Below are positions 1 to 64,000 of a stretch of 64,000 bases of DNA, in pieces (position 1 is the first letter of the stretch; the number at the start of each line of letters is the position of its first letter). The DNA comes from Beverwykella pulmonaria (Eukaryota > Ascomycota > Dothideomycetes > Pleosporales > Melanommataceae), in NCBI GenBank assembly GCA_001599595.1, contig BCHH01000010.1, forward strand, positions 1,667 through 65,666, given 5' to 3'. The position numbers were made by a program, and so were the translations under genes. The notes under the pieces are model-generated. The model saw only the letters and a list, made by a program, of their open reading frames with translations, was not told the DNA's origin and ran no database searches.

Positions 1-521
1 GCACCCTTTTCAAGCAGCAGCTTTACCACCTGTTCATAGCCTCCTTCTGAAGCCGCATAGAGTGCGTTATGGTCGTATCCACCCTGCGCGTTGACCTTGG
101 CACCCTTGTCAAGCAGCAACTTCACTACCTTCTCGTGGCCTCCACATGAAGCCGCCTGGAGTGCGTTGCCGTAGCATCCACCTTGAGCGTTGAAGTCGGC
201 ACCCTTGTCAAGCAGCAGTCTTACCACCTCTTGATGCCCCTTCTCTGCCGCCAACAATAGCGGTGTCTTATAGCAGTGATTTATAGCTTGGACATTGGCC
301 CCTTCTCCTAGTAGCCTTTGAACTGCCGCCTCTTGGCCATGTTGGGCAGCCCATAATAACGCTGAGCTTCTAGATTGTTGTATGTTGTGACGGTAGAGAT
401 AGTTGTTCAGTAGACGGTAAAGGTGGCGGTTAGCTTGCGCAAATGCGTTGATGTCTCTCTCTAATTCTAGGTTCTCTGATATGCATAGGAGCAACTCGTT
501 TGCTAAATCAAGCAGCGACAT
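1..521 (-). CDS. Ankyrin-repeat protein with F-box-like N-terminus, 3' end outside window
   Basis: Reading the minus strand from the ATG at 521-519 gives an uninterrupted frame to the left edge. The first 50 residues (MSLLDLANELLLCISENL, then a conserved RDINAFAQ and LYRLLNNYLYRHN stretch) match the F-box-like head common on fungal ankyrin proteins, where it is read as an SCF-type adaptor. Ankyrin repeats follow, with the helix signature EVVRLLLDKGADFNAQG repeated every 33 residues or so; about four repeats are visible and the rest lie outside the window. The neighbouring ankyrin repeats are highly alike (LLLDKGA at each), suggesting recent repeat expansion. The start is chosen because the family head begins exactly there; the frame stays open upstream but lacks family sequence. 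Upstream at 642-830 is an LTR remnant in the same orientation that could serve as promoter (inference). Target unknown. Confidence 0.8.
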   Translation of the reverse strand, partial: MSLLDLANELLLCISENLELERDINAFAQANRHLYRLLNNYLYRHNIQQSRSSALLWAAQHGQEAAVQRLLGEGANVQAINHCYKTPLLLAAEKGHQEVVRLLLDKGADFNAQGGCYGNALQAASCGGHEKVVKLLLDKGAKVNAQGGYDHNALYAASEGGYEQVVKLLLEKG

Positions 522-641
522 TGCTAGAGGAGCATTTAGTTGGTAGATGTTCACGATGTATATCCAAAAGGAACGAGTTGAGGACGATGGCAGACGCTGC
601 AAGGTGGCTGAGTACCGGCTGGTTTACATACCGGTGTTTCT

Positions 642-830
642 TGTCAAGATGTGACGAAGTAGATAGAGAGGAAGATGATTGTTGTATTGATTCTACGGAG
701 GAGCTATTGAAGAAATATCTAGAGTCTTACCAGGCACGGCAGGAGTCTGCCAAGGTAGTCATAACAAACATGGAAGTGAGTCATACGATCAAACATCGAG
801 TTGGCTCATCATGTAACCCACCGGTCGGCC
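642..830 (-). repeat. Solo LTR of a Ty1/copia family (family B)
   Basis: This stretch is repeated, diverged, at 41670-41844, where it abuts a primer-binding site and a copia gag reading frame in minus orientation. Shared blocks include GATGTGACGAAGTAG, TTCTACGGAGGAGCTA and AACATGGAAGTGAGTCAT. Because the 41-kb copy ends in TGTCG/CGACA next to the primer-binding site, the repeat is read as an LTR and this copy as a solo LTR. The right end here runs into the terminal repeat of a Tc1/mariner element, so the exact boundary is uncertain. Confidence 0.6.
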
Positions 831-1963
831 TTTCTCCTTGGCAACATCGCTTTCGGTAATTCCTCCTCCCCCTAATTTTTTTGGAGTTGTAGTTACCCGA
901 ATTCAGCACGTACCGCCCCTACAGCATTTCCTCCTGCCACCCTCGTCGAACACCTCCTTCTTTAGGGCCTCAATTCACCTCTCGCGGTCTCTCTACTCGT
1001 ACCCGATTAAATATATATCAATTTATACAGCTAGGTTAAGGTCGGAAGGATATCGCGGATTGCAAAGGTTGTTCAGAGGGCGCTGTTGATAACGTCATCA
1101 GAACCCTAAAGACATAGATTAGTGCGCAAACCACTGCAGGGTATGCTTAGTGCCGAACCCAAGATCAGTGACAAAGACGGCGAGGCTCTATTTGATGAGC
1201 TGATTCAATCAGGATGGATGTACTGGGAGGAGATGCAGCAGTGGTTAGAGGTGGAGAGGGGACAAAGGGTAGGTCAGTCTACTGTGGCAGACTACCTAAA
1301 GAAGAACAATTGGACTCGCCATACACTGCGGCCGTTTTCCCTTGCCTAAAATAAGGAGCTCTGAGAGTCCTATTGGAACAGTATAAGGAGGTTTACCGCC
1401 GACAATTTAGTATTTCTGGATAAGTCAATTTTCAATAAGAAAGATAGGCTGGCGGCATCACACGTATGCCCTGGTTGGCCATAAAGCTCAGTACGCATAG
1501 GATATCAAGCGCGGTGATACATAGGCGATTTTACCTGCCTGCACTATGCGTGGATATCTACCTTGCACAAGTATTAAAGACGGATACTACAGTCGCGAGG
1601 AGCTCGTAGTTTGGATTAAAGAGAGGTTTATACCTACGTTAAGGGCAATGCTAGATCAGGTGCAGCAAGAGCTTCGTAATGAGATAGAGTTTAACGAGGA
1701 GGATTTCAAGTAGACTGTTGAAATAGTAGGATTCAATACAATAGTCTACTTTGCAAATGGCCCGTGCCCAGGTACTGCTAGAGACTAGTAATAAACTAAT
1801 CGCCAAATATATCGTACCCACTGACAACAATCCTCAAGGCGTTGTGGTTGACGAATCCGACGCGATCGTGCGGAAATTCACAAGATTGTATATTTTGGAA
1901 GGGAAATCAGGGCAGAGGAGGAATTACGGTACCGGTAAGCGATTTTGCCAGGGAGAAACACCG
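824..1963 (+). mobile_element. Decayed Tc1/mariner-type DNA transposon
   Basis: The left end (about 824-885) and the reverse complement of the right end (1903-1963) align over roughly 50 bases: both contain TTTCTCC, TGGCAA, ATCGCTT, GGTA and AATTCCTCCTC in the same order. Between them lies a broken DDE transposase reading frame on the plus strand. The element is about 1.1 kb. No clean TA target duplication could be seen; the left flank is LTR family B and the right flank is the second half of an LTR of family A, so the element ends may have recombined. Confidence 0.6.
1122..1713 (+). pseudogene. Transposase remnant (HTH plus DDE_3-like domain), Tc1/mariner
   Basis: The first open stretch (1122-1349, about 75 residues) reads as a paired helix-turn-helix of the kind in fungal Tc1/mariner transposases (VADYLKKNNWTRHTLRP). 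After a stop, the same strand continues with recognisable DDE-domain fragments: LVFLDKSIF near 1410, and GYLPCTSIKDGYYSREELV followed by WIKERFIPTLRAML at about 1553-1650, ending at a TAG near 1713. Stops and frame changes separate the pieces, so it cannot give a working enzyme. It lies between the inverted repeats of the 824-1963 element. Confidence 0.65.
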
Positions 1964-1985
1964 ATTTCAAATCGGGACACGGAAG

Positions 1986-2053
1986 CAGCTGTACATACAT
2001 CACATAGAATACACATCTTGATACTTTTTCCCCCACACTCCTGCTTACAGCGA
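1986..2053 (+). repeat. Truncated LTR, family A (right half only)
   Basis: The sequence from CAGCTGTACATACATCAC to CTGCTTACA matches the second half of the LTRs at 9559-9692 and 14845-14978. The left half, with the TGTAAGCC start, is missing and replaced by the right end of the Tc1/mariner element. Confidence 0.7.
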
Positions 2054-3024
2054 CTATGAAAAGAAACTGCGTCCTGATATTCATCGCGGATCCGGGGAAC
2101 AACGGGATGCCGAGCTGCAACATTGTTGATATATAAATCTCCACCTCCCATTACATCTCCTTCTAGAATTCGACTAGCTTCACTCAGTCCTGGAAACCCA
2201 CACGTCAAGTCTCTTTTTGTTAAGGCACTGCTCATGAAATACCGGACGTGCAGGTTCTTCTGGTACGCCTTCTCTTTTCCTCTCCTTAATTTTCATCGTG
2301 GTTTTGCTGATGGGGTGAGCAGAAAGGACCGGTCGGAGACCTGCGACCACAGCGTTGATTATTTAGAGTTAACGGGCGATCAAGGTGGAAGTCTTATGTT
2401 CAACGATTTTGATCTGACAGAGGCCCAAGAGGGACCGGTGGGGAATTGGACGGATAATGTGGGACAGGTGCTCTGTATGGGGTCATTTTTGCGAAAATTG
2501 ACAAAAACGACTGGAGCGTCTGGTATACCCTGTGGATGATGCGAGCTAGAATAGAAGAACAGCGTAGTCGTTGGGTAGAATACAAAGTTTGAGTTTGCGA
2601 GAGGGTTCGGCTAGGCCAGACCTTGATTGTGTTGATGATTGGGTGGTTTATATATAGATTGTATAGTATGCATTTAGATCCTGATTTTGAGTTATGTGAC
2701 GTGCATATGCTGGGACTACACCTTCATTTCTGCAAGCGTGAAGAGGAGATGTCATTTCTGTTTCCCAGTTGTGTAAATAGATAAATAACTTGAAAGGAAA
2801 GAAGAATTGCAGGCATGAATGCTTTAAATGAATTTAGGAAGGGAATTAATCTGCTAAAACAAAAAGGCCAAAGCAAGAGCAGTCCCAAGTCCAAATACAA
2901 TGTACCCTTTCTCTGACCACACACCCGGTACGCTTAAACAAGTTAGCCGAGTCAAGCGTAGGTCGGCACAGCTGATTGAAGAGTATTTCCCGAAAGCGCT
3001 CAAGGAAATATCCTCTCTTTCCCC
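2054..3024. other. No recognisable gene
   Basis: Open frames exist on both strands (a minus frame begins at 2235 and runs into the truncated LTR; a plus frame spans 2123-2539), but none shows a domain, convincing codon bias or splice structure that I recognise. The minus frame might be the 5' part of a gene cut off by the LTR at 1986-2053; I cannot support more than that. Confidence 0.4.
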
Positions 3025-3585
3025 TCAGTTTCCTTCATAAGCCTTCCTCAACCCCTCAACACTCAACTTCTTCATCCCCATCATCGCCCCCATCGCCCTC
3101 TGCGCACCCTCCTTATCTTTCTCCTGTGCACCCTCCTTCGCTCCCTTCTGCATCAACTCCTTATACTTAACAGGAACAACCTGCCAGCTCACCCCCCACT
3201 GATCAGCCACCCACCCACACATCCTCTTCCGCTCGTCCCCACCCTCCCCCAGCTTCTCCCAGAAATAATCAACCTCAGCCTGGTCTTCGCACTGCACCTG
3301 CAGCGAAATAGCTTCGTTGAATTGGAATTGTGGACCCCCATTCAGCGCGACGAAGGGGTGCGAGTGCAGCGTGAAGGACACGGTCATGACGCTGCCGGGA
3401 GCGTGTTTGTGCGTGTCGGCGCCGGCGGCGGTGTAGTGGGTCGTGGATGTGATGGCGGAGGTGGCGGCTGGGTTGGGATTTGTGGACGAGGAGGGCGCGT
3501 TCGAGAAGACGGAGACGTAGTACTGGGCGGCTTCTTCAGCCTGGCCGTCGAACCAGAGACAGGTAGTTATCTTGTTGAGGGACAT
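3025..3585 (-). CDS. VOC-superfamily protein, PhnB/3-demethylubiquinone methyltransferase-like fold
   Basis: A single-exon 186-residue frame. It opens with NKITTCLWFDGQAEEAAQYY, the typical first strand and helix of the PhnB-like VOC family, followed by SVFSNA, a low-complexity Ser/Thr/Ala insert, then GSVMTVSFTLHSHPF, ALNGGPQFQFNEAISL, a CEDQAEVDYFW helix and a C-terminal DQWGVSWQVVP. This order and length are those of full family members. The family binds metal or small molecules in a paired beta-alpha-beta-beta-beta fold; the fungal members lack an assigned reaction, so none is given. No signal peptide; a cytosolic protein is expected. The Lys/Glu/Ala-rich tail (about residues 140-175) is longer than in bacterial relatives. 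Complete and intact. Confidence 0.85.
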   Translation of the reverse strand: MSLNKITTCLWFDGQAEEAAQYYVSVFSNAPSSSTNPNPAATSAITSTTHYTAAGADTHKHAPGSVMTVSFTLHSHPFVALNGGPQFQFNEAISLQVQCEDQAEVDYFWEKLGEGGDERKRMCGWVADQWGVSWQVVPVKYKELMQKGAKEGAQEKDKEGAQRAMGAMMGMKKLSVEGLRKAYEGN

Positions 3586-3868
3586 ATTGAGTCGCTTGCG
3601 AGGCGTTGTTGTTAAAGGTGATTGCGTCCGTCCCGGTGAAAAGAGAGACGTGCTTTATAGCGTTGATGAAGCGGGCGTTTGGGCGACGGCCAAGGCGCGA
3701 GTGAGGGGCGAGCGCGTCGGATTAGTGAACATGGCGTCGCGAAGTCACGCGAGAGGCGTTGATGGCTGATAGTAATACGAGGAATGCGCGAGGAAAACGA
3801 GGATGTCGCACCTCTAAACCCACGACGGTAACGATGATGGAAGTAATATAAATTACTTGATGTACAAA

Positions 3869-5167
3869 TCACGTAGCAATCCCTATCTTTTGATCACCAC
3901 CCATATTCTTCTTCCCGGCCCCTCCCCCATCCAATTCGGGCACCAAATCGCCATGCATCTCAAACGCACCCTTTCCATCGTTCAACTGGCTGATTCTCGG
4001 TTTCCCATTCACAAATTTCTCCGTCGTCGCCATCTCGAAAATGAAGACGTCGCTATCTTTCTCAAATACTGCTTCTTGTCGAACTTTGAAGTCACCGTCA
4101 GCCTGTGTTTTCGTCATGTCATGATCGATGTGGTAGATTTTTGGGCGAGGCGGCGTTGCTGGGTGACGTTTTCGAATGCAGCGCAGGATAAGCCAGATTA
4201 AGAATATGAGGGAGGCTAAGGAACCCACTGCGCCTATAGATACGCCGGCGATAGTTGCTTTGGAAGGTGTTTGGCGAGGGGGCGGGGGAGTGGTGGTCGC
4301 AGACGGGGTTGCTGCTAGCGCTGTTACTTGTGATGATGACTGTGATGACAATGGTGTTGATGCTGATTGTAATGGAATTGGTGTTACGCAGCCAACAACT
4401 GGCGTTTCGCTGCTGGGGGCGAATCCGTCTATAGGATGCGCGTATGCTTGGGCACCTAATCATAACGTCAGTAAATATATGCACGTCTTATTTGGGTGAT
4501 GACTATGCCTGTCGTGGTTGCTGCGAACGGGGCAAGATTCGTGTCGCCGCTCTCTCCGAATTGTGTGACAGTGTATGTGGAGCTGATAGTGAGCTCGCTG
4601 TAGCAGGTTCCTCCGTATCCGGGTCGCTTCGTATCAACAGTCGTGTCTGGGGGGTGGAATTGATATCCGCTATTTACGTGTCAGTAAAACGATGGAAGAA
4701 TCAAATCATTCAAATACTGACGATGGACAGCAAGCCACATAGTTATTGTCCGCAGCAAACATTGTGCAGTAGTTGGAAGGGCAGACCAGAGGGCTCATCG
4801 CAGGCACTATTGATGACCCAACAGTGCCCGACGAGACCGCTTGATATGCCTTAATAAACTCACTAGGGAAGCACGCGCTCGAAGTCACGTTCTCGGCTGG
4901 AACTGGTTCATTCGCCCATATCAGATAACCGGGTGGGGGCAACATCGACAACCGGTTCTCCGTACATAACGCTGGAGGCGTAAATGTGTTAGTGAGTGGT
5001 ATGAATGTTGTAGGCTGGGGAGGTAGTGTGGCGGATTTCGAGGTTGATTTTCGTGTTGCTGAGGCGATCCTGCTTGGATTTGACGGGGCCGGGGAAGATT
5101 GCTGTCTGAGTTCGAGATGTGTTTTTGACGCCATTCCAGCTCTTACTTTTCGTGCTTTGAACGACAT
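3869..5167 (-). CDS. Cysteine-containing single-pass membrane glycoprotein (hypothetical)
   Basis: Three exons. Exon 1 (5167-4722) carries a Ser/Pro/Thr-rich start, then LPPPGYLIWANEPVP, SPLVCPSNYCTMFAAD and NNYVACCPS. A 52-bp intron (4721-4670, GTCAGT...TAG) joins in frame to GYQFHPPDTTVDTKRPGYGG with TCYSELTISS. A second intron near 4500-4450 leads to AYAHPIDGFAPSSE, a Ser/Thr-rich stalk, one membrane helix (VGSLASLIFLIWLILRCI) and a cytosolic tail of about 95 residues, ending at 3869. The pattern (conserved Cys-rich ectodomain, mucin-like stalk, one helix, short tail) is common among fungal cell-surface proteins of unknown role. The only join at intron 2 that keeps frame with a normal length uses a GC donor (GCATAG), so that boundary is tentative. 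No clear signal peptide at the first ATG. Confidence 0.7.
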
Positions 5168-6788
5168 ATCGATTCAAATCTATCTATAGTCGCACTCTCA
5201 GTCGGGACGAGGATCTGGGATCTCGTTTAGGAACCACCTGCCCTCACTGAGGATCGAAGTGCCTGGGGCAGAAAAGAAAGTAGTCTATATTCTAAAAAGA
5301 GAGAGGTTAAGCGACAGAGTATTGTACAAAACATGAGCACTCGCAGTAGGAAAGGGTGGAATAGTTAGGCGACGAGGTGGAGACTGGAAGCATAGAGCAC
5401 ATCAAAAGAAATGGCGGGACCGTTTAACATAGCATCAATGCTCATCCTGGCAATGTCGTTGGCCCCCCGGGGCAGCCACCCGTTAGAGTCTATACTGAAT
5501 TCCCCGTAGCGTGGTGCGATGCATGATTGACATGGGGCTGATTCGCCAGGATGTCCGTTGCCCAGGTGTGATTAGCGAGCCAAAGTCTCCGGGCGGACTT
5601 GAAATGCGAGTGGAAATTCGATAGAGGCAAAATGTTGCGACAAACAACGGCCGATTAACTCATTCCGGAGAGAGCAAAGATCGGATGAGTATTCAGAGCT
5701 TCGAAGTAAACGGAAACATTCCTCTGGTTGGAGCGCAAGAGCCAAGACAATGGAAGGTGGCAGTGCCCAGGAGGAATTTTGGCGTCATGACGCACGATTA
5801 CAATGCCACCACAATGATCAAAATAACAACGAGAAATAACAAACCCACTGGAGGTCACCGTAATTCGTGATAATACATAGCTGCCAGCGCAATCGCTAAG
5901 GCTGACAGTTGAATCATGGAGGCATCGGGGTTGAACAAGCCCAAAGATGGGTTCTAGAAATATTGTTTCGGGGCAGAATAGAGAAAATAGACGAAGAAAT
6001 GAAGAGAATGAAATTTCCGACAGAACTTGGGCAGAGAAGGAGTAAACGAGAAGGAAGGTCACGTTCGTGTTGGTGTGGCCCCCAAATCTATACCAAATGA
6101 TTGTCGGTCCCCGAGGATCAATAACCCCGTGTGCTATGTTACAAAGATGATTCGAGAATGAGATAATCAATAGTACTGCGGCTGATGGCGTGTTTCACAT
6201 GGATTAGCGAAAAAAAATTAATGATAGGTCAAACGGAGGAAAAGATAGTGCAAATTTGTGAGATTTCTAACACAGTACGCGCGCGATTAAACCAGGGACT
6301 TGATTGAGTATTTAAGCTTAAAAAGACCAAGGATAAACTCGGCGCCTATTGAGGAAGAGAGAATAACATAACAAAGGGTCGAAAGGAAGGAGGAGGAGGT
6401 TTTGGTTGTGAGATCTCGGTATGGAAGGGCTCCAACCGGCTCTGACGTCGCTTGGTGGACTTTGCTTTTCAGACTCAACCCGTAACAACGCCCTTTTGTC
6501 TCTTTTTCACTTATTGTATAACCCAATTCGACTAAATTGATAGCTTCTTCCTCGTCCATAATATTTTCAAAGTTATAATACGACAACACCTATGAGAAAG
6601 AAAAAAGTGAGAAAGCATATATTTTGTTTAAATAGCAAATCTTTAGAAGCCAAAATTTCTTGAAACTTTCATTTGCTATCGTATTGATGACGACTACGTG
6701 GACGATCCTGGATGACAGCTCCAAATCCACTCATCCTTCCTATCTTACTCGAGGGACACCCACATTTGAGGCGAGATTTTTGAACCTC
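5168..6788. other. No supported gene
   Basis: A 171-codon minus frame (6170-5655) and a 100-codon minus frame (6589-6287) are open, but neither shows a domain, splice-consistent neighbours or family resemblance. AT-rich, with A-tracts near 6210 and 6600. Probably intergenic or very old decayed sequence. Confidence 0.4.
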
Positions 6789-7238
6789 TTACCATCGTAG
6801 TCCTCTGACCAATTGCACAAAACTGGGCCCAAAAGATGCACATCGTATCCTACTTCTCATCCTCACCCCTCTGCGGAGCTTTCGCGAGATACTAACCAAC
6901 GCAGTAATCTCCTTCGCTCGCTCCGCCTCCCTCTGGTCCAAGAGCTCCATCTTCCTCCTCGCCTCCTCCGTCTGGCGAGTCATCTCTACTATCCTCTCTA
7001 CATCTTTCTCACGCTGTCGCACCAATTCTGCATTTTTCATGAAATCCTCTTGAGGGTTAGCAGGACCCTTTCGGTTGCTGTTGATCGCATCTTCCGGCAC
7101 CGAATCGATGGCGCGTCGGCTGATACGAAGATTTTCATTGGGGTAGAGAATAACAGACGAAGTCTGTGTCCGATTCTTTATTGCGGTGACTTTCTTGGTT
7201 TGCTTCAAGGGTACTTTAAAAGTGAGTTTGCGGCGCAC
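6789..7238 (-). pseudogene. Possible coiled-coil gene fragment (hypothetical)
   Basis: A minus-strand frame of about 150 codons with no ATG at its beginning. The middle part has a strong heptad-like Arg/Glu pattern (RQREKDVERIVEMTRQTEE and then LLDQREAERAKEITAL), which looks like coding sequence for a coiled coil. A GTTAGT donor-like site directly follows the EITAL stretch, so the last 30 residues may be intron. No family recognised; start, exons and intactness are unknown. Confidence 0.25.
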
Positions 7239-7948
7239 AACACTTGGGATAGCTGGGCCAATCGTACTCGGCTTTGCGCTCCATCTACGACTTCACCATT
7301 TTGTTTTATAAGTTGGTGTGGACGGCAAGTCTGTCTCATAAACCGCATAAAAAAAATAATACTAAGCTACTTTTCACTATCAATTATCAAAGGAGTGTGT
7401 ATCGAAAAGGTGGAGATTGCATTCACAAGGGAATCCAGAAATGCTCAATTCGAGAAAGTCTAACGATTAACAGCCGTAGCGCTAAACCGAGAGATATCAT
7501 TTTGCGCAAACCTGCACATTTAGGCGACTAATTCTTAAAGCCCTTTAGTAACAATGGCCAGATTTCGCTCAATCGCTGCCCATGCCTAGCGCGTTTTATC
7601 GACATAACCGATTGCCCGGAAGAGACTTGCCCTTTTATCAGCGAAATCGCCAATTGTGGATTTTCGATGTGTGAGCAAGAGCCGAGGTGTTTGGTGATCT
7701 TTGATACAGTCAGTATATATTGTCCGTCAAAACATCTATACATGTGTTGCAACAGTATATGTGCGTACCTGGCATCGAATACACCACGAATGCACTAGTT
7801 GGGAAGTCTGCAATAACTTCGTCGTTGAAGGTCGTGCAGTATCATCAACTCTTTATGGAGATAGTGGTATATCTTGCTCTTTGCAATTGTAGGATCGTTG
7901 TGTTTACTAAATACTGCTAGATTCAGACTTATGCCTCTAGCGAACTAC
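7239..7948. other. No supported gene
   Basis: AT-rich sequence with short frames on both strands only; nothing recognisable. Confidence 0.4.
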
Positions 7949-8830
7949 TTATGCTGTGTTCTCTTTCAGCTTCTTGGCTCGAGCCTCGCGGAGTTCGATA
8001 ATCTCCTTGTAGATACTGTTGATATTGCTTTAGAGGTCTTTCACAACCTTCTAAATATCTCCTTGATGACTATTGATGTCATTGAGAGCCTTGAGGATCT
8101 GATTACCTGGTTGCGCTTTCAGATTTTCGGCAAGGACCTAGAGGTTGGCACCAACCTCCTTGCATTTGGCTACGAGATTGCTGAGGTAGACTGTCGAAAT
8201 GTCATGCTATAGAAAATATCTTGTCGCACAAGCTGCTGCTGCTTTGGGTTCGGAAGTGGTTTAGTAGAGGGTTTTATAATCGCAAGTGTTTGCGAGAGAA
8301 GGCACCCCAACAGATCTTCTTGGATGTCATACTTATTCATCACTTGTCCCACGATATCTGCAATAGACCGCGTCATTTCGTGGGGCTCTAATTTGTTGTC
8401 CGAATGAACTTACCTCTCTCTACAAGTGAGCTCGTAGAACTTTTCGAAAGCGGAAAATGCTTGGATAAAATAATCTTCGACATGTTCATCGCGGGGTAAA
8501 CTTGTCTATCATCAACGGGCTCAATACAATATCTAGGATCTTCATTGGCTTCGCAAGCCGCTTCCAGAAAGTGTACACTATCTAGTCTTTCGTTTCCGAT
8601 TTTTTGCGTTTTCCCCCGCTTTCTCCATATCTCAATGTCTGAAAGCTTGTCCTAGGTTTTGAAGTGCCACGTTGTAAAGATGCGCATGGGATCTTTGAGG
8701 GCTAAGTCACCGAGGTGCCGACATAACCTATGCTAAAGAAAAGCCAGTGCCAGCACTGCTCAAGAGAGGAAGTGTTCTTTTTGGAAGCTTCCGTCGCAGG
8801 TAACATCGATGACTAGTCATCACTCACTCG
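7949..8830 (-). pseudogene. Decayed hypothetical gene with RIP-type nonsense codons
   Basis: Read on the minus strand, a good coding stretch (RLDSVHFLEAACEANEDPRY and following residues) is joined across a well-formed intron (donor GTAAGT, acceptor GCAG, about 8412-8355) to DIVGQVMNKYDIQEDLLGCL and KPLPNPKQQQLVRQDIFYS. A frame change then leads to a coiled-coil C-terminus (LSNLVAKCKEVGANL, ALNDINSHQGDI, SIYKEIIELREARAKKL) ending at a TAA at 7949. The last part holds three in-frame stops (TAG, TAG, TAA) exactly where CAG or CAA would keep the heptad pattern, which is what CpA-to-TpA mutation produces. More stops occur near the 5' end (about 8650-8780). I do not recognise the family. Confidence 0.5.
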
Positions 8831-9417
8831 AAACAACCAAGTCGAAGGGCGGAAGAGTCGAAGCTGTTGAAGCTTGAGCGGGTGCGATCGATGGGCGTGC
8901 GAGTCAGGCTTGATGTGTGGGCAAGTCAAATTTGGGGGCTGGAACCAGTGTCATAATTATAGAACTAAGCTACGGAGTGGCTGAATTTTCAGCCGTTGCA
9001 GTGATTCTCACTGTCATTCTTACCGAGGCCGAAGTAAAACCAGCTCCACATGGAAAATCAGTGGCATTGTAATTTCATCGGCTGTGAGATCGTGATGAGC
9101 ATTATTCTTCTAGGTACAAAGATGTGTTGAAAGGCTACTGATTTCCCAACGCTGGAGGAACACCCACCGTCTGTGTCTTGCATGAATTTCTTCTCGAATG
9201 GGCCTTGAAGTCTTCTCTGGTGAGCTCCGTTATAAGAATATCTTTAATAAGTTGACGTACTGAAGAATGATGCCGTTCATAATCATTGGTGAGTAGTATC
9301 ATTTGTACTCTACTGTCTTCTAACAGCGAAGACACATTGGAGGGTGTCAATACTGCCAATACTACGTCCTAGCGAGCACAAGGGTGCGACTTGTTATATG
9401 CAATATGAATCCTGTTA
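8831..9417. other. No supported gene
   Basis: A 74-codon minus frame at 9359-9135 (contains DSRVQMILLTNDYERHHSSV) looks protein-like but is isolated and has no ATG at its start. Otherwise featureless up to the hAT target site. Confidence 0.35.
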
Positions 9418-9558
9418 TCCTATGGCAGCGTGGTAATCAGTACGTAGTACGGTCGTAAGTTACGGTACCGTAGCTGCTTTGTAAGCCGTACGTACGTACA
9501 GGCAGTTGAGTACGTATGGTTGTGGGGCGTACCGTAGGTGATTTTCAATTCTACGCGT

Positions 9559-9692
9559 TGTAAGCCGAGGACACCAGAATGTCACGTGGATATGCCACTG
9601 ACTAATCAGTCCGTCATATATATATATCAGCTGTACATACATCACATACAATACACATCTGGACACCTCTTTCCTCCGCCCTCCAGCTTACA
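9559..9692 (+). repeat. 5' LTR of the copia element
   Basis: 134 bp, TGTAAGC...GCTTACA. Contains a TATATATATATA box-like stretch near 9619-9630. Differs from the 3' LTR only in GCCGAGG versus GCCAAGG near the start. Confidence 0.95.
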
Positions 9693-9703
9693 GTTATGAG
9701 CCC
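9693..9703 (+). other. Primer-binding site, half initiator-tRNA-Met type
   Basis: The 11 bases directly after the 5' LTR, GTTATGAGCCC, complement the anticodon stem-loop of eukaryotic initiator tRNA-Met (GGGCTCATAAC). Drosophila copia and yeast Ty5 are known to prime from this internal half-tRNA site rather than from the tRNA 3' end. The same site recurs beside the family B LTR at 41658-41669. Confidence 0.8.
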
Positions 9704-9777
9704 GGTTCGCGCCTAACCGCACCATCAAATATCGTTTAACTATCACCGTTGTTTATTATTTGATCCTCGTCGTCAAT

Positions 9778-12700
9778 ATGTCTTCCACCAAACCCATTCT
9801 TCGGGGAAAACCCAACTAGGAGCACTAGATCTTTGTGGTCAAGCGAGTCGCTCAATCAGGAGGCGTATGGGAGTATCTCAACCCCAAACAACCCTATCGT
9901 CCTCTCAACAAGCCTAAGAAACCTCCTCGTCCAACTGCCATTCCTAATGCTGCTGGAACCGCTACTATCCAACCCACGCAGGGAGAGCTCACGCTATACA
10001 GTCAGGATATAAGCGCATATTACAAAGATATCAAAGAGTATCAGCAATTGAAAGATAAGTTAGGACAAGTTGGATCCCACATTGCTAAAACAATTCATCA
10101 GGATCTCATCTACCATATCCAAGACAAAGATGCTGTATATAATCAGCTCAAGGCGTTAGAAAAGCACTACTCACCTACAAGCCAGGATCAGAAATATCAA
10201 GTTCAACAAGCGTACGAAACAGCCAAGATCCTGCATGCCCGCTAAACAAATATTGAGGATTAGTGCGACGCCTTTCTCGCTGCCTACAATCGCGCAAAAC
10301 TACTCAAGTTGCCACAAGCACACAGCTTTCAACCTCACCACAACCTACTGCAAGCAATTAATTAGGTTAATCTAGGATACGCCGCTAGTATCTCACACGA
10401 AATCTTCACCACTAAGAAAGCCTGGGATGCAAACCCTGACGCTCCAATACCAGACCCTGTTTAGCTGTCAACTGTTGCTGCTGAATATCTGCAATACCAT
10501 CGTGCCACACAATTAAAGAAGACCAACATCTATAGGGGAGCATTTGGAGCGAAGCTGAACAGTGAAGAATCTCTATACAACAAGAGAAGAGCTAGGAACA
10601 GTGGTGATCTAGCCAAGCTGTGCCTGTGTGGTGATATGCACCGCTGGGGCCAATGTCCCTACATTGTCACATTACTAAGACCAAGAGGATTTGTTGAAGA
10701 CCCTAAAAAAGCCAAGAAGGTTGCTGACTTTGAGGCTAAGGACCCAAAAGGCATACTAAGCAAGGTCCGCGATAGGCAGCAGTGACACAAGAAGCGCTTT
10801 AGCAAGCAGAATAGCAAGGGTAATAACAAGAAGGATGAATCTAATTTGATAGAGATTGACGCTAGAGACAACACTACGCAGCCACTAACAACACCACATG
10901 CATTTGTAGTATTTTTGTTAGTGTTTAGCCCTTAATCACATCAATTAGATCAATTGCAGCAGTACCCACTCCTCCACTTATGGACCTTAGATCTAGCTAC
11001 TAATATCCACATCTGCAACAACCCAGCCAAATTCTAATAGGTGGCACTAGCAGCTAACAATAATATTGTACTCGCTGGCAATACCAAGATATCCATTTAG
11101 GCATGGGGAGAAGTGACAATACCCCTATTAACGCCAAAAGGCATCAAATCAACAACGCTCAAACAAGTAGCGCTGATCCTGTCCTTCTTCACCAACCTTG
11201 TCTTGCTATTACGCCTTGCATCATCAAATGTCCACTTCAACTCTGGCCGCAATACCCTATATTAGCTAACAGGATCAACCCAGGAAGACATCGCGCACCT
11301 TACCTAATATAGTAGTCACTAGCTTGTTGTACACCACACTAAGGCAATAACACCTCAGCAGCCACCTCAGCCATTTGCATATGCAACCACCAATTGTTAA
11401 CCACAGTACTCCACGCAGCCGCTTTAACCTTAAGCACTCACCAAGCCACAGCTGCATGTCTTGATGGCACACGCAGGCAGTAAAGCAATCAACCACCTAG
11501 CTAATAACGTTATTAGTATTGAGCCACCCAAGGGATCTGCTCCTTATACCATTAACTGCAAAGAATGTCTGCAAAATAAGGCCCACAAAATTATATCTTA
11601 ACGCATTGGACATAAGAGGGGTGCATCACGTCTATTTAAAACAGTTGCTATCAACATTATCAAGCTTAATGCCCCAGGTTACAATAGTCATTAATATGTG
11701 TTCTATGGATTCAACCTATTCACAAAGTTCAATTTCGTATATACAATGCCCTGACACAATAAGGAAGCACTGCTTGAAATCCTTATACAACTAGATTAAA
11801 CTATCAAACGCAAGTTCAACACCACTGTCACATTCATAATCACAGATAACAAGAGAGGATATAGCCTTAATGACAACTTAACTCGTGCATATTGCGCAGC
11901 ACATAGTATCAACTTTTAGATTAGAGCACCTCATACTAAGGAGCAAAACAGTTCCACAGAACGCTTAGGAAAGAATCTGATTGAAAAATCGCAATCCATA
12001 AAAGGCACATTAGACCTACCACTAGCACTTGGCCCTAAAATCTATGTAACAGCAGGATATATACTCAATTAAACGCTGACAAAAGCATTAGGCTGGAAGA
12101 CTCTATTTAAGGTGGCATATAACAAGAAGCCTTCAATCACTCACCTTCGTATATATAGCTGTCGCGCATATGCACTCCGTACACAGATACCCAGAGGCGA
12201 CAAATTGACACCACGTGCTTTAATCAGATACCTTGTCAGTTATGACTCTTCAAACATATACCAAGTATGGCTGCTGAAGGCCAGGAGCAGAGCACATCAA
12301 GGAAAGGTTATTCAGACGCAAGATGTTACCTTCAAGGAGGATCTATTCTATAATCACCGCGACGATTCTGATATACTATTGCAAGGGCAAGAACTAGAGG
12401 ATATCTCACAAACACTTCACATGCCACCACCTTAGAATCCCAAAGAATCGTCTGAATCTGAATCAGAACACAAGCCTAATCAGCCATCCAATCAACCTTC
12501 CTATCACTATTAATTCAATCACCTAATTGATCAGAATCAAATCAATCAGTCAAGTCAAAACAAATCACATGATCAGCCATCTCATCTACCAACTCCTAAT
12601 AGCTCAATATCACCATCATTAAATACCTCTCCTAATGACCATTCGCACATGCTGACATCAACCACACAGTCATCAACCACACGGTCATCAACTGTTCAGT

Positions 12701-14583
12701 CGACTACCTCTAAAACAAGCAACACTCGTCAACTACACGATGAAGAAATGGCCGCTGCTTCTACTTCCACCAGAAAGCGCAAGCAACAAGATTCAACTGA
12801 CTCAAATGCAGCACAAAATCATAAACTTATTAATAGCAACCTGCGACAATCTCATATCCTTCTGCAAGGATCTACCAGAACTAGGAAACTGTTACAAAGG
12901 AATAGCAGCTTTTATATTACTAAGTACTAGTCAACCTTTGTCGCCGCACTATCAAAAGGACCCAAAACACAATTTCATCAAAGTCAGCTGCTATCAGAGC
13001 CAATATCCTACAAGGAGGTAATAAAGCTCCCTTATCCACACAACCAAGAATTCCTAGCAGCCGCTTAACACAAGATTAGCACAATCTAGCGCAAAGGGAC
13101 ATACACAAAGATAGCCTAGAAAGACTTCAACGTTAATAATCACAAAGTTCTCCTGATGATGTGGAGATTCACACACAAGCTTAACAGTAAAGGATATCTC
13201 ACTAATTACAAAGCTAGGATCTGTGTGCGCGGCGACCTCTAGACTACCGCCAAAGACACATATACAGCCACATTAGCCATTCAAACCTTCTGAGCCGTGA
13301 TGGCTATCGCAGCCCATTTTAATCTAGAGATAAGACACTATGACGCTGTCAACGCGTTTACCAACGCTTGATTAGAAACGCCTGTCTATTGCCACGCACC
13401 AGACGGCTTCTCCAACCCTAACCATCTATAGGAGCTGCACCGCGCACTATATAGCCTCAAGATATCACCACTGCTATAGTACAAGGACCTCACCAAGTTG
13501 CTTAAGGAGCTAGGACTTAAAGAAGTTAAAGAAGCTCCGTGCCTGTGGATAAACAACAAGCTACTAGTATTTTTCTATGTAGATGATATCGTCGTCCTCG
13601 TCAAACCAGGTCATACAAAAGTAATTAAACAGTTTGAACAAAAGCTCCTGCAGCGATATAAGATCAGATGTCTAGGAGAACTAACTACCTTCTGTGGAAT
13701 TCAAATTCAACACAACTAAGAAGCTAGAAAGATATGGCTATCACAAGGTGCTTATATTGACAAACTAGTACTCAAATTCCCACCACCAAGGCCCATCTAA
13801 GCTTTAACACCACTACTGCTTGAGAAACTGCTTCTGTCACCAAAACAGACAGAAAATGAAGCCAATATTACTCACTATAGTCAGCTAGTTGGATTAATCA
13901 GACACGCAGCGGAAGTTACTTGGCCTGATATCGCAAAAGCATATTCCAAGCTTGCCGAATTCTTGATCAACCCGTCGCAGCAACATATCGACGCCGCATA
14001 TCATGTGATCGCATACCTTGGTCAGACACGTGATCTATCACTCTGCTATAACGCATCAGTATCAACCGACTCAGCCTATATCACCAACCACAAAGAACCC
14101 AACTTCTTTGGAGCATCAGACGCGTCATATGCTGATGACAAAGCCACGCGCAAAAGCTCACAAGGTTATATCTTCTTCCTATTTGGCGGTCCTATCAACT
14201 AGAAAGCGACGCTGCAGCGCTGTGTCACCAAATCAACCACCAAATCCAAACTAATCGCTGCATCATCAGCCGGCACTAAGTTGATATAGTAGTGGAGACT
14301 ATTCAAATCCATTAGATTTGAGCTTAACAATAAGCAACTATTATACTGCGACAATTAACAGACAATTCAATTGCTAAAAGAAGCTTCTCCGCGTCTCAAA
14401 ACCAAACTACAGCACGTCAATATCCATCATCACTGGCTTCGTCAAGAGGTTCAAAACAATCAAATCAATCTCGCATATATCCAGACCAATAGTCAACCAG
14501 CTAACAGTCTTACAAAGCTGTTGCCAAGACAAAGGCATGAACACTGGGTATCCCTTTTGCATTTCAAGGATTTCCCATCATAA
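9778..14583 (+). pseudogene. Copia gag-pol polyprotein, inactivated by RIP-type stops
   Basis: A gag-like region (VAQSGGVWEYLNP near 9845, CLCGDMHRWGQCP zinc-knuckle-like segment near 10620) is followed by integrase-like sequence (around 11450-12450), reverse transcriptase (FFYVDDIVVLVKPG near 13569, the YVDD active site) and RNase H with the copia tail (DASYADDKATRKSSQGY near 14130, TKSTTKSKLIAASSAG near 14230), ending at 14583. More than 25 in-frame TAG or TAA codons break it. Where the family residue is obvious they sit at Trp (TGG to TAG) or Gln (CAG/CAA to TAG/TAA) positions. Both changes are CpA-to-TpA on one strand, the RIP signature. No functional protein can be made. Confidence 0.9.
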
Positions 14584-14833
14584 CTGTCCTGTGTATTTTC
14601 ATTTACTTTGTATTTATTTACTGTACATTGCTGTCAAATTCTTGTAAACAGCTATTTCAAACCTCCAACCTTCATACAGAACATACAAAGCACAAATATA
14701 ATCACCCCATCTGGAACTGCACCAGCAGTGGTTGACAAGCCTGTACTACAGCAGGACAGACCCACAAATATGCAGCTCTGCCTGAGAAAGGTAGAGGGTG
14801 GCCTTCAATCGCTCCAGCTTTAGAGTTCAAAAC

Positions 14834-14844
14834 TAAGGGGGGTG
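14834..14844 (+). other. Polypurine tract of the copia element
   Basis: The AAGGGGGGTG run lies immediately before the 3' LTR, the place and composition expected for the plus-strand primer. Confidence 0.8.
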
Positions 14845-14978
14845 TGTAAGCCAAGGACACCAGAATGTCACGTGGATATGCCACTGACTAATCAGTCCGT
14901 CATATATATATATCAGCTGTACATACATCACATACAATACACATCTGGACACCTCTTTCCTCCGCCCTCCAGCTTACA
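14845..14978 (+). repeat. 3' LTR of the copia element
   Basis: 134 bp, identical to the 5' LTR except one G-to-A difference. It is followed by the target duplication CGCGT. Confidence 0.95.
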
Positions 14979-15728
14979 CGCGTATATGGTACCGTAAATA
15001 AGGTTGTAGTTTTCGCGTATAGGCGCCTACAGAGGCTATTGTTTGGTGGTGTAAAAGCTTGTTTTTGGAGTAGTCCTATAGCGGTTAGCGATGCAAGCCT
15101 CCTCTTCGTCCACAAATAGCGCCACTCAGCAGGTTTGAAACGCCCTGGAAAATTGCCTTGGTGGAGCTACAATCAAAGCAATACAACTGCAGAAAAACTG
15201 GCTACAAAACAAGACTGTAGAGAGTCATCTTATCAAACTTCGCGCCTACATTTCGCGCCAAGACTAAAACACCCGTATACGGCGTATACGGTGGTCTCCG
15301 TACGTACGTACAGAGGTGCAAATTTAGATCCGTAAGCTCATCTCATCCTACAGGTGCCGTACGTACGTACAGAGGTGCTAATTTGGACCGTACAGCTTCT
15401 TCAAATACTACGGGTATACGGTATACGTACGGATTACCACGCTGTCCTATGGCTAGGTCTGGATCATCAGGCAAGTTGCGGAAATTTTACATGATAGGAA
15501 GGTTCATGCTGTATAGTTATCTTGAGTATGGGATTTGGGCAATGTTGGCAAGTTTGGCCTTGTTCCTGTACTTTTCGTCGGATCGGTCTCCACAGAGAAG
15601 ATTTTTTATATTTAGAGGCGCAGATTCAGAGGCAGGATTTTGAAAATTCATATCGAACAGGCATTTTCTGCGATTCATTTGCTACAATTCAGCTCCATTC
15701 ATTGATCACCACTAAAGATTATGGCAAC

Positions 15729-17041
15729 CTAAGCAGACCTGGTGCTTGTCGGCCTGGGAGGGAATCCAGGGAATCCACCAGTCGGAAAGCCAGGGAACCC
15801 ACCAGTCGGAAAGCCACCCGTCGGCGGCGGTCCACCTGGCCCACCACCTCCGCCAGGATTCGCCACACCACCATTCTCCCCGTAGTTCGCAGCCGCGCGC
15901 ACAGTCCGATTAGCAGCAGGATCAATACCGAAGGCAATCCAGCCAAAAAGCCCATCTTCGACCTTGGAGCCGAGATATGTGTACTCGAGAACCGGGTCAC
16001 CGTTCTCAGACTCTTGAGCCATGATCATGTCTTGCGCGTTGGTGGTCAGGGGTTGAGTGTTGGCGGAATAGGGAGCGGTGAGTTCGACGGCAGTGATGAG
16101 CGATTGGTCGAAGAAGAGCTGGCCGACATGGGACACAGTGCCGCCGGAGATGGTGTTGTTTGGGAGGATGGTGGCATTGAGATGAGCCATTACTACGAAC
16201 GGATGTTAGCGATGTGATGGAGATGGAGATGGGGATAAGGACTTGCCATGAATATGGGGAGTACGTCCAGTGTAGTGCCCAGGAACAATTGTGTTGAATG
16301 TAATGACGCCGTCTGCCTTACTGGGCTGCATACCACGTAGCATCGTGTTGTTGAGCTCGCGGTTGTCGGCAACACCGCCTGCATTTCCAGCTGCGATACC
16401 GCCGTACGTGCCCTGACGCGCTGTCAGTCGTGCTTTCATACAGTGATAGATGAGAGTGTGGCCAAACCGTGCTATTGCAATGCCACATCTCCAGCATGAC
16501 GCCAACGATGGGCTCGCAGGTGTGGACATTGATTACTTGAACCTCGTAGGTCAGTGGTACACCAGGCTCCTTCTCAACCACATTCTCGCGAATCAGCTCT
16601 CCAGTGACGTCTGCGAACTCGGCATGAGCCTCTTCTCCTCTAAAGGTGATTAAGTCACTTACAGTAAGGGCCTTCCGTAACCTCAGGGCTCAAAATACAG
16701 CTGTTATTTCCGGCAAACAGTATATCACTAGGCGTCTCGCTTGTGTACCCTTTGGTAGAATGATGGCTGGTGTTTAACACAGTAGCGAAGTCGCGGACTT
16801 CGAGGGCTCTCTTCTTGCGAAGTGCCTCGACTTTGGCTTGACGACGAGCAATGGAGCGTTTCTCAATGCCACGTTCTCGCAAAATATCTGCGCAGTGGGC
16901 AAGAGAGCGACGTTCAGCGTGCTCCATGTAGGCAGCACGCTGAGCAATCTCCCCTGTGGCATCATGTCCAGGGTGCGCGAGAATAGCTGAGGGAAGAAGG
17001 AGCGTTGCCAGCAGAGCAACAGAAGTAGGAAGGAAAACCAT
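15729..17041 (-). CDS. Secreted intradiol ring-cleavage dioxygenase
   Basis: Four exons. The start at 17041 gives a clean signal peptide (MVFLPTSVALLATLLLPSA then ILA and a mature HPGHD). The catalytic domain contains EGPYYVTGELIREN (first Tyr ligand, formed across intron 1), EMWHCNST, GTYGGIAAGNAG, and PGHYTGRTPHIHV, which supplies the second Tyr and the two His ligands of the non-haem Fe(III). All four ligands are present, so an active catechol-type ring-cleaving enzyme is expected outside the cell. The third intron, between HIH and VMAHLN, has a GC donor (GCAAGT) and a normal TAG acceptor; no GT donor keeps the frame. The C-terminus is a Gly/Pro-rich tail with imperfect GGFPGFPT repeats. 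Neighbours: a drug-type MFS transporter follows upstream on the same strand; joint aromatic-compound handling is only a guess. Confidence 0.9.
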
Positions 17042-17903
17042 GATGGAGGGAAAGAAAATGGCTGTCGACCTTGATATTAAGATCCATCCTTTCATTCCTT
17101 CTTCTTCACGTTCTTATACATATTCCAAGTCTTCATCAATACACAAGGCAAAACACCACCTACTACTCTGAACGTTCCTGCCGTCGCCGCGTCACTCGCT
17201 GTATACCGTATATTACCACCCGGACCTTTACTCTGTTCTTAATCCACACGTCTCTATTCCCATCTTGGCAGTTACGCAGACACGGTTAGGCGGAAATTGC
17301 GACTTTCCCAAAGCGCATTCGCGTGCAGTCCCCGAGTTTTCCAGTCCTGATGTCGTGATGGCTATTGTTCGGCACCTCCCGACTCTTATTTCGCACGGTT
17401 GCGGAAATAGTAGACATCCTAGTAGACGACAATCAATCATATGAGAGTAAATCGGCATCCACTCGGAGAATTTGTCGAAAGAAGCTTCGCATCCGCGTGC
17501 AGGCATGTTCAGCATCCGGGTAATTTATATGAGCGCGGAATTAGGGAGGGAGTAATTGGCTGGGCATGCATATGCGTCGTAAGCCTTTTAGAAAGCTCCT
17601 GCCGTTATTTCTCTGGAAAAGTTTGCAGAGGTTTCATGGAAAGGATAGTGCTGTTAACCGATAGATGCCATTCGAAGAGGGGTAATTCTGGGGTCGAATC
17701 TGAAGACCCTTGTCATTATGATTACTCAATTAAAAATATCAAAGCCATAGCAGAGTAGAAAATGATCTTCGTTTCTTCTGTTGGATATCCATTGCATGTG
17801 CTGCTGCAGCTTCCTCCGACTCTGTGAATTAGGCCCTCACCCATGAGAGAACCTTTGCGTTCACTCCTTCCACAGACAGTATCCATCCCGGTATCTTGTC
17901 TTT
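17042..17903. other. Intergenic
   Basis: No supported gene. The promoter of the dioxygenase gene is expected at its left end, and the 3' end of the transporter gene adjoins at its right end. Confidence 0.5.
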
Positions 17904-20058
17904 TCATGCCATGTCGCGTTCCTCCAATGGATCCATCTCAGCAGCGACCTGGTTCGTCAACAAGGACCCAATATGTCCCACGAAGAAGCTCAAGATAAAG
18001 CAGGTAGATCCAAAGGCAATGCTGATCCAGTAGGGCCATCGATAAGCCAAAGCAAACGCTTCCTGTGCGTATGCAATGATAATCGGAAACGCCCCCTTGT
18101 TCAACACAAGGGGATTCGTCGCAATGACCTCTTCGAGCTCTGCAAACTGTGCATTGCCGACTAGACTCACCAATTCCACAATCAAAGTCAGATTCTGTGG
18201 CGCCACGATGCCATTCATGACGATACCCTGGACAGCAATGGTATCGCCCGCGTATTCTGTAAATTTTCGGAAGAACAGGTTGGCGTAGACTGCAAACCCA
18301 ACGGCGCCACCAATGTACCGGATGCTTAAGGTGATTGCAGTGATAGTGGCGATGAGCTCGTCTGGACAGGCAATCTGGGCGATGATAGAAGATGGAACAA
18401 TGACTCCGCCTACGCCAACCGAGGCTATGGTGACGATAGCGTACATTGTGCTGAGGTTGTGGGGAGTAGAGGCGGCTACGGCGCCGGTCCCAGCTGTCAT
18501 CATGGCTGTGAAGATGATCATGAGCAGCTTGATTCGGCCTCCCGTAATGGGGATGAGGATGAGACAGATGGCAGCTCCGAGAATAATCCCGAAACCGATG
18601 GGTAGGGATCGGATTCCGATTTGGACGTGATCGTTGCCTGTTTCTCCGTTAGCGTAGCTACCTTATAAGTCCTAAGGCGTTGCTGTACCATAGACATTGT
18701 AGACCTGCGTGGGCCAGAAGAGGAGCATAGCGAAGTAGTTCCCTCCGCTGAGGAAAGTGATGAGTAGAATCACAATCATGGTTTTCTTGGCCTTTGAGAA
18801 TAAGGCCCTCGGCGCCATGGGGTATGGTGCGTAAAACTCCCAAACGAAGAAGGCGATTATCATGACGGACCCCAAGACAAATGGCACCACATTATGTGCA
18901 CTGCCCCATGGGTACTGAGAAGCGTCAGCGACGGAAAGCAGAAAATATGAAGGTTGTGTACCTGACTCGCACCCCATTGTAGACCCATCATGAAGCATGT
19001 AATGCCACCAGTACTCAGTATCCCTCCAATCCAATCCATCTGGCGTAGGACTTGCCTCTTAGTATACTCAGCAGTAAGACGGGGCGGATCATGGTAGCAA
19101 AACACGCAGAGGAGCAGCCCTATGAAGTTCCATACTCCGACAAAAATTCCATTGTAGCGCCAGTTGCTTGCCTTTGCGATGAGCTGGGCAAATAGAACGG
19201 ATGGACAGAAAGGTAGAATCGTGAGCACGACGAGGCCAACGTATTTCCCGCGATCCTTGACTGGGACGAGCTCGGCAGTTCCGGCAAGGGCAATTAGTTC
19301 GTTGAGGCCGGCGCCTAAGCCAGAGAAGACCTGGCCAGCTGAATAGAGTAAGTAAGTATTCCCAGTCCTTGACCCGCAAATTAGCCTACCTATGGCTATA
19401 TTCATCGAATTTGCAGTTGCAGTGATGATTGGGCCCAGAATAAGGAGAATTTGGCCAACGATAGCAACCTTTTGTCGCCCGTACATGTCTGATAATGCTC
19501 TAAAGATGGTAATTTAGCGTCCACTTCAGACTACGAACGCAAGGCTGGATTGCATACCCGACAAAAGGACACAACGCAGCGTTCGGAATTAGATACCCAA
19601 TCACGAACCAAGTATATCGGTCTATGCCCCCTATATCTTGATAAATAATAGGGAGAACTGAGCCGAAAAGGTAGAGCGGAATCTGGGAACCAATCCAAAG
19701 GAATGACATGCATGTCAGAGAAAGAGCAAGACCCCACGACATCTATAACAAGAGTCAGATATGAGCCGGTTTTAGAAATATTGTGTCTTGCCTTATTATG
19801 CACAATAGGACCATTGCTTCTCACTGGACCAATCTCATGCCCTTTCTCCATATCACCGGGCGGTGTGTGTGTTACAACCTTCTCCAGATACTCAGTCTGG
19901 TCCTCCTTCCCAATCTCATGCTGTCGAATTGGCTTTGTTGGCTCCTGCATGGTAGCTGTGTTGATAGTGTATAATTGAGAGAACATGGACAGCCTTGGAA
20001 TAGAAAGGCCTTCAAGGTTAAAATTCCGGTCTCGGGACCCTGATTCTATATCCTGCAT
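17904..20058 (-). CDS. MFS efflux transporter, TRI12-like (DHA/siderophore-type, 14 helices)
   Basis: Several exons on the minus strand. After a hydrophilic N-terminus of about 85 residues come WGLALSLTCMSFLWIGSQIP, LFGSVLPIIYQDIGG, WFVIGYLIPNAALCPFVG and LSDMYGRQKVAIVGQ (loop 2-3 motif of the major facilitator superfamily), AGQVFSGLGAGLNELIALAG, VKDRGKYVGLVV, then helices through SFFVGHIGSLLTNQVAAEMD near the end at 17904. The order matches the fungal TRI12 branch (trichothecene-efflux-like and siderophore transporters). Plasma-membrane export driven by the proton gradient is the family role; the substrate cannot be told. Introns lie near 19790-19740, 19560-19490, 19390-19330, 18970-18910 and 18670-18630. 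The first join is either a GC donor (GCAAGA after HNK) or a GT 18 bases earlier; both keep frame. No internal stop within the predicted exons. Confidence 0.85.
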
Positions 20059-21664
20059 CTAGCGTATCCGCATCTCTATATCCCTACATTGCTGCTTGGA
20101 TCTCAGGACAAGCGAAAGTCGACTGAATCGAATCTCATGTCCTGTACCGCGGCAAATTGATCCCACCCCGCGGGACAAGCAACTTGGCCAACAGGGGACA
20201 TGGTCTTGTACAGCCATTCATACTTCAGTAAAAACGGGCTGTAGAACATAGTGTGGGGAGTCGTGGTGTTCGGGATAGAGTGTGGAGGTCCTCGAATGCG
20301 GGGCCCCGCATTCTGGTCGCTGAGGGACTAGCGTGGGCGCTAAGACTTTCACAGCAAGATGTGCGATTGGTGCAATACAACACAACACTACATCCTACGC
20401 ACTTGTCTCGAACCTTATACGAGGGTATTGTTGGAAATACATAGAGGATAACGCAGAAGTGGCTTGAAAAAGGCCCTCCCAGGCTTCTGCCCCCTTCATC
20501 TGCACTGCTTTGTCCACATTCGACTTCAACATTCCTTTTTCGAGATAGAGAATAGAAAATTGATGCAGGATTCCGGCAATTTACGGTATTATTCGGAACC
20601 CTACGCAGGAGGGGCACCAGCGTAGCATCCTAGACTTACCTTTTTTGTCAGCCTCGTCCTTCTTGTGACACATCGATCTAAGCGAGACTCAGGTTTCGCG
20701 TGGAGCTTTATAAGTCTAAGATCGAAGTAGACAGATAGTTACCGATAATGACCATTGTTTCTGAGTAAAAATTGAGTCTATTGTATGCATACTGAATGTT
20801 TGTCACCCTTCCTCACTCACTCAATACAAACAAAGGACACAGTGCAAGAACAAAATCTGCTACCACAGGCCTCCAAGATCGACGAAGAACTGCAAGTTGA
20901 CTTCAGGTTCAAATCTGGGGGTCCAAACTACTACTATTTCTAGTATCCACCGACTTGTTTTAATCTGTTCTGCAAAGCCACCACTATGATAATTGAAGGA
21001 CTATTGGATATCATTGCGCACTGGAGGGCATTTCTTCTTGAAGGGCTTGCTCTCCCCAATATTTGCAGACCACTTCTTAAGCATCGTTCTTTCTAATGAT
21101 TGATAATATAACATCTGTAGGATAGCGTCTTTTCTTGTTCAGCTATTTTATCCTCACTGTTATCATGCCATAAAATTCTTCGAAATTTGCCCCCCAGCAG
21201 CGCTTTATGACACGCCACCAATTCTGAAAATATTCTCGTAAGAGGCTTGGACAGGTGGCCTTCCAGATTTGAACTCTGCCTCCCACTATGAGCTAGTCAT
21301 CTTCCCTCAATTTGTGTTGCATACAATTATTTGATATGAATAGCTTGGTATGGCCTTTTACCCTAGGTTCAGTTATAGTAAGGCCCAACGAAGCATGTCG
21401 CCTTGCATGGCCGCTGGAGGACTCACTGCCTCAATAGGAACCGGAGGTGACGTTTACATATCAATATTCCATATCGAACGCAAACACTATGATGACGTTA
21501 ATCAACAAGAGAGGTTGTTTGCAGAGAATTATTGAACATGCGTGATGGACAGGGAATCAACTTGCGAATCAAAAAGGGTTACTCTGCCTACGACGATATA
21601 AAGATGGAGTGTGAGATCAAAAAATGCCTCTACATCCACAAATACATTCTTCCTTTTACCCAAG
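20059..21664. other. No supported gene
   Basis: About 1.6 kb. A 130-codon minus frame at 20617-20225 lies over sequence with no family resemblance. The rest is AT-rich with short frames. Confidence 0.45.
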
Positions 21665-22511
21665 ATGATTCTTACGGTTATTCATCTAGCCTTCCTCGCG
21701 AGCCTTGGACGCTGCTCATCACTTGATTTCTCAAGCTCACACTTAACCACTTTTCTCGAAGCACGAAGCGACCAGTTTACCACAAGATTTATCGCCCTCA
21801 TCACTCGACCTGATTTGCATAGTATCCCATGCTTTGCATGTGTCATGGAGGAGTGTCCTGAAGTGAAGCGATATCCAGCGAACCAGACAGTGCGGTAGAC
21901 GTGCCAAATCAGCGGGACGCTGAAGTTTGGAATGCGAGAGTGAGCTCCCTTTCCTGTTGCTTATCAGACGTAAGTATGATGTCTGATACCTCTATAGCGT
22001 CTGGTTAGGGACTTCAGATGGATGCTATATTGTCGATTCCGACTTCTGCTACAGGCCTAGGACCACGAATGAGCGAACTGCTGCCACACCACCGCAGTGT
22101 GACTACGTTAACAAGCCCTACCACCTACCGAACACCACTACGCCCCATGTCCAGAAGAGAGAAGATCCTGTATATGTGCTAGCAATCATGGATCCGAATC
22201 ATGACACGAAATGTCTCCAATGCGCCTACAACCTCTGCCAGTCCGACACAACCTTGCTAAAGAACTCGACGGACAGCTTGGAGTGCTAGACAGTATCCAC
22301 CATGGGTTCTGGAGGGACGATCTCGTATCCAGAATATGAAGAGCGATGGCTCATGGAGAAAGAAGGATATTATCTTGCATTTAACGATGTGATGCTGTCG
22401 AACTGCACGAACGTTAAGATTAACGTTCGTGCCGTACTGCGAGCCGCCTCTCCATTACTGGGCTCCTGTGAAGGATGGGAGACTTGTGAGGGGGAATTTG
22501 ACAATGAATGA
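21665..22511 (+). pseudogene. Secreted cysteine-rich protein (effector-like), two nonsense codons
   Basis: The ATG at 21665 gives a signal peptide (MILTVIHLAFLASLGRCSS). The frame carries Cys-rich sequence (IPCFACVMEECPEV), reaches a TAG at 21896, continues in the same frame (TCQISGTLKFGMR), crosses a well-formed intron (about 21940-21998, GTGAGC...CTATAG) into DVWLGTSDGCYIVDSDFCY and TKCLQCAYNLCQSD, meets a second TAG (22287-22289) and continues in the same frame (MGSGGTISYPEYEERW, LGSCEGWETCEGEF) to a TGA at 22511. Both TAGs could have been TGG (Trp), a change that RIP makes. About 12 cysteines in some 260 residues and the signal peptide resemble small secreted effector candidates, but no family is recognised. 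Confidence 0.6.
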
Positions 22512-22832
22512 GGCATATAAAAATTGGTCTGATGATATCCTTGCGGTAGACTTTGATTACTGGACACATGGGGATAGACCCCATCTGTGGCGAGTGGCAT
22601 AAACATGTGACAGAAGCTTCTAGCCACACTTGCAACGCCACAATGACGCATCTTCAGCTGGCATCTCGAATCAAGTACAAAACGCCTGAACTCGCACAAC
22701 ATCTCGCGCATCGCTTCTAGCCAGCACGCAAGTACACTCATAAGTCCGATAAATTTCGATCGACACCTCGTCTGACCATTCCTAGCTCATCGATCAACCT
22801 ACATCGCATCCTATCAACTAAGCGCTCACACC

Positions 22833-23042
22833 ATGCCTCTCCCCATCAACACCGATAATTCCACAACCCAGACCACATCATCTGCGACCGCGCAGACAGC
22901 ACACGAAGTAGAAAAGCCATCCACGCAGAGCGTGGCATCCGCAAATGATTCTCAGAAGAAGACAGAGGCCGAGTTGGAGGCAGAGCGCCTGTACGAGGAG
23001 CGTATCGAGGACGAGTATGCGAAGCGGGAGGGGGGCGCTTGA
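22833..23042 (+). CDS. Small acidic/charged protein, 69 aa (hypothetical)
   Basis: Single exon, ATG at 22833 after a CT/CA-rich leader. Residues 1-45 are Thr/Ser/Ala/Gln-rich and disordered; the C-terminus (KKTEAELEAERLYEERIEDE then YAKREGGA) is a charged helix. I believe such short proteins occur widely in filamentous ascomycetes, but I cannot name a family or function. Codon use is GC-rich and unlike the surrounding AT-rich sequence, supporting a real gene. Confidence 0.6.
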   Translation: MPLPINTDNSTTQTTSSATAQTAHEVEKPSTQSVASANDSQKKTEAELEAERLYEERIEDEYAKREGGA

Positions 23043-23164
23043 TCGGTTCAGCAACAATTACATCGCTTATTATCCTTCAGCAGCCTAGAAAGTGTAGCTA
23101 GTTTGTGAGAGATGTACCATGATTCTTATGTAGATAGCCTCTCCAATCCAATCCAACCACAAAT

Positions 23165-23761
23165 TTACCCCGCGAGTGCCTTCTCCACCAACGCCTTCTG
23201 CCGCTCCCCCATCTGCATTCCCAACGCAACCTCGTGCCCCTTCTGACTCATCTTCGCCCAGCTCTTCCTCAATATAATTACCACCTTCTCCTCATCCTTG
23301 AGCCCCTCTTCAAACCCCTCAAACTGATCGTCCAAAAACACCAGACACGCCACATCCTCCAGCGTCTGCGCCTCCTCGTCCCCTTTCCCCAGCCCCTCCT
23401 TCCGTATCAACTGCGCCACCCGTTCTGCGGTCTCAGTATCGAGGCCAGATTCAGTGCAAATAGCAGAGGCGAGCTCGGCTTGCCGTTTCTTAAGATAGGT
23501 GCGCCAGCCGTGGTACCCGATACGCGTCATGGGGTATGACGAACGTGGGACTTCCCAGCGGCGGAAGTGCTGTGCGCGGACGGCGAGGCGAAGGGCGGGA
23601 GAGGCATTGGGATCGAGGAGCGTGAGGTAGGATGTGCTTTTTTGTGCGTAGTGGAGTTCATAGGGGATTGGGGAGGGGCTGCTGGGGACAGTGGTGGTTG
23701 TGGGGTCTTCAGCGTGCGCTGCGTCAATTGCAGCGAGCGCGACTTCGTAGGGGGTTGCCAT
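23165..23761 (-). CDS. DUF4202 family protein
   Basis: Single exon, 198 residues, intact. Family blocks are visible in order: an N-terminal AIDAAHAEDP helix; ELHYAQKSTSYLTLLDPNAS; ALRLAVRAQHFRRWEVPRSS with the conserved His and Arg-Trp pair; YHGWRTYLKKRQAELA; LEDVACLVFLDDQFEGF; and a C-terminal helix to the TAA. This covers the whole DUF4202 length. The conserved AQHFRRW...Y.GWR pattern and paired acidic residues resemble metal-dependent HD-like hydrolases, but no reaction is established that I know of. Cytosolic, no targeting signal. Confidence 0.85.
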   Translation of the reverse strand: MATPYEVALAAIDAAHAEDPTTTTVPSSPSPIPYELHYAQKSTSYLTLLDPNASPALRLAVRAQHFRRWEVPRSSYPMTRIGYHGWRTYLKKRQAELASAICTESGLDTETAERVAQLIRKEGLGKGDEEAQTLEDVACLVFLDDQFEGFEEGLKDEEKVVIILRKSWAKMSQKGHEVALGMQMGERQKALVEKALAG

Positions 23762-24176
23762 GGCTGTGCTGAGTGCTGGTGTGTAGTGTAGAGAAAAATG
23801 GGTGAGGAGCTGGGCTGCGTTCTCGTGATAGAGTTACCCCACGCTTCACCCCGCGCTAGTCCTCAATTGTTGCGTCGGTCGTCGGAGCACATTCATGGTT
23901 GTTTACAGTGTAAAGGAGAGCGAAGGATGGAAAAGGGAAAGTGAAGAGAAGAAGAAAGCAATAAGTTCGGGTTCTTGTATGGGTCTACTGCCTAGTAGAT
24001 CAGTGAACCACGATTGGTGATGAGCTGTATTGTCGTGTCTGAAGAGCTGTTGGAGTTGTAGTTGGGAAGGACAAGGACGACGAAGCTTGATCCCTGCGCC
24101 GATCGAGGACAGCTGGGGTCGAGACCAAGACAGCATGTCACCATGAACTTTGGCCCTATGAACTCTGCCATCGACC

Positions 24177-25607
24177 ATGTCGAGTGATGTCGGTCTCGAA
24201 ATCCCATATCCACCCTTCCCAGTGCTGTCAGACACCTCTTCACCGACTCTGGCGCCGCGCGACCATACTGCTCCGGCGAGCATGTCCGCGGATCAACCTG
24301 TAGACCCTCCGAAACAGCTTGCTCCTTCCGCTGAACCTGCACCCGCACTCGCGCATTCCTCCATTGGCATCTCACCCCTCAACAACCTCCCAGCCGACAT
24401 CGCGACCTACCGCGCACTCCTCTTCGCCCTCGACACGCCTGTCCAACTCACGCCCGCCGTGTGGGACCGCTTCTGGCCGTACGTTGACAATGTCTGGTGT
24501 TTACATCAGAAACCGCACCCCGCGCCTTCCACAGGCTCCGCCAAAGTCTACGGTGGATGTCGCCTGAACCGCAAGACAAACTTCCCGCTACCCGTCCCGC
24601 ACGAGCATTCACGCCCGCGCCACCGTAGAGAGGGCGGAACGTGCCAGGCTAAGTTCCGCCTAACGGTACACCCAGATGGGCGACGTGTCTTGGAACGCAC
24701 AGGCGAGGCTCATTCCCATACCCTAGATCATATTGATAGCATCAAGCGCAATACGGGCGTGAGGAACCTGGTCCTGGACGACTTCTTCAAGTCGTGGGAG
24801 GCGGGCGGCATCCTCGCCTTCTTGAGGGATATGTCCGCCCAAGACGCAACAAAGGACATTCTGCGCGATGCCGGTGGGCTCTATCTGTCGCGTCAGGAGG
24901 TGCAGAACATCCTCAATAGTGCACTCAAGAAGGCACACCCAGGGCAAGATGTGAGCGAAGTGAAGAAGCAGATGGATAAGTACAAAAATTACACAACCTG
25001 TAACTTTAAGGGATGCAATGCACCCGCCTTCTCCGACATCAAAGCCCTCATGGATCATCGAAAACAGATGCATGGGCTGAAGAGCCACGACCACAGCGAT
25101 AAGCTGTATGTATGTCCAGGAAAGGCCTGTTGGCGGCGGAAGAAGAGCAAGGGTTTTGCAACTCTGCTGGGGTTGGAAGAACATATGCGAGATAAACATG
25201 GGATAGAACCACAGGCCTCAAGCGGCAATGTACTCGATCTCATCATGACCGACCGGTTATCCACGCCGAGCATGTCCCCTAACATAAGTGTACCCATAGC
25301 CAACATGAACTCCATGATAGGCTTCACGTCCCTTCTGCCCAACCCCATCACACCCGACAGCTCGGGCGAGGAGCCGCAGAGCGAAATACAGATGAAAAGT
25401 CAAGAATTTCAGGTCGAGGCTGAGGACGTGACCAAAGCGCTTTCGCACATGGAAAAGGAAAGTATGAAGATCCGCATCAAGAGACTGGAAATTGAGAAGC
25501 GAAAGCTTGATCAGGAGATCCGGCGCCTGAACAAAGTTGTCTGGGGCAATGAAAGAGGCGAGCTTGGTGTTCATGTAGACGCCGAAGGCGAGGACGGGGT
25601 AGGTTGA
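24177..25607 (+). CDS. Zinc-finger protein: FLYWCH/WRKY-GCM-like domain plus C2H2 fingers
   Basis: Single exon, up to 476 residues (ATG at 24177, or Met36 at 24282). After a Pro/Ala-rich N-terminus, residues 105-190 contain VWCLHQKPHP, YGGCRLNRKTNF, GGTCQAKFRL and GEAHSHTLDH. This Cys...Cys...His-X-His spacing resembles the FLYWCH/WRKY-GCM zinc fold used by Mutator-like transposases and proteins domesticated from them. Then come two C2H2-like fingers (CNFKGCNAPAFSDIKALMDH with HRKQMHG, and YVCPGKACWRRKKSKGFATL with EEHMRDKHG) and a C-terminal coiled coil (IRIKRLEIEKRKLDQEIRRL). A nuclear DNA-binding role is inferred. No terminal inverted repeats or transposase catalytic region adjoin, so if it came from a transposon it is a host gene now. 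Confidence 0.75.
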   Translation: MSSDVGLEIPYPPFPVLSDTSSPTLAPRDHTAPASMSADQPVDPPKQLAPSAEPAPALAHSSIGISPLNNLPADIATYRALLFALDTPVQLTPAVWDRFWPYVDNVWCLHQKPHPAPSTGSAKVYGGCRLNRKTNFPLPVPHEHSRPRHRREGGTCQAKFRLTVHPDGRRVLERTGEAHSHTLDHIDSIKRNTGVRNLVLDDFFKSWEAGGILAFLRDMSAQDATKDILRDAGGLYLSRQEVQNILNSALKKAHPGQDVSEVKKQMDKYKNYTTCNFKGCNAPAFSDIKALMDHRKQMHGLKSHDHSDKLYVCPGKACWRRKKSKGFATLLGLEEHMRDKHGIEPQASSGNVLDLIMTDRLSTPSMSPNISVPIANMNSMIGFTSLLPNPITPDSSGEEPQSEIQMKSQEFQVEAEDVTKALSHMEKESMKIRIKRLEIEKRKLDQEIRRLNKVVWGNERGELGVHVDAEGEDGVG

Positions 25608-26340
25608 GGAGAATGGTGTGCGTTTTCATTGCGTGAGTTCCAGACCTTATCTACGCGTCTCTTTATTTTTAAACCCTCTTCCTACACCGCACACTCACGA
25701 CGCCCCCACGACAACAAGGATGTATTCGAAACGGCTACTGAATCCTGCGCAACCACATTTGTGCTACTCGGCCACTATGCACGCTCTACAACGGCCTCAG
25801 CTGCAACTTGTGCGAGGCTGGATCATGGATACCTGATAGACATACCAGATAAAAATCTCCCCTGTACTAACACTAACAGTCGCACGAATACCAATGCGTC
25901 CAGTGTCTTGTTTTTACCCGCCTGTGGTCGCTACCAAAGGTGAATGACATCTCTAACTCATTCGTCTTTGCTACCATGCAATATCCATTCTCAAGGCGCT
26001 AGTGGCGCATCTTCGACCGAAGAACCTATCTAAGACATGTATACTTTGAAAGTTGGGGTTTCACTGGAAAAGTGTATGCTCATTTCATATCTTCCACCCG
26101 ATGTCTGAGCAGAGCGTCTTTGCTAAAATGTTCACCATGCTCTCTGGCTTTTCAATTTTGAGATGAATTTGGATAGACTGGTAGGAAATGCGGTTGCAAC
26201 GATGATGGGTTAGGAATTAAATGTCGACCTTGCTCGAAATACAGCATCAATGCCCTCAACGAGTGCCGCATACATATGACATACCAGAGCATGGTCGAAG
26301 ACCGCGGCTTCCTGGACCAATGTTGGTGGGCTGGCTATAC
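25608..26340. other. Intergenic
   Basis: No supported gene. Low-complexity CT/CA-rich sequence near 25660-25720. Confidence 0.5.
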
Positions 26341-26690
26341 TTAGTTTGACTTAATCTTGCCAGTGCACCTAGCTGGAAACCAGCTACTCTTTGTTTTGAA
26401 GACGGCTTTCATAAGTCTAGTGTAAGCCGCGATGCATTCATCAACATCTATCTTGAGGCCGCCGAGCATAATTGCGATTAGTATACCCAGGTTAGCGGCG
26501 CTGGTATTAATGTAGAACTACATACCCTCCAGTGCCGGTGCCGCCGATGAGGTCGAAAACTTCGCATGGCTTCAATGACGAAAGGTTCTTCTCAGTCGAT
26601 CCATAAAGCCTTTCAAGATGAAGAGTGCCGAGAGCCCCCGCACGCCGCCCCCTCGAGAGACAGCAGACAAAGCCCTGTACTATCGAGAGT
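26341..26690 (-). pseudogene. Patatin-like phospholipase relic (NLR-effector type)
   Basis: Minus-strand fragments line up with the start of fungal patatin-like phospholipases: DSTGLCLLSLEGG, then (frameshift) GGVRGLSALFILKGFMDRL, then (frameshift) NLSSLKPCEVFDLIGGTG, and after an intron-like gap AIMLGGLKIDVDECIAAY, KAVFKTKSSWFP and a TAA at 26341. At least two frameshifts and a ruined intron acceptor (the sequence reads AC where AG is expected before CTAATCGCA) show it is dead. The nucleophile elbow, normally G-T-S-T-G-G, reads G-T-G-T-G-G, so the catalytic Ser is lost too. It lies head to head with the PNP gene at 27077. Such patatin domains are typical N-terminal effectors of fungal NLRs. 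Confidence 0.75.
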
Positions 26691-26827
26691 GTTTGCCTCT
26701 CCTCTGTGTTTGGTTGATGTCACTTGCTCCATGTCTCAATCCGCAGTTGGGGTCGCGCATGCTCTTTAACGTGAGAGAGAAGAGTGAGACAAGATTGCTA
26801 TCAGCCTTGTAAGCGCTTGCGGGCCAG

Positions 26828-26882
26828 CTGAGGAGGATGAGCAGGCTGAAGATGAACAGGCTGAAGACGAACAGGCTGAATA
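26828..26882 (+). repeat. 15-bp tandem repeat
   Basis: About 3.5 copies of GATGAACAGGCTGAA. In one frame it reads (DEQAE)n and is closed by a TAA, but no gene joins it. Confidence 0.6.
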
Positions 26883-27076
26883 ACAGGCTTCATGGCGCCG
26901 CTAAGGATATTAAAAGAGCAGGCAGCCTGCAAGAGCATACACCACGAGGCTGAGTGGCAGTACATGACTGCCAGGGCGCTAGCGTTCCCTTACAATCACC
27001 TTCACTTCACGCTCTCCACGGTGCCCTCTGCACGATAACCCCTCCGTCTACTCGCCTCCCTTCCTAGCGACTCCGG

Positions 27077-28294
27077 ATGTTGCTCCGGCTGCCACCCGAG
27101 GAATACACGGTAGGATGGGTGTGCGCGCTCCCGGTCGAGCTGGCAGCAGCGCTGGAGATGCTGGACGAAGAACACAGGTCCCCTGAGCGCTACGACAACG
27201 ACGATAACCTATACTGTCTGGGATCGATTGCGGGGCACAATGTGGTGATTGTGTGCCTGCCGGCTGGGTGCATTGGCAACAACCCCGCGGCGGCCGTGGC
27301 CACGCAGACGAAGGCGACGTTCAGGGGAATTCGGTTCGGGCTGATGGTGGGCATCGGAGGAGGGGTTCCCTGCGGAGAGGTAGATATTCGGCTCGGGGAC
27401 GTGGTGGTCAGCCAACCAGACAAGACCTTCGGCGGCGTTGTCCAGTACGACTCCGGCAAGGCGACTCCGAGCGGGTTCGAGAGGACAGGGTCGCTCAACA
27501 CGCCGCCACAGATACTGCTCGCTGCGGTGACTCGTGTAAAAGCGAACGAGTTCCGAGGAAGAAGTAAGGTCAGTGAGCATATTGCCAAGCTTGACTCTGT
27601 ATCCCAGTTTCGGCGCGACAAGGCAGGGCCTGACGTCCTGTTCGAGGCGACATACGACCACGAGGGAGGGCAAACATGCGGCTCGTGCAGCATGGACAGA
27701 CAAGAGGCGAGGCAGCCGCGTGAGAGTGGAGAGGAGGTAGTGGCACATTACGGGACGATTGCATCCGGGAACCAGGTGATGAAAAGCGCTGCTGAAAGGG
27801 ACAAAGTTAGTGCCGAGCTCGGCGGCGTGCTCTGCTTCGAGATGGAGGCAGCGGGCCTGATGAACAGCTTCCCGTGCCTAGTGATTCGTGGCATCTGCGA
27901 CTACGCCGACTCGCACAAGAACAAGAGGTGGCAGCCGTATGCAGCGGGGACGGCGGCGGCGTATGCAAAAGAAGTTCTGTCGATGATCCCGCCAGCAGAC
28001 GTAGCGCAGACTCGCACGGCAGATGAAACAATTAGGGATACAATTAGCCCACGTAGACAAACTAATTGTAAGTACCAAGACACATACTCCTAAACATCTA
28101 TTAGAACAGGGACTCTAATTTAATCAACTTATTCAGATCAAGGATATGGAAATTCACACAATATTCACGGCAACTTTAATCGCAATGTTGGGAATGTTGA
28201 TGGGATTGGCATGGTGACAGCAGATTATGGGAGTATTCATGGGGGTATTAATCACAACAGCGGAAAGAAAATCAAATTTGGTGGTGATAAATAG
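27077..28294 (+). CDS. PNP_UDP-domain protein with C-terminal Gly/Asn-rich motif
   Basis: Two exons (27077-28067, 28137-28294), 382 residues. Residues 8-310 form the complete nucleoside-phosphorylase-like domain typical of fungal NLR effectors: EYTVGWVCALPVELAAALEM at the start, GLMVGIGGGVP, DIRLGDVVVSQPD, VVQYDSGK, HYGTIASGNQVMK, GVLCFEMEAAGLMNSFPC and IRGICDYADSHKNK, with the conserved acidic residues present. In NLRs this domain precedes NACHT or NB-ARC; here no NTPase follows. Instead a 69-bp intron leads to about 50 residues rich in Gly, Asn and His (YGNSHNIHGNFNRNVGNV, then GSIHGGINHNSG) that are shared with the convergent membrane protein at 28981-30077. By analogy with fungal amyloid-signalling pairs, this would be the cytosolic effector switched on by templated assembly of the tail. 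That is inference; whether the domain acts on nucleosides, NAD or nucleotides is unknown. Confidence 0.85.
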
Positions 28295-28313
28295 GGCTAA
28301 AGTACTAAAAAGC
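28044..28313 (+). repeat. Inverted-repeat arm 1 (3' end of the PNP gene)
   Basis: Matches the reverse complement of 28963-29228 over about 265 bases: the last about 25 coding bases of exon 1, the whole 69-bp intron, the last exon and about 15 bases beyond the stop. Confidence 0.85.
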
Positions 28314-28736
28314 CCAACATCTTCATTTTTGAAATTCTCGGGTCAGATGATTTTTTTCCGATTTCTTTCACATATATTTCTTGTTCAGTTATTCAAAGAC
28401 AAGCTTAGACCACTCTCCCACCTATTGCACGCCTTGTTCATTAATATAGCATCACATGTTTTCCCGGCTGCTCCTGGTTTTCGGGATTTATGAGTTCCTT
28501 AACCGTCAGCGAAACCGTCACTTCAAGTTCTATAACATACGTCCTGTACCCGTGAGTATGTGAACGAACACTCAACCACGTCAAATCTTCAATTCTTCTT
28601 CACTATCAGCGCAGTAGCCCTGCGAACTGTAGCTTTGTCATATTGCTTCACATCAGACCTTGAATTCTAATACTCTTCCAGCGCCGTCGTTCCGCACCTC
28701 GCGGCTGCCCTACCGACGTTCGCCAACAACAGGAGT
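28314..28736. other. Spacer between the convergent genes
   Basis: No gene. It separates the two inverted arms together with the LTR-like element at 28737-28904. Confidence 0.5.
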
Positions 28737-28904
28737 TGTAAGAAAAGGTGAGTGGGTAGTGAGGAGAGACGATGAGCTAAGTTTATTTGTATTTTGTGTT
28801 CTTGTAGTTGGTTATAGTGTCTCTAGCTAGAAGTAATCAGAGGCTCTTATATAGATTGACCTACGTCACATGATACTACAGTGACTTATCCCTATCTGCT
28901 TACA
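28737..28904. repeat. LTR-like element (168 bp)
   Basis: Starts TGTAAGAAAAGG and ends ATCTGCTTACA, with a TATATA box-like stretch inside. The ends match the TGTAAG...CTTACA ends of LTR family A, but the interior does not. No target duplication is visible (GGAGT on the left, GTAAA on the right), so it may be a solo LTR of another family or a small inverted-repeat element. Confidence 0.4.
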
Positions 28905-28962
28905 GTAAAAGAATTCAGAAAGGACTCATCTGTCTCGAGATTCTCAAAAATGACGGCGTCAG

Positions 28963-29228
28963 GCTTTCAGCACTTTAGCCCTATTTATTACTACCAAAAT
29001 TCATTGTGTTTCCGCTGTTGTGATTAATACCCCCATGAATACTCCCATCTGCTGTCACCATGCCATTCCCATTAACGTTCCCAACATTGCGATTAGAGTC
29101 GCCATGAATATTATGCGAATTTCCGTATCTTTGAGCTGAATGAACCAATTAATTTAGACTCCTTATTCTAATGGAGATTTAGGAGTATGTGTCTTGGTAC
29201 TTACAATTAGTCTGTTTAAGTGGGCCAG
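28963..29228 (-). repeat. Inverted-repeat arm 2 (3' end of the membrane-protein gene)
   Basis: Partner of 28044-28313. The two introns are the same length (69 bp) and start with the same 27 bases. Within the exon one arm lacks exactly one codon. Confidence 0.85.
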
Positions 29229-30077
29229 TTGTATCTGCTGCATCCGAGTTTCTGTTTGTGTACGCTGGAGGTCCGTTACCATCTCCTCCTCCCATTATAC
29301 CTTGATTGTGTTGGTTATTAACTTCTACTCCATTTTTCTTCAAGTATAAGAAGAGTAGCACACCAAGAGCAATGAGAAGCAGAATGAAGAGGAAGGATCC
29401 GACAGCGATGCCGGCTATGGATCCAGGAGAGAGGTTCACCCTGCTAACGACAGAAGGAGATAACTCCGGCGCCGTGAGAACTCCTGTAGTTGATACTTGG
29501 GGATTGTTGCCTGCCCCTTCGCTGACGATTGACCGCGAAACAGCTGGTGGCGAATATGCCAATGGCACAATAGTCGGAGTGGTATCCGACGGGAATACGA
29601 ACGTTGACTGGATGATAGATGGTTTGAAGCCAACTGGTACTGATACAGGCGAATTTGTGGGACAGAGGTCTGTGGCATCGGCTGAAGCGGGTTTGCAATA
29701 TGGGCTACCACCAGCACCGTTTCCCGTAGCCCCTTCCCAGCCAGGCAAACAACATACAGTATTCCACGAGGTCGGCGATGTGCTAGAAGTGTAAAACACC
29801 CAGGAAGGATCGGCGCAGGTTTCCATGGTTTGAACGGTCTCGCTGCAGTCGTTTGCTGTAGACACGTTAGTGAAACGATTAATCTGTGTAGCAAGTGAGG
29901 AGACTTTCTGCTTGGGCAACATGCGTCGCCAAAGGTGCTGCAGTAGGTTCCTTTGGGACAGCAAGTCGTTTTAAAGGACCATGAGCATTGTACCATGGTG
30001 TCTGGACAGCAAGAGGTTGTCAAACTAGTCCCACCATTGAATGGTGCACGCTTTCTCAGCCTTGCGTGGGATCTCAT
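28981..30077 (-). CDS. Cysteine-rich single-pass membrane protein with the shared C-terminal motif
   Basis: Three exons (30077-29912, 29855-29205, 29135-28981), 323 residues. The ectodomain holds many cysteines (SCCPDTMVQCSWSFKTTCCP, KGTYCSTFGDACCP, NDCSETVQTMETC, NTVCCLPGWEG), then a Ser/Thr/Pro stalk, one membrane helix (IAGIAVGSFLFILLLIALGV followed by LLFLYLKK), a cytosolic stretch, and the final exon encoding RYGNSHNIHGDSNRNVGNV and GSIHGGINHNSG. The layout suggests a surface sensor whose cytosolic tail ends in the same motif as the convergent PNP gene 0.7 kb away. The first intron is read as GC-AG (GCAGAA...CTACAG, 56 bp); a GT donor nine bases upstream would also keep frame but remove CCP. 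No classical signal peptide at the first Met. Ligand unknown. Confidence 0.75.
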
Positions 30078-31491
30078 TTGGTCACCTGGCTTAGAGGCTC
30101 AGAAGGAAAGTCTTTAAAGGAAAAAAAGTTGAGAACTAAATATGCATGAAGTATGGAGAGATAGATGGAAGAATCGTGTTGTCTTCACTAACAGGGAAGA
30201 CTCTATATAGGAGGTGGGCTTCAGGACGCTGACGACGGGTCATTCCTGGGCTGACTACCTACTACTTCCACCTCTGAGGTTCTGGTAGATTGCAGCCTTG
30301 TCAGCAATACGGTTTCCTATTTTGGGCCGCAGCTCCATCTCCGTTAGTGAATCAGGCGCAGAGTTGGCCCCAAACTTGGTTGTGATTGCAAATTTCATTC
30401 ATACTAAGATATTACCTGACTGATGACATAAGTGGCGATAGTCCCTGAAGGATATCTTGGAGAGGAAATTAGGCACGAAATCTGGCGTATTTTTACAGCT
30501 ATTCCTATGCTCTAGGCAGCTGAGGAGCTCCAATTTGAGGGTTCAGAGGCAATGGTGCATTGAGGGGGGCTGGAAATTATTTTTAATTTGAGCTTCAAGG
30601 TATGTAATATAATTCTTCTGGCCCACCACCAAATGCGTATATCTGATTGCTGCCCGACGTCTGGCCCGCGCTAAGCTTGAGCCTAGAGCCTATGCCCACC
30701 GCTAAGTGAAAGAAGGTGTGTGTGAAAGTCTGACATGGCGCATTCCAGACTTATTGTGTTATGGCTTTAGTAGGATATGACATGTTTTTTGCAGATGCTG
30801 CATCTTGGTAGTGTCACCGGAAGATCTTTTGCCGGGGTTTTGTTCGGATTTGGAAAGTCCAATGGAGCTGAGTGGACGCCACGACTCTCCACGACCACCG
30901 TAGATAATTGTGCGCAGATAGGGGAAGTCACAATTATAAACTCAGCCGTCTTCTAAATTAGCTCATAGGGAATACATTTCTGCACAACCACAAGCACTCC
31001 TTTACCCCTACCACTGTTTATAGCGGAGAAGAAAATACTTACAAGCCAAAGTGCTGAACCCGTTCCATTAGAATGTCATTAAATATTTCTTTCTGTACGA
31101 GGAAGCTACTACGAAAAAGTCAGGAGACCCTTCTCTGCTTGGAATCATGCAACTTCACGATCCAGGTCCACAATCACGAAATGTTAAGTATGTGGTAGAT
31201 TTCGTGTAACCAAAAACTTCCATCTGCTACCCTTCTACTTACTGTACAACAGTATTGTCTTCATGTACGGTTTAATGGGTGATTGAGAGAGAACGTGAAC
31301 TGCAGAAAGTATTTCAAAGTTGTGGCCCGAAGACTTGCTTCCAAACACCTTCCTACAATTCGTATACTCACCTTTGGATACGATGCGCTTGTCTTCAGCC
31401 TGACTGGGAAGGTTTGAGCATGCTTCAAACCATTCCGAGAGGCTTCTGACGGTAGTATCCTCCAATAGTCGTACTAGCAATAGCTGCCAGC
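30078..31491. other. Intergenic
   Basis: No supported gene. An 86-codon minus frame (31495-31235) directly after the peptidase stop has no family resemblance. Confidence 0.45.
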
Positions 31492-33504
31492 TCAAGCTTC
31501 GGCAGGGAAGGTGGCCTTCGCCACAGCATAGTCGTCATGCGAGGCCGTGATCTCGAGCTCACCCTTTTCAAACATGTGCTCAGGCAGATGTACGGCACCC
31601 TCAGCATCAGTGCGAGCGGCGAACTCGCGCGCACCCTGACGGACGTGCACCAGGGCTCCTTCGAGCGGAGGGGCCTTGCCAACTGTCTGACGGCCCGCGG
31701 CAATGCGAATCACGGGGTTGCGCAGGCGCACTACTGCGGGCTGCAGCCCCATCGCCGGCAGCGCGGAGCGGTAGACCTGAAGCTCGGGATCGCCCAGCAG
31801 GTTGAGCGTGAACCTAGCCCAGCGCTCACAAGTCCAGCCGTACGGCGTGCCGGTCACGGTCATGCGGGTATCGTTGAGGAGGCCGAGGTTGCGCGTTGTG
31901 ACCAGGCGGTGGAAAAAGGCGCGCTGGTAGTCGTCGCCGACGCCGATCCACCCGTAGCGCGTGTTTCCTACGTATGCGACAGCGCCGCCGTTTGGATTCT
32001 TGAGCAGGACCTCGCTCATGGCGTCATTGACGTCGAACGCGTTGGTTGTGCAAGAGTCGGCCCACGCGATGAATCCAACCGGGTTGGTCAGCCCGGCGCA
32101 GATGGAGCTATTGAGACCGCAGCAACCGCCGCTCCAGCCGTGGCCGGAGAGCGAGACGAGATGCGGACCAGCATTGAGGCCGGCGCGCAGCTTCGTTGAG
32201 GTGAGGTAGTCGACGGGAGCTGCAGTCCGATCAACCAGCGAGAGATCGAACTCATCCTCGTAGTAGCGGTCGAAGGCGTCGATCCCGGGCAACTCTTTGG
32301 CCACCTGCTTGCGGAGCGTCTCCTGGTCTTTCATCGAGCCCTCCTCATCCAAAGGATCAATCTCGTAGCACTGCGGCGTGCGGTCCGCGAGTGGGCCGTG
32401 TACAATGATCCATTCCGTCGGGGCGGGGACGTTGGTCCCCCCAACTACGGTTACGCTTGGTGTCAGGTCTGTTGCTGATTTGACAAAGTACCAACCTCGC
32501 ACTGAGGCGCTCGGGTCCGTCTTGAACGGGAGGACACGGCGATCGTTTTCGGTGACGCGCGCAATCAATTCGAAAGTGGAAGGGCTTGGCTTCACATCGC
32601 ACCTCAAGAGCGTCCGCGACTGCGCAGCATCATGGCAGTATTGATTGTTAGCGAGGGCTGCGCTCGCGGCCGGATAGATCCAGCTGCGGCCGCCCCAGTC
32701 GGAAGCCGCGAGCAGCATCTTGCGCGGCCAGTTGAGATACGGTGCGCCGAGCTGCTCGTACGCCAGCGTCTTCTTGACGAAGGCTCTCGCCTCCACGGCG
32801 GTTTCAACGGGAGCGCGCCCGACGCTAAGATCGGTCTGCCAGATGACTCCATCCAGGTCGGCTCCGTCCCCGCGGGCCTGGCCATAGAGGCCGTTTCCAA
32901 CCGCATCCCAGTCGTGCAGCGGCACGTACACGGATGGCACCTGAAACGAGGAGGGGCTGGCGCCGGCAGGCGGTGCGTTCACATAGCTGCTAAGACTGGC
33001 ATAGTAGAAGTCGGTCGGCAGCAAGTTGCAGTCATAGAAGAACTGCAGTTGCGTGTTGACGAGCGAGGCCGGACCTTCAACCCGTATGAAGTTGGTCGCA
33101 GCGGCGCTGCGGGTCGAGTAAGTGTTGTTGGTGGTGAAGTACCATCCCGGGCTGGTGCTGCTACATGCGCCCGCCGAGTCGTATGGGATGAGCTGCCCGG
33201 TCTGCCGACTCACGAGCTGGTTCGCTGAGCTTGCATACCACCCGCCGCCGAAATTCACGGCGCAGATTTTCAGGCACGATCCAGTCCAGAAAGACGTGTT
33301 GTCGAGGGGCGGGTCCACGGTACCCAGATTGACGATGCCTTCCCGGGGCCCCGCCGCGCGCCGCACGGGCACGATGCTGACGTCGCCGCCAAGCAGCAAC
33401 CATCTACCGTGTTGGCGCACGTGCCGACCGGAACGCGTGACGATCGCCGAACTTCAATTGACGCAACTGACACCCCAACTTCAACACGCGACAACTCCAC
33501 CACC

Positions 33505-35553
33505 ATGACCCCGATTGAAGAAGCGCTTGCAGCGATTGAATCGCGCGAGCCAGGAGATGATCTTGTATACCAGGAATATGCTGACTGGTTTGGTGTAGAT
33601 AGAGTTACGTTGGCTCGAAGACACCAAGGCCGTCAGGGCTCGCGAACAGCCAAAAACTTCGATCAGAAGAAACTTACGCCACAACAAGAGGAGGAGCTTG
33701 TACTCTATATTAGAGACTTGACTATCCGTGGCCTACCACCTACTCGAGCCATGATACAGAATTTTGCCTCTACAATAGCCCACGAACGTGTTTCTTTGGC
33801 ATGGGTGACGCGCTTTAAGGCCCGCCACCATGATGCGCTCATCTCAAAATACACCTCCGCTATGGACGCTACGCGCCACGCAGCTGACTCATATATCAAG
33901 TACAAGTTGTACTTTGATCTCCTGCACGGAAAGATGGAGGAGCATGAGATAGAGCCTAAGAATAGCTACAATATGGACGAAAAGGGCTTTATGATTGGTG
34001 TGATCGGACGCTTAAAAAGAACCTTCACACGCGCCTAATGGGAGCGTAAAGAGGTTACTGCTGCCCTCCAGGACGGCTCTTGAAAATGGATAACAACTAT
34101 TGCTGCGGTCTGCGCTGATGGGACTGCGCTGCCGCCTGGCCTAATCTATGAGTCTAAAAACAGCACGCTACAGTCGTCATGGGTGGTCGATATTAAGGCT
34201 GGAGTACATGACGTATTTGTGGCTTCAAGCCCATCAGGATGGACAAATAATGACGTGGGATTGGCCTGGTTGGAGCAGGTCTTCGACCGCTGCACGAAGA
34301 AGAAAGCCCGCAATGGGAGAGACTGGCGCTTACTTATCCTTGACAGCCACGGCAGCCACCTTACAAAGGGGTTTTTGAACTACTGCCTTTGGCGTAAGAT
34401 CTATGTTGCAGTATTTCCACCTCACAGTACCTATACGCTGCAACCGCTTGACGTTGTTTGCTTTAAGCCACTAAGTAGCGTGTACTTAAAAAAGCTTGCA
34501 GAACACACCTAGAAGAGCCAAGGGCTAGTTCTAATTAAGAAGGACGACTTCTTCCTGTTGTTCTAGGACTCCTGGCATGAGAGCCTTAAGAAGCAGACAA
34601 TTCTGCGCTCTTGGGCTGCTACTGGTATATGGCCTATGGACTGAGAGAGAGTTATGAAACGCTTCCCACCTAGGCCCTAAAACAAGCCAAACAACAAGCT
34701 AGAGCTAGCGTGGCGTTAGGCGGATCGTCTCCTACACTTAGCAATTGATAAGCTGTTGTCTGAAGCTAAAGAGGTGTCTACTCTGCTTCACCACCTCACT
34801 AACTAGAACGAGCTTCTTATAGATGAAAACAAGGGCCTTCGCAAGGCTCTCACTACCAAAAAGAAGCACAATAAGAAGGGCAAGGTGCTTGATCTGCAGT
34901 AGCGCAAGGAGTACTATGGTGGGGCAGTGTTCTGGTCACCTAGAAAGATGAGGGAAGCTCAGACACGTGACGCAACGAATAAGAGACTTGCTGAAGAGGA
35001 ACAACTCCAAAAAGCTGAGATGAAGAAGCTTAAGGCTGCCAACGCNATATATAACAAGAAGCTTAAAGAACAGAGGCGTGTAGAGGCTGCAGCAAAGCGT
35101 GAGGAGCGTGAAAAGGAGAAGGCNGAAAAGGACGCTAAGAAAGCAGCTAAAAAGGCAGCTCAAAACACCCAGAAACCTATCTCAACTTCCCAAAAGGGTA
35201 AGCGCAAAGCCTCAACTCCNNNNNNNNNNNNNNNNNNNNNNNNNNNNNNNNNNNNNNNNNNNNNNNNNNNNNNNNNNNNNNNNNNNNNNNNNNNNNNNNN
35301 NNNNNNNNNNNNNNNNNNNGAAAAGGACGCTAAGAAAGCAGCTAAAAAGGCAGCTCAAAACACCCAGAAACCTATCTCAACTTCCCAAAAGGGTAAGCGC
35401 AAAGCCTCAACTCCTGCCTNGTCAAAACCCAAGCGCNAGAAGCGTTCTGGTGGTGCTGCAGCACCTGTTGAAGCTACACCTGCTGTTTCACCTAAGGTGA
35501 GCCGCAAGGGCCGCGCTGTCAAGCTACCCACCCGATACACACAAAGTAATTAA
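33505..35553 (+). pseudogene. pogo/Fot1-type transposase, broken by stops
   Basis: Starts MTPIEEALAAIE, followed by a psq-type helix-turn-helix (YQEYADWFGVDRVTLARRHQ), the CENP-B-like second helix-turn-helix (LTPQQEEELVLYIRDL, ERVSLAWVTRFKARH) and a DDE_1 domain (YNMDEKGFMIG; DWRLLILDSHGSH; VFPPHSTYTLQPLDV). At least nine stops interrupt it, including TAA after FTRA (34036-34038) and TAG after AEHT (34510-34512), mostly at positions where Gln or Trp is expected; this looks like RIP. The basic Lys/Ala-rich C-terminus carries the assembly gap and four single undetermined bases. Not functional. Confidence 0.85.
35220..35319. other. Assembly gap (100 N)
   Basis: Exactly 100 Ns. The 95 bases before it (35125-35219) recur identically after it (35320-35414). 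Single Ns also occur at 35046, 35124, 35420 and 35437. Confidence 0.95.
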
Positions 35554-36747
35554 TAGAAGTTGTTTGCAATAGTTAATATATTAATCCACCAAGAAATCCC
35601 GCGATAATAGCTATTGCTGCTGTTGTTACAGCCTCATGTTTGTAGTGGTGATAATCTTGATGGGGCGATCGTCACGCGTTCCGGTCGGCACGTGCGCCAA
35701 CACGGTAATGCCCCACGTACTACGGGCGATCTTCAGGAACCGGCGGATCACTTCCTGCAGGTCGCGGGAGTTTGTGCGCACGTCACCCCAGTAGCCGGAG
35801 ACGATGTCGGTGATGGAGACGACGCGGGCCCTGATGCCGCGGTCGCGTTTGGCCTGCGCGAGATCCTCGAATGCCGCCAGCATGCCCGGACGGCTGACGC
35901 CGGGCGTGATGGTGTCTGGGTTCCATGTGACGTTGTCGGTGATGACCAGGTAGTCGTACTTGACAGGGCCCGCCGCCGCCTGCGGGGGACCCACGCTCTT
36001 TGGGTTGATTACGTGATCGATGGCCATGTCGCGCAGCCGTTCTGCCTCCGCTGGGCTGCTGAGGAAGGGCTCAGGCTGCGCCATCATCCGGCTCTTGTCG
36101 AAGTTGGTGGGGTAGAGCTGCTTGAAGGCGGCGATGGCCTCTTCGGGGTCCATGACGGGCGCATCTTTGGACGTCTCAATCGCCAGCTGCACAGAGATAC
36201 AGAGCTCGAGCTGGCCCTTCTCGCCGATGCGCACCGGCGCGGCCTCGACAATGGCAATGCGGGTAGTCCCGATGGTATCGATTCGTACGGCACGAACAAC
36301 CGGCGGCGGGTTCTTGGCCCGGGCCTCGTAGGCCTGCGGGTTGGGCGGCGCGTAGCTGGGGGCTGGCAGTCCTTTATACACGGCTGCACGGTCGGGGCGA
36401 TGGGCGGTTCGGCACGAGCAGTCGGCGCCGCAGTGCATCGTGGAGCCCTGAGCCGGGCGTGGGTGCTGCAAGGGGACGACCAGGGTCGCATCCTCCGAGA
36501 CGCGCTCCCACTTCTCCTCGATGATCTTCAACCCGCGAGGCCAGGAGGGCTCAGGAACAGCAATGCTAAGTTGGGTTCTCGGTAGAGCCGGCTCACCGGG
36601 CTCTCCGCCGCTCTTGACGTCAGCCAGTTTGACGACAACACCGAACGGCGTCTTGGTGGTGGTCAGGCCCTCCCTGTCGAAGTGCAGCGAGACGACGACT
36701 GATTGGTCGTCGCCCTCCCTGTCATGGTAATGGTGCTCGCAACGCAT

Positions 36748-39321
36748 GGCTTGGGTTGTCTCAAAGTAGTATACAGCTACAAGGCACTACTGCTTTGTTA
36801 TCGTCAAGAATCGATAGTAGAGGCCATGTCGAGACAGGGTCATTATATATGCTACACGAATACAGCCAACTCCGCGCCAGAGACGGCAGAACCTCCATTA
36901 CCCCACAAGAGTCAGGAGATATGTTAAGACACCGATCATCATGCTCATGTTCAGGGATGGACTGATTGCTTCGAGCCAATGAAAGAGCCGAGTGCGCCCC
37001 ATACATATCCCACCATATATCAGGCTATCGTTCCACTTCATGACATATATCCCAGTGCGTATGCTCCACCAGTAAGAACTACACATGTATCCTCGAGGCT
37101 CAAAGACTGGCCTATGACTTTCTTAACAATGGCGGCTGATCACTGCTGATCGTCCCAGTAGATATTGAAGCGACAGCTATCTCTTACGTGGAATTGCCTA
37201 TACACACCACTCGTCTACGCCACAATAACTATGCTGAGTCCACCTCCTTTGAGCGGCCAAAACTAAGGAAGCACGTATTCGCCCAAGCAGTCTGCAATGG
37301 CTTGACGCTCCAACATTAACTTCCATCATCCATACTTGGGGCTCGTATCACCATCGCCTGGCTCTTGACCACTATCGTATTCGGAACAAGTCAATTGGTC
37401 TCATCTACAGCAGACTACGCATGCCTTCTATCTTCACGAGCGGCGGCGGAAGAAGCTTTCAGTGTCGAGGAAACGCCCATGGTCTTCACCAGTGCCCCCG
37501 CTCTGGTACCGACTTAGAGCGTCGGACGCTGAGTTGTAACTGCCCTCACGTCCACTCTAATTGCAGGTATCAGCGCAATTAGAGCCTGCCATACAGCCGT
37601 GGCCATATCATACCTGATGAAGAGGGATGTGATACGTTTTGACTTGTCAGGTGTCATGACCCGATTAAACCTTAAGTCGGCGCCAATGTGGGAGATGAGG
37701 GCCATAGTATGAAGACGATATCGTTGTCTCCACCATAAATGCGAACCCCCGGAATGAGCCAGTAGACCCAGGGTTTCGAATGGACAATACTAGCTATAGC
37801 ACAACGTATAAAAACCTCACATTCCACGGTCGTACAGATAAAAGGGGCAATAGAAGCTTCCAATGATGTATTCATGGACATTATTTTGTAGTAAGAGCTT
37901 CCTTACTGTAGAGACGCAAGCCAGAAGGTTCCTTCTTGTCGAGACAAGATGAGCTTCGTGATGCAAAAATATAGCATACAATTATGTTTCACCTACGTCT
38001 CTTCTCAACAGAAGATTCAACTGAAGACTTTGATCCCACTCCTATTCATCTCCGTTTTACCTCTCAAGTACCTTCGTAGACAGTATCTTGTCGCCCATCC
38101 CGTGTGATCACAGCTCACTTTAAACCGAATTCCTGCAGCTTATGCAGGCACACACTCAGCTTCTTATCAACCTATATTGCAGCTTCCTATATTAAGTTGT
38201 AGGCTTAAAACCACTTCTACGAAGGACAGATACTAACTAGGAGCATGATATTCAATACACTTCACTCAGAGCGATACGAAATTTTGAGGAGGGGCAGAGT
38301 CGAGCTCTGCTCGCCACTCCCCTAATACGAGTTGCGTCGCTCACGCGTTCAGCCGACACAACTAACAGACACCAATATTGTAAATCGAATGACCAGCAGT
38401 GGTCTAATGGAGGCTGCTGCTGTTAGATTAGGGTAAAAGAGGAAAAGTAGCTTCCCCACAAGATCATGCCCACCAGACCCAGCCTGCGGCTTGTTGATAG
38501 AGTTCCTCAGGACAAATCGTGTGGGCATGAGAGTGCTCATCATCCCCGCAATAAGGTCACTGGTAAAGTGAGAACACTATGATCTTTAGTGCAGACAATT
38601 TTACTAGGATTGCTCGAGTATGAATTTGCATCGCTGGTGATACGCTGGCTTCCTCGCTCTCGGTATGTCACTCGGGGCGGCTTGCGCCGCATGCGACCAG
38701 GCTAGGCTTTTGATAGAAGGAACTGCGAGAGATAAGTGGCTGAGTGGTGCTAATGTGATCACATCCTAAAGTGAGCTGAAGTGAATAGAACATGAAGAAG
38801 TATCGCCTTCAGATGCAAGGGGGAAGAGGAGGCCAGGGAAATCCTCTCGGACATCTTGTAATTTAGATGCTCACGCTGCGCCATAGCGAAGAGCTACTTT
38901 GCTCGAGTCCACCTCAGGCACGGGTTGAACGCTTGGATGCATGGTGCAGGGAACGGGTTTTGGTTTCTGTCAGCGTTATCACTCAATGCTGCATGTATAT
39001 GGGCATCCGAACACCATGCCATTCATTACAAGAGAACCATCGAATGCACCGAGAACCCCACCGAATACAAGACCCTCACCCCAACGAGATCACGAATACT
39101 TCTTCTGTCTTTCATCACAACTCTCTTTCATTCCTTTGGTAGCTAGATACAACGAAATTGCAACAGTCTACTGCCAAACCTTGCCTTGATCCTCCCTCTC
39201 TCAGTGCATTGCTGCTTCGGACATCGCATGGCTGCAAATCGCCTTCCACCATCGTGATTTTCTATATCGCACCCTTTACTCCACCCCAACGTGAACACCT
39301 TACAAACCGAGCTTGACTGCG
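36748..39321. other. Repeat-poor, gene-poor stretch
   Basis: About 2.6 kb without a gene I can support. Short hydrophobic frames exist (minus 37881-37672 and 37705-37514; plus about 37335-37520) that could be decayed pieces of a membrane protein, but no family is recognisable. Confidence 0.4.
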
Positions 39322-39437
39322 TGTAAGCCCAGGACACCGTACCGTCACGTGGATATGCTACTGACGAATCAGTCCGCCATATATATACATCACACAAAAT
39401 ACACATCTTGATATTCATTCCCCACACCCTGCTTACA
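39322..39437 (+). repeat. Solo LTR, family A
   Basis: 116 bp, TGTAAGCCC...CCTGCTTACA, collinear with the 9559-9692 LTR but missing about 18 bases in the middle (ATATATATCAGCTGTACAT region). No matching 5-bp duplication (CTGCG versus TTACT), so it is old or rearranged. Confidence 0.75.
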
Positions 39438-39599
39438 TTACTTTTCATAGAGAACCTAGGATCTATCAATTACACACCCTTAAGAAGCTACTTCTATAGC
39501 TTGGCCAAGCAGTGAGAACAGGCTATTTGCGTGATTTGATCCGAAAGAATCTTAAACGTCCTACTCTTCTGCAGCCTGATGTTGAGACAATCACGACAG

Positions 39600-40073
39600 C
39601 TAAGTTCTGGAATGCTCTTCACCCAAAATTCGCCTCATCTTCTCCACCGCTTCCTTCCCCATCTCGGCCGCCTCGCCTAGTTGCCCTTGCTCTCCAAACG
39701 TGGGCGCGAGGTTGTTCATTGCCGAGATGGTGCCGAGGACCCGTCTCCTCTTCTTCACCACATCCCTTAACATATTGGCTGACTCTTCTAGCTGCCATTG
39801 GTCTCCTAGCGTGATGGCAAGATTGTTCATCGCTGTGATTGTTTCGGGATTCTTTTCGCCGAGCATCCACCACCTCTTCTCCAACACTTCTTTCTTCATC
39901 TTCAAAGTTTCGTCCGGCTGTCCTTGCTCTCCAGTCATTGTGGCGAGGTTATTCATGACCGTGATCGTGAAAGGATGCACTTCACCGAACAGTTCGCTCT
40001 TCTTATCGGACACCAGCTGTTGGATAACACATCCCTCTGACCGCCATCTAAGGTACGTGACAAATCCTCTCAC
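39600..40073 (-). pseudogene. Kinesin-light-chain-type TPR fragment (NLR C-terminus type)
   Basis: A minus frame of 157 codons with three 42-residue TPR units (FTITVMNNLATMTGEQGQ; ETITAMNNLAITLGDQWQ; TISAMNNLAPTFGEQGQL), each followed by a KEVLEKRWWMLGEKNPE-like helix. The third unit is shortened. This repeat type forms the sensor end of many fungal NLRs, but no NTPase domain is found upstream and the frame has no ATG at its head. Best read as a detached remnant. Confidence 0.55.
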
Positions 40074-40180
40074 TTCATATATTTCGTCAAGTACAAGTCA
40101 TGCTGGGGCCCCATGGAACTCTTATACTTAAATCGGCCTGAGAATCGTCAGAGATAGTATTGATCTAGCTCCCTGATGTC

Positions 40181-40465
40181 TCAATTCAGCATCCAAAGCC
40201 AATTCTCTAATTCAACCTCATCCATCACTTGTGGTATCTGCGTAGAGAGTGCCTCAGCAGCCTGCTTAAGCTTCACCGTAGCTGGGCTGTCATCGCTCTC
40301 AATCAAACTTCTTACCTCGTATGCTCTTTCCGCGAAAACTCGAGGTCTCGATTCATCTTCATTTGCAAAGGCAATTTCGTATGCATCTTTGCAAGCTCGA
40401 ACGGGAAGTCCGGCCTTGTCGATTGTTGCTCCCCGCAACTCCTGCCAAGCCGATCGGAACAGCAC
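40181..40465 (-). pseudogene. C-terminal fragment resembling fungal SET-domain proteins
   Basis: A minus frame of 94 codons containing RACKDAYEIAFANEDESRP, RVFAERAYEVRSLIESDDSP and ATVKLKQAAEAL, the helical tail that follows the SET domain in many fungal SET proteins (the pattern A-Y-I-A-A-N...F-A-E-R-A-Y...E-G-D-D-S-P). The SET domain itself is missing upstream, where the sequence soon runs into other material. Tentative. Confidence 0.4.
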
Positions 40466-40876
40466 GTTCCCAGACCCGCGATTGTAGTACAGTAGCCACC
40501 ATCAACGTCGCACCCATATTAGTCACTTATAATACTTCGATATGCCTGCCTCGATGCCAGCTGCAACTTCGACCTCGTCTGCTTGCCGTGACTCGGCCTG
40601 CGCTAGTGGAGACGCGCTAGCCCCCTTCGTGCACTCATATCTGCGTCGTGCTCGCTTCGTTCGCGATCCAAATGCCACATTACGTTGAGAACCGTTGAGA
40701 GAGCTGATAAATCATCTGCCTCGATACCGCCAGTCGACGTGTAATAGCGCAAAGCATCGTGTCTCTTGGAAACCTGCACCGCCGATCGACCCTATGTCAA
40801 CGACTGAGCACTGGAGCACAGTCTGCAGCATGAGCACAAGCTCTTGGGTACCAATATATACAAAGAAAGGGATTAT

Positions 40877-41542
40877 CTATTCATCAGGGCAGTGGAGCTT
40901 GAACTCCTTCATGCGAGCCAGCGCGGCTTGAAAATTCTTGCAGAAGGCCAGCGCTGTGGGGTATTGATCCGACCTCAGTCTGTGATAATGCTGATAGATT
41001 GTGATCTTTTCAGTCAACCCATCCTGGCGGTAATGGGTGAAGATAGCCTGGTACATGGAATGGGCCGTCTTATGGGTTCGAACGGCCTCGAGCAGGTGTC
41101 CAGGAATGGTAGCCAAGATGACCTTCCGGATAGAGGCGTCCTTGTACAGCCACTTATCTTCTTCCTGCATCTTCTCCTTGACTCTGTCTTTGATGGCGTT
41201 ATGGTATTTGTTGATCTACTTCATAGCCTTGTCGTGGGCTTCAAGAATCACTGGGTCGGCAAACTCTTCTGGGGTGAGGACGGACTTGGGAGGCTGGAGC
41301 TTCGTGACTTGTGGGCAAAACTCAGTGCCGTTGAGGATTTTGAGAGCGTTGATGGATTCAGCCATGGTGCACAGGTGTAGTTCCCAGCGGGTGATATGTT
41401 CCCCATTGGGACCCAAAGTCGCGACGCCGTCGATCAGTGGTCGCGGATTTGTCATCGTGATGGCTGTGGGCAGGACGACGATACAAAGATATGCTTGTAG
41501 AGAGTGCAGGTGGTTGCCGCGTGTTAGTAACGCAGAAAGCAA
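40877..41542 (-). pseudogene. Copia gag fragment, family B
   Basis: Two minus frames in series (41542-41216 and 41170-40877) separated by one TAG read as a copia-type gag: PLIDGVATLGPNGEHITRWE, then ILATIPGHLLEAVRTHKTAH, MYQAIFTHYRQDGL and FQAALARMKEFKLHCPDE, ending at another TAG. The protein is truncated and cannot assemble particles. Confidence 0.65.
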
Positions 41543-41657
41543 TCGACACTGCGGAAATCCGGTAGCAGGATCGAGCTGTAGACGACTTACTACGTGCGGA
41601 TAGCCGGGATAACTAGTAGCCTGCTATGGAGCTTACTGTTGCGCAAGTTAGCGACCC

Positions 41658-41669
41658 GGGCTCATAACC
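41658..41669 (-). other. Primer-binding site of copia family B
   Basis: Minus-strand GGTTATGAGCCC directly after the LTR, the same half initiator-tRNA-Met site as in the element at 9693. Confidence 0.7.
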
Positions 41670-41844
41670 TGTCGTGATGTGACGAAGTAGATAGAGAGTG
41701 ACAATTGTTGTATTGATTCTACGGAGGAGCTACCGAAGAAAATATCTAGAGTCTTACCAGACACGGCAGGAGCCTGCCAAGGTAATCATAACAAACATGG
41801 AAGTGAGTCATATGAGCAAACATCATGTGACTCACCGGCCGACA
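41670..41844 (-). repeat. 5' LTR of copia family B
   Basis: 175 bp; on the minus strand it begins TGTCGGCCGGTGAGTCAC and ends TCACGACA. A diverged copy lies at 642-830. Confidence 0.7.
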
Positions 41845-41947
41845 CACACATTGAACGCACACACATCGAACGCACATACATCGAATGCACACACATCGAA
41901 AGCACATATATCGAACACACACATTGAACACACGCATCGAACACACC
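41843..41947 (+). repeat. Degenerate 14-bp tandem repeat
   Basis: About seven copies of a unit like ACACATCGAACGCAC between the LTR and the Crinkler-type gene. Confidence 0.8.
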
Positions 41948-41982
41948 TAATCGGGGCATACAGTAATTACAGCTGTTCCGAT

Positions 41983-44039
41983 ATGGCGAGATCGAAGTCG
42001 CCTATACCATCCAACGATGACGAGGAGACACCTCGATCCTCCGCTTCTTCTGGAGGAAAAAGACCTAACACGGGCGATGGACACGCGACGATCCCCCAAC
42101 CGGCGCGCGAAGCGGACGCAGCCCCTCTCACGGGTTCCACACGTAAGAGGCGGATACAAGAGCACGAGCAGGTTGCGGAGCCGTCTGCAAATGATGCACC
42201 TGGAACACAGGCACCACAGGTTGTGGCCACCTTACCAGAACAGGAGCCCAAGCATGCCAGCTACGCAAAACCCCTGAGTAAATGGAGCGTGGACGACCTA
42301 ATTGATTGGATACAAATAGAGCAAGATATCCCACTCTATGAGAACACACGCGAGAAATTAAGAACGGCAGAAGTTACTGGGCTTGCTTTCTTAATTAGTA
42401 ATGGCGACAAGGCCTTCTTTAGAGATGAATGCAAGTTATCTCCTGGGTCAACACTAGTGCTCTCCCAATTGTCAATTTTACTCGCGAGAGTGGAGAGTAA
42501 GTTATTATCTTTCATCTTATACGCGCCACGTAGACTGGAAGTTAACAACGTCACAGGAATGAGAAAGCAGACTGAATATGTGAAGATGCTTGACGCTGCC
42601 CCCTTATATTCTCTTGCACCTATAAGCATTGGTAAGCACACCAACTGCGCACTTTTGTTGTTCTCTTTACAGCTAATAACACCTACAGGGGACCAAGAAC
42701 AAGTCAAGTTTGAAGAGCCTTCTTCCAAAAGAAGGCGCCTAGAAATTAGCGCTGTCACTTTGGATGTAGCCGAAAAAGCCCGTAATCTAAGAGATTATCT
42801 CCTACAGCAATGTCCAGGTCTGGAAGCACTAAGCGAGCAGCTATCTAATCCCGCTTGTACCACCGAATTGCCATTTCCCTTTGTAGGGGAGGGTAAACCG
42901 TTTGAACGTTTCGCGATTGTTGACGGCCAGTATTGGTCTTACGTGGGACGCGAATATTTTATAACACTTCTTGATGAAGTAAAACAGTTAATGGGCCCCG
43001 GACTTAGAGAGCTTTCCCTCTATGGAACAATTGGCTATGGAAAGTCTCATCTTCTAGCCGCACTTGTATGTTATCTGACTGTTGCCGGCAAAAGAGTAGT
43101 ATATATCCCAGACTGTCGGGAGTGTTGTAAGGGACCACTTGAATATTTTCAAGCGGCAATGTTATTTGCATGGGCGGATAACAGAAAGATGCAAGAATAT
43201 ATTATGGAGCTAGAGGAGATGAAGGATATCCACCGCTTCCTCCGACGCCAATCAAACATCCTGTTTATTGTTGATGAGACAAATTCCTTGGATATGGAAG
43301 AGAAAAATGGCGATACAATATCTAATGATATAAAGCAAGAGGTGCGTAAGTGGATAAACTGGTTCACATCACAGCACAAGGTTATGTACAGCGCGTCGGC
43401 GAACTACCAGGTTCGAGTACGGATGGCCCAGAAACAAACCAATGACAAGAAGATCTATGTCTATGGCGGACTTTCTGATGTAAGTTCCCTAAATATAACG
43501 CTTTAAGTATAGAGTTGACTAACTTCTTCTATAGAAGGAAATGGAGCAATGGTGGATACGGAAAAAAGATGCACTTCCTGATAAATACAAAGCGGATGAT
43601 CTTGACAAAGACAGGGTGGGTGATCTTAAAACCTTTATGTCTAAAATTGAAGACATTACAGGCCGTATCCCGTTGCTTTTGGACAGGTGCATAGTAAAGG
43701 AGAAGATCAACCCATCCGCCCCGAAATTAAATGAGGTTTTCAGCCAGGTTCAAGAATTTATGTTTAAGATCCAAATAGACCATAATAAGTACTGGGATAC
43801 GTAAGTGTTATACCCCGTCAAGTGGTCCCTGCAAAATTGCTAACTTATAAAGCCATTGTGAATATGTGACTGCTTGTATTATTAACCAAGAACCTCCGGG
43901 GCTCCCACTTGAATACATTGATCACCGGTACTTCTACACCAAGGAGGATGGAACAGCAACGTACGCATGCGGTATCGCTCGCGAGGCTGCAGTTAAGCGG
44001 TTGCGCGAATACAATAGAACCCGATTCGCCAGCCATTGA
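41983..44039 (+). CDS. Crinkler (CRN)-type P-loop NTPase with SAM-like N-terminal domain
   Basis: Five exons (introns 42497-42556, 42632-42688, 43480-43534, 43801-43852; all GTAAG with CTAAC/TTAAC-like branch sites), 610 residues. After a disordered Ser/Pro start, residues 95-170 resemble a SAM domain (LSKWSVDDLIDWIQIEQDIP). Residues 285-480 are the Crinkler-family NTPase: FVGEGKPFERF, Walker A GTIGYGKSHLLAALVCYL (about 310), RVVYIPDCRE, Walker B ILFIVDETNSLD (about 387), and the downstream SASANYQVRV and DITGRIPLLLDRC. In oomycetes and fungi this NTPase is coupled to C-terminal nuclease-like effector domains; here only about 130 residues follow it (IDHRYFYTKEDGTATYACGI, then TGA at 44037-44039), with no recognisable nuclease. 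The first two introns keep frame if retained, so an unspliced frame from 41698 exists but starts inside an LTR. Intact and probably functional; role (host or inter-fungal conflict) inferred only. Confidence 0.8.
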
Positions 44040-45151
44040 GCTCAGTTCCGCTCACGCCCGTGGTTAAGCTATTCTGAAGCATTGGAACTGGAATCTCCAT
44101 TTACTTTACGGTGTCTTACTAATTGCTCTGCGAGCGATCTTTCCCGCGGCTACGGAAGCGATGAAATTCGCCATCCGCAAAGGTTCGGGATTCTATGGTA
44201 TGTTGATTTGTCACTTGGTATCCGTTAGTAGAGCTGCGCCTCCGGGATTGCCTGGCAAGGAAGGTTCGCAGGCCAATCAGGTCGTCGAACTTGCTCTAGG
44301 GTCAAAAACACTCCCAGGGGTCAAAACACAACCCTGAGCTTGCTTTAACTCCTGTTTAAAGAGTGCTCGCGGGAGGGCCGTAAAGAGCATATAAGCATTT
44401 CGAGACGTATAGAATGGCTTAGAAACTTACATGTCTTTTATCCCAAGGAATTGTTTCGTAAACTTGAAAGTGGACTCTAGCAATATTCAATGAGGCCCAC
44501 CCTCGGGATTCCGGAGCAGCGTGATTAGGATATGCTGATAGCGGAAACCGAGGAGAGCTTGTGGCCGATTCGCAGTAAAGCTCCCTATCTGAAGACAGAA
44601 TAGGGCTTGAATCCTGCAAATAGATAGGCAACTATTGGCTTTATACGCTTCGTACTTACCTTCCGAGCAGCTGCGCTTGCATACAGACTTTACAAAGGGC
44701 CTTTTTTCCCACCTTTATTCCATGTTGCCTGGACTGTATCTGCCATAAATCGCCCGAGGTCTTCAAGACTAGTTGGATTATTCTGAGATAGCCCTTTCGC
44801 TCCGTTATCCACCAGTGTATTAGTGCTGGTGTGGATAAGCATCGCCCTGCCAGCAATGCCGCCTGACTAGATGAGGTCGTGTCTCGCAACCTCCGCGTAA
44901 CGAAGGAAACCTCTCCGAAAGCTATCGTTGACTGCATTTGGGTTCGCTTTAGAGAGGAGGTGAGCTACAAGGTAGCTCAGCTTTGTCGCCTTCGACTCCT
45001 TAATTGGGGGGGGGGGGGGTGAAAAAGGATGCGGAAACATATCTTCGCAACTCAGATCCGAAGCTCTGCATTCTTTTGTATAAGCGTCGGCTTTGCTCGC
45101 CTGTTGAATGGGTTGTTCTTCTTGACACTTACGAAGCGCTCCCGAAATCAG
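44040..45151. other. Intergenic, with 14-G run
   Basis: No supported gene. A minus frame 44937-44656 has no family resemblance. A run of 14 G lies at 45006-45019. Confidence 0.45.
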
Positions 45152-46823
45152 CTATTGTTTCTGAGCCTGCAGCTCCTTGCGTTTATTCTTTAATAGTGCG
45201 TTGTCCAAAGGAAGGTCCTCAAGTTTCCCTTCAATGTCCTTGAACTCGGCGCTTTGCTCAAGCTCGTGCCGCTTTTCTGCTGGCAGTGATTGCCACAGCT
45301 CTGGGTTCTGAGTGATAAGCAAAGAGCGGAAAAGGTCCGCAATGCCTGTACGATGCTCTTGATCGTGGAAGAAGGTTGTCTGACCATCCACTCCAGCATT
45401 GTTGACTGCATAGTGATCACGATACGTCACAGGGTCCTTATAGTCAGCCTGTTTCATTCTTGCGTCCTGCGAATAATTTCTGTCTGTACACAGCATGAGT
45501 TGAGTACATAGAGTTACTGCAGAATAGTATACGTAACGGTAATGATTAGACCCTCCGCTCTAAAATCATGCACCTTCGGGGGTTCAATGTAGCCGGCACA
45601 GAAGCCCCATTCTCAAAGATATCGACCGAATGCGTTTGCGGTTTCCATCTTCCCATCACTTCCCTCAAAGAAGGGCAGGTTCCAGACGCTTGGGCTCCAG
45701 TGGAGTTGAATCATTTGCTCCTCTTCTGAAGGCTCTGGTGCCAGAACCTCGTCTATCAATTTGTAATCTTGAATGCATTCCCTGCGATGCACATGGCAAC
45801 TATCATAAGCATTGGATTACAAAACAGTGGCTGAGTCTCAACACCTTCATGCAACGCGTGCGTGCGTAATAAAGATTGATTTTACATCTTGTCCGGAGTG
45901 AACGTCATACTCTTCGCGTCTCGCTGGAGTTGCACGGCAAACTCTGCGTTGCCGCACTTGTTGCGAAAGACTGCAAAGATCGTGTCCTAATCCAGCGCTA
46001 TTAGTTTATGTAGGCTACTTTAAGACGGACTCACCTAAAAACATAAGCCCCTACCAGAACCTAGGCAGCATGTAGATTCAATAAATTCGCCAATTCTTGA
46101 GGTGCTGAAAACGCAGGCCAGAGTGAGAGACCATATCTCAACTCTACGACGTGGCTTCGGAAGCACGAACCAATCGTTCTTCCACCACTGTGTTCCCAGG
46201 TGAAGGAAATGAATTTGTGAGCCGTATCACGACAGTAGCTTTCTGTGGGGCAGATCAAGGATAGTGTACAGCTCATACTTGATAAACTGTCCATACAGTT
46301 AGTACTAATGTCATAAACGCCTGGCCGGCCTCAGTAGACTCACATTTGAGGTGGACAGCGTCACGTTTGGGCTTATTACCTCCACCAGCTCCTTTATCTC
46401 TTCTTTGTTCTCATCCTTTTCCTGTTCCTCCTCCATCCTAGCTCAACTCCAGGCAGCGGTGAAGTCTTTGTAGTACTGGACCACAGTCTACAAGCCTGGC
46501 TTTATGTTACCGTAGCCGCCCTCGATTCCAAGCGCAATAATCATCACAAAATCTTTAGATGTCGCGGGATCGTTTGGGCTGGCTCCCGGATTCAACTTCT
46601 CATATCTGATGTTAAAAGTTCACGTTAGTGAGGTGTACTGGCTTGGAGATATCATAGTAGACTCACTAAGCCTATAGCGCCAACGCGCGCACGTAACGTT
46701 TCTTCGTCTTCGGCTGAAGTTGTTTCAGGACTTGTTTGCCGTTGACAACGTCTTCCTTCTTCTCTACGGCCCGTTCTTAGTGGCCCGCTCAAAGAAAGCC
46801 TCGGGCGAAATTTTCTGTGGCAT
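45152..46823 (-). pseudogene. DUF3435-like tyrosine-recombinase relic
   Basis: Minus-strand fragments appear in the order of a DUF3435 protein: MPQKISPEAFFERATKNGP at the 5' end (46823), a charged segment (SPETTSAEDEETLRARVGAI), YEKLNPGASPNDPATSKDF, VVQYYKDFTAAW, later IDEVLAPEPSEEEQMIQLHW with SVWNLPFFEG and HDFRAEGLI (the Arg of the recombinase core), and finally ARMKQADYKDPVTYRDHY and AVNNAGVDGQ (the site of the catalytic Tyr) ending at 45152. Many stops and frame changes separate them. DUF3435 proteins are the tyrosine recombinases of Cryptons and of giant Starship elements. Family assignment is from memory of the pattern, so moderate. Confidence 0.5.
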
Positions 46824-47390
46824 TTTATGGACAGGTGAAGCAGCAGAATAAGAAATTGAGATGCGAGATAACACGAAAACGCCACAAACCAATGAAAAAT
46901 CCAGGAGGAAGAGGACGTTCTTGTCAACGGAATGATGAAAGTAACTATGGTTGCGGTAGTCAGGTAGTTTTTACTCGGCAGCACAGCTGCGCCTTTTATA
47001 GTGCGAAGGTATAGCAGAGGCCACCACGCCAGGATGAGGCAACACTGGCATCGTAGGTCGTGGGATGCATCGCGGTCCACTTCCCCAAGCAGGGGGATAG
47101 ATTTCGCCCCCCGTCCATGGAGGATAATTCTGACCACCGGGTGCAGACCACACCCCCTCGGCCGCAAGCCCACCCCGAGCATCTCTTTCGTCTAAACTTA
47201 ACAAAAATGATGAGGGGATCTCTGTATCACTGATCAATGCAATTGGCCGTAGGGGCAGCGTGGGTCAACGTGACTGCGCAGCGGGTGAGCAGCCTGAACG
47301 CTGGGTGAGGCGAGGATGATTAGCGCCAGAACAAAGCGGCGATGCTGACTTTGATATGAGAGAATTTTGAATGTCTACCTACTTATCTAT
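46824..47390. other. Intergenic
   Basis: No supported gene; GC-rich patch around 47080-47170. Confidence 0.45.
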
Positions 47391-47514
47391 TGTTGGAATT
47401 AAAATGAGGTGAATTAAGCTCTCTGTGTGTCAGAGAAAGGTAGGTGGGAGGACCCCTATATATAGCTAGTACAATGGCACGTGATATAGTAATGTACGTG
47501 ATACAACCGTAACA
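47391..47514 (+). repeat. Solo LTR, family D, with target duplication
   Basis: 124 bp, TGTTGGAATTAAAA...ACAACCGTAACA, flanked by TCTAT on both sides (47386-47390 and 47515-47519). TG...CA ends with a 5-bp duplication mark a solo LTR. Confidence 0.75.
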
Positions 47515-47545
47515 TCTATCATCATTGTTCATTACTTGATCCTAC

Positions 47546-48595
47546 TCATCGGCATGATTTGAGGAGCCGGCTTAGAAAGTTTAGATCAAGCATGAAGTAT
47601 TTTCTTTCAAATGTACTGAGAAGACACAAAGTTAGGAGCGTGTTATAAGGCTCCTACCTTTTCAGCCCAGTAAAATTTTCGCAGTAAACTCCTTCACCAC
47701 GTTCAAAATATGTCTGCTTGGTGCTGAAATGGATAGTCCGTTGTGCTAGAACAGTTTCTTGCATTCCCCATGCTCGCGCGTTAGGCCCAGCCTCTTCTAC
47801 ATCTTTGTCGAAATCAACTACCTCAATGCTGATATAGAACTAGCTACCATGGGCATCTTGAACATAGACATACGCAAATCTTACATCCCGCTCCATGAAC
47901 CCTGCGTTTGAATCGGCAGCTGAAGTTGTAGTAATTGTGCAGTAAGTCGCCAAAAACACTCTCTCCATTCGGTCAGACTCACGCTTCCAGTCGCTGTTAT
48001 CTTCATATTGGATTATACAAAGTGAGTTAATCCACAGGTATAGAACGCGGAGTTCTCGGGTCACTGCCAAGCGTTCTCGAAGGTTTTTGTTAATTCAGAG
48101 AGATTGAACCGCGTTAGTCGTCCCGCGATATTGTCATTGGTTGTACAGAAGCATTTTTTCTCTTCCACTGAGAGATCGCCCCACCGATGAGATAAAGCAA
48201 TGTATTTGGCTCTGTAAGCCCAGGGCACCATACCGTCACGTGGATATGCCACTGACTAATCAGTCCGTCATATATATATCAGCTGTACATACATCACTCA
48301 GAATACAAATCTTGATACTCTTTCTTCGACACTTCTGCTTACAGGCTCTGACCAAATGAATGTCCAAATCTAGACGCAAGAAATCAGAATTATAATTTGT
48401 AGCATCTAAATCACCGACGTAGAGCAGTCTTGGTGGCAGTTCTGTCTTAGATTTGTCTTGGTGCATAGTGCAGTCGTGGAAGTCGTCGCACCAGCGAAGC
48501 TGTGCACGCAGCAGCGCAAACCGTGTAAGGGTTTCGGGTACATATGGAATTGGGGGGCTAACCGGTAGTATCTTACTGAAATTAATAGTACACAC
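47546..48595 (-). pseudogene. HET (heterokaryon incompatibility) domain gene, disrupted
   Basis: Minus-strand order: ELPPRLLYVGDLDATNYNSD, FLRLDLDIHLVRA, then a solo LTR, then KYIALSHRWGDLS, LTKTFENAW, a one-base frameshift, AVTRELRVLYLWINSLCIIQ, ERVFLATYCTITTTSAADS, MERD, a stop, AWGMQETVLAQRTIHFS, GEGVYCENFTGLK and, after a small intron, FERKYFMLDLNFLSRLLKS. These are the three HET blocks (Y-A-L-S-x-x-W-G; the T-R-x-L...L-W-I-D-S-L-C-I-I-Q block, with N for D here; A-W-x-x-Q-E...R). HET domains trigger cell death on allorecognition. LTR insertion, frameshift and stops make this copy non-functional. Sequence beyond the third block is missing. Confidence 0.85.
48213..48343 (+). repeat. Solo LTR, family A, inside the HET gene
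   Basis: 131 bp, TGTAAGCCCAGG...TTCTGCTTACA, flanked by GGCTC on both sides (48208-48212 and 48344-48348). Removing it with one GGCTC rejoins the HET reading frame. Confidence 0.9.
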
Positions 48596-49835
48596 CGTGT
48601 TAAAGATATTTTATAAGGATATCTGTAGTTGAATACATAAGGCGAGTAATAGACATTGATCTGGATGCGTATATAACCGGAAAAAACGTGGGCTATTTCG
48701 TCCTGCTCTTGGTGACGCTCCTGTTCGCACCAGGTTGATATCTACGTTATCATCGTCGTAATAACGATCAAGTGCTTGGAGAAGCATTTTGCAGAGCCGG
48801 TAGCTTTCTTTGGCAGTCCGTATTTTATAAAGACTAACTTTGCTATTAATAACTAGGTAGGAATCCTCCACAAGAGTGCTACAATGAGAGTAACACTGCA
48901 TCAGAGCAGGTAACGCCTGCAATGGTAGGTTTTCAAGAACTATCTTTCAAAATCGTTGTCAAAGGTAACGCTCTAGTCGTTATACTGATGTTAGGCTAGA
49001 ATAATTAGCTATCGGAGTGCGCGGTCACGTTATATGGACGAGATAAATCAGGGACTGAGTTGATTTAGAAGCTATGGAAATCGACGAGCATATATATCCA
49101 GCCATGACTAATCGGGACCTGTGACTAAGCGTACAGTACACGTGATATCCAAGATCATATGGTGCCCGTGATATTCACGTGATATACCGTGATATTAGCA
49201 GTCCCTAGTAAACCACTATAATTGCGAGTTCCAGACCTACTTGCGTCCTACGCTACCAGACACAGCAGCATTAGCAACAGTCTCACACATTAATACTTGC
49301 AGGTCGACTTACAGGCTACACCACCGGGCACAGCAGCATTAGCAGCAGCCTCTCACATCAATGCTTGCCGGTCTACTTACTTCCTATACCGGAGCTTGTT
49401 ATTATCATATCATTTCACACTATGTAGTTGGTGCTGGCAGAGTGGTCGATGTGCTTTGTGTGTGGGAGGCTTGTGATAGAAAGAGATGGGTGTAGCACGT
49501 ATATTTGCATATTACCAGGTACCACGACCAACATCCTAATTGAAAATATATCGAGCCTTGTGGAAAGTTGCTTCTAATTGTGGCACTTTGAGAAGCGGTT
49601 AAAGTAGCTAGCTCCCTGGCCCGGCTGTAGGGTGCAATGTCCACGCACTCGATATTGCTTTTCATATACGCACAATCAAAGTATATCACTAAGAGGTATA
49701 GCGTATAGCTACATCACAGTAGCAGTCGCAGCGCAGGAGATTCTCGAAAATAGGTCATGTAACTTAGCCGTCGCACATCAATGTATAAAGCCGAGCACCA
49801 CACACTACAACTTCTCCATCTAAACAGCTCGCTAA
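48596..49835. other. No supported gene
   Basis: A minus frame at 48922-48611 has a protein-like stretch (SKVSLYKIRTAKESYRLCKM) that I cannot place and that could be older sequence upstream of the HET relic. CACGTGATAT-type palindromic bits cluster near 49137-49196. Confidence 0.4.
49236..49400 (+). repeat. Tandem repeat, about 69-bp unit, 2.3 copies
   Basis: Blocks CACAGCAGCATTAGCA and CTCACA(C)ATCAATGCTTGC recur at about 69-bp spacing with some base changes. Confidence 0.65.
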
Positions 49836-49836
49836 G

Positions 49837-50405
49837 ATGCTATCCTCGTTCCTTCTTCCAGCCCTCCTTCCCGCCCGCTTCGCTCTCGGAACCCCTTTGC
49901 CCTCCACCTTTGTGAAATCAGACATTGTCCCCGTTACCCTCCGCGAGTGCTCGACGAACAAAGAAATCTTCCCCCCAGCTCTTGTTCCATCTCTCATATC
50001 ATTCCTGCAGGATCAACCCCCCGCCAGCATCCCTACCAACATGGGAAACATAAACTATCAGTACACTGTCAACGGAACATGCATGCAAGCGCGCGTCTAC
50101 AACTGGAGCTGCGACCACGTGCTCAGCATTACCGGTCCTGGAGTTGCGAATGCGGTAGCGAGTATTGCGGAGCAGTGTGATGGGTACGTATCGCCATTCT
50201 CAGAGAAAGATGATGTGGCTGTGGCCGAGGATTGTGCTAATGGTGGTTTAGGAAGAAGTGGGATTCGGGTGAGATAGCGGGGATGGCGGGGTTTGGATAT
50301 TATAGGGATTTGGAGACAGGGAGTGAGTTCACGAAGCATTTATGGGTGGTGACGGGGGAGTGTAGATTGAGGCCGAAGATGAGTGCTTGTTCGCCGGGGG
50401 GATGA
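49837..50405 (+). CDS. Small secreted protein (hypothetical)
   Basis: Two exons (49837-50183 and 50252-50405; intron GTACGT...GCTAATGG...TTTAG), 166 residues. The signal peptide MLSSFLLPALLPARFALG is followed by TPLPSTFVKSDIVPVTLREC, GNINYQYTVNGTCMQARVYN, WSCDHVLSITGPGVANAVAS and, in exon 2, KKWDSGEIAGMAGFGYYRDL, a GECRLRP stretch and MSACSPGG at the end. Six cysteines could form disulphides. Reading through the intron gives a shorter false C-terminus at 50277. Size, signal and cysteines fit a fungal secreted protein or effector candidate, but no family is recognised. First gene to the right of the repeat-rich part. Confidence 0.7.
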
Positions 50406-50879
50406 GCAGTGGTTTTGTGGTCCGTGAAATAGAAAATAGTTCTCTCGATGGATTTAAGAAGAGTCGACTTAGCTAGAATAGATATCTTCTCCGATTACTT
50501 CTAAAGGATAGTCAAATACAGAAGCACTTACGCCTCCGCACAGTGCCTTCCAGAGTTCGTCTCGTTTCTATTATACTTTGGGTTAGTTAGAGACTATGCG
50601 TGCGGTAGGTAATAAAGTCGTAAACGCATTCGAAGCTCAGACTTGCCTTTTACCGAATTGGTTAAGGTCATTAACCCCAAGTCTTACAACATACATATCC
50701 ATCTCCATGCCGGGTTAACACTTAGGAAAACACACAGACACTGTAAGAGAAGAGGTATGAAGCAATATCCCTGGGATCTCCCCCGCTTGGTCCCGGGTAA
50801 GGAGGATTGAGCAAGCTCTCGCCTCCCTAATCATTGCAGAAAGAAGGAAATCAGGCTTCAGCTTACCTTCAATACAGGA
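50406..50879. other. Intergenic
   Basis: Nothing recognisable; 3' flanks of two convergent genes. Confidence 0.5.
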
Positions 50880-52636
50880 TCAGGTCAGTACCTCGGTGCC
50901 CCTAGTCTTTCCAGCCTGCATTTTAGCCGTGCGTGCGCCGAATTGTATTGCGCGCTTCTTCTCTGCTGCGACGCGCTTCATGCCGAGGTTCCATGCTAGT
51001 AGTCTCAGGATTCTCTTTCCAGGTTCAAGAAACTGCATAGGGTCCTCGGAGTCTTCTCGTTGAGGGTTTGCAAAGTCACATTTGGCCCAGACGGGGAGGC
51101 CGAGTGCCAATGAGATGAAGTCCTCGTCGAGGTAGGGGAACCGCGCCTCTTTTCCAGAATTGCTAATCACGCGATCATCTCTGCCCAGGTTGCGCTTTCC
51201 GAGTCGGTTGAAGTCGAGCTCTAGTTCTTCGATGAGACTTGGATATCCTTTCCGAGCAAAGGCAACAGAATGGCGCTGGTAGCCACCAAAGAGCTCGTCC
51301 GCACCGAGGCCGGAGATGAGAACATGCGCGCTATCTTGGGGGGGTCGTGATAAGTCAATCTCTAAGGGGCTTCTCATACCAACTCCCCTCGATGCAAAGT
51401 AGAGAGCGTAGGAGATTGAAAGATCCATTTCAGTATTATGGGGGTGCATTAGCGCCATCACATTGGAACGATGCGCCACTGTTTCTGAATACGGGACGTC
51501 GATTTCGACAAAACACCAGCGACGGTCTGGACAGACTCTCATCAGCTCGGCAAAAGATGCTCTGCCTGTAATGCGATCCGGGCAGAGTTCATAAGGGTTT
51601 TCTGTCTCGCTTAGATTACCATGAATGCGTGGGTTCTGGAAGGCGACGTTGTGGAGACTGATGGTTTCGGTGAGTGGAAGCAGGTCGTGGCATAAGCGTG
51701 CTAGGACTGTGCAGTCGAGGCCCCCGGAGAAAAGAATAGCAATTCTAGCTTCAGAGTTGGGCGCGACTGATTCGCGCACGTGTTGAATGCGAACGTCAAG
51801 AGAACTACGTAACGCTGCACCGAGACGCTGGACATGCCGAGGCTCAGGATGGGAAGAAGGGCCATCTACCGTTCTATTTATGGTGGGAAATGGCAAATGC
51901 TGGCGGTATCAGCACACATCAAAGGGCTGGAAAACTTACCTACAAATGACAGCTCTCCGGGTCTAGGTTCATCTCGGCAACGATGCGGAATACGCGAGAA
52001 ATTCAAAGCTGCCTGGCTTGATGTTCGTTTTAGGTCAACAACGTTAACTCCATCAGCCTCAACTTCGGCCCACGCGCCACCTGTGGCATTATCGCACACA
52101 CTAGATAGGACTAGATCATGATCTGAAGTAGACATGCGTAGCAGTGAGCGTCTCCCGAGGCAATCTCTGCCATAGTAGAGGTACTGGTTTCTGGCATCGT
52201 AGAAGACAAACGCGTACGGACCTCTAATAGCGGAGAATAAGCCCAGGATTCGTTCCATAGACGAGATCCTGTCCGCATTAGGAGATGGGAGGGACAGCTG
52301 CAACAGCAGGTTGAAAACAGCTTGAGAGTCATTCCCCGGTATCGAATCGAAGTGGCCGTTAATGCTCCATGCCTCACCGTTCCAGCAGAGCACAGAACCG
52401 GTATTACTATCCTGGAGCGGCTGCTTAACAATTGAGGTGCCTCTCAGCGAGAGCACCGTGGAAAAGAAGGTAGCATAGAGCTGGAGCGAGGGTCCCTGTT
52501 CGTTGTCCCAATCGGCAGGAATTAGTAGGCGATGGCTCCCGTTGCTGTCGGGTCCTCTATTCTTGAGCAGCTGCTTGGTGCCGGCATCCGGTACTACGTG
52601 GCGATGGCGACTGAGCGAGAAGAAGATGCCGCACAT
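50880..52636 (-). CDS. Asparagine synthetase domain-containing protein, ASNSD1-like
   Basis: Two exons (52636-51944 and 51899-50880), 570 residues. The ATG at 52636 is chosen because it gives MCGIFFSLSRH, placing Cys2 as the N-terminal nucleophile of a class II glutamine amidotransferase. KNRGPDSNGSHRLL, VLCWNGEAWSINGHFD, GPYAFVFYDARNQYLYYGRD and GRRSLLRM follow. The second half has the PP-loop ATP site ILFSGGLDCTVLARL and SGLGADELFGGYQRH with FPYLDEDFI. These features and the length match eukaryotic ASNSD1 rather than true Asn synthetase, whose exact reaction is unsettled. The short intron uses GTAGGT in place of a nearby GTAAGT because only that keeps frame. Cytosolic; head to head with the VPS9-type gene (ATGs about 280 bp apart), so they may share a promoter region. 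Confidence 0.9.
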
Positions 52637-52918
52637 GGCAGTGTGAGATGAGGAGAGGGATGAAAACACAGTGTTGAGTCGACATTTGATAGGGCTGGCA
52701 CCGGGGCGGCGCTAGCATGGGTCGGGCGTTTCGGCACTCAAACGCCGAGTCTTGATGCGACACAGCTCTCGATACACTGGCACAGCAGGACACAGCCTCA
52801 GCACACCTCACAAACACCCGGGAGCCTCAGAGATCACACAAAACTCCTGCCCTAGTTCATGGAATACACATAATCCGCGCCTGCCGTTTATCCTAGCTCT
52901 CCCGCCGCAAGACGGCCT

Positions 52919-55469
52919 ATGTCTTCGCCGAGCCCGACTCCGCAATCCCATGACGCACAGGACACGATCCACGCAAAGGAGCTAGAACATGGAGTCGAGA
53001 AGGCGTCAGAAACAGGTACAGGGCAACCCGAAGCCGTGATGGAAATCTCACCCCAGCCAGAGGGTGCTGAGAAACAAGAGAGGGACCCCGGCGAGGCGGG
53101 GAAGGCTGCAAAGCCCCAGGAAGAAGCGGGGCAGCGGGAGAATGTCCACGGAAAGGGGGAAATGGAGGCAAAGATAGAAGAGCCAAAAGAGGCAGCTTCT
53201 CACGGGGAGAAGGCATTCGTGGCTTATGAGACACCGCAGCCTGCCACATTGCCAGTAAACGAGGTAGCAACCAGGACAGAAGCTCTATCCATAGATATAC
53301 CCTCGACACCACCGCTCCCGCCCACGTCCAAGTCTGCTGGAAAGGCCCCCGTCCCATCTCCGTCGCCTCCGCCGCCGCCTCCTAAAGACGACAGGTACCT
53401 CTCCACAAGCAATGTGCCTAGCCGCGCCACATCGCCCGTATCGCAGGGGAGGAACTCGGAGGATGCAGCCGCTGCCGAGTATGCCTCCAAGTCAGAGGGC
53501 GACACAGAAACAGGGGGCGAATCGGGGTCTGAAATTCAAAGCATAATGGAGCAGTTTGAACATGGTGACGGCGGTCTTGGCGCAGACGAGATCATGTCTC
53601 CCCGGCTGGAGCTTGCTGGACCGCTCCTGGAGTCACCGATAAGCCACCCACCGCGGAGGTCTAGTTTGGTGCCCTCAGAGAAGCCTCTCCCTACACCATC
53701 CGACAACCCCTCTTCGGAGCAATCTCTTCAGTCACCGCCTCCGAGAACATCATCACTCTATCGCGTAACTACGAATGTGTCTACGAATGACCCCATGTCA
53801 CCAAGCGCACATGCTACGCAGTACAAGGCTGCACCTCCTGTACCCGACCCGGAGCCCGATTTGCCTTTCGATTTTCATCGATTCCTCGAACAGCTTCGCC
53901 ATCGGACTGCTGATCCCGTTGCCAAGTTCCTCCGATCCTTCCTCCTCGAATTTGGCAAGAAACAGTGGATGGTGCACGAGCAGGTCAAGATAATAGGCGA
54001 TTTCCTCGAGTTCATTAGTAAAAAGATGGGACAGTGTGAAATATGGCGGACCGTCTCCGACGCTGAGTTTGACAACGCGAGGGAAGGCATGGAGAAGCTG
54101 GTCATGAATAGGCTGTACACCCAGACTTTCTCTCCCGCCATCGCACCCCCGGAGCCTGTACACCCCACGAGCAAGGGGCGGCGGAGGCACGAGCCGCTTG
54201 GGCCGGGCAGGCGAGGACAGCATCAGGAGGACGTTGAGCGAGACGAGGTCCTTGCGCAGAAAGTCCGGATATACAAGTGGGTCAGCGAAGAGCATCTGGA
54301 TATAAAGCCTGTGGGAGACAAGGGCAAGAAGTTCCTCCAGCTTGCCCAGCAGGAGCTTCTCAAAATCAAAAGCTACAGGGCACCGAGAGACAAGGTCATA
54401 TGCATCTTGAACTGCTGCAAGGTCATCTTTGGCTTCCTGCGGACATCGCAGTCGGATCAGTCTGCCGATGCCTTCGTCCCTCTCCTCATCTACACGGTCC
54501 TCCAAGCGAATCCCGACCACCTTGTCTCTAACGTGCAGTATATTCTTCGTTTCCGCAATCAAGACAAGCTTGGCGGTGAAGCGGGTTACTACATATCCTC
54601 CCTCATGGGTGCGGTCCAGTTCATCGAAGGCTTGGATCGAACCTCACTCACCGTTGCTGATGAAGAGTTTGAGAAGAACGTGGAGGCAGCGGTATCCGCC
54701 ATCGCAGAACGACATGTTGACCCCGAACCCATCTCACCCGAAAGCTCAAACGCCTCTCAACTCCGACCCCAAACGAATCCCCCAGTCACCCCCGGCCACC
54801 GCCGCTTGCCATCGCCACACCTCCACCTTTCAGAGAAATCCAGCCTATCTCGACCAGAAGTCACACCCCGCAACTCTTTGGAAGCCGAATCCGCTGGGCC
54901 CCGCCGCTCAACAAGTCTCCGCAATACGAGGAGCGAAATCTCCCCACCGGAGGAAGAAAACGCCGCTGTAGCTGGCCTCCTCCGCACAATTCAAAGACCA
55001 CTCAGCACTATCGGCCGCATCTTCTCCGACAATGACCCCTCCTCCCACCCCGTCAGCACACCCCAACCGGGAAACTCGCCACGTCTCTCTCCCGCCCCGC
55101 CAGGGCCACCACCTCGCCGCTCCTCAGACTATGGTGTCAGTACGCAATTAAACGAGAAAGGGCAACCGAGACGCTCGGCGGAAGAGGAGCGGGCCCGACA
55201 GCGGCTCTCGGCCGAGGACGCAGCAGCAAGACAGGCTTCAGCTGAGGCGGAGGAGGCGAGACGGATCCAGAGACAGGAGCATAAGGTTATTGTGGAGACG
55301 CTGCAAGGAATGTTTCCCGCGCTGGATAAGGAGATTATCGATGATGTTGTGAGAGCCAAGGAAGGACGGTTGGTGCCCCTTTTTATTGATAGATGTTAGG
55401 ACGTGTGCTAACTGGCGATGTAGGGTTGGTCTGGCAGTTGACGCGTGCCTCGCCCTCAGTAATCCTTGA
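52919..55469 (+). CDS. VPS9-domain Rab5-type guanine nucleotide exchange factor with CUE domain
   Basis: Two exons (52919-55368 and 55424-55469), 831 residues. A long disordered Pro/Ser/Glu N-terminus (to about 300) is followed by DFHRFLEQLRHRTADPVAKF, a helical bundle, and the catalytic VPS9 domain (DKVICILNCCKVIFGFLR; SADAFVPLLIYTVLQANPDH; NVQYILRFRNQ; GEAGYYISSLMGAVQFIEGL), a basic/Pro linker, and a C-terminal CUE ubiquitin-binding domain (ETLQGMFPALDKEIIDDVVR). A 55-bp intron (GTTGGT...GCTAAC...TAG) completes the CUE as GRVGLAVDACLALSNP; reading through it instead gives a false end at 55399. Known VPS9 proteins load GTP on Rab5/Vps21 at endosomes and use CUE to bind ubiquitin; the role here follows by homology. 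Confidence 0.9.
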
Positions 55470-56124
55470 TTACCTGCACCACCATCTGTGCAAGTAATGT
55501 GCTAATGTGAGGTAGTTCGGAGACGTTCCTTGTCCTCTGAGTTCTGAACGGTGCGATTCGATATACGTAGCAGCACGTGTTTGGTTGCATGCATAGCTTG
55601 GTGCGTTCTTGTCGCTTGGGTTCATTTCGGCCATGTAGTTTTAGCGACTGGAAGGAAGGATGGAAGGACATTTGTATGGTGCTACGGTAGCGCTGGATGT
55701 AGAATTTGGGCCAGTGGGCCGGCGGACTGATACTATCTCTATCACGAAGTAGATGCACTATCAACTTCAGCGCGTGTGCGTACCAACATCAATATGAACA
55801 TCGACATTGAAATCCCCTGCACACAACATGCAAAGAGCGTTCCTTTTGTTTTGTCCACCATCTGAGCGGCCAATTTCGTACGCGTAGTCTTGTTCAACTT
55901 CAAAATTGTGTTGAAAGAGGTATGGATACAAGAAAGTTGAACGTATCATCGTTAGGCTACGCTTTTCTATATCATTCTCTAAAGCCTCTCGTGCCTTCGC
56001 TTTTCTCTACACTAAACGCCGCGCTTCTCAAAATCAATTGACAATATCATCCAAGACTATCATAGCAACATCAACATCTTGTCCAGACCCAAATCTCATA
56101 ATATCTTTTCCTACTTAGACCACC
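55470..56124. other. Intergenic
   Basis: No supported gene; 3' flanks of convergent genes. Confidence 0.5.
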
Positions 56125-58591
56125 TCAAAGAAGCCGCCCATCCTGGCCCTGCCCCTGACTTTGTCCCGGGCTTCCCCACTCCCCACTTTCCTGCCCTTGC
56201 ATCTGCTCTCCCCCGTCGCTCCCTCCACCAACAATCTGTCCCACAACCGGTGCTGGTAGCCCTGGCCCATATACCAGCGCCTGCCTTACGCGCCCACCAC
56301 TAGGCTGCGGCATCTCGGGCACCACCACTGGCTGCGGCGAAGGTGTCGTCCAGTCTGAAATGACTTGGTTTTCACTGCCAATAGGAGTGGCAAAAGGACT
56401 TGTAGCGAACGGACTTGATGAGAAAGGACTAGGTTGCGGCGGGTATGCAGTTGGCGGTGTGGTGGGGTTGGGATGGTATATCTGCTGCTGTTGATGGTGA
56501 CCCTGATGCGATGGAGAGGTCGCCGGGATCCACGGCTGTGGGTGGTATGGCTGTTGTTGATGTGGGATACTTATCTGGGACGGAGGCGAAGTATGCGGCA
56601 AAAGAGTAGAGCGGTGGTACAGCTGCGTAGTTAGAGCAGCTGATTCGCGCTGGAAGCGGTCGCGCCAATGTGTGAAGCCGAAACGGAGACCGAACCGCGA
56701 GAGGATGGTCGTAAAGTCATTGATGGCGTTTATGGCGCGCGTTGTTGGGTCTTGAGGGGTAGCCTGCATATCTGCGAGAACGGGGGAAGGGAAGGGAGGG
56801 GGTGCGGCTTGCGCAGCCGGTGCAAGGGGGTCTTCGGATGTGGAGGAGGGTGCGGTTGCGGGTGGTGTGGGTGGATTAGGATCGAGGATGATGTCAAGGT
56901 TGCGGGAGAGGACCTCGACGAATTGACGACCCGTCATATAGGCGCGCATGGCGTCGTAGAAGGTTACGGGTGGCTTTGTGGTGTTTGAGGGTGTGGTTAG
57001 TAGAGCGAGGAGGTTTGTAGCGTAGGCTATGCAGTGCTCGAAAATTAAGCGCTGTGCGTACTCGTGTATATGCGGGATGCGAGGGCTCGGTGACAGGATG
57101 TAGACATAGCTGTAGAGGAGCTCGAGCTCGAAGAAGGACTTGGAAGAGGGGAGGATGTTTTGTGGCATCTCTTCAAACCATTCTGTCATTTTGGCGTACG
57201 TCTTCCATATGTACGGATATGGGTCTTTCCAAGGGTCGCGACCGGATTGGAAGAGATCCATGTACCACCGGGATTGTATTTCGCGGATCTTGAAGAGGTC
57301 GAGAGCGGCGTCAAAGGATTGAAGGAAGACCTGAGCTTGTGGTGATGAGTGTTTTGGCGATGTTGCTGATGAGCTGAAGGGAAGTGAGACGTGGGCAGAA
57401 TCGTCAGAGAATGAGAAAGCTCGGGTTTGCACTAGTGAGGTAGACCTGGTCGTGTTAGCTTTCATCATGAACAAGGGAAGCAGCATGTATTGTTACCTGT
57501 CGAGTGCATATACACACCAGTACACCCTTCTTCGCAATTCCAGCTTGCCCCTGGAAATGGAGGCGCTCCGTGACGGATCTTGATGGATACCGAGATCTAC
57601 CATGGTTCTGGATGCTGCTCCTACCAAGGTCCAGCTGTCGAAGTGATGGGGGTCCATCATAGCGTATATAACAAGTAGTACTAGGGCTTGAATACTGCTA
57701 ATGAACCCGGGATGCAAAACCTCTTCGGCATGCTCGAGCGCGGCGGTGACGTGGCCAACTGCATCTGTGTACAATGTATCGCCGCGCTGCTCCGACTGTG
57801 ATGAACATGCAATGGCCAAGACCATGCGAACGGTCCAATGGTCGAAGGCGGTAGCTGAGTCATCGAGATGATAGACAGCATCAATAGAGGAGTAGAGACT
57901 AGCTTCTTCAAAAACGGGAAGAAGCGTGAAAATGTTGTTCAAATAGTGCTGGATATGAGGCGTGGCGGCAAATCGAGGGGGAAGAGCCTTGGTCAGCCCC
58001 AAGGGCAAGGCCTCCTTCGAACTTGCAGACAATATGAGGCGAGCATATGACATCTCGGTAGTGAAGCCATAGAAGTCTCGAGCGGTAGCATTGACAGCGC
58101 TAAAAGATTAGTAATCGCGTTCTGGCTAACAAGACAAGCGCCACTCACAGGAGACCAAAATCAGAAACGAGCTCGTCGATATCGGATGCCTCTTTGCGCC
58201 TCGCGGCGCGCTTGCTGATGGGTTTCGGGGCCTTGACTGTGTCGACAGAGGTGCGTCGCGGGGTCGCTGTCTCAGAGTCTTGCATCAGCACCGACGATGA
58301 CTTTCTCCGTGCCCTGGCCTCGGCGATCTTCTTTTCGAGCTTCTCGACGCGGGATTCCAGAGTGGCGACATAACTCCGCTCTTTGCCACGAGCGAACTGG
58401 TCGTTGGTGCTCGAGCACTCTGAGGCGCGATTTGATTTCTCGCATGCCGTGCATGCGGGTAGCTTGCCATCGCATTTGACTTTGGCAGCACGGCATCGCG
58501 AGCAAGCAGCGACAGGCCTGCTGACGCGGAGTAAGGGGGTCTCCAGCACCATGAGGTCGCTTTCAGCGGGGAGCGTGGTCTCTACGGCCAT
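56125..58591 (-). CDS. Zn(II)2Cys6 transcription factor
   Basis: Three exons. Exon 1 (from 58591) has the binuclear cluster ACSRCRAAKVKCDGKLPACT and ACEKSNRASEC (residues about 29-60), followed by a coiled-coil linker (LESRVEKLEKKIAEARARR) and a basic stretch. After an intron near 58148-58101 comes the fungal_trans (PF04082-type) middle homology region (HIQHYLNNIFTLLPVFEEAS; FDHWTVRMVLAIACSSQSEQ; VDLGIHQDP; ELRRRVYWCVYALDR). A second intron (about 57494-57443) leads to RSTSLVQTRAFSFSDD and a long C-terminus ending in Gln/Pro/His-rich activation-like sequence. All six Cys are present. Nuclear regulator; target unknown. Divergent from a second Zn2Cys6 gene 1 kb away. Confidence 0.85.
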
Positions 58592-59584
58592 GATGAAAGA
58601 TCAATACCAGTACCGAGGTGATATGCGGCCCGAATAGGAAATGGACAGACAAACAAATGGAACGGAACCGAGAGGGAGACAAGGTAGGAAACAGGCGAAA
58701 CTAGCACCGGAGACGAAAACGACGAGGCGCCACCAGGGAATAAAGAAAGAAGAAAAGACGAGAACATGAGGGGCATCTGAGGAGGACAGGGCCGGATGTA
58801 TCCATATGAGATTGGACAGAGGACAAATGAGGGCACTTACCAGGCTCGGTGCAATATACACTGTGGGTTAGTGCGGCGGTTCCTCCTCAGCTTGGAGGGA
58901 CGCTGGGGGGGGCATAAACGAGGTGCGATCTCAGGGTGTCTCAGCTCTTGTGTGGTGTTTGCCAGCAGCACCGCTTGGTGTTGAGGCGGGTGGGAGGCGC
59001 AGCAGCGGCTCAATGCGCCGTCAGCCCTCTCGACACAGGGCCAGCGATTGGTGTTGCCGGCGTGGGGAGGTGAGGTCTAGGCACACACGGATGACGCCCC
59101 GCAATGTGGGAGAGCAGGCAGATTCGTGATGCGCTTCGCAGCGGTGATGTGAGAGGCATCTCTGTTGTTCGTGAAGGCTGCTTTTTCGGGCTCCAGCCTA
59201 TCAAGGTCTAGACAAGACGAGTCCCAACTCTCGGCGCGCCCAGTGAAATCTAGCTCTCGACCCCACCAGGCCGGTTTGTCAGTTTGGTACGCGCCGGCGC
59301 AGCCTCTGATTGGGCGGCGGACAGCAGATCCCGTTAATTTGGAGCCAGCGAGCCTCTAAAGGCGCGCCTCCGTCAAACCTCGAAACAGCACCTGGGCTCA
59401 CCCTCTAGGCTTCCCATCTGCGCTGCTTGGCTGTGCCACAACACCAGCGCCCGTAGAGCCACCTCATTTATTACTCCAGCCTGCTTTGCCCTGGCATGGA
59501 AATCCGCGCCACAACTATATCCTCCGTCCTCTCCGCCGGGCACTGTCTGCGAGCCATAGCGAGAAGACCTCTCCCGCGACGACC
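58592..59584. other. Divergent promoter region between two Zn2Cys6 genes
   Basis: About 1 kb, CG- and CT-rich, without supported gene. It contains runs such as CTGGGGGGGGC near 58908. Confidence 0.5.
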
Positions 59585-62174
59585 ATGGATCTTTCGGGTT
59601 CCCAGAGCAAGCAAAACGGTGCAGTGCGGTCGGCCGAAGATGCTTCCGCAGGCTCGCCGAGCCGAATCGCCCACACCTTGACTGCCTGCTGCCGCTGTCG
59701 CACGGTAAGCGCTCTGGAGTTCGCCGCATGTACCTTTGGAAACTAAGAGACCTTCGCAGCGCAAGACTCGATGCGACCCAGGCCTGCCCCGGTGCGGACC
59801 ATGCGAACGAACCAATTCCCACTGCGAGTACTACGACCCCACCAAGGGCCAGAAGATCCCCCGCAACTATGTTGTGCATCTGCAGCACAAGGTGCGGGAT
59901 TTGGAGAAACAGCTGGCTGACCTCGAACGAGACGATGTCGAACCGGACCCGGAGGATGTGATGCGCGGAGCCGCGGCGGTGCGCATACAGGAGTCGGACG
60001 AGACAAAGTTTCTGGGACCTTCCAGTGGCATTACCATAACGCGTCTGGTGATGCAGCTAGCGAAGCAGTTTACCGACTCGAAGAGCATATCGGAAATCGT
60101 GCCGGACTCGCGGGCAAAGTCGATAAAGGCAACATTCGATGAAGAAGACAAGAAGCCGACGTCCAAGGTGTATCCGCTTATAAGCGACGTTGCGGCTGAA
60201 GAGCTACCCAACAGGGAACTGACGAACCTCCTGGTCCAGCTTTTCTACAGCAAAGGTAGGTGCCCCATCCGTCAGCACTAACCTTGCTAACCGCTCCCAG
60301 TCCATCCCATGTACCCCATGTTCCACGAGCCCACATTCACCCAGGACGTCGAGGATGTATACAACCATTCCACCGACCCCTACCAAAACTTCTGTCTCCG
60401 CATGGTCATCGCCATCAGTCTCCAAAAGATGGACACCCAGTACGCCGGCCTTGCCGACAGCTACTACCTCGCCGCCTTGAAGTTTTTCGAGGGAGCGATC
60501 AAACCCATGAATCTCAAGACGCTACAATGCTTCGCTTTGATCGCCGGATACTCGCTTCTAACCCCCACGCGGACCGCTGTTTACTACATCATTGGTCTTG
60601 GTGTCAGACTCTGCCAAGCGCTAGGACTGCACGAGGAGAAGACAATCACCCGTGGTCCTGGCGGCAGGCCTGCTGACCCGCTGGAGATTGACATGCGTCG
60701 AAGACTTTTCTGGGCCTTGATCACCATGGATTTTGGCTTGGCCCACAGCCTCGGTCGACCGAGCCACTTCGCCACTCGAAAAGATCATATCGATGTAGGC
60801 TTCTGTGAGCTCGTCGACGACGTGTACATTACCAAGGCAGGCATCCGCCCTGCTCCCCAGGCGTCACTGAAGAAATGGATCGCGATTCACTTCTTCAAGA
60901 TGAGAATGCTCCAGCTTGAAATCAGAAGAAAGCTCTACCAAAGGAAAAGATCGGAGCCCAAAGATGACCAAGACCCCTGGTTTGCTGAGATGCTAGCTAA
61001 AATGATCGCGTGGAGAGATACAAGTCCAGAGATGGACGGAGGCTCAGGCCTGAACAAGGTTTGGTAAGTTCGCCCCTTAAACGCTCATTTTCAGGGCACT
61101 ACTAACGTGCCGACAAGGTTCATTGGAAGGTATAACACAATGGTTGTCTTTCTATTCCGCCCGTCTCCACAAGTGCCACGACCCTCACTACAGGCTGCCA
61201 TGCAATGTTACGATGCCTGCGAGTACAACATCTACATGACCCGGAAGCAAATCGAAACCAAGAGCGTGGATCTCACTTGGATCTTTACTCAATCTATCTT
61301 CATGGCCATCAACACCATGCTGTGGACTCTCTCGTATTCAGAAATCCGTCGCACACATCAACGCGATGAAGTCGAGCGGCATCTGCAAGTTGCGCTCGAA
61401 TCAATCGACTTGTCCTCGGAGCGGTGGCCGGGGGTCGCTTCGGCATTGCAGTTGTATCGAAATCTTATCCATGCATGTATGAAGATCTTCGACAAGGATG
61501 GCGACATTCCAATTTCTGCAGGATCGCCGTCTGACAGCGCGTCAGTCGTCTCAAGTATAGTGGAAGGAATCAACAGGTCTCGCACGACCAGCCCTGCATC
61601 CGTATCAACAGCGTCTATCACAACACCATCCGAGAAATCACAACCACCATTTGGCTACCTCCCCAACCAAAGCCAACCGCTTTATGGTTTCAACACAACC
61701 CAGCAAAACACCCCAAGCATATTCTCTTCTTCCCCAAGCCAGCCAGCATCCATGCACACATCTCCCCAGCAGGCGCCACCGCAACTCTACATGGAAAGTA
61801 GCCCCAAGACATCCATCGATATCAACCTACCGACCTTCAACTACCCCCCTACAACACAATTTGCTCCCCTCCCAACAACCTTCGCCGAGCTTCCTCAATG
61901 GACACCGACCTTCTCGATGCCGCACCAAGACTCCTTCGGCATGCCTCAAACCCTGTCTTCTCCCATCTACAACGAGACTTACGCGAACAACCAAGGCTAC
62001 CCCATGGCTGACTATCTGTATCCGCAGTGGAGCGAGGAGAGTAGAGGCATGGGCTTGAACCACGAACAGCAAATGGAGTTGATGCAGACATTCGAGGCCA
62101 ACGAAACTGGCAGAATCGAAGCCATGATCCAACAGAGCAATCAGCTCTTCAGACCGCCTGTACAGACATACTAA
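59585..62174 (+). CDS. Zn(II)2Cys6 transcription factor with fungal_trans domain
   Basis: Four exons (introns 59705-59759, 60256-60300, 61064-61117). The cluster LTACCRCRT joins across intron 1 to RKTRCDPGLPRCGPCERTNS, ending in HCEYYDP, so all six Cys are present only after splicing. A KIPRNYVVHLQHKVRDLEKQ coiled coil follows for dimer formation. The fungal_trans region runs through VHPMYPMFHEPTFTQDVED, LQCFALIAGYSLLTPTRTAV, GVRLCQALGLHEE, MRRRLFWALITMDFGLAHSL and GRPSHFATRKDHIDV. The C-terminus is Ser/Pro/Gln-rich (activation-like) and ends QLFRPPVQTY. The spacing and the PRNYV motif resemble Gal4-type activators of metabolism, but I do not assign a pathway. Intact; nuclear. Confidence 0.9.
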
Positions 62175-63354
62175 AGAACGGTTAAATTCGCCAATAGTCT
62201 CCCTTTTCCCTTCACCCTGAATAGATGAGAGCAGCAGAAACGCTGGATATACAGCGGTAGTCACAGGTATGATCGATCGACTGATGTTCAAGCCTTGCCA
62301 CGGTCCGAGCGGTCTGAGGGATTTGAGCTGCAGTTCCGAGGGAGCCTAGCACACGTCAACAGCGCCAATGCGCGTGCCGCATGTCGAACTGTGGGTCGCA
62401 ATCGTAAAGCAAGTCTGGCCGACCTCACCTCAACCTCATCGCTCGGTGTCCACCCTCGACCTTATCTCAATCACATCGCACTGGGTCTGCGAAAAGCGTG
62501 AAACACAGCATCATCTCTGAATGATATAAGATCGCCAACAGGCCAATCTCACTTCGACATCACTGCTGGGGACCCGCGAGAACCATTGTACCTTTTACCA
62601 CGATCCATATGCATGCACGTGGGGTCAATTTGATTTTGACTTCACGGCTCGGCGTACGCGATATAGCAGCCAGTTTCCTACGTGCGCCGGCGTTCTATCA
62701 CCAGCATTATACATCAGTACAGGGACGCTTGTGTGCATATTTGAAGGCTGGGCTTTTTATTTTTCTTGGAGGCATGTGCTAATTGAATGACCGGGTTTGA
62801 AATTCTTTTTTTTGATTGTTGGTGTTGGATAAAAGGATAGTTGCCGGAATTGTATGATTTGACACATGTAATTTCACGATGTACCACTGTAGATGTTCAG
62901 GCTTTCTGGAGGAACATGCTGATGAAATGGACGAACACGAGGCATGAGAAACGAGGACTGGACCAAGGGAAACATCAAAAAGATGATAAGTAGAGTAGGT
63001 AGGGTCTAAATTTCAGCTGGACTGATTATGCTCTCTCATCTTCGCTTTGTTCTTACGATCTTGTTTGAAAAAGAGATGTGTCTTCATGTCATCGCATGGT
63101 GCTGTTCACGAGACGCTATATTACTTTCTGCGGTGGACATCATAAGGTGTACTTCCCCCTAGCACTCGCCATTTCGAGCACATCCTCATCACCATTCTGG
63201 TTACTTCATTTCTCATTGTCATGATTTCCATATCTATGATTTCAGCACCATCTCTAAAGCATGAATGTTAAGAGAAAGCAAACGATATTTTACACATCGT
63301 CTTCAATTGTCAGCTCTCACTCCTCATCCCCATCATCACCCACCCCTCTTCCAC
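62175..63354. other. Intergenic
   Basis: No supported gene. T-rich tracts near 62750-62830 may be part of the 3' region of the upstream gene. Confidence 0.5.
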
Positions 63355-64000
63355 TCCATATCTACCCACTCTCCAACTGCCAACCAGCAATCCTCACTCG
63401 TCAACTTCGTAGTCGTCGCACCCTTGGTACCCTCGACCAGCCCTTTCAACCATTCATATCCAAATGCTCCACCTCCCAGAATGGTCTTGGTCATCTAGCC
63501 ATCCCGATGATACTGGGGCCTGTTCTGCTCAAGATCTTCGATGACTTCGAGGATCGTCCAGGGGAGGTTCGCTTCGTGGTCTTTGACTGCGTTCTCAAGT
63601 GCAATGATTAGAAGAGGACGCGCTTGCGGCCACGAAGGCCAGGATAGGACGCTAATTCAACGGCGTGCCGTAACGGTCTGCGATTTCAGAGTGGGAGAGT
63701 GGGACGGAGGTGTCAGAAGCGGTCTCTCAAGCGGAGTCCTCGTCGTTGATAATCCAGGCGGGATGTTCGTCGTCGGTTACTGCCTTGATCTCGGCGTCAG
63801 GCATGTCGATGTCGCCAATGTGATGAGCGTTTACGATAGGGGTGATGCGACAGGCTCGGCATTGGGAGTAGTGGCACGCATGATCTTGCAGCGGTTCACC
63901 ACCTTTGTTTTTGTGGCTTGGGAATCGCGGTGCCGTGTCTTTCTCTTGCCGAGTATTCTCTGGGCCATGAGCATGTTCCGGGCTGTGGGAAGGAGAGCCA
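63355..64000 (-). pseudogene. 3' part of an unidentified gene, possibly broken or multi-exon
   Basis: The minus strand from the right edge has a good coding look: HYSQCRACRITPIVNAHHIG, DIDMPDAEIKAVTDDEHPAW, IINDEDSA, then a TGA near 63732, SEIADRYGTPLN, and a further segment DHEANLPWTILEVIEDLEQN, a TAG, MTKTILGGGAFGYEWLKGLV and GEWVDMEWKRGG ending near 63355. Either introns are hidden between these pieces or stops have broken the gene. No domain recognised. The 5' part is outside the window. Confidence 0.35.

Follow-up and report, generated by a model that had tools for sequence, protein, structure and literature searches.

The window analysed is a stretch of 64,000 nt of the Beverwykella pulmonaria genome, and within it two genes face each other in convergent orientation. 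One, on the + strand, encodes a PNP_UDP protein; the other, on the - strand, encodes a cysteine-rich membrane protein. In the spliced models the PNP gene extends from an ATG at 27077 to a stop codon at 28292-28294 (382 aa), and the membrane gene from an ATG at 30077 to a stop codon at 28983-28981 (320 aa). The features are as follows.

27077..28067, + strand: PNP gene exon 1 (spliced model), with the PNP_UDP_1 domain at residues 12-289 (Pfam PF01048, 42.5 bits against a cut-off of 25.1)
28037..28371, + strand: PNP-side arm of a duplicated module (DNA alignment, 335 bp)
28068..28136, + strand: predicted PNP gene intron of 69 nt (GTAAGT...CAG), in-frame open on either side
28137..28294, + strand: PNP gene exon 2, encoding the common C-terminal tail, with stop (spliced model, tail alignment)
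28207..28266, + strand: run of 57 columns identical between the arms, an internal 3-nt gap set aside (p 0.002, random placement)
28905..29235, - strand: membrane-gene arm of the duplicated module, inverted, 84% identical to the PNP-side arm
28981..29135, - strand: membrane gene exon 3, encoding the common C-terminal tail, with stop (model, tail alignment)
29136..29204, - strand: predicted last intron of the membrane gene, 69 nt (spliced model)
29205..29855, - strand: membrane gene exon 2, encoding the Cys-rich ectodomain, stalk, transmembrane segment and juxtamembrane part (model; relatives P0121 and P0122)
29341..29421, - strand: transmembrane segment, with KK directly after it (hydropathy maximum 2.97)
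29856..29920, - strand: probable intron 1 of the membrane gene, 65 nt, one of 11 open GT-AG choices
29921..30077, - strand: membrane gene exon 1 as modelled, with a CCP-type Cys-rich start; the 5′ end is uncertain

The probable first intron of the membrane gene has a weak donor (GTTGCC) and a branch-like CTAAC. The encoded protein has a single transmembrane segment, with the cysteine-rich part N-terminal to it, and is a putative type I membrane receptor, whose tail would be cytosolic. The modelled N-terminus shows no signal peptide, and inspection by eye of some 0.9 kb of upstream sequence revealed none either. Splicing of the last exon is predicted in both genes, and the GTAAGT donor and the acceptor are retained in both arms. 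Read-through (i.e. intron retention) would cause both predicted proteins to finish in ...QTNCKYQDTYS.

A sequence-only reading of this DNA had proposed that both spliced proteins end in a common tail, and this holds in its strings and coordinates. The predicted tails are 77% identical, with 41 of 54 alignment columns the same. They are rich in G+N+Q (41 and 46%), with DEKR contributing 16 and 10%. The two imperfect turns perceived in the tail find modest support, in that the word IHG-x(1-2)-N-x-N-x-G occurs twice in each (shuffles give p 0.022 and 0.018), although the two tails are not independent. A DNA pattern for G-x-I-N-x-N-x-G has 15 sites, the two tail copies included.

The arms match as DNA with E of about 1e-96, one comparison splitting them into three pieces, and the likeness of the tails is not due to chance. 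The duplication reaches beyond the tail exon: it takes in the intron of 69 nt and, downstream of the stop codon, a further 77 nt or so. Since the unit is a DNA segment with an intron and 3′ flank, the likeness is explained by a single duplication event. Identity between the arms is 89% in exon 2, 83% in the intron and 78% in the 3′ flank. The sole indel in the coding part is of 3 nt, and both tails are open and in frame. Silent sites inside the 57-column run are also identical, so the run may reflect gene conversion or constraint at the DNA level. A whole-genome DNA search revealed only the two arms and no third copy of the module. Origin of the tail from a repeat family, which the earlier reading had allowed for, is therefore rejected. 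RIP was also considered as the source of the differences between the arms; a RIP-like context surrounds 10 of the 36 transitions, which is no clear sign of it. The inverted repeats of L062, judged by eye, resemble mobile-element ends.

Selection on the whole tail peptide was not significant, using dN/dS (NG86) and simulation on these two tails. Of the 21 codons that differ, 15 change the amino acid, compared with a mean of 15.8 out of 22 in the simulation of no selection (this was run with 22 substitutions where the aligned codons show 21). The tail remained free of stop codons in 62% of simulated runs without selection. In the core of the tail dN is 0.047 and dS 0.25, with a simulated p of 0.06 for a core that was picked after looking. 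A beta-solenoid prediction had been suggested as a check; an AlphaFold monomer of the lone tail has a pLDDT of 59 and no strands, and is uninformative.

The PNP protein also matches the PADLOC phosphorylase-superfamily effector model (E 3e-15). It belongs to a subfamily with eight paralogues in the same genome that are 63-79% identical across nearly the whole domain. The two of these eight that were examined, C22 and C7, continue into NB-ARC and NACHT modules, so that the PNP-NACHT and PNP-NB-ARC NLRs of this genome belong to the same PNP subfamily as the window gene. Note that C22 and C7 carry NLR modules after the PNP domain, at the place where the window gene has its tail. The same continuation into NLR modules is found in three of the 120 database relatives listed (P0007, P0064 and P0067). 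The subfamily is named in reviews as an NLR effector, and the identification of PNP as an effector type by the earlier reading is thus borne out. Domains of this family are reported, in passages of PMC12881547 and PMC10197012, to cleave ATP and to kill on activation. Passages of PMC3321046 describe a free-effector alternative; with paralogues that run into NLR modules, a free PNP protein with a G/N-rich tail fits that alternative. As is general for fungal amyloid signalling motifs, the tail is a short motif common to clustered genes and C-terminal on an effector domain.

The earlier reading had recommended looking for the tail on other effectors or at the N-terminus of NLRs, and none was found. 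A genome-wide search with each tail as query, accepting E values up to 10, gave only the pair, with no other tail-bearing locus and no copy at an NLR N-terminus. The protein database search gave no candidate among the proteins that it covers (about 210-670 aa, sharing three 5-residue words), and no second species with the tail was found in the searches made. There was no match in Pfam, the PDB, or prokaryotic and viral sequences. Against the Pfam profiles, at E up to 10, the tails matched no motif of HET-S, PNT1 or similar systems. A tail profile run on 5858 ORFs gave a best E of 2. As a control, a sigma effector tail in the same search recovered three NLR-side places at 47-65% identity. The lack of an NLR with the tail, in a search that works for sigma, fits a pathway with no NLR. 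The scan of NLRs, which gave no partner motif, comprised 60 upstream regions, with 150 of 193 candidate NPHP3_N matches scored and no intron models, and a strongly diverged NLR motif may escape these searches.

Sigma motifs occur in the same genome. Of its nine sigma places, six are arranged as three pairs that face each other, inverted just as the window genes are, so the layout of the window pair fits that of an amyloid-signalling locus. In the sigma system (SESA/SESB/HET-eN), as in the window pair, a G/N-rich C-terminal tail is common to neighbouring genes, and passages of PMC3321046 describe sigma-type extensions on PNP (UDP-phosphorylase) proteins. The same source gives amyloid signalling motifs a bias to G, N/Q and aromatic residues, with few charges. 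Two sigma tails of this genome have 51 and 43% G+N+Q with 2% DEKR; the window tails are close to them in the former but more charged. Neither window tail matches NACHT_sigma (Pfam PF17106), and of the three-fold sigma A/B pattern, motif A, GxGxQF(Nxx), is absent from both. Identity of the tail as a diverged sigma is unsupported, with no NACHT_sigma match and a likeness that stays within what shuffled sequences give (p 0.008-0.925 over 24 comparisons). Two loose sigma-B-like words (GGTQNINT) carry no weight, as the pattern was made after looking. Moreover, sigma has an NLR partner, whereas none was found for the window tail, whose partner is a membrane protein.

PUASM, the PNP_UDP-associated amyloid signalling motif, is like the window tail in being carried C-terminally by a PNP_UDP effector, as set out in passages of PMC9815663. 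By inspection the PUASM pattern given there, FxGxGxQxxGxGxF, is absent from the window tails, in which the only Q is at alignment column 4; the PUASM pairs it describes involve NLRs, while none was found for the window pair. The PP pseudo-palindrome FxGx(x)NxGLQLxGxNxGxL is built around a Q, and the window tails have no internal Q. A second PNP-associated motif, PF01048_015, has its logo in Fig E of S1 Text of PMC9815663. Judged on sequence, the tail is outside the definitions of sigma, PP and PUASM, the three whose patterns were compared; the earlier reading likewise could match it to no motif that it could name. HET-S/NWD2 and HELLP/PNT1, in the portions of PMC7889193 and PMC5485727 that describe them, resemble the window pair in having clustered genes and a short motif that is C-terminal on the effector. 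They differ in that the partner is an NLR with an N-terminal motif, and the effectors are HeLo-type.

A precedent for a membrane sensor comes from Drosophila, where passages of PMC9496462 describe PGRP-LC as a membrane receptor whose cytosolic amyloid motif (cRHIM) signals to a partner, IMD, with the same kind of motif. The proposed arrangement is similar in combining a membrane receptor and a cytosolic partner with a similar motif. By contrast, the kingdom, motif and domains are different, the partner is an adaptor where here it is an enzyme, and amyloid is demonstrated for PGRP-LC/IMD but proposed for the window pair. Literature searches, confined to open-access papers, turned up no transmembrane protein of a fungus that bears such a signalling motif, which does not prove its absence from print; the word 'transmembrane' occurs 0 times in PMC9815663 and PMC12261475.

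We tentatively favor as the best explanation that two clustered proteins each carry, at the cytosolic end, a tail that works as a homotypic self-assembly (amyloid-signalling-like) module. We give even odds to the tail being a genuine module of this kind, its amyloid nature is a little more doubtful than that, and a membrane protein acting upstream of PNP is rather unlikely. Amyloid folding, the direction in which the two proteins would signal, the role of the membrane protein as a receptor and its topology are all putative. What the DNA shows is an inverted duplication that gave each of the two convergent genes the same tail-encoding module at its 3′ end. The cysteine-rich part might then meet a ligand or a change in the wall, causing the membrane proteins to cluster. 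The clustered tails would nucleate a beta-rich assembly, which would draw in the tail of the PNP enzyme and convert it. The enzyme (nucleoside-cleaving and probably ATP-depleting) would thereby be switched on and the cell killed or arrested, the membrane protein doing the job of an NLR.

A serious rival, in our view possible but not probable, is a neutral or near-neutral duplication, local and inverted, that supplied one gene with the last exon of the other. Gene conversion may have kept the copies alike, and the tails would have no joint function. It accounts for likeness that continues through the intron and flank, for tail changes and stop-free frames at the level expected without selection, and for the confinement of the tail to this one locus. 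It sits less well with coding parts that are open, in frame, interrupted by one 3-nt indel and better kept than their flanks, with the low dN of the core, and with the same geometry in the sigma tails of this genome. If instead the 3′ module acts at the level of DNA or RNA (in 3′ end formation, or as an inverted repeat between the facing genes), with the last exon never or only sometimes joined, the inclusion of intron and flank and the identical read-through endings would follow. However, exon 2 is better kept than either intron or flank and the splice signals persist in both copies; furthermore the module has the same orientation in both mRNAs, so they do not pair with each other. We hold this explanation to be very unlikely.

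Both proteins might also act downstream of a sensor, an NLR or another, whose motif has diverged beyond detection, the membrane protein being an effector or anchor, much as SESA and SESB are outputs of HET-eN. Clusters of several effectors with one common motif are known (passages of PMC5485727 and PMC3321046), and the NLR scan covered 60 upstream regions. Against this are the genome-wide recovery of the pair alone, the success of the same search with sigma and the poor best score of the profile, and we consider it improbable. The self-assembly explanation is weakened by the origin of both tails in one duplication event, by the NLR partners of published systems, by the higher charge of the tails than in sigma and by the lack of any relative of the tail in the searches made. 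In its most specific form it is a signalling pair with no NLR. The single-pass membrane protein would be the sensor and would switch on a PNP (ATP-cleaving) cell-death enzyme through templated assembly; the C-terminal motif, private to the pair and the first of a new family, would have spread between the genes by inverted exon duplication and been kept matched by gene conversion. As a whole this form is unlikely. The claim that a membrane sensor replaces the NLR fits the lack of a tail-bearing NLR in a search that recovers sigma NLRs, while the missing signal peptide and the non-significant selection on the whole peptide count against it.

In published descriptions, amyloid signalling in fungi starts at a cytosolic NLR and leads to an effector. 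The window pair is plausibly a new amyloid-type variant, with a membrane protein standing in for the NLR. The suggested route of origin is an inverted duplication giving two facing genes one tail exon, and the three sigma pairs share this geometry. If the proposal is true, events at the cell surface would be linked to regulated cell death in fungi, as with the cRHIM receptors of insects, and signalling modules would be shown to be interchangeable.

The sequence-only reading placed two facing genes here, and both are present, the PNP gene at 27077-28294 on the plus strand and the membrane gene at 30077-28981 on the minus strand. By predicted splicing the PNP gene has one intron of 69 nt (28068-28136) and a product of 382 aa, and the membrane gene has a last intron of 69 nt (29204-29136) and a product of 320 aa. 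The first intron of the latter is probably 29920-29856, chosen from 11 open GT-AG options because a branch-like CTAAC is present there; this is the least sure part of both models. The common C-terminal tail that had been claimed for the two proteins is confirmed, and it is encoded by a duplicated DNA module comprising inverted arms at 28037-28371 and 28905-29235, with 84% identity and a spacer of 534 nt. Comparing arm with arm (gaps set aside), 26/31 positions are identical at the end of exon 1 (84%), 57/69 in the intron (83%), 138/155 in exon 2 (89%) and 59/76 in the 3′ flank (78%), while identity outside the arms is 41% and 47%. Searching the whole genome (45.6 Mb, 31 contigs; the window is C10, 1667-65666) with the module DNA and both tail peptides gave matches at these two places only; such searches score just the candidates from a first look. 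As judged from these alignments, a single duplication event accounts for the likeness of the tails, and the question it leaves is whether the tail has a function.

Signalling of the amyloid type that links the membrane protein and the PNP enzyme is the most economical functional reading. The main rival is neutral duplication of an exon, where the one event explains the likeness, and replacement changes in the whole tail are indeed near the neutral mean; the amino acid is altered in 15 of the 21 differing codons, compared with a mean of 15.8 of 22 in neutral simulation. A stop-free tail is expected in 62% of neutral runs. Calculated by NG86, dN is 0.117 and dS 0.19 for exon 2 together with the last part of exon 1, and 0.047 and 0.25 for the tail core; the excess of silent changes in the core has p 0.06 in neutral simulation, for a core that was picked after looking. 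There are 57 identical columns in a row at 28207-28266 (a 3-nt gap set aside), with p 0.002 if the 51 mismatches were randomly placed. Since this run includes silent sites, the alignment points to gene conversion or a constraint on the DNA, rather than on the peptide alone.

Both halves of the signalling reading have precedents. PMC9815663 provides one for the PNP half in the amyloid motif PUASM, and PMC9496462 one for the membrane-protein half in the cRHIM of insect PGRP-LC. PF01048_015 is another motif tied to PNP_UDP proteins in the former paper, and the tail may belong to it. The pair departs from the usual definition of amyloid signalling in that the searches gave no NLR partner; amyloid formation by the tail, which is crucial to that definition, is putative here.

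The genome contains the known sigma system, with nine sigma places in total. On contig C9 a SesA protein bears a sigma tail at its C-terminus, and its neighbour, an NLR, has one at the N-terminus. With a SesA sigma tail as control query, three of the matches lay immediately upstream of NLR domains (identity 65, 65 and 47%; E 6e-8, 2e-5 and 2e-4). In the same search at E up to 10 each window tail matched only the other, so that the tail motif, which it had been proposed to seek at NLR N-termini, was found at none in a search that recovers sigma NLRs. A two-sequence tail profile gave a best E of 2 against the 5858 ORFs of 71 loci, among which were 60 regions upstream of NLRs, against 150 scored NPHP3_N matches. 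The best pairwise score among those ORFs was to the SesA sigma tail, a likeness within shuffling (24 comparisons, p 0.008 to 0.925). Should the tail be a signalling motif, we found no NLR here whose motif matches it as closely as those of sigma NLRs match the tails of sigma effectors. No tail match was found among PDB sequences, and none of 92 pattern hits in prokaryotic genomes or 48 in viral contigs was confirmed. A protein-database search gave no candidate, which is weak evidence because many fungal entries look like unspliced ORFs and exact common words were needed. AlphaFold predicted no strands for the lone tail (pLDDT 59); this says little, because such a motif may well lack a fold as a single monomer.

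The PNP protein matches PNP_UDP_1 (42.5 bits) and a PADLOC phosphorylase-superfamily effector. A weak match to MTA/SAH nucleosidase in the PDB (E 2e-4) spans the EMEaA and iRgicDyad stretches, which contain catalytic residues. The genome has eight paralogues, 63-79% identical across nearly the whole domain. The downstream DNA was read for two of these; that on C22 (L005) continues into an ORF which, compared by eye with the database proteins P0064 and P0067, is NB-ARC-like, and that on C7 (L003) into NACHT. Among 120 listed database relatives, which include those of Alternaria, Phaeosphaeriaceae, Didymella and Decorospora (Pleosporales, the probable order of this fungus), three have NACHT or NB-ARC domains (P0007, P0064, P0067) and none contains any of five tail words. 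The module starts at PNP residue 321, and alignments end at residues 315-324 for 110/120 listed relatives; this coincidence is weaker than it looks because 91/120 themselves end ≤5 aa from that point, many being unspliced ORFs. Another 23/120 extend at least 20 aa beyond it. P0029, a metagenome relative, has a different H/N/Q-rich C-terminus (SNTWHNHNSKIGEQVQTKTVYGNQSITL), which may be a tail motif of another kind or come from reading through an intron. An alternation between tailed free effectors and NLR-fused kin is described in PMC3321046, and the PNP protein follows this pattern, having the tail in the position of an NLR part in kin. ATP cleavage is reported for the PNP domain family in two reviews (PMC12881547, PMC10197012).

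Besides a Cys-rich part with no Pfam name, the membrane protein has a stalk rich in Ser, Thr and Pro and a single strong TM segment with KK after it. Neither the model nor, by eye, the ~0.9 kb upstream showed a signal peptide, so calling it a receptor is a guess. Two of 3660 candidates match with an E of 1 or lower, P0121 from Clohesyomyces aquaticus (71% identity across 73 aa in the Cys-rich part) and P0122 (37% over 171 aa). The tail was seen in neither, which leaves the tail question unsettled because the P0121 model looks wrong downstream and P0122 ends just past the TM segment. Within its own genome the membrane protein gave just three weak matches, all to the TM region. PPxY and LPxY are WW-domain ligands; there is a juxtamembrane PPAY (29260-29271, minus strand), and in P0121 a comparable N-rich stretch is followed by LPAY. 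A WW-ligand-type PPAY would fit a cytosolic tail. At 3872-5173 (minus strand) two ORFs encode a further Cys-rich protein with a single TM segment and no Pfam match. The gene adjoining the membrane gene looks as though it has been split by a transposon:

31495-33453 and 35629-36786 (within 31495-36786), minus strand, peptidase C25 gene in two pieces
33229-34035, Tc5-type transposase ORF between the pieces

The nine sigma places include three facing pairs (six places), and every pair is an inverted repeat at the DNA level (G000 is this genome):

C9 pair, 74% identity over 112 nt, spacer 327 nt
C6 pair, 76% identity over 88 nt, spacer 535 nt
C3 pair, 82% identity over 90 nt, spacer 242 nt
G000:C9:1851310-1854127 (L038, L077, L081, L085), sigma cluster of divergent NLR and SesA genes, facing a HET-like gene
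G000:C6:774073-774831 and C3:2846112-2846578 (L078, L080, L082, L084), facing sigma pairs, one tail behind a HET-like gene

One partner of the C9 pair is SesA (by Pfam), and there are HET-like partners at C9 and C6 (by eye). In the C9 cluster Pfam NACHT_sigma is found in both the NLR and SesA, and the sigma tail of the HET-like gene is broken; stops lie within sigma copies at C9 and C3. An inverted-repeat scan of 86 overlapping sequences (340 kb, enriched for sigma and NLR loci) also found a second pair at the C3 locus, two self-palindromes and a pair at L062 (G000:C2:4165631-4168731; 1055-1148 and 1868-1964, 76% identity, 720 nt apart). The L062 repeats lie upstream of a HET-NACHT fusion ORF and look by eye like mobile-element ends.

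The window locus has the same facing inverted layout as the sigma pairs, but its motif is a different one, carried by a PNP enzyme and a membrane protein, and both copies are open. Such motifs may repeatedly have spread through inverted duplication of an exon.
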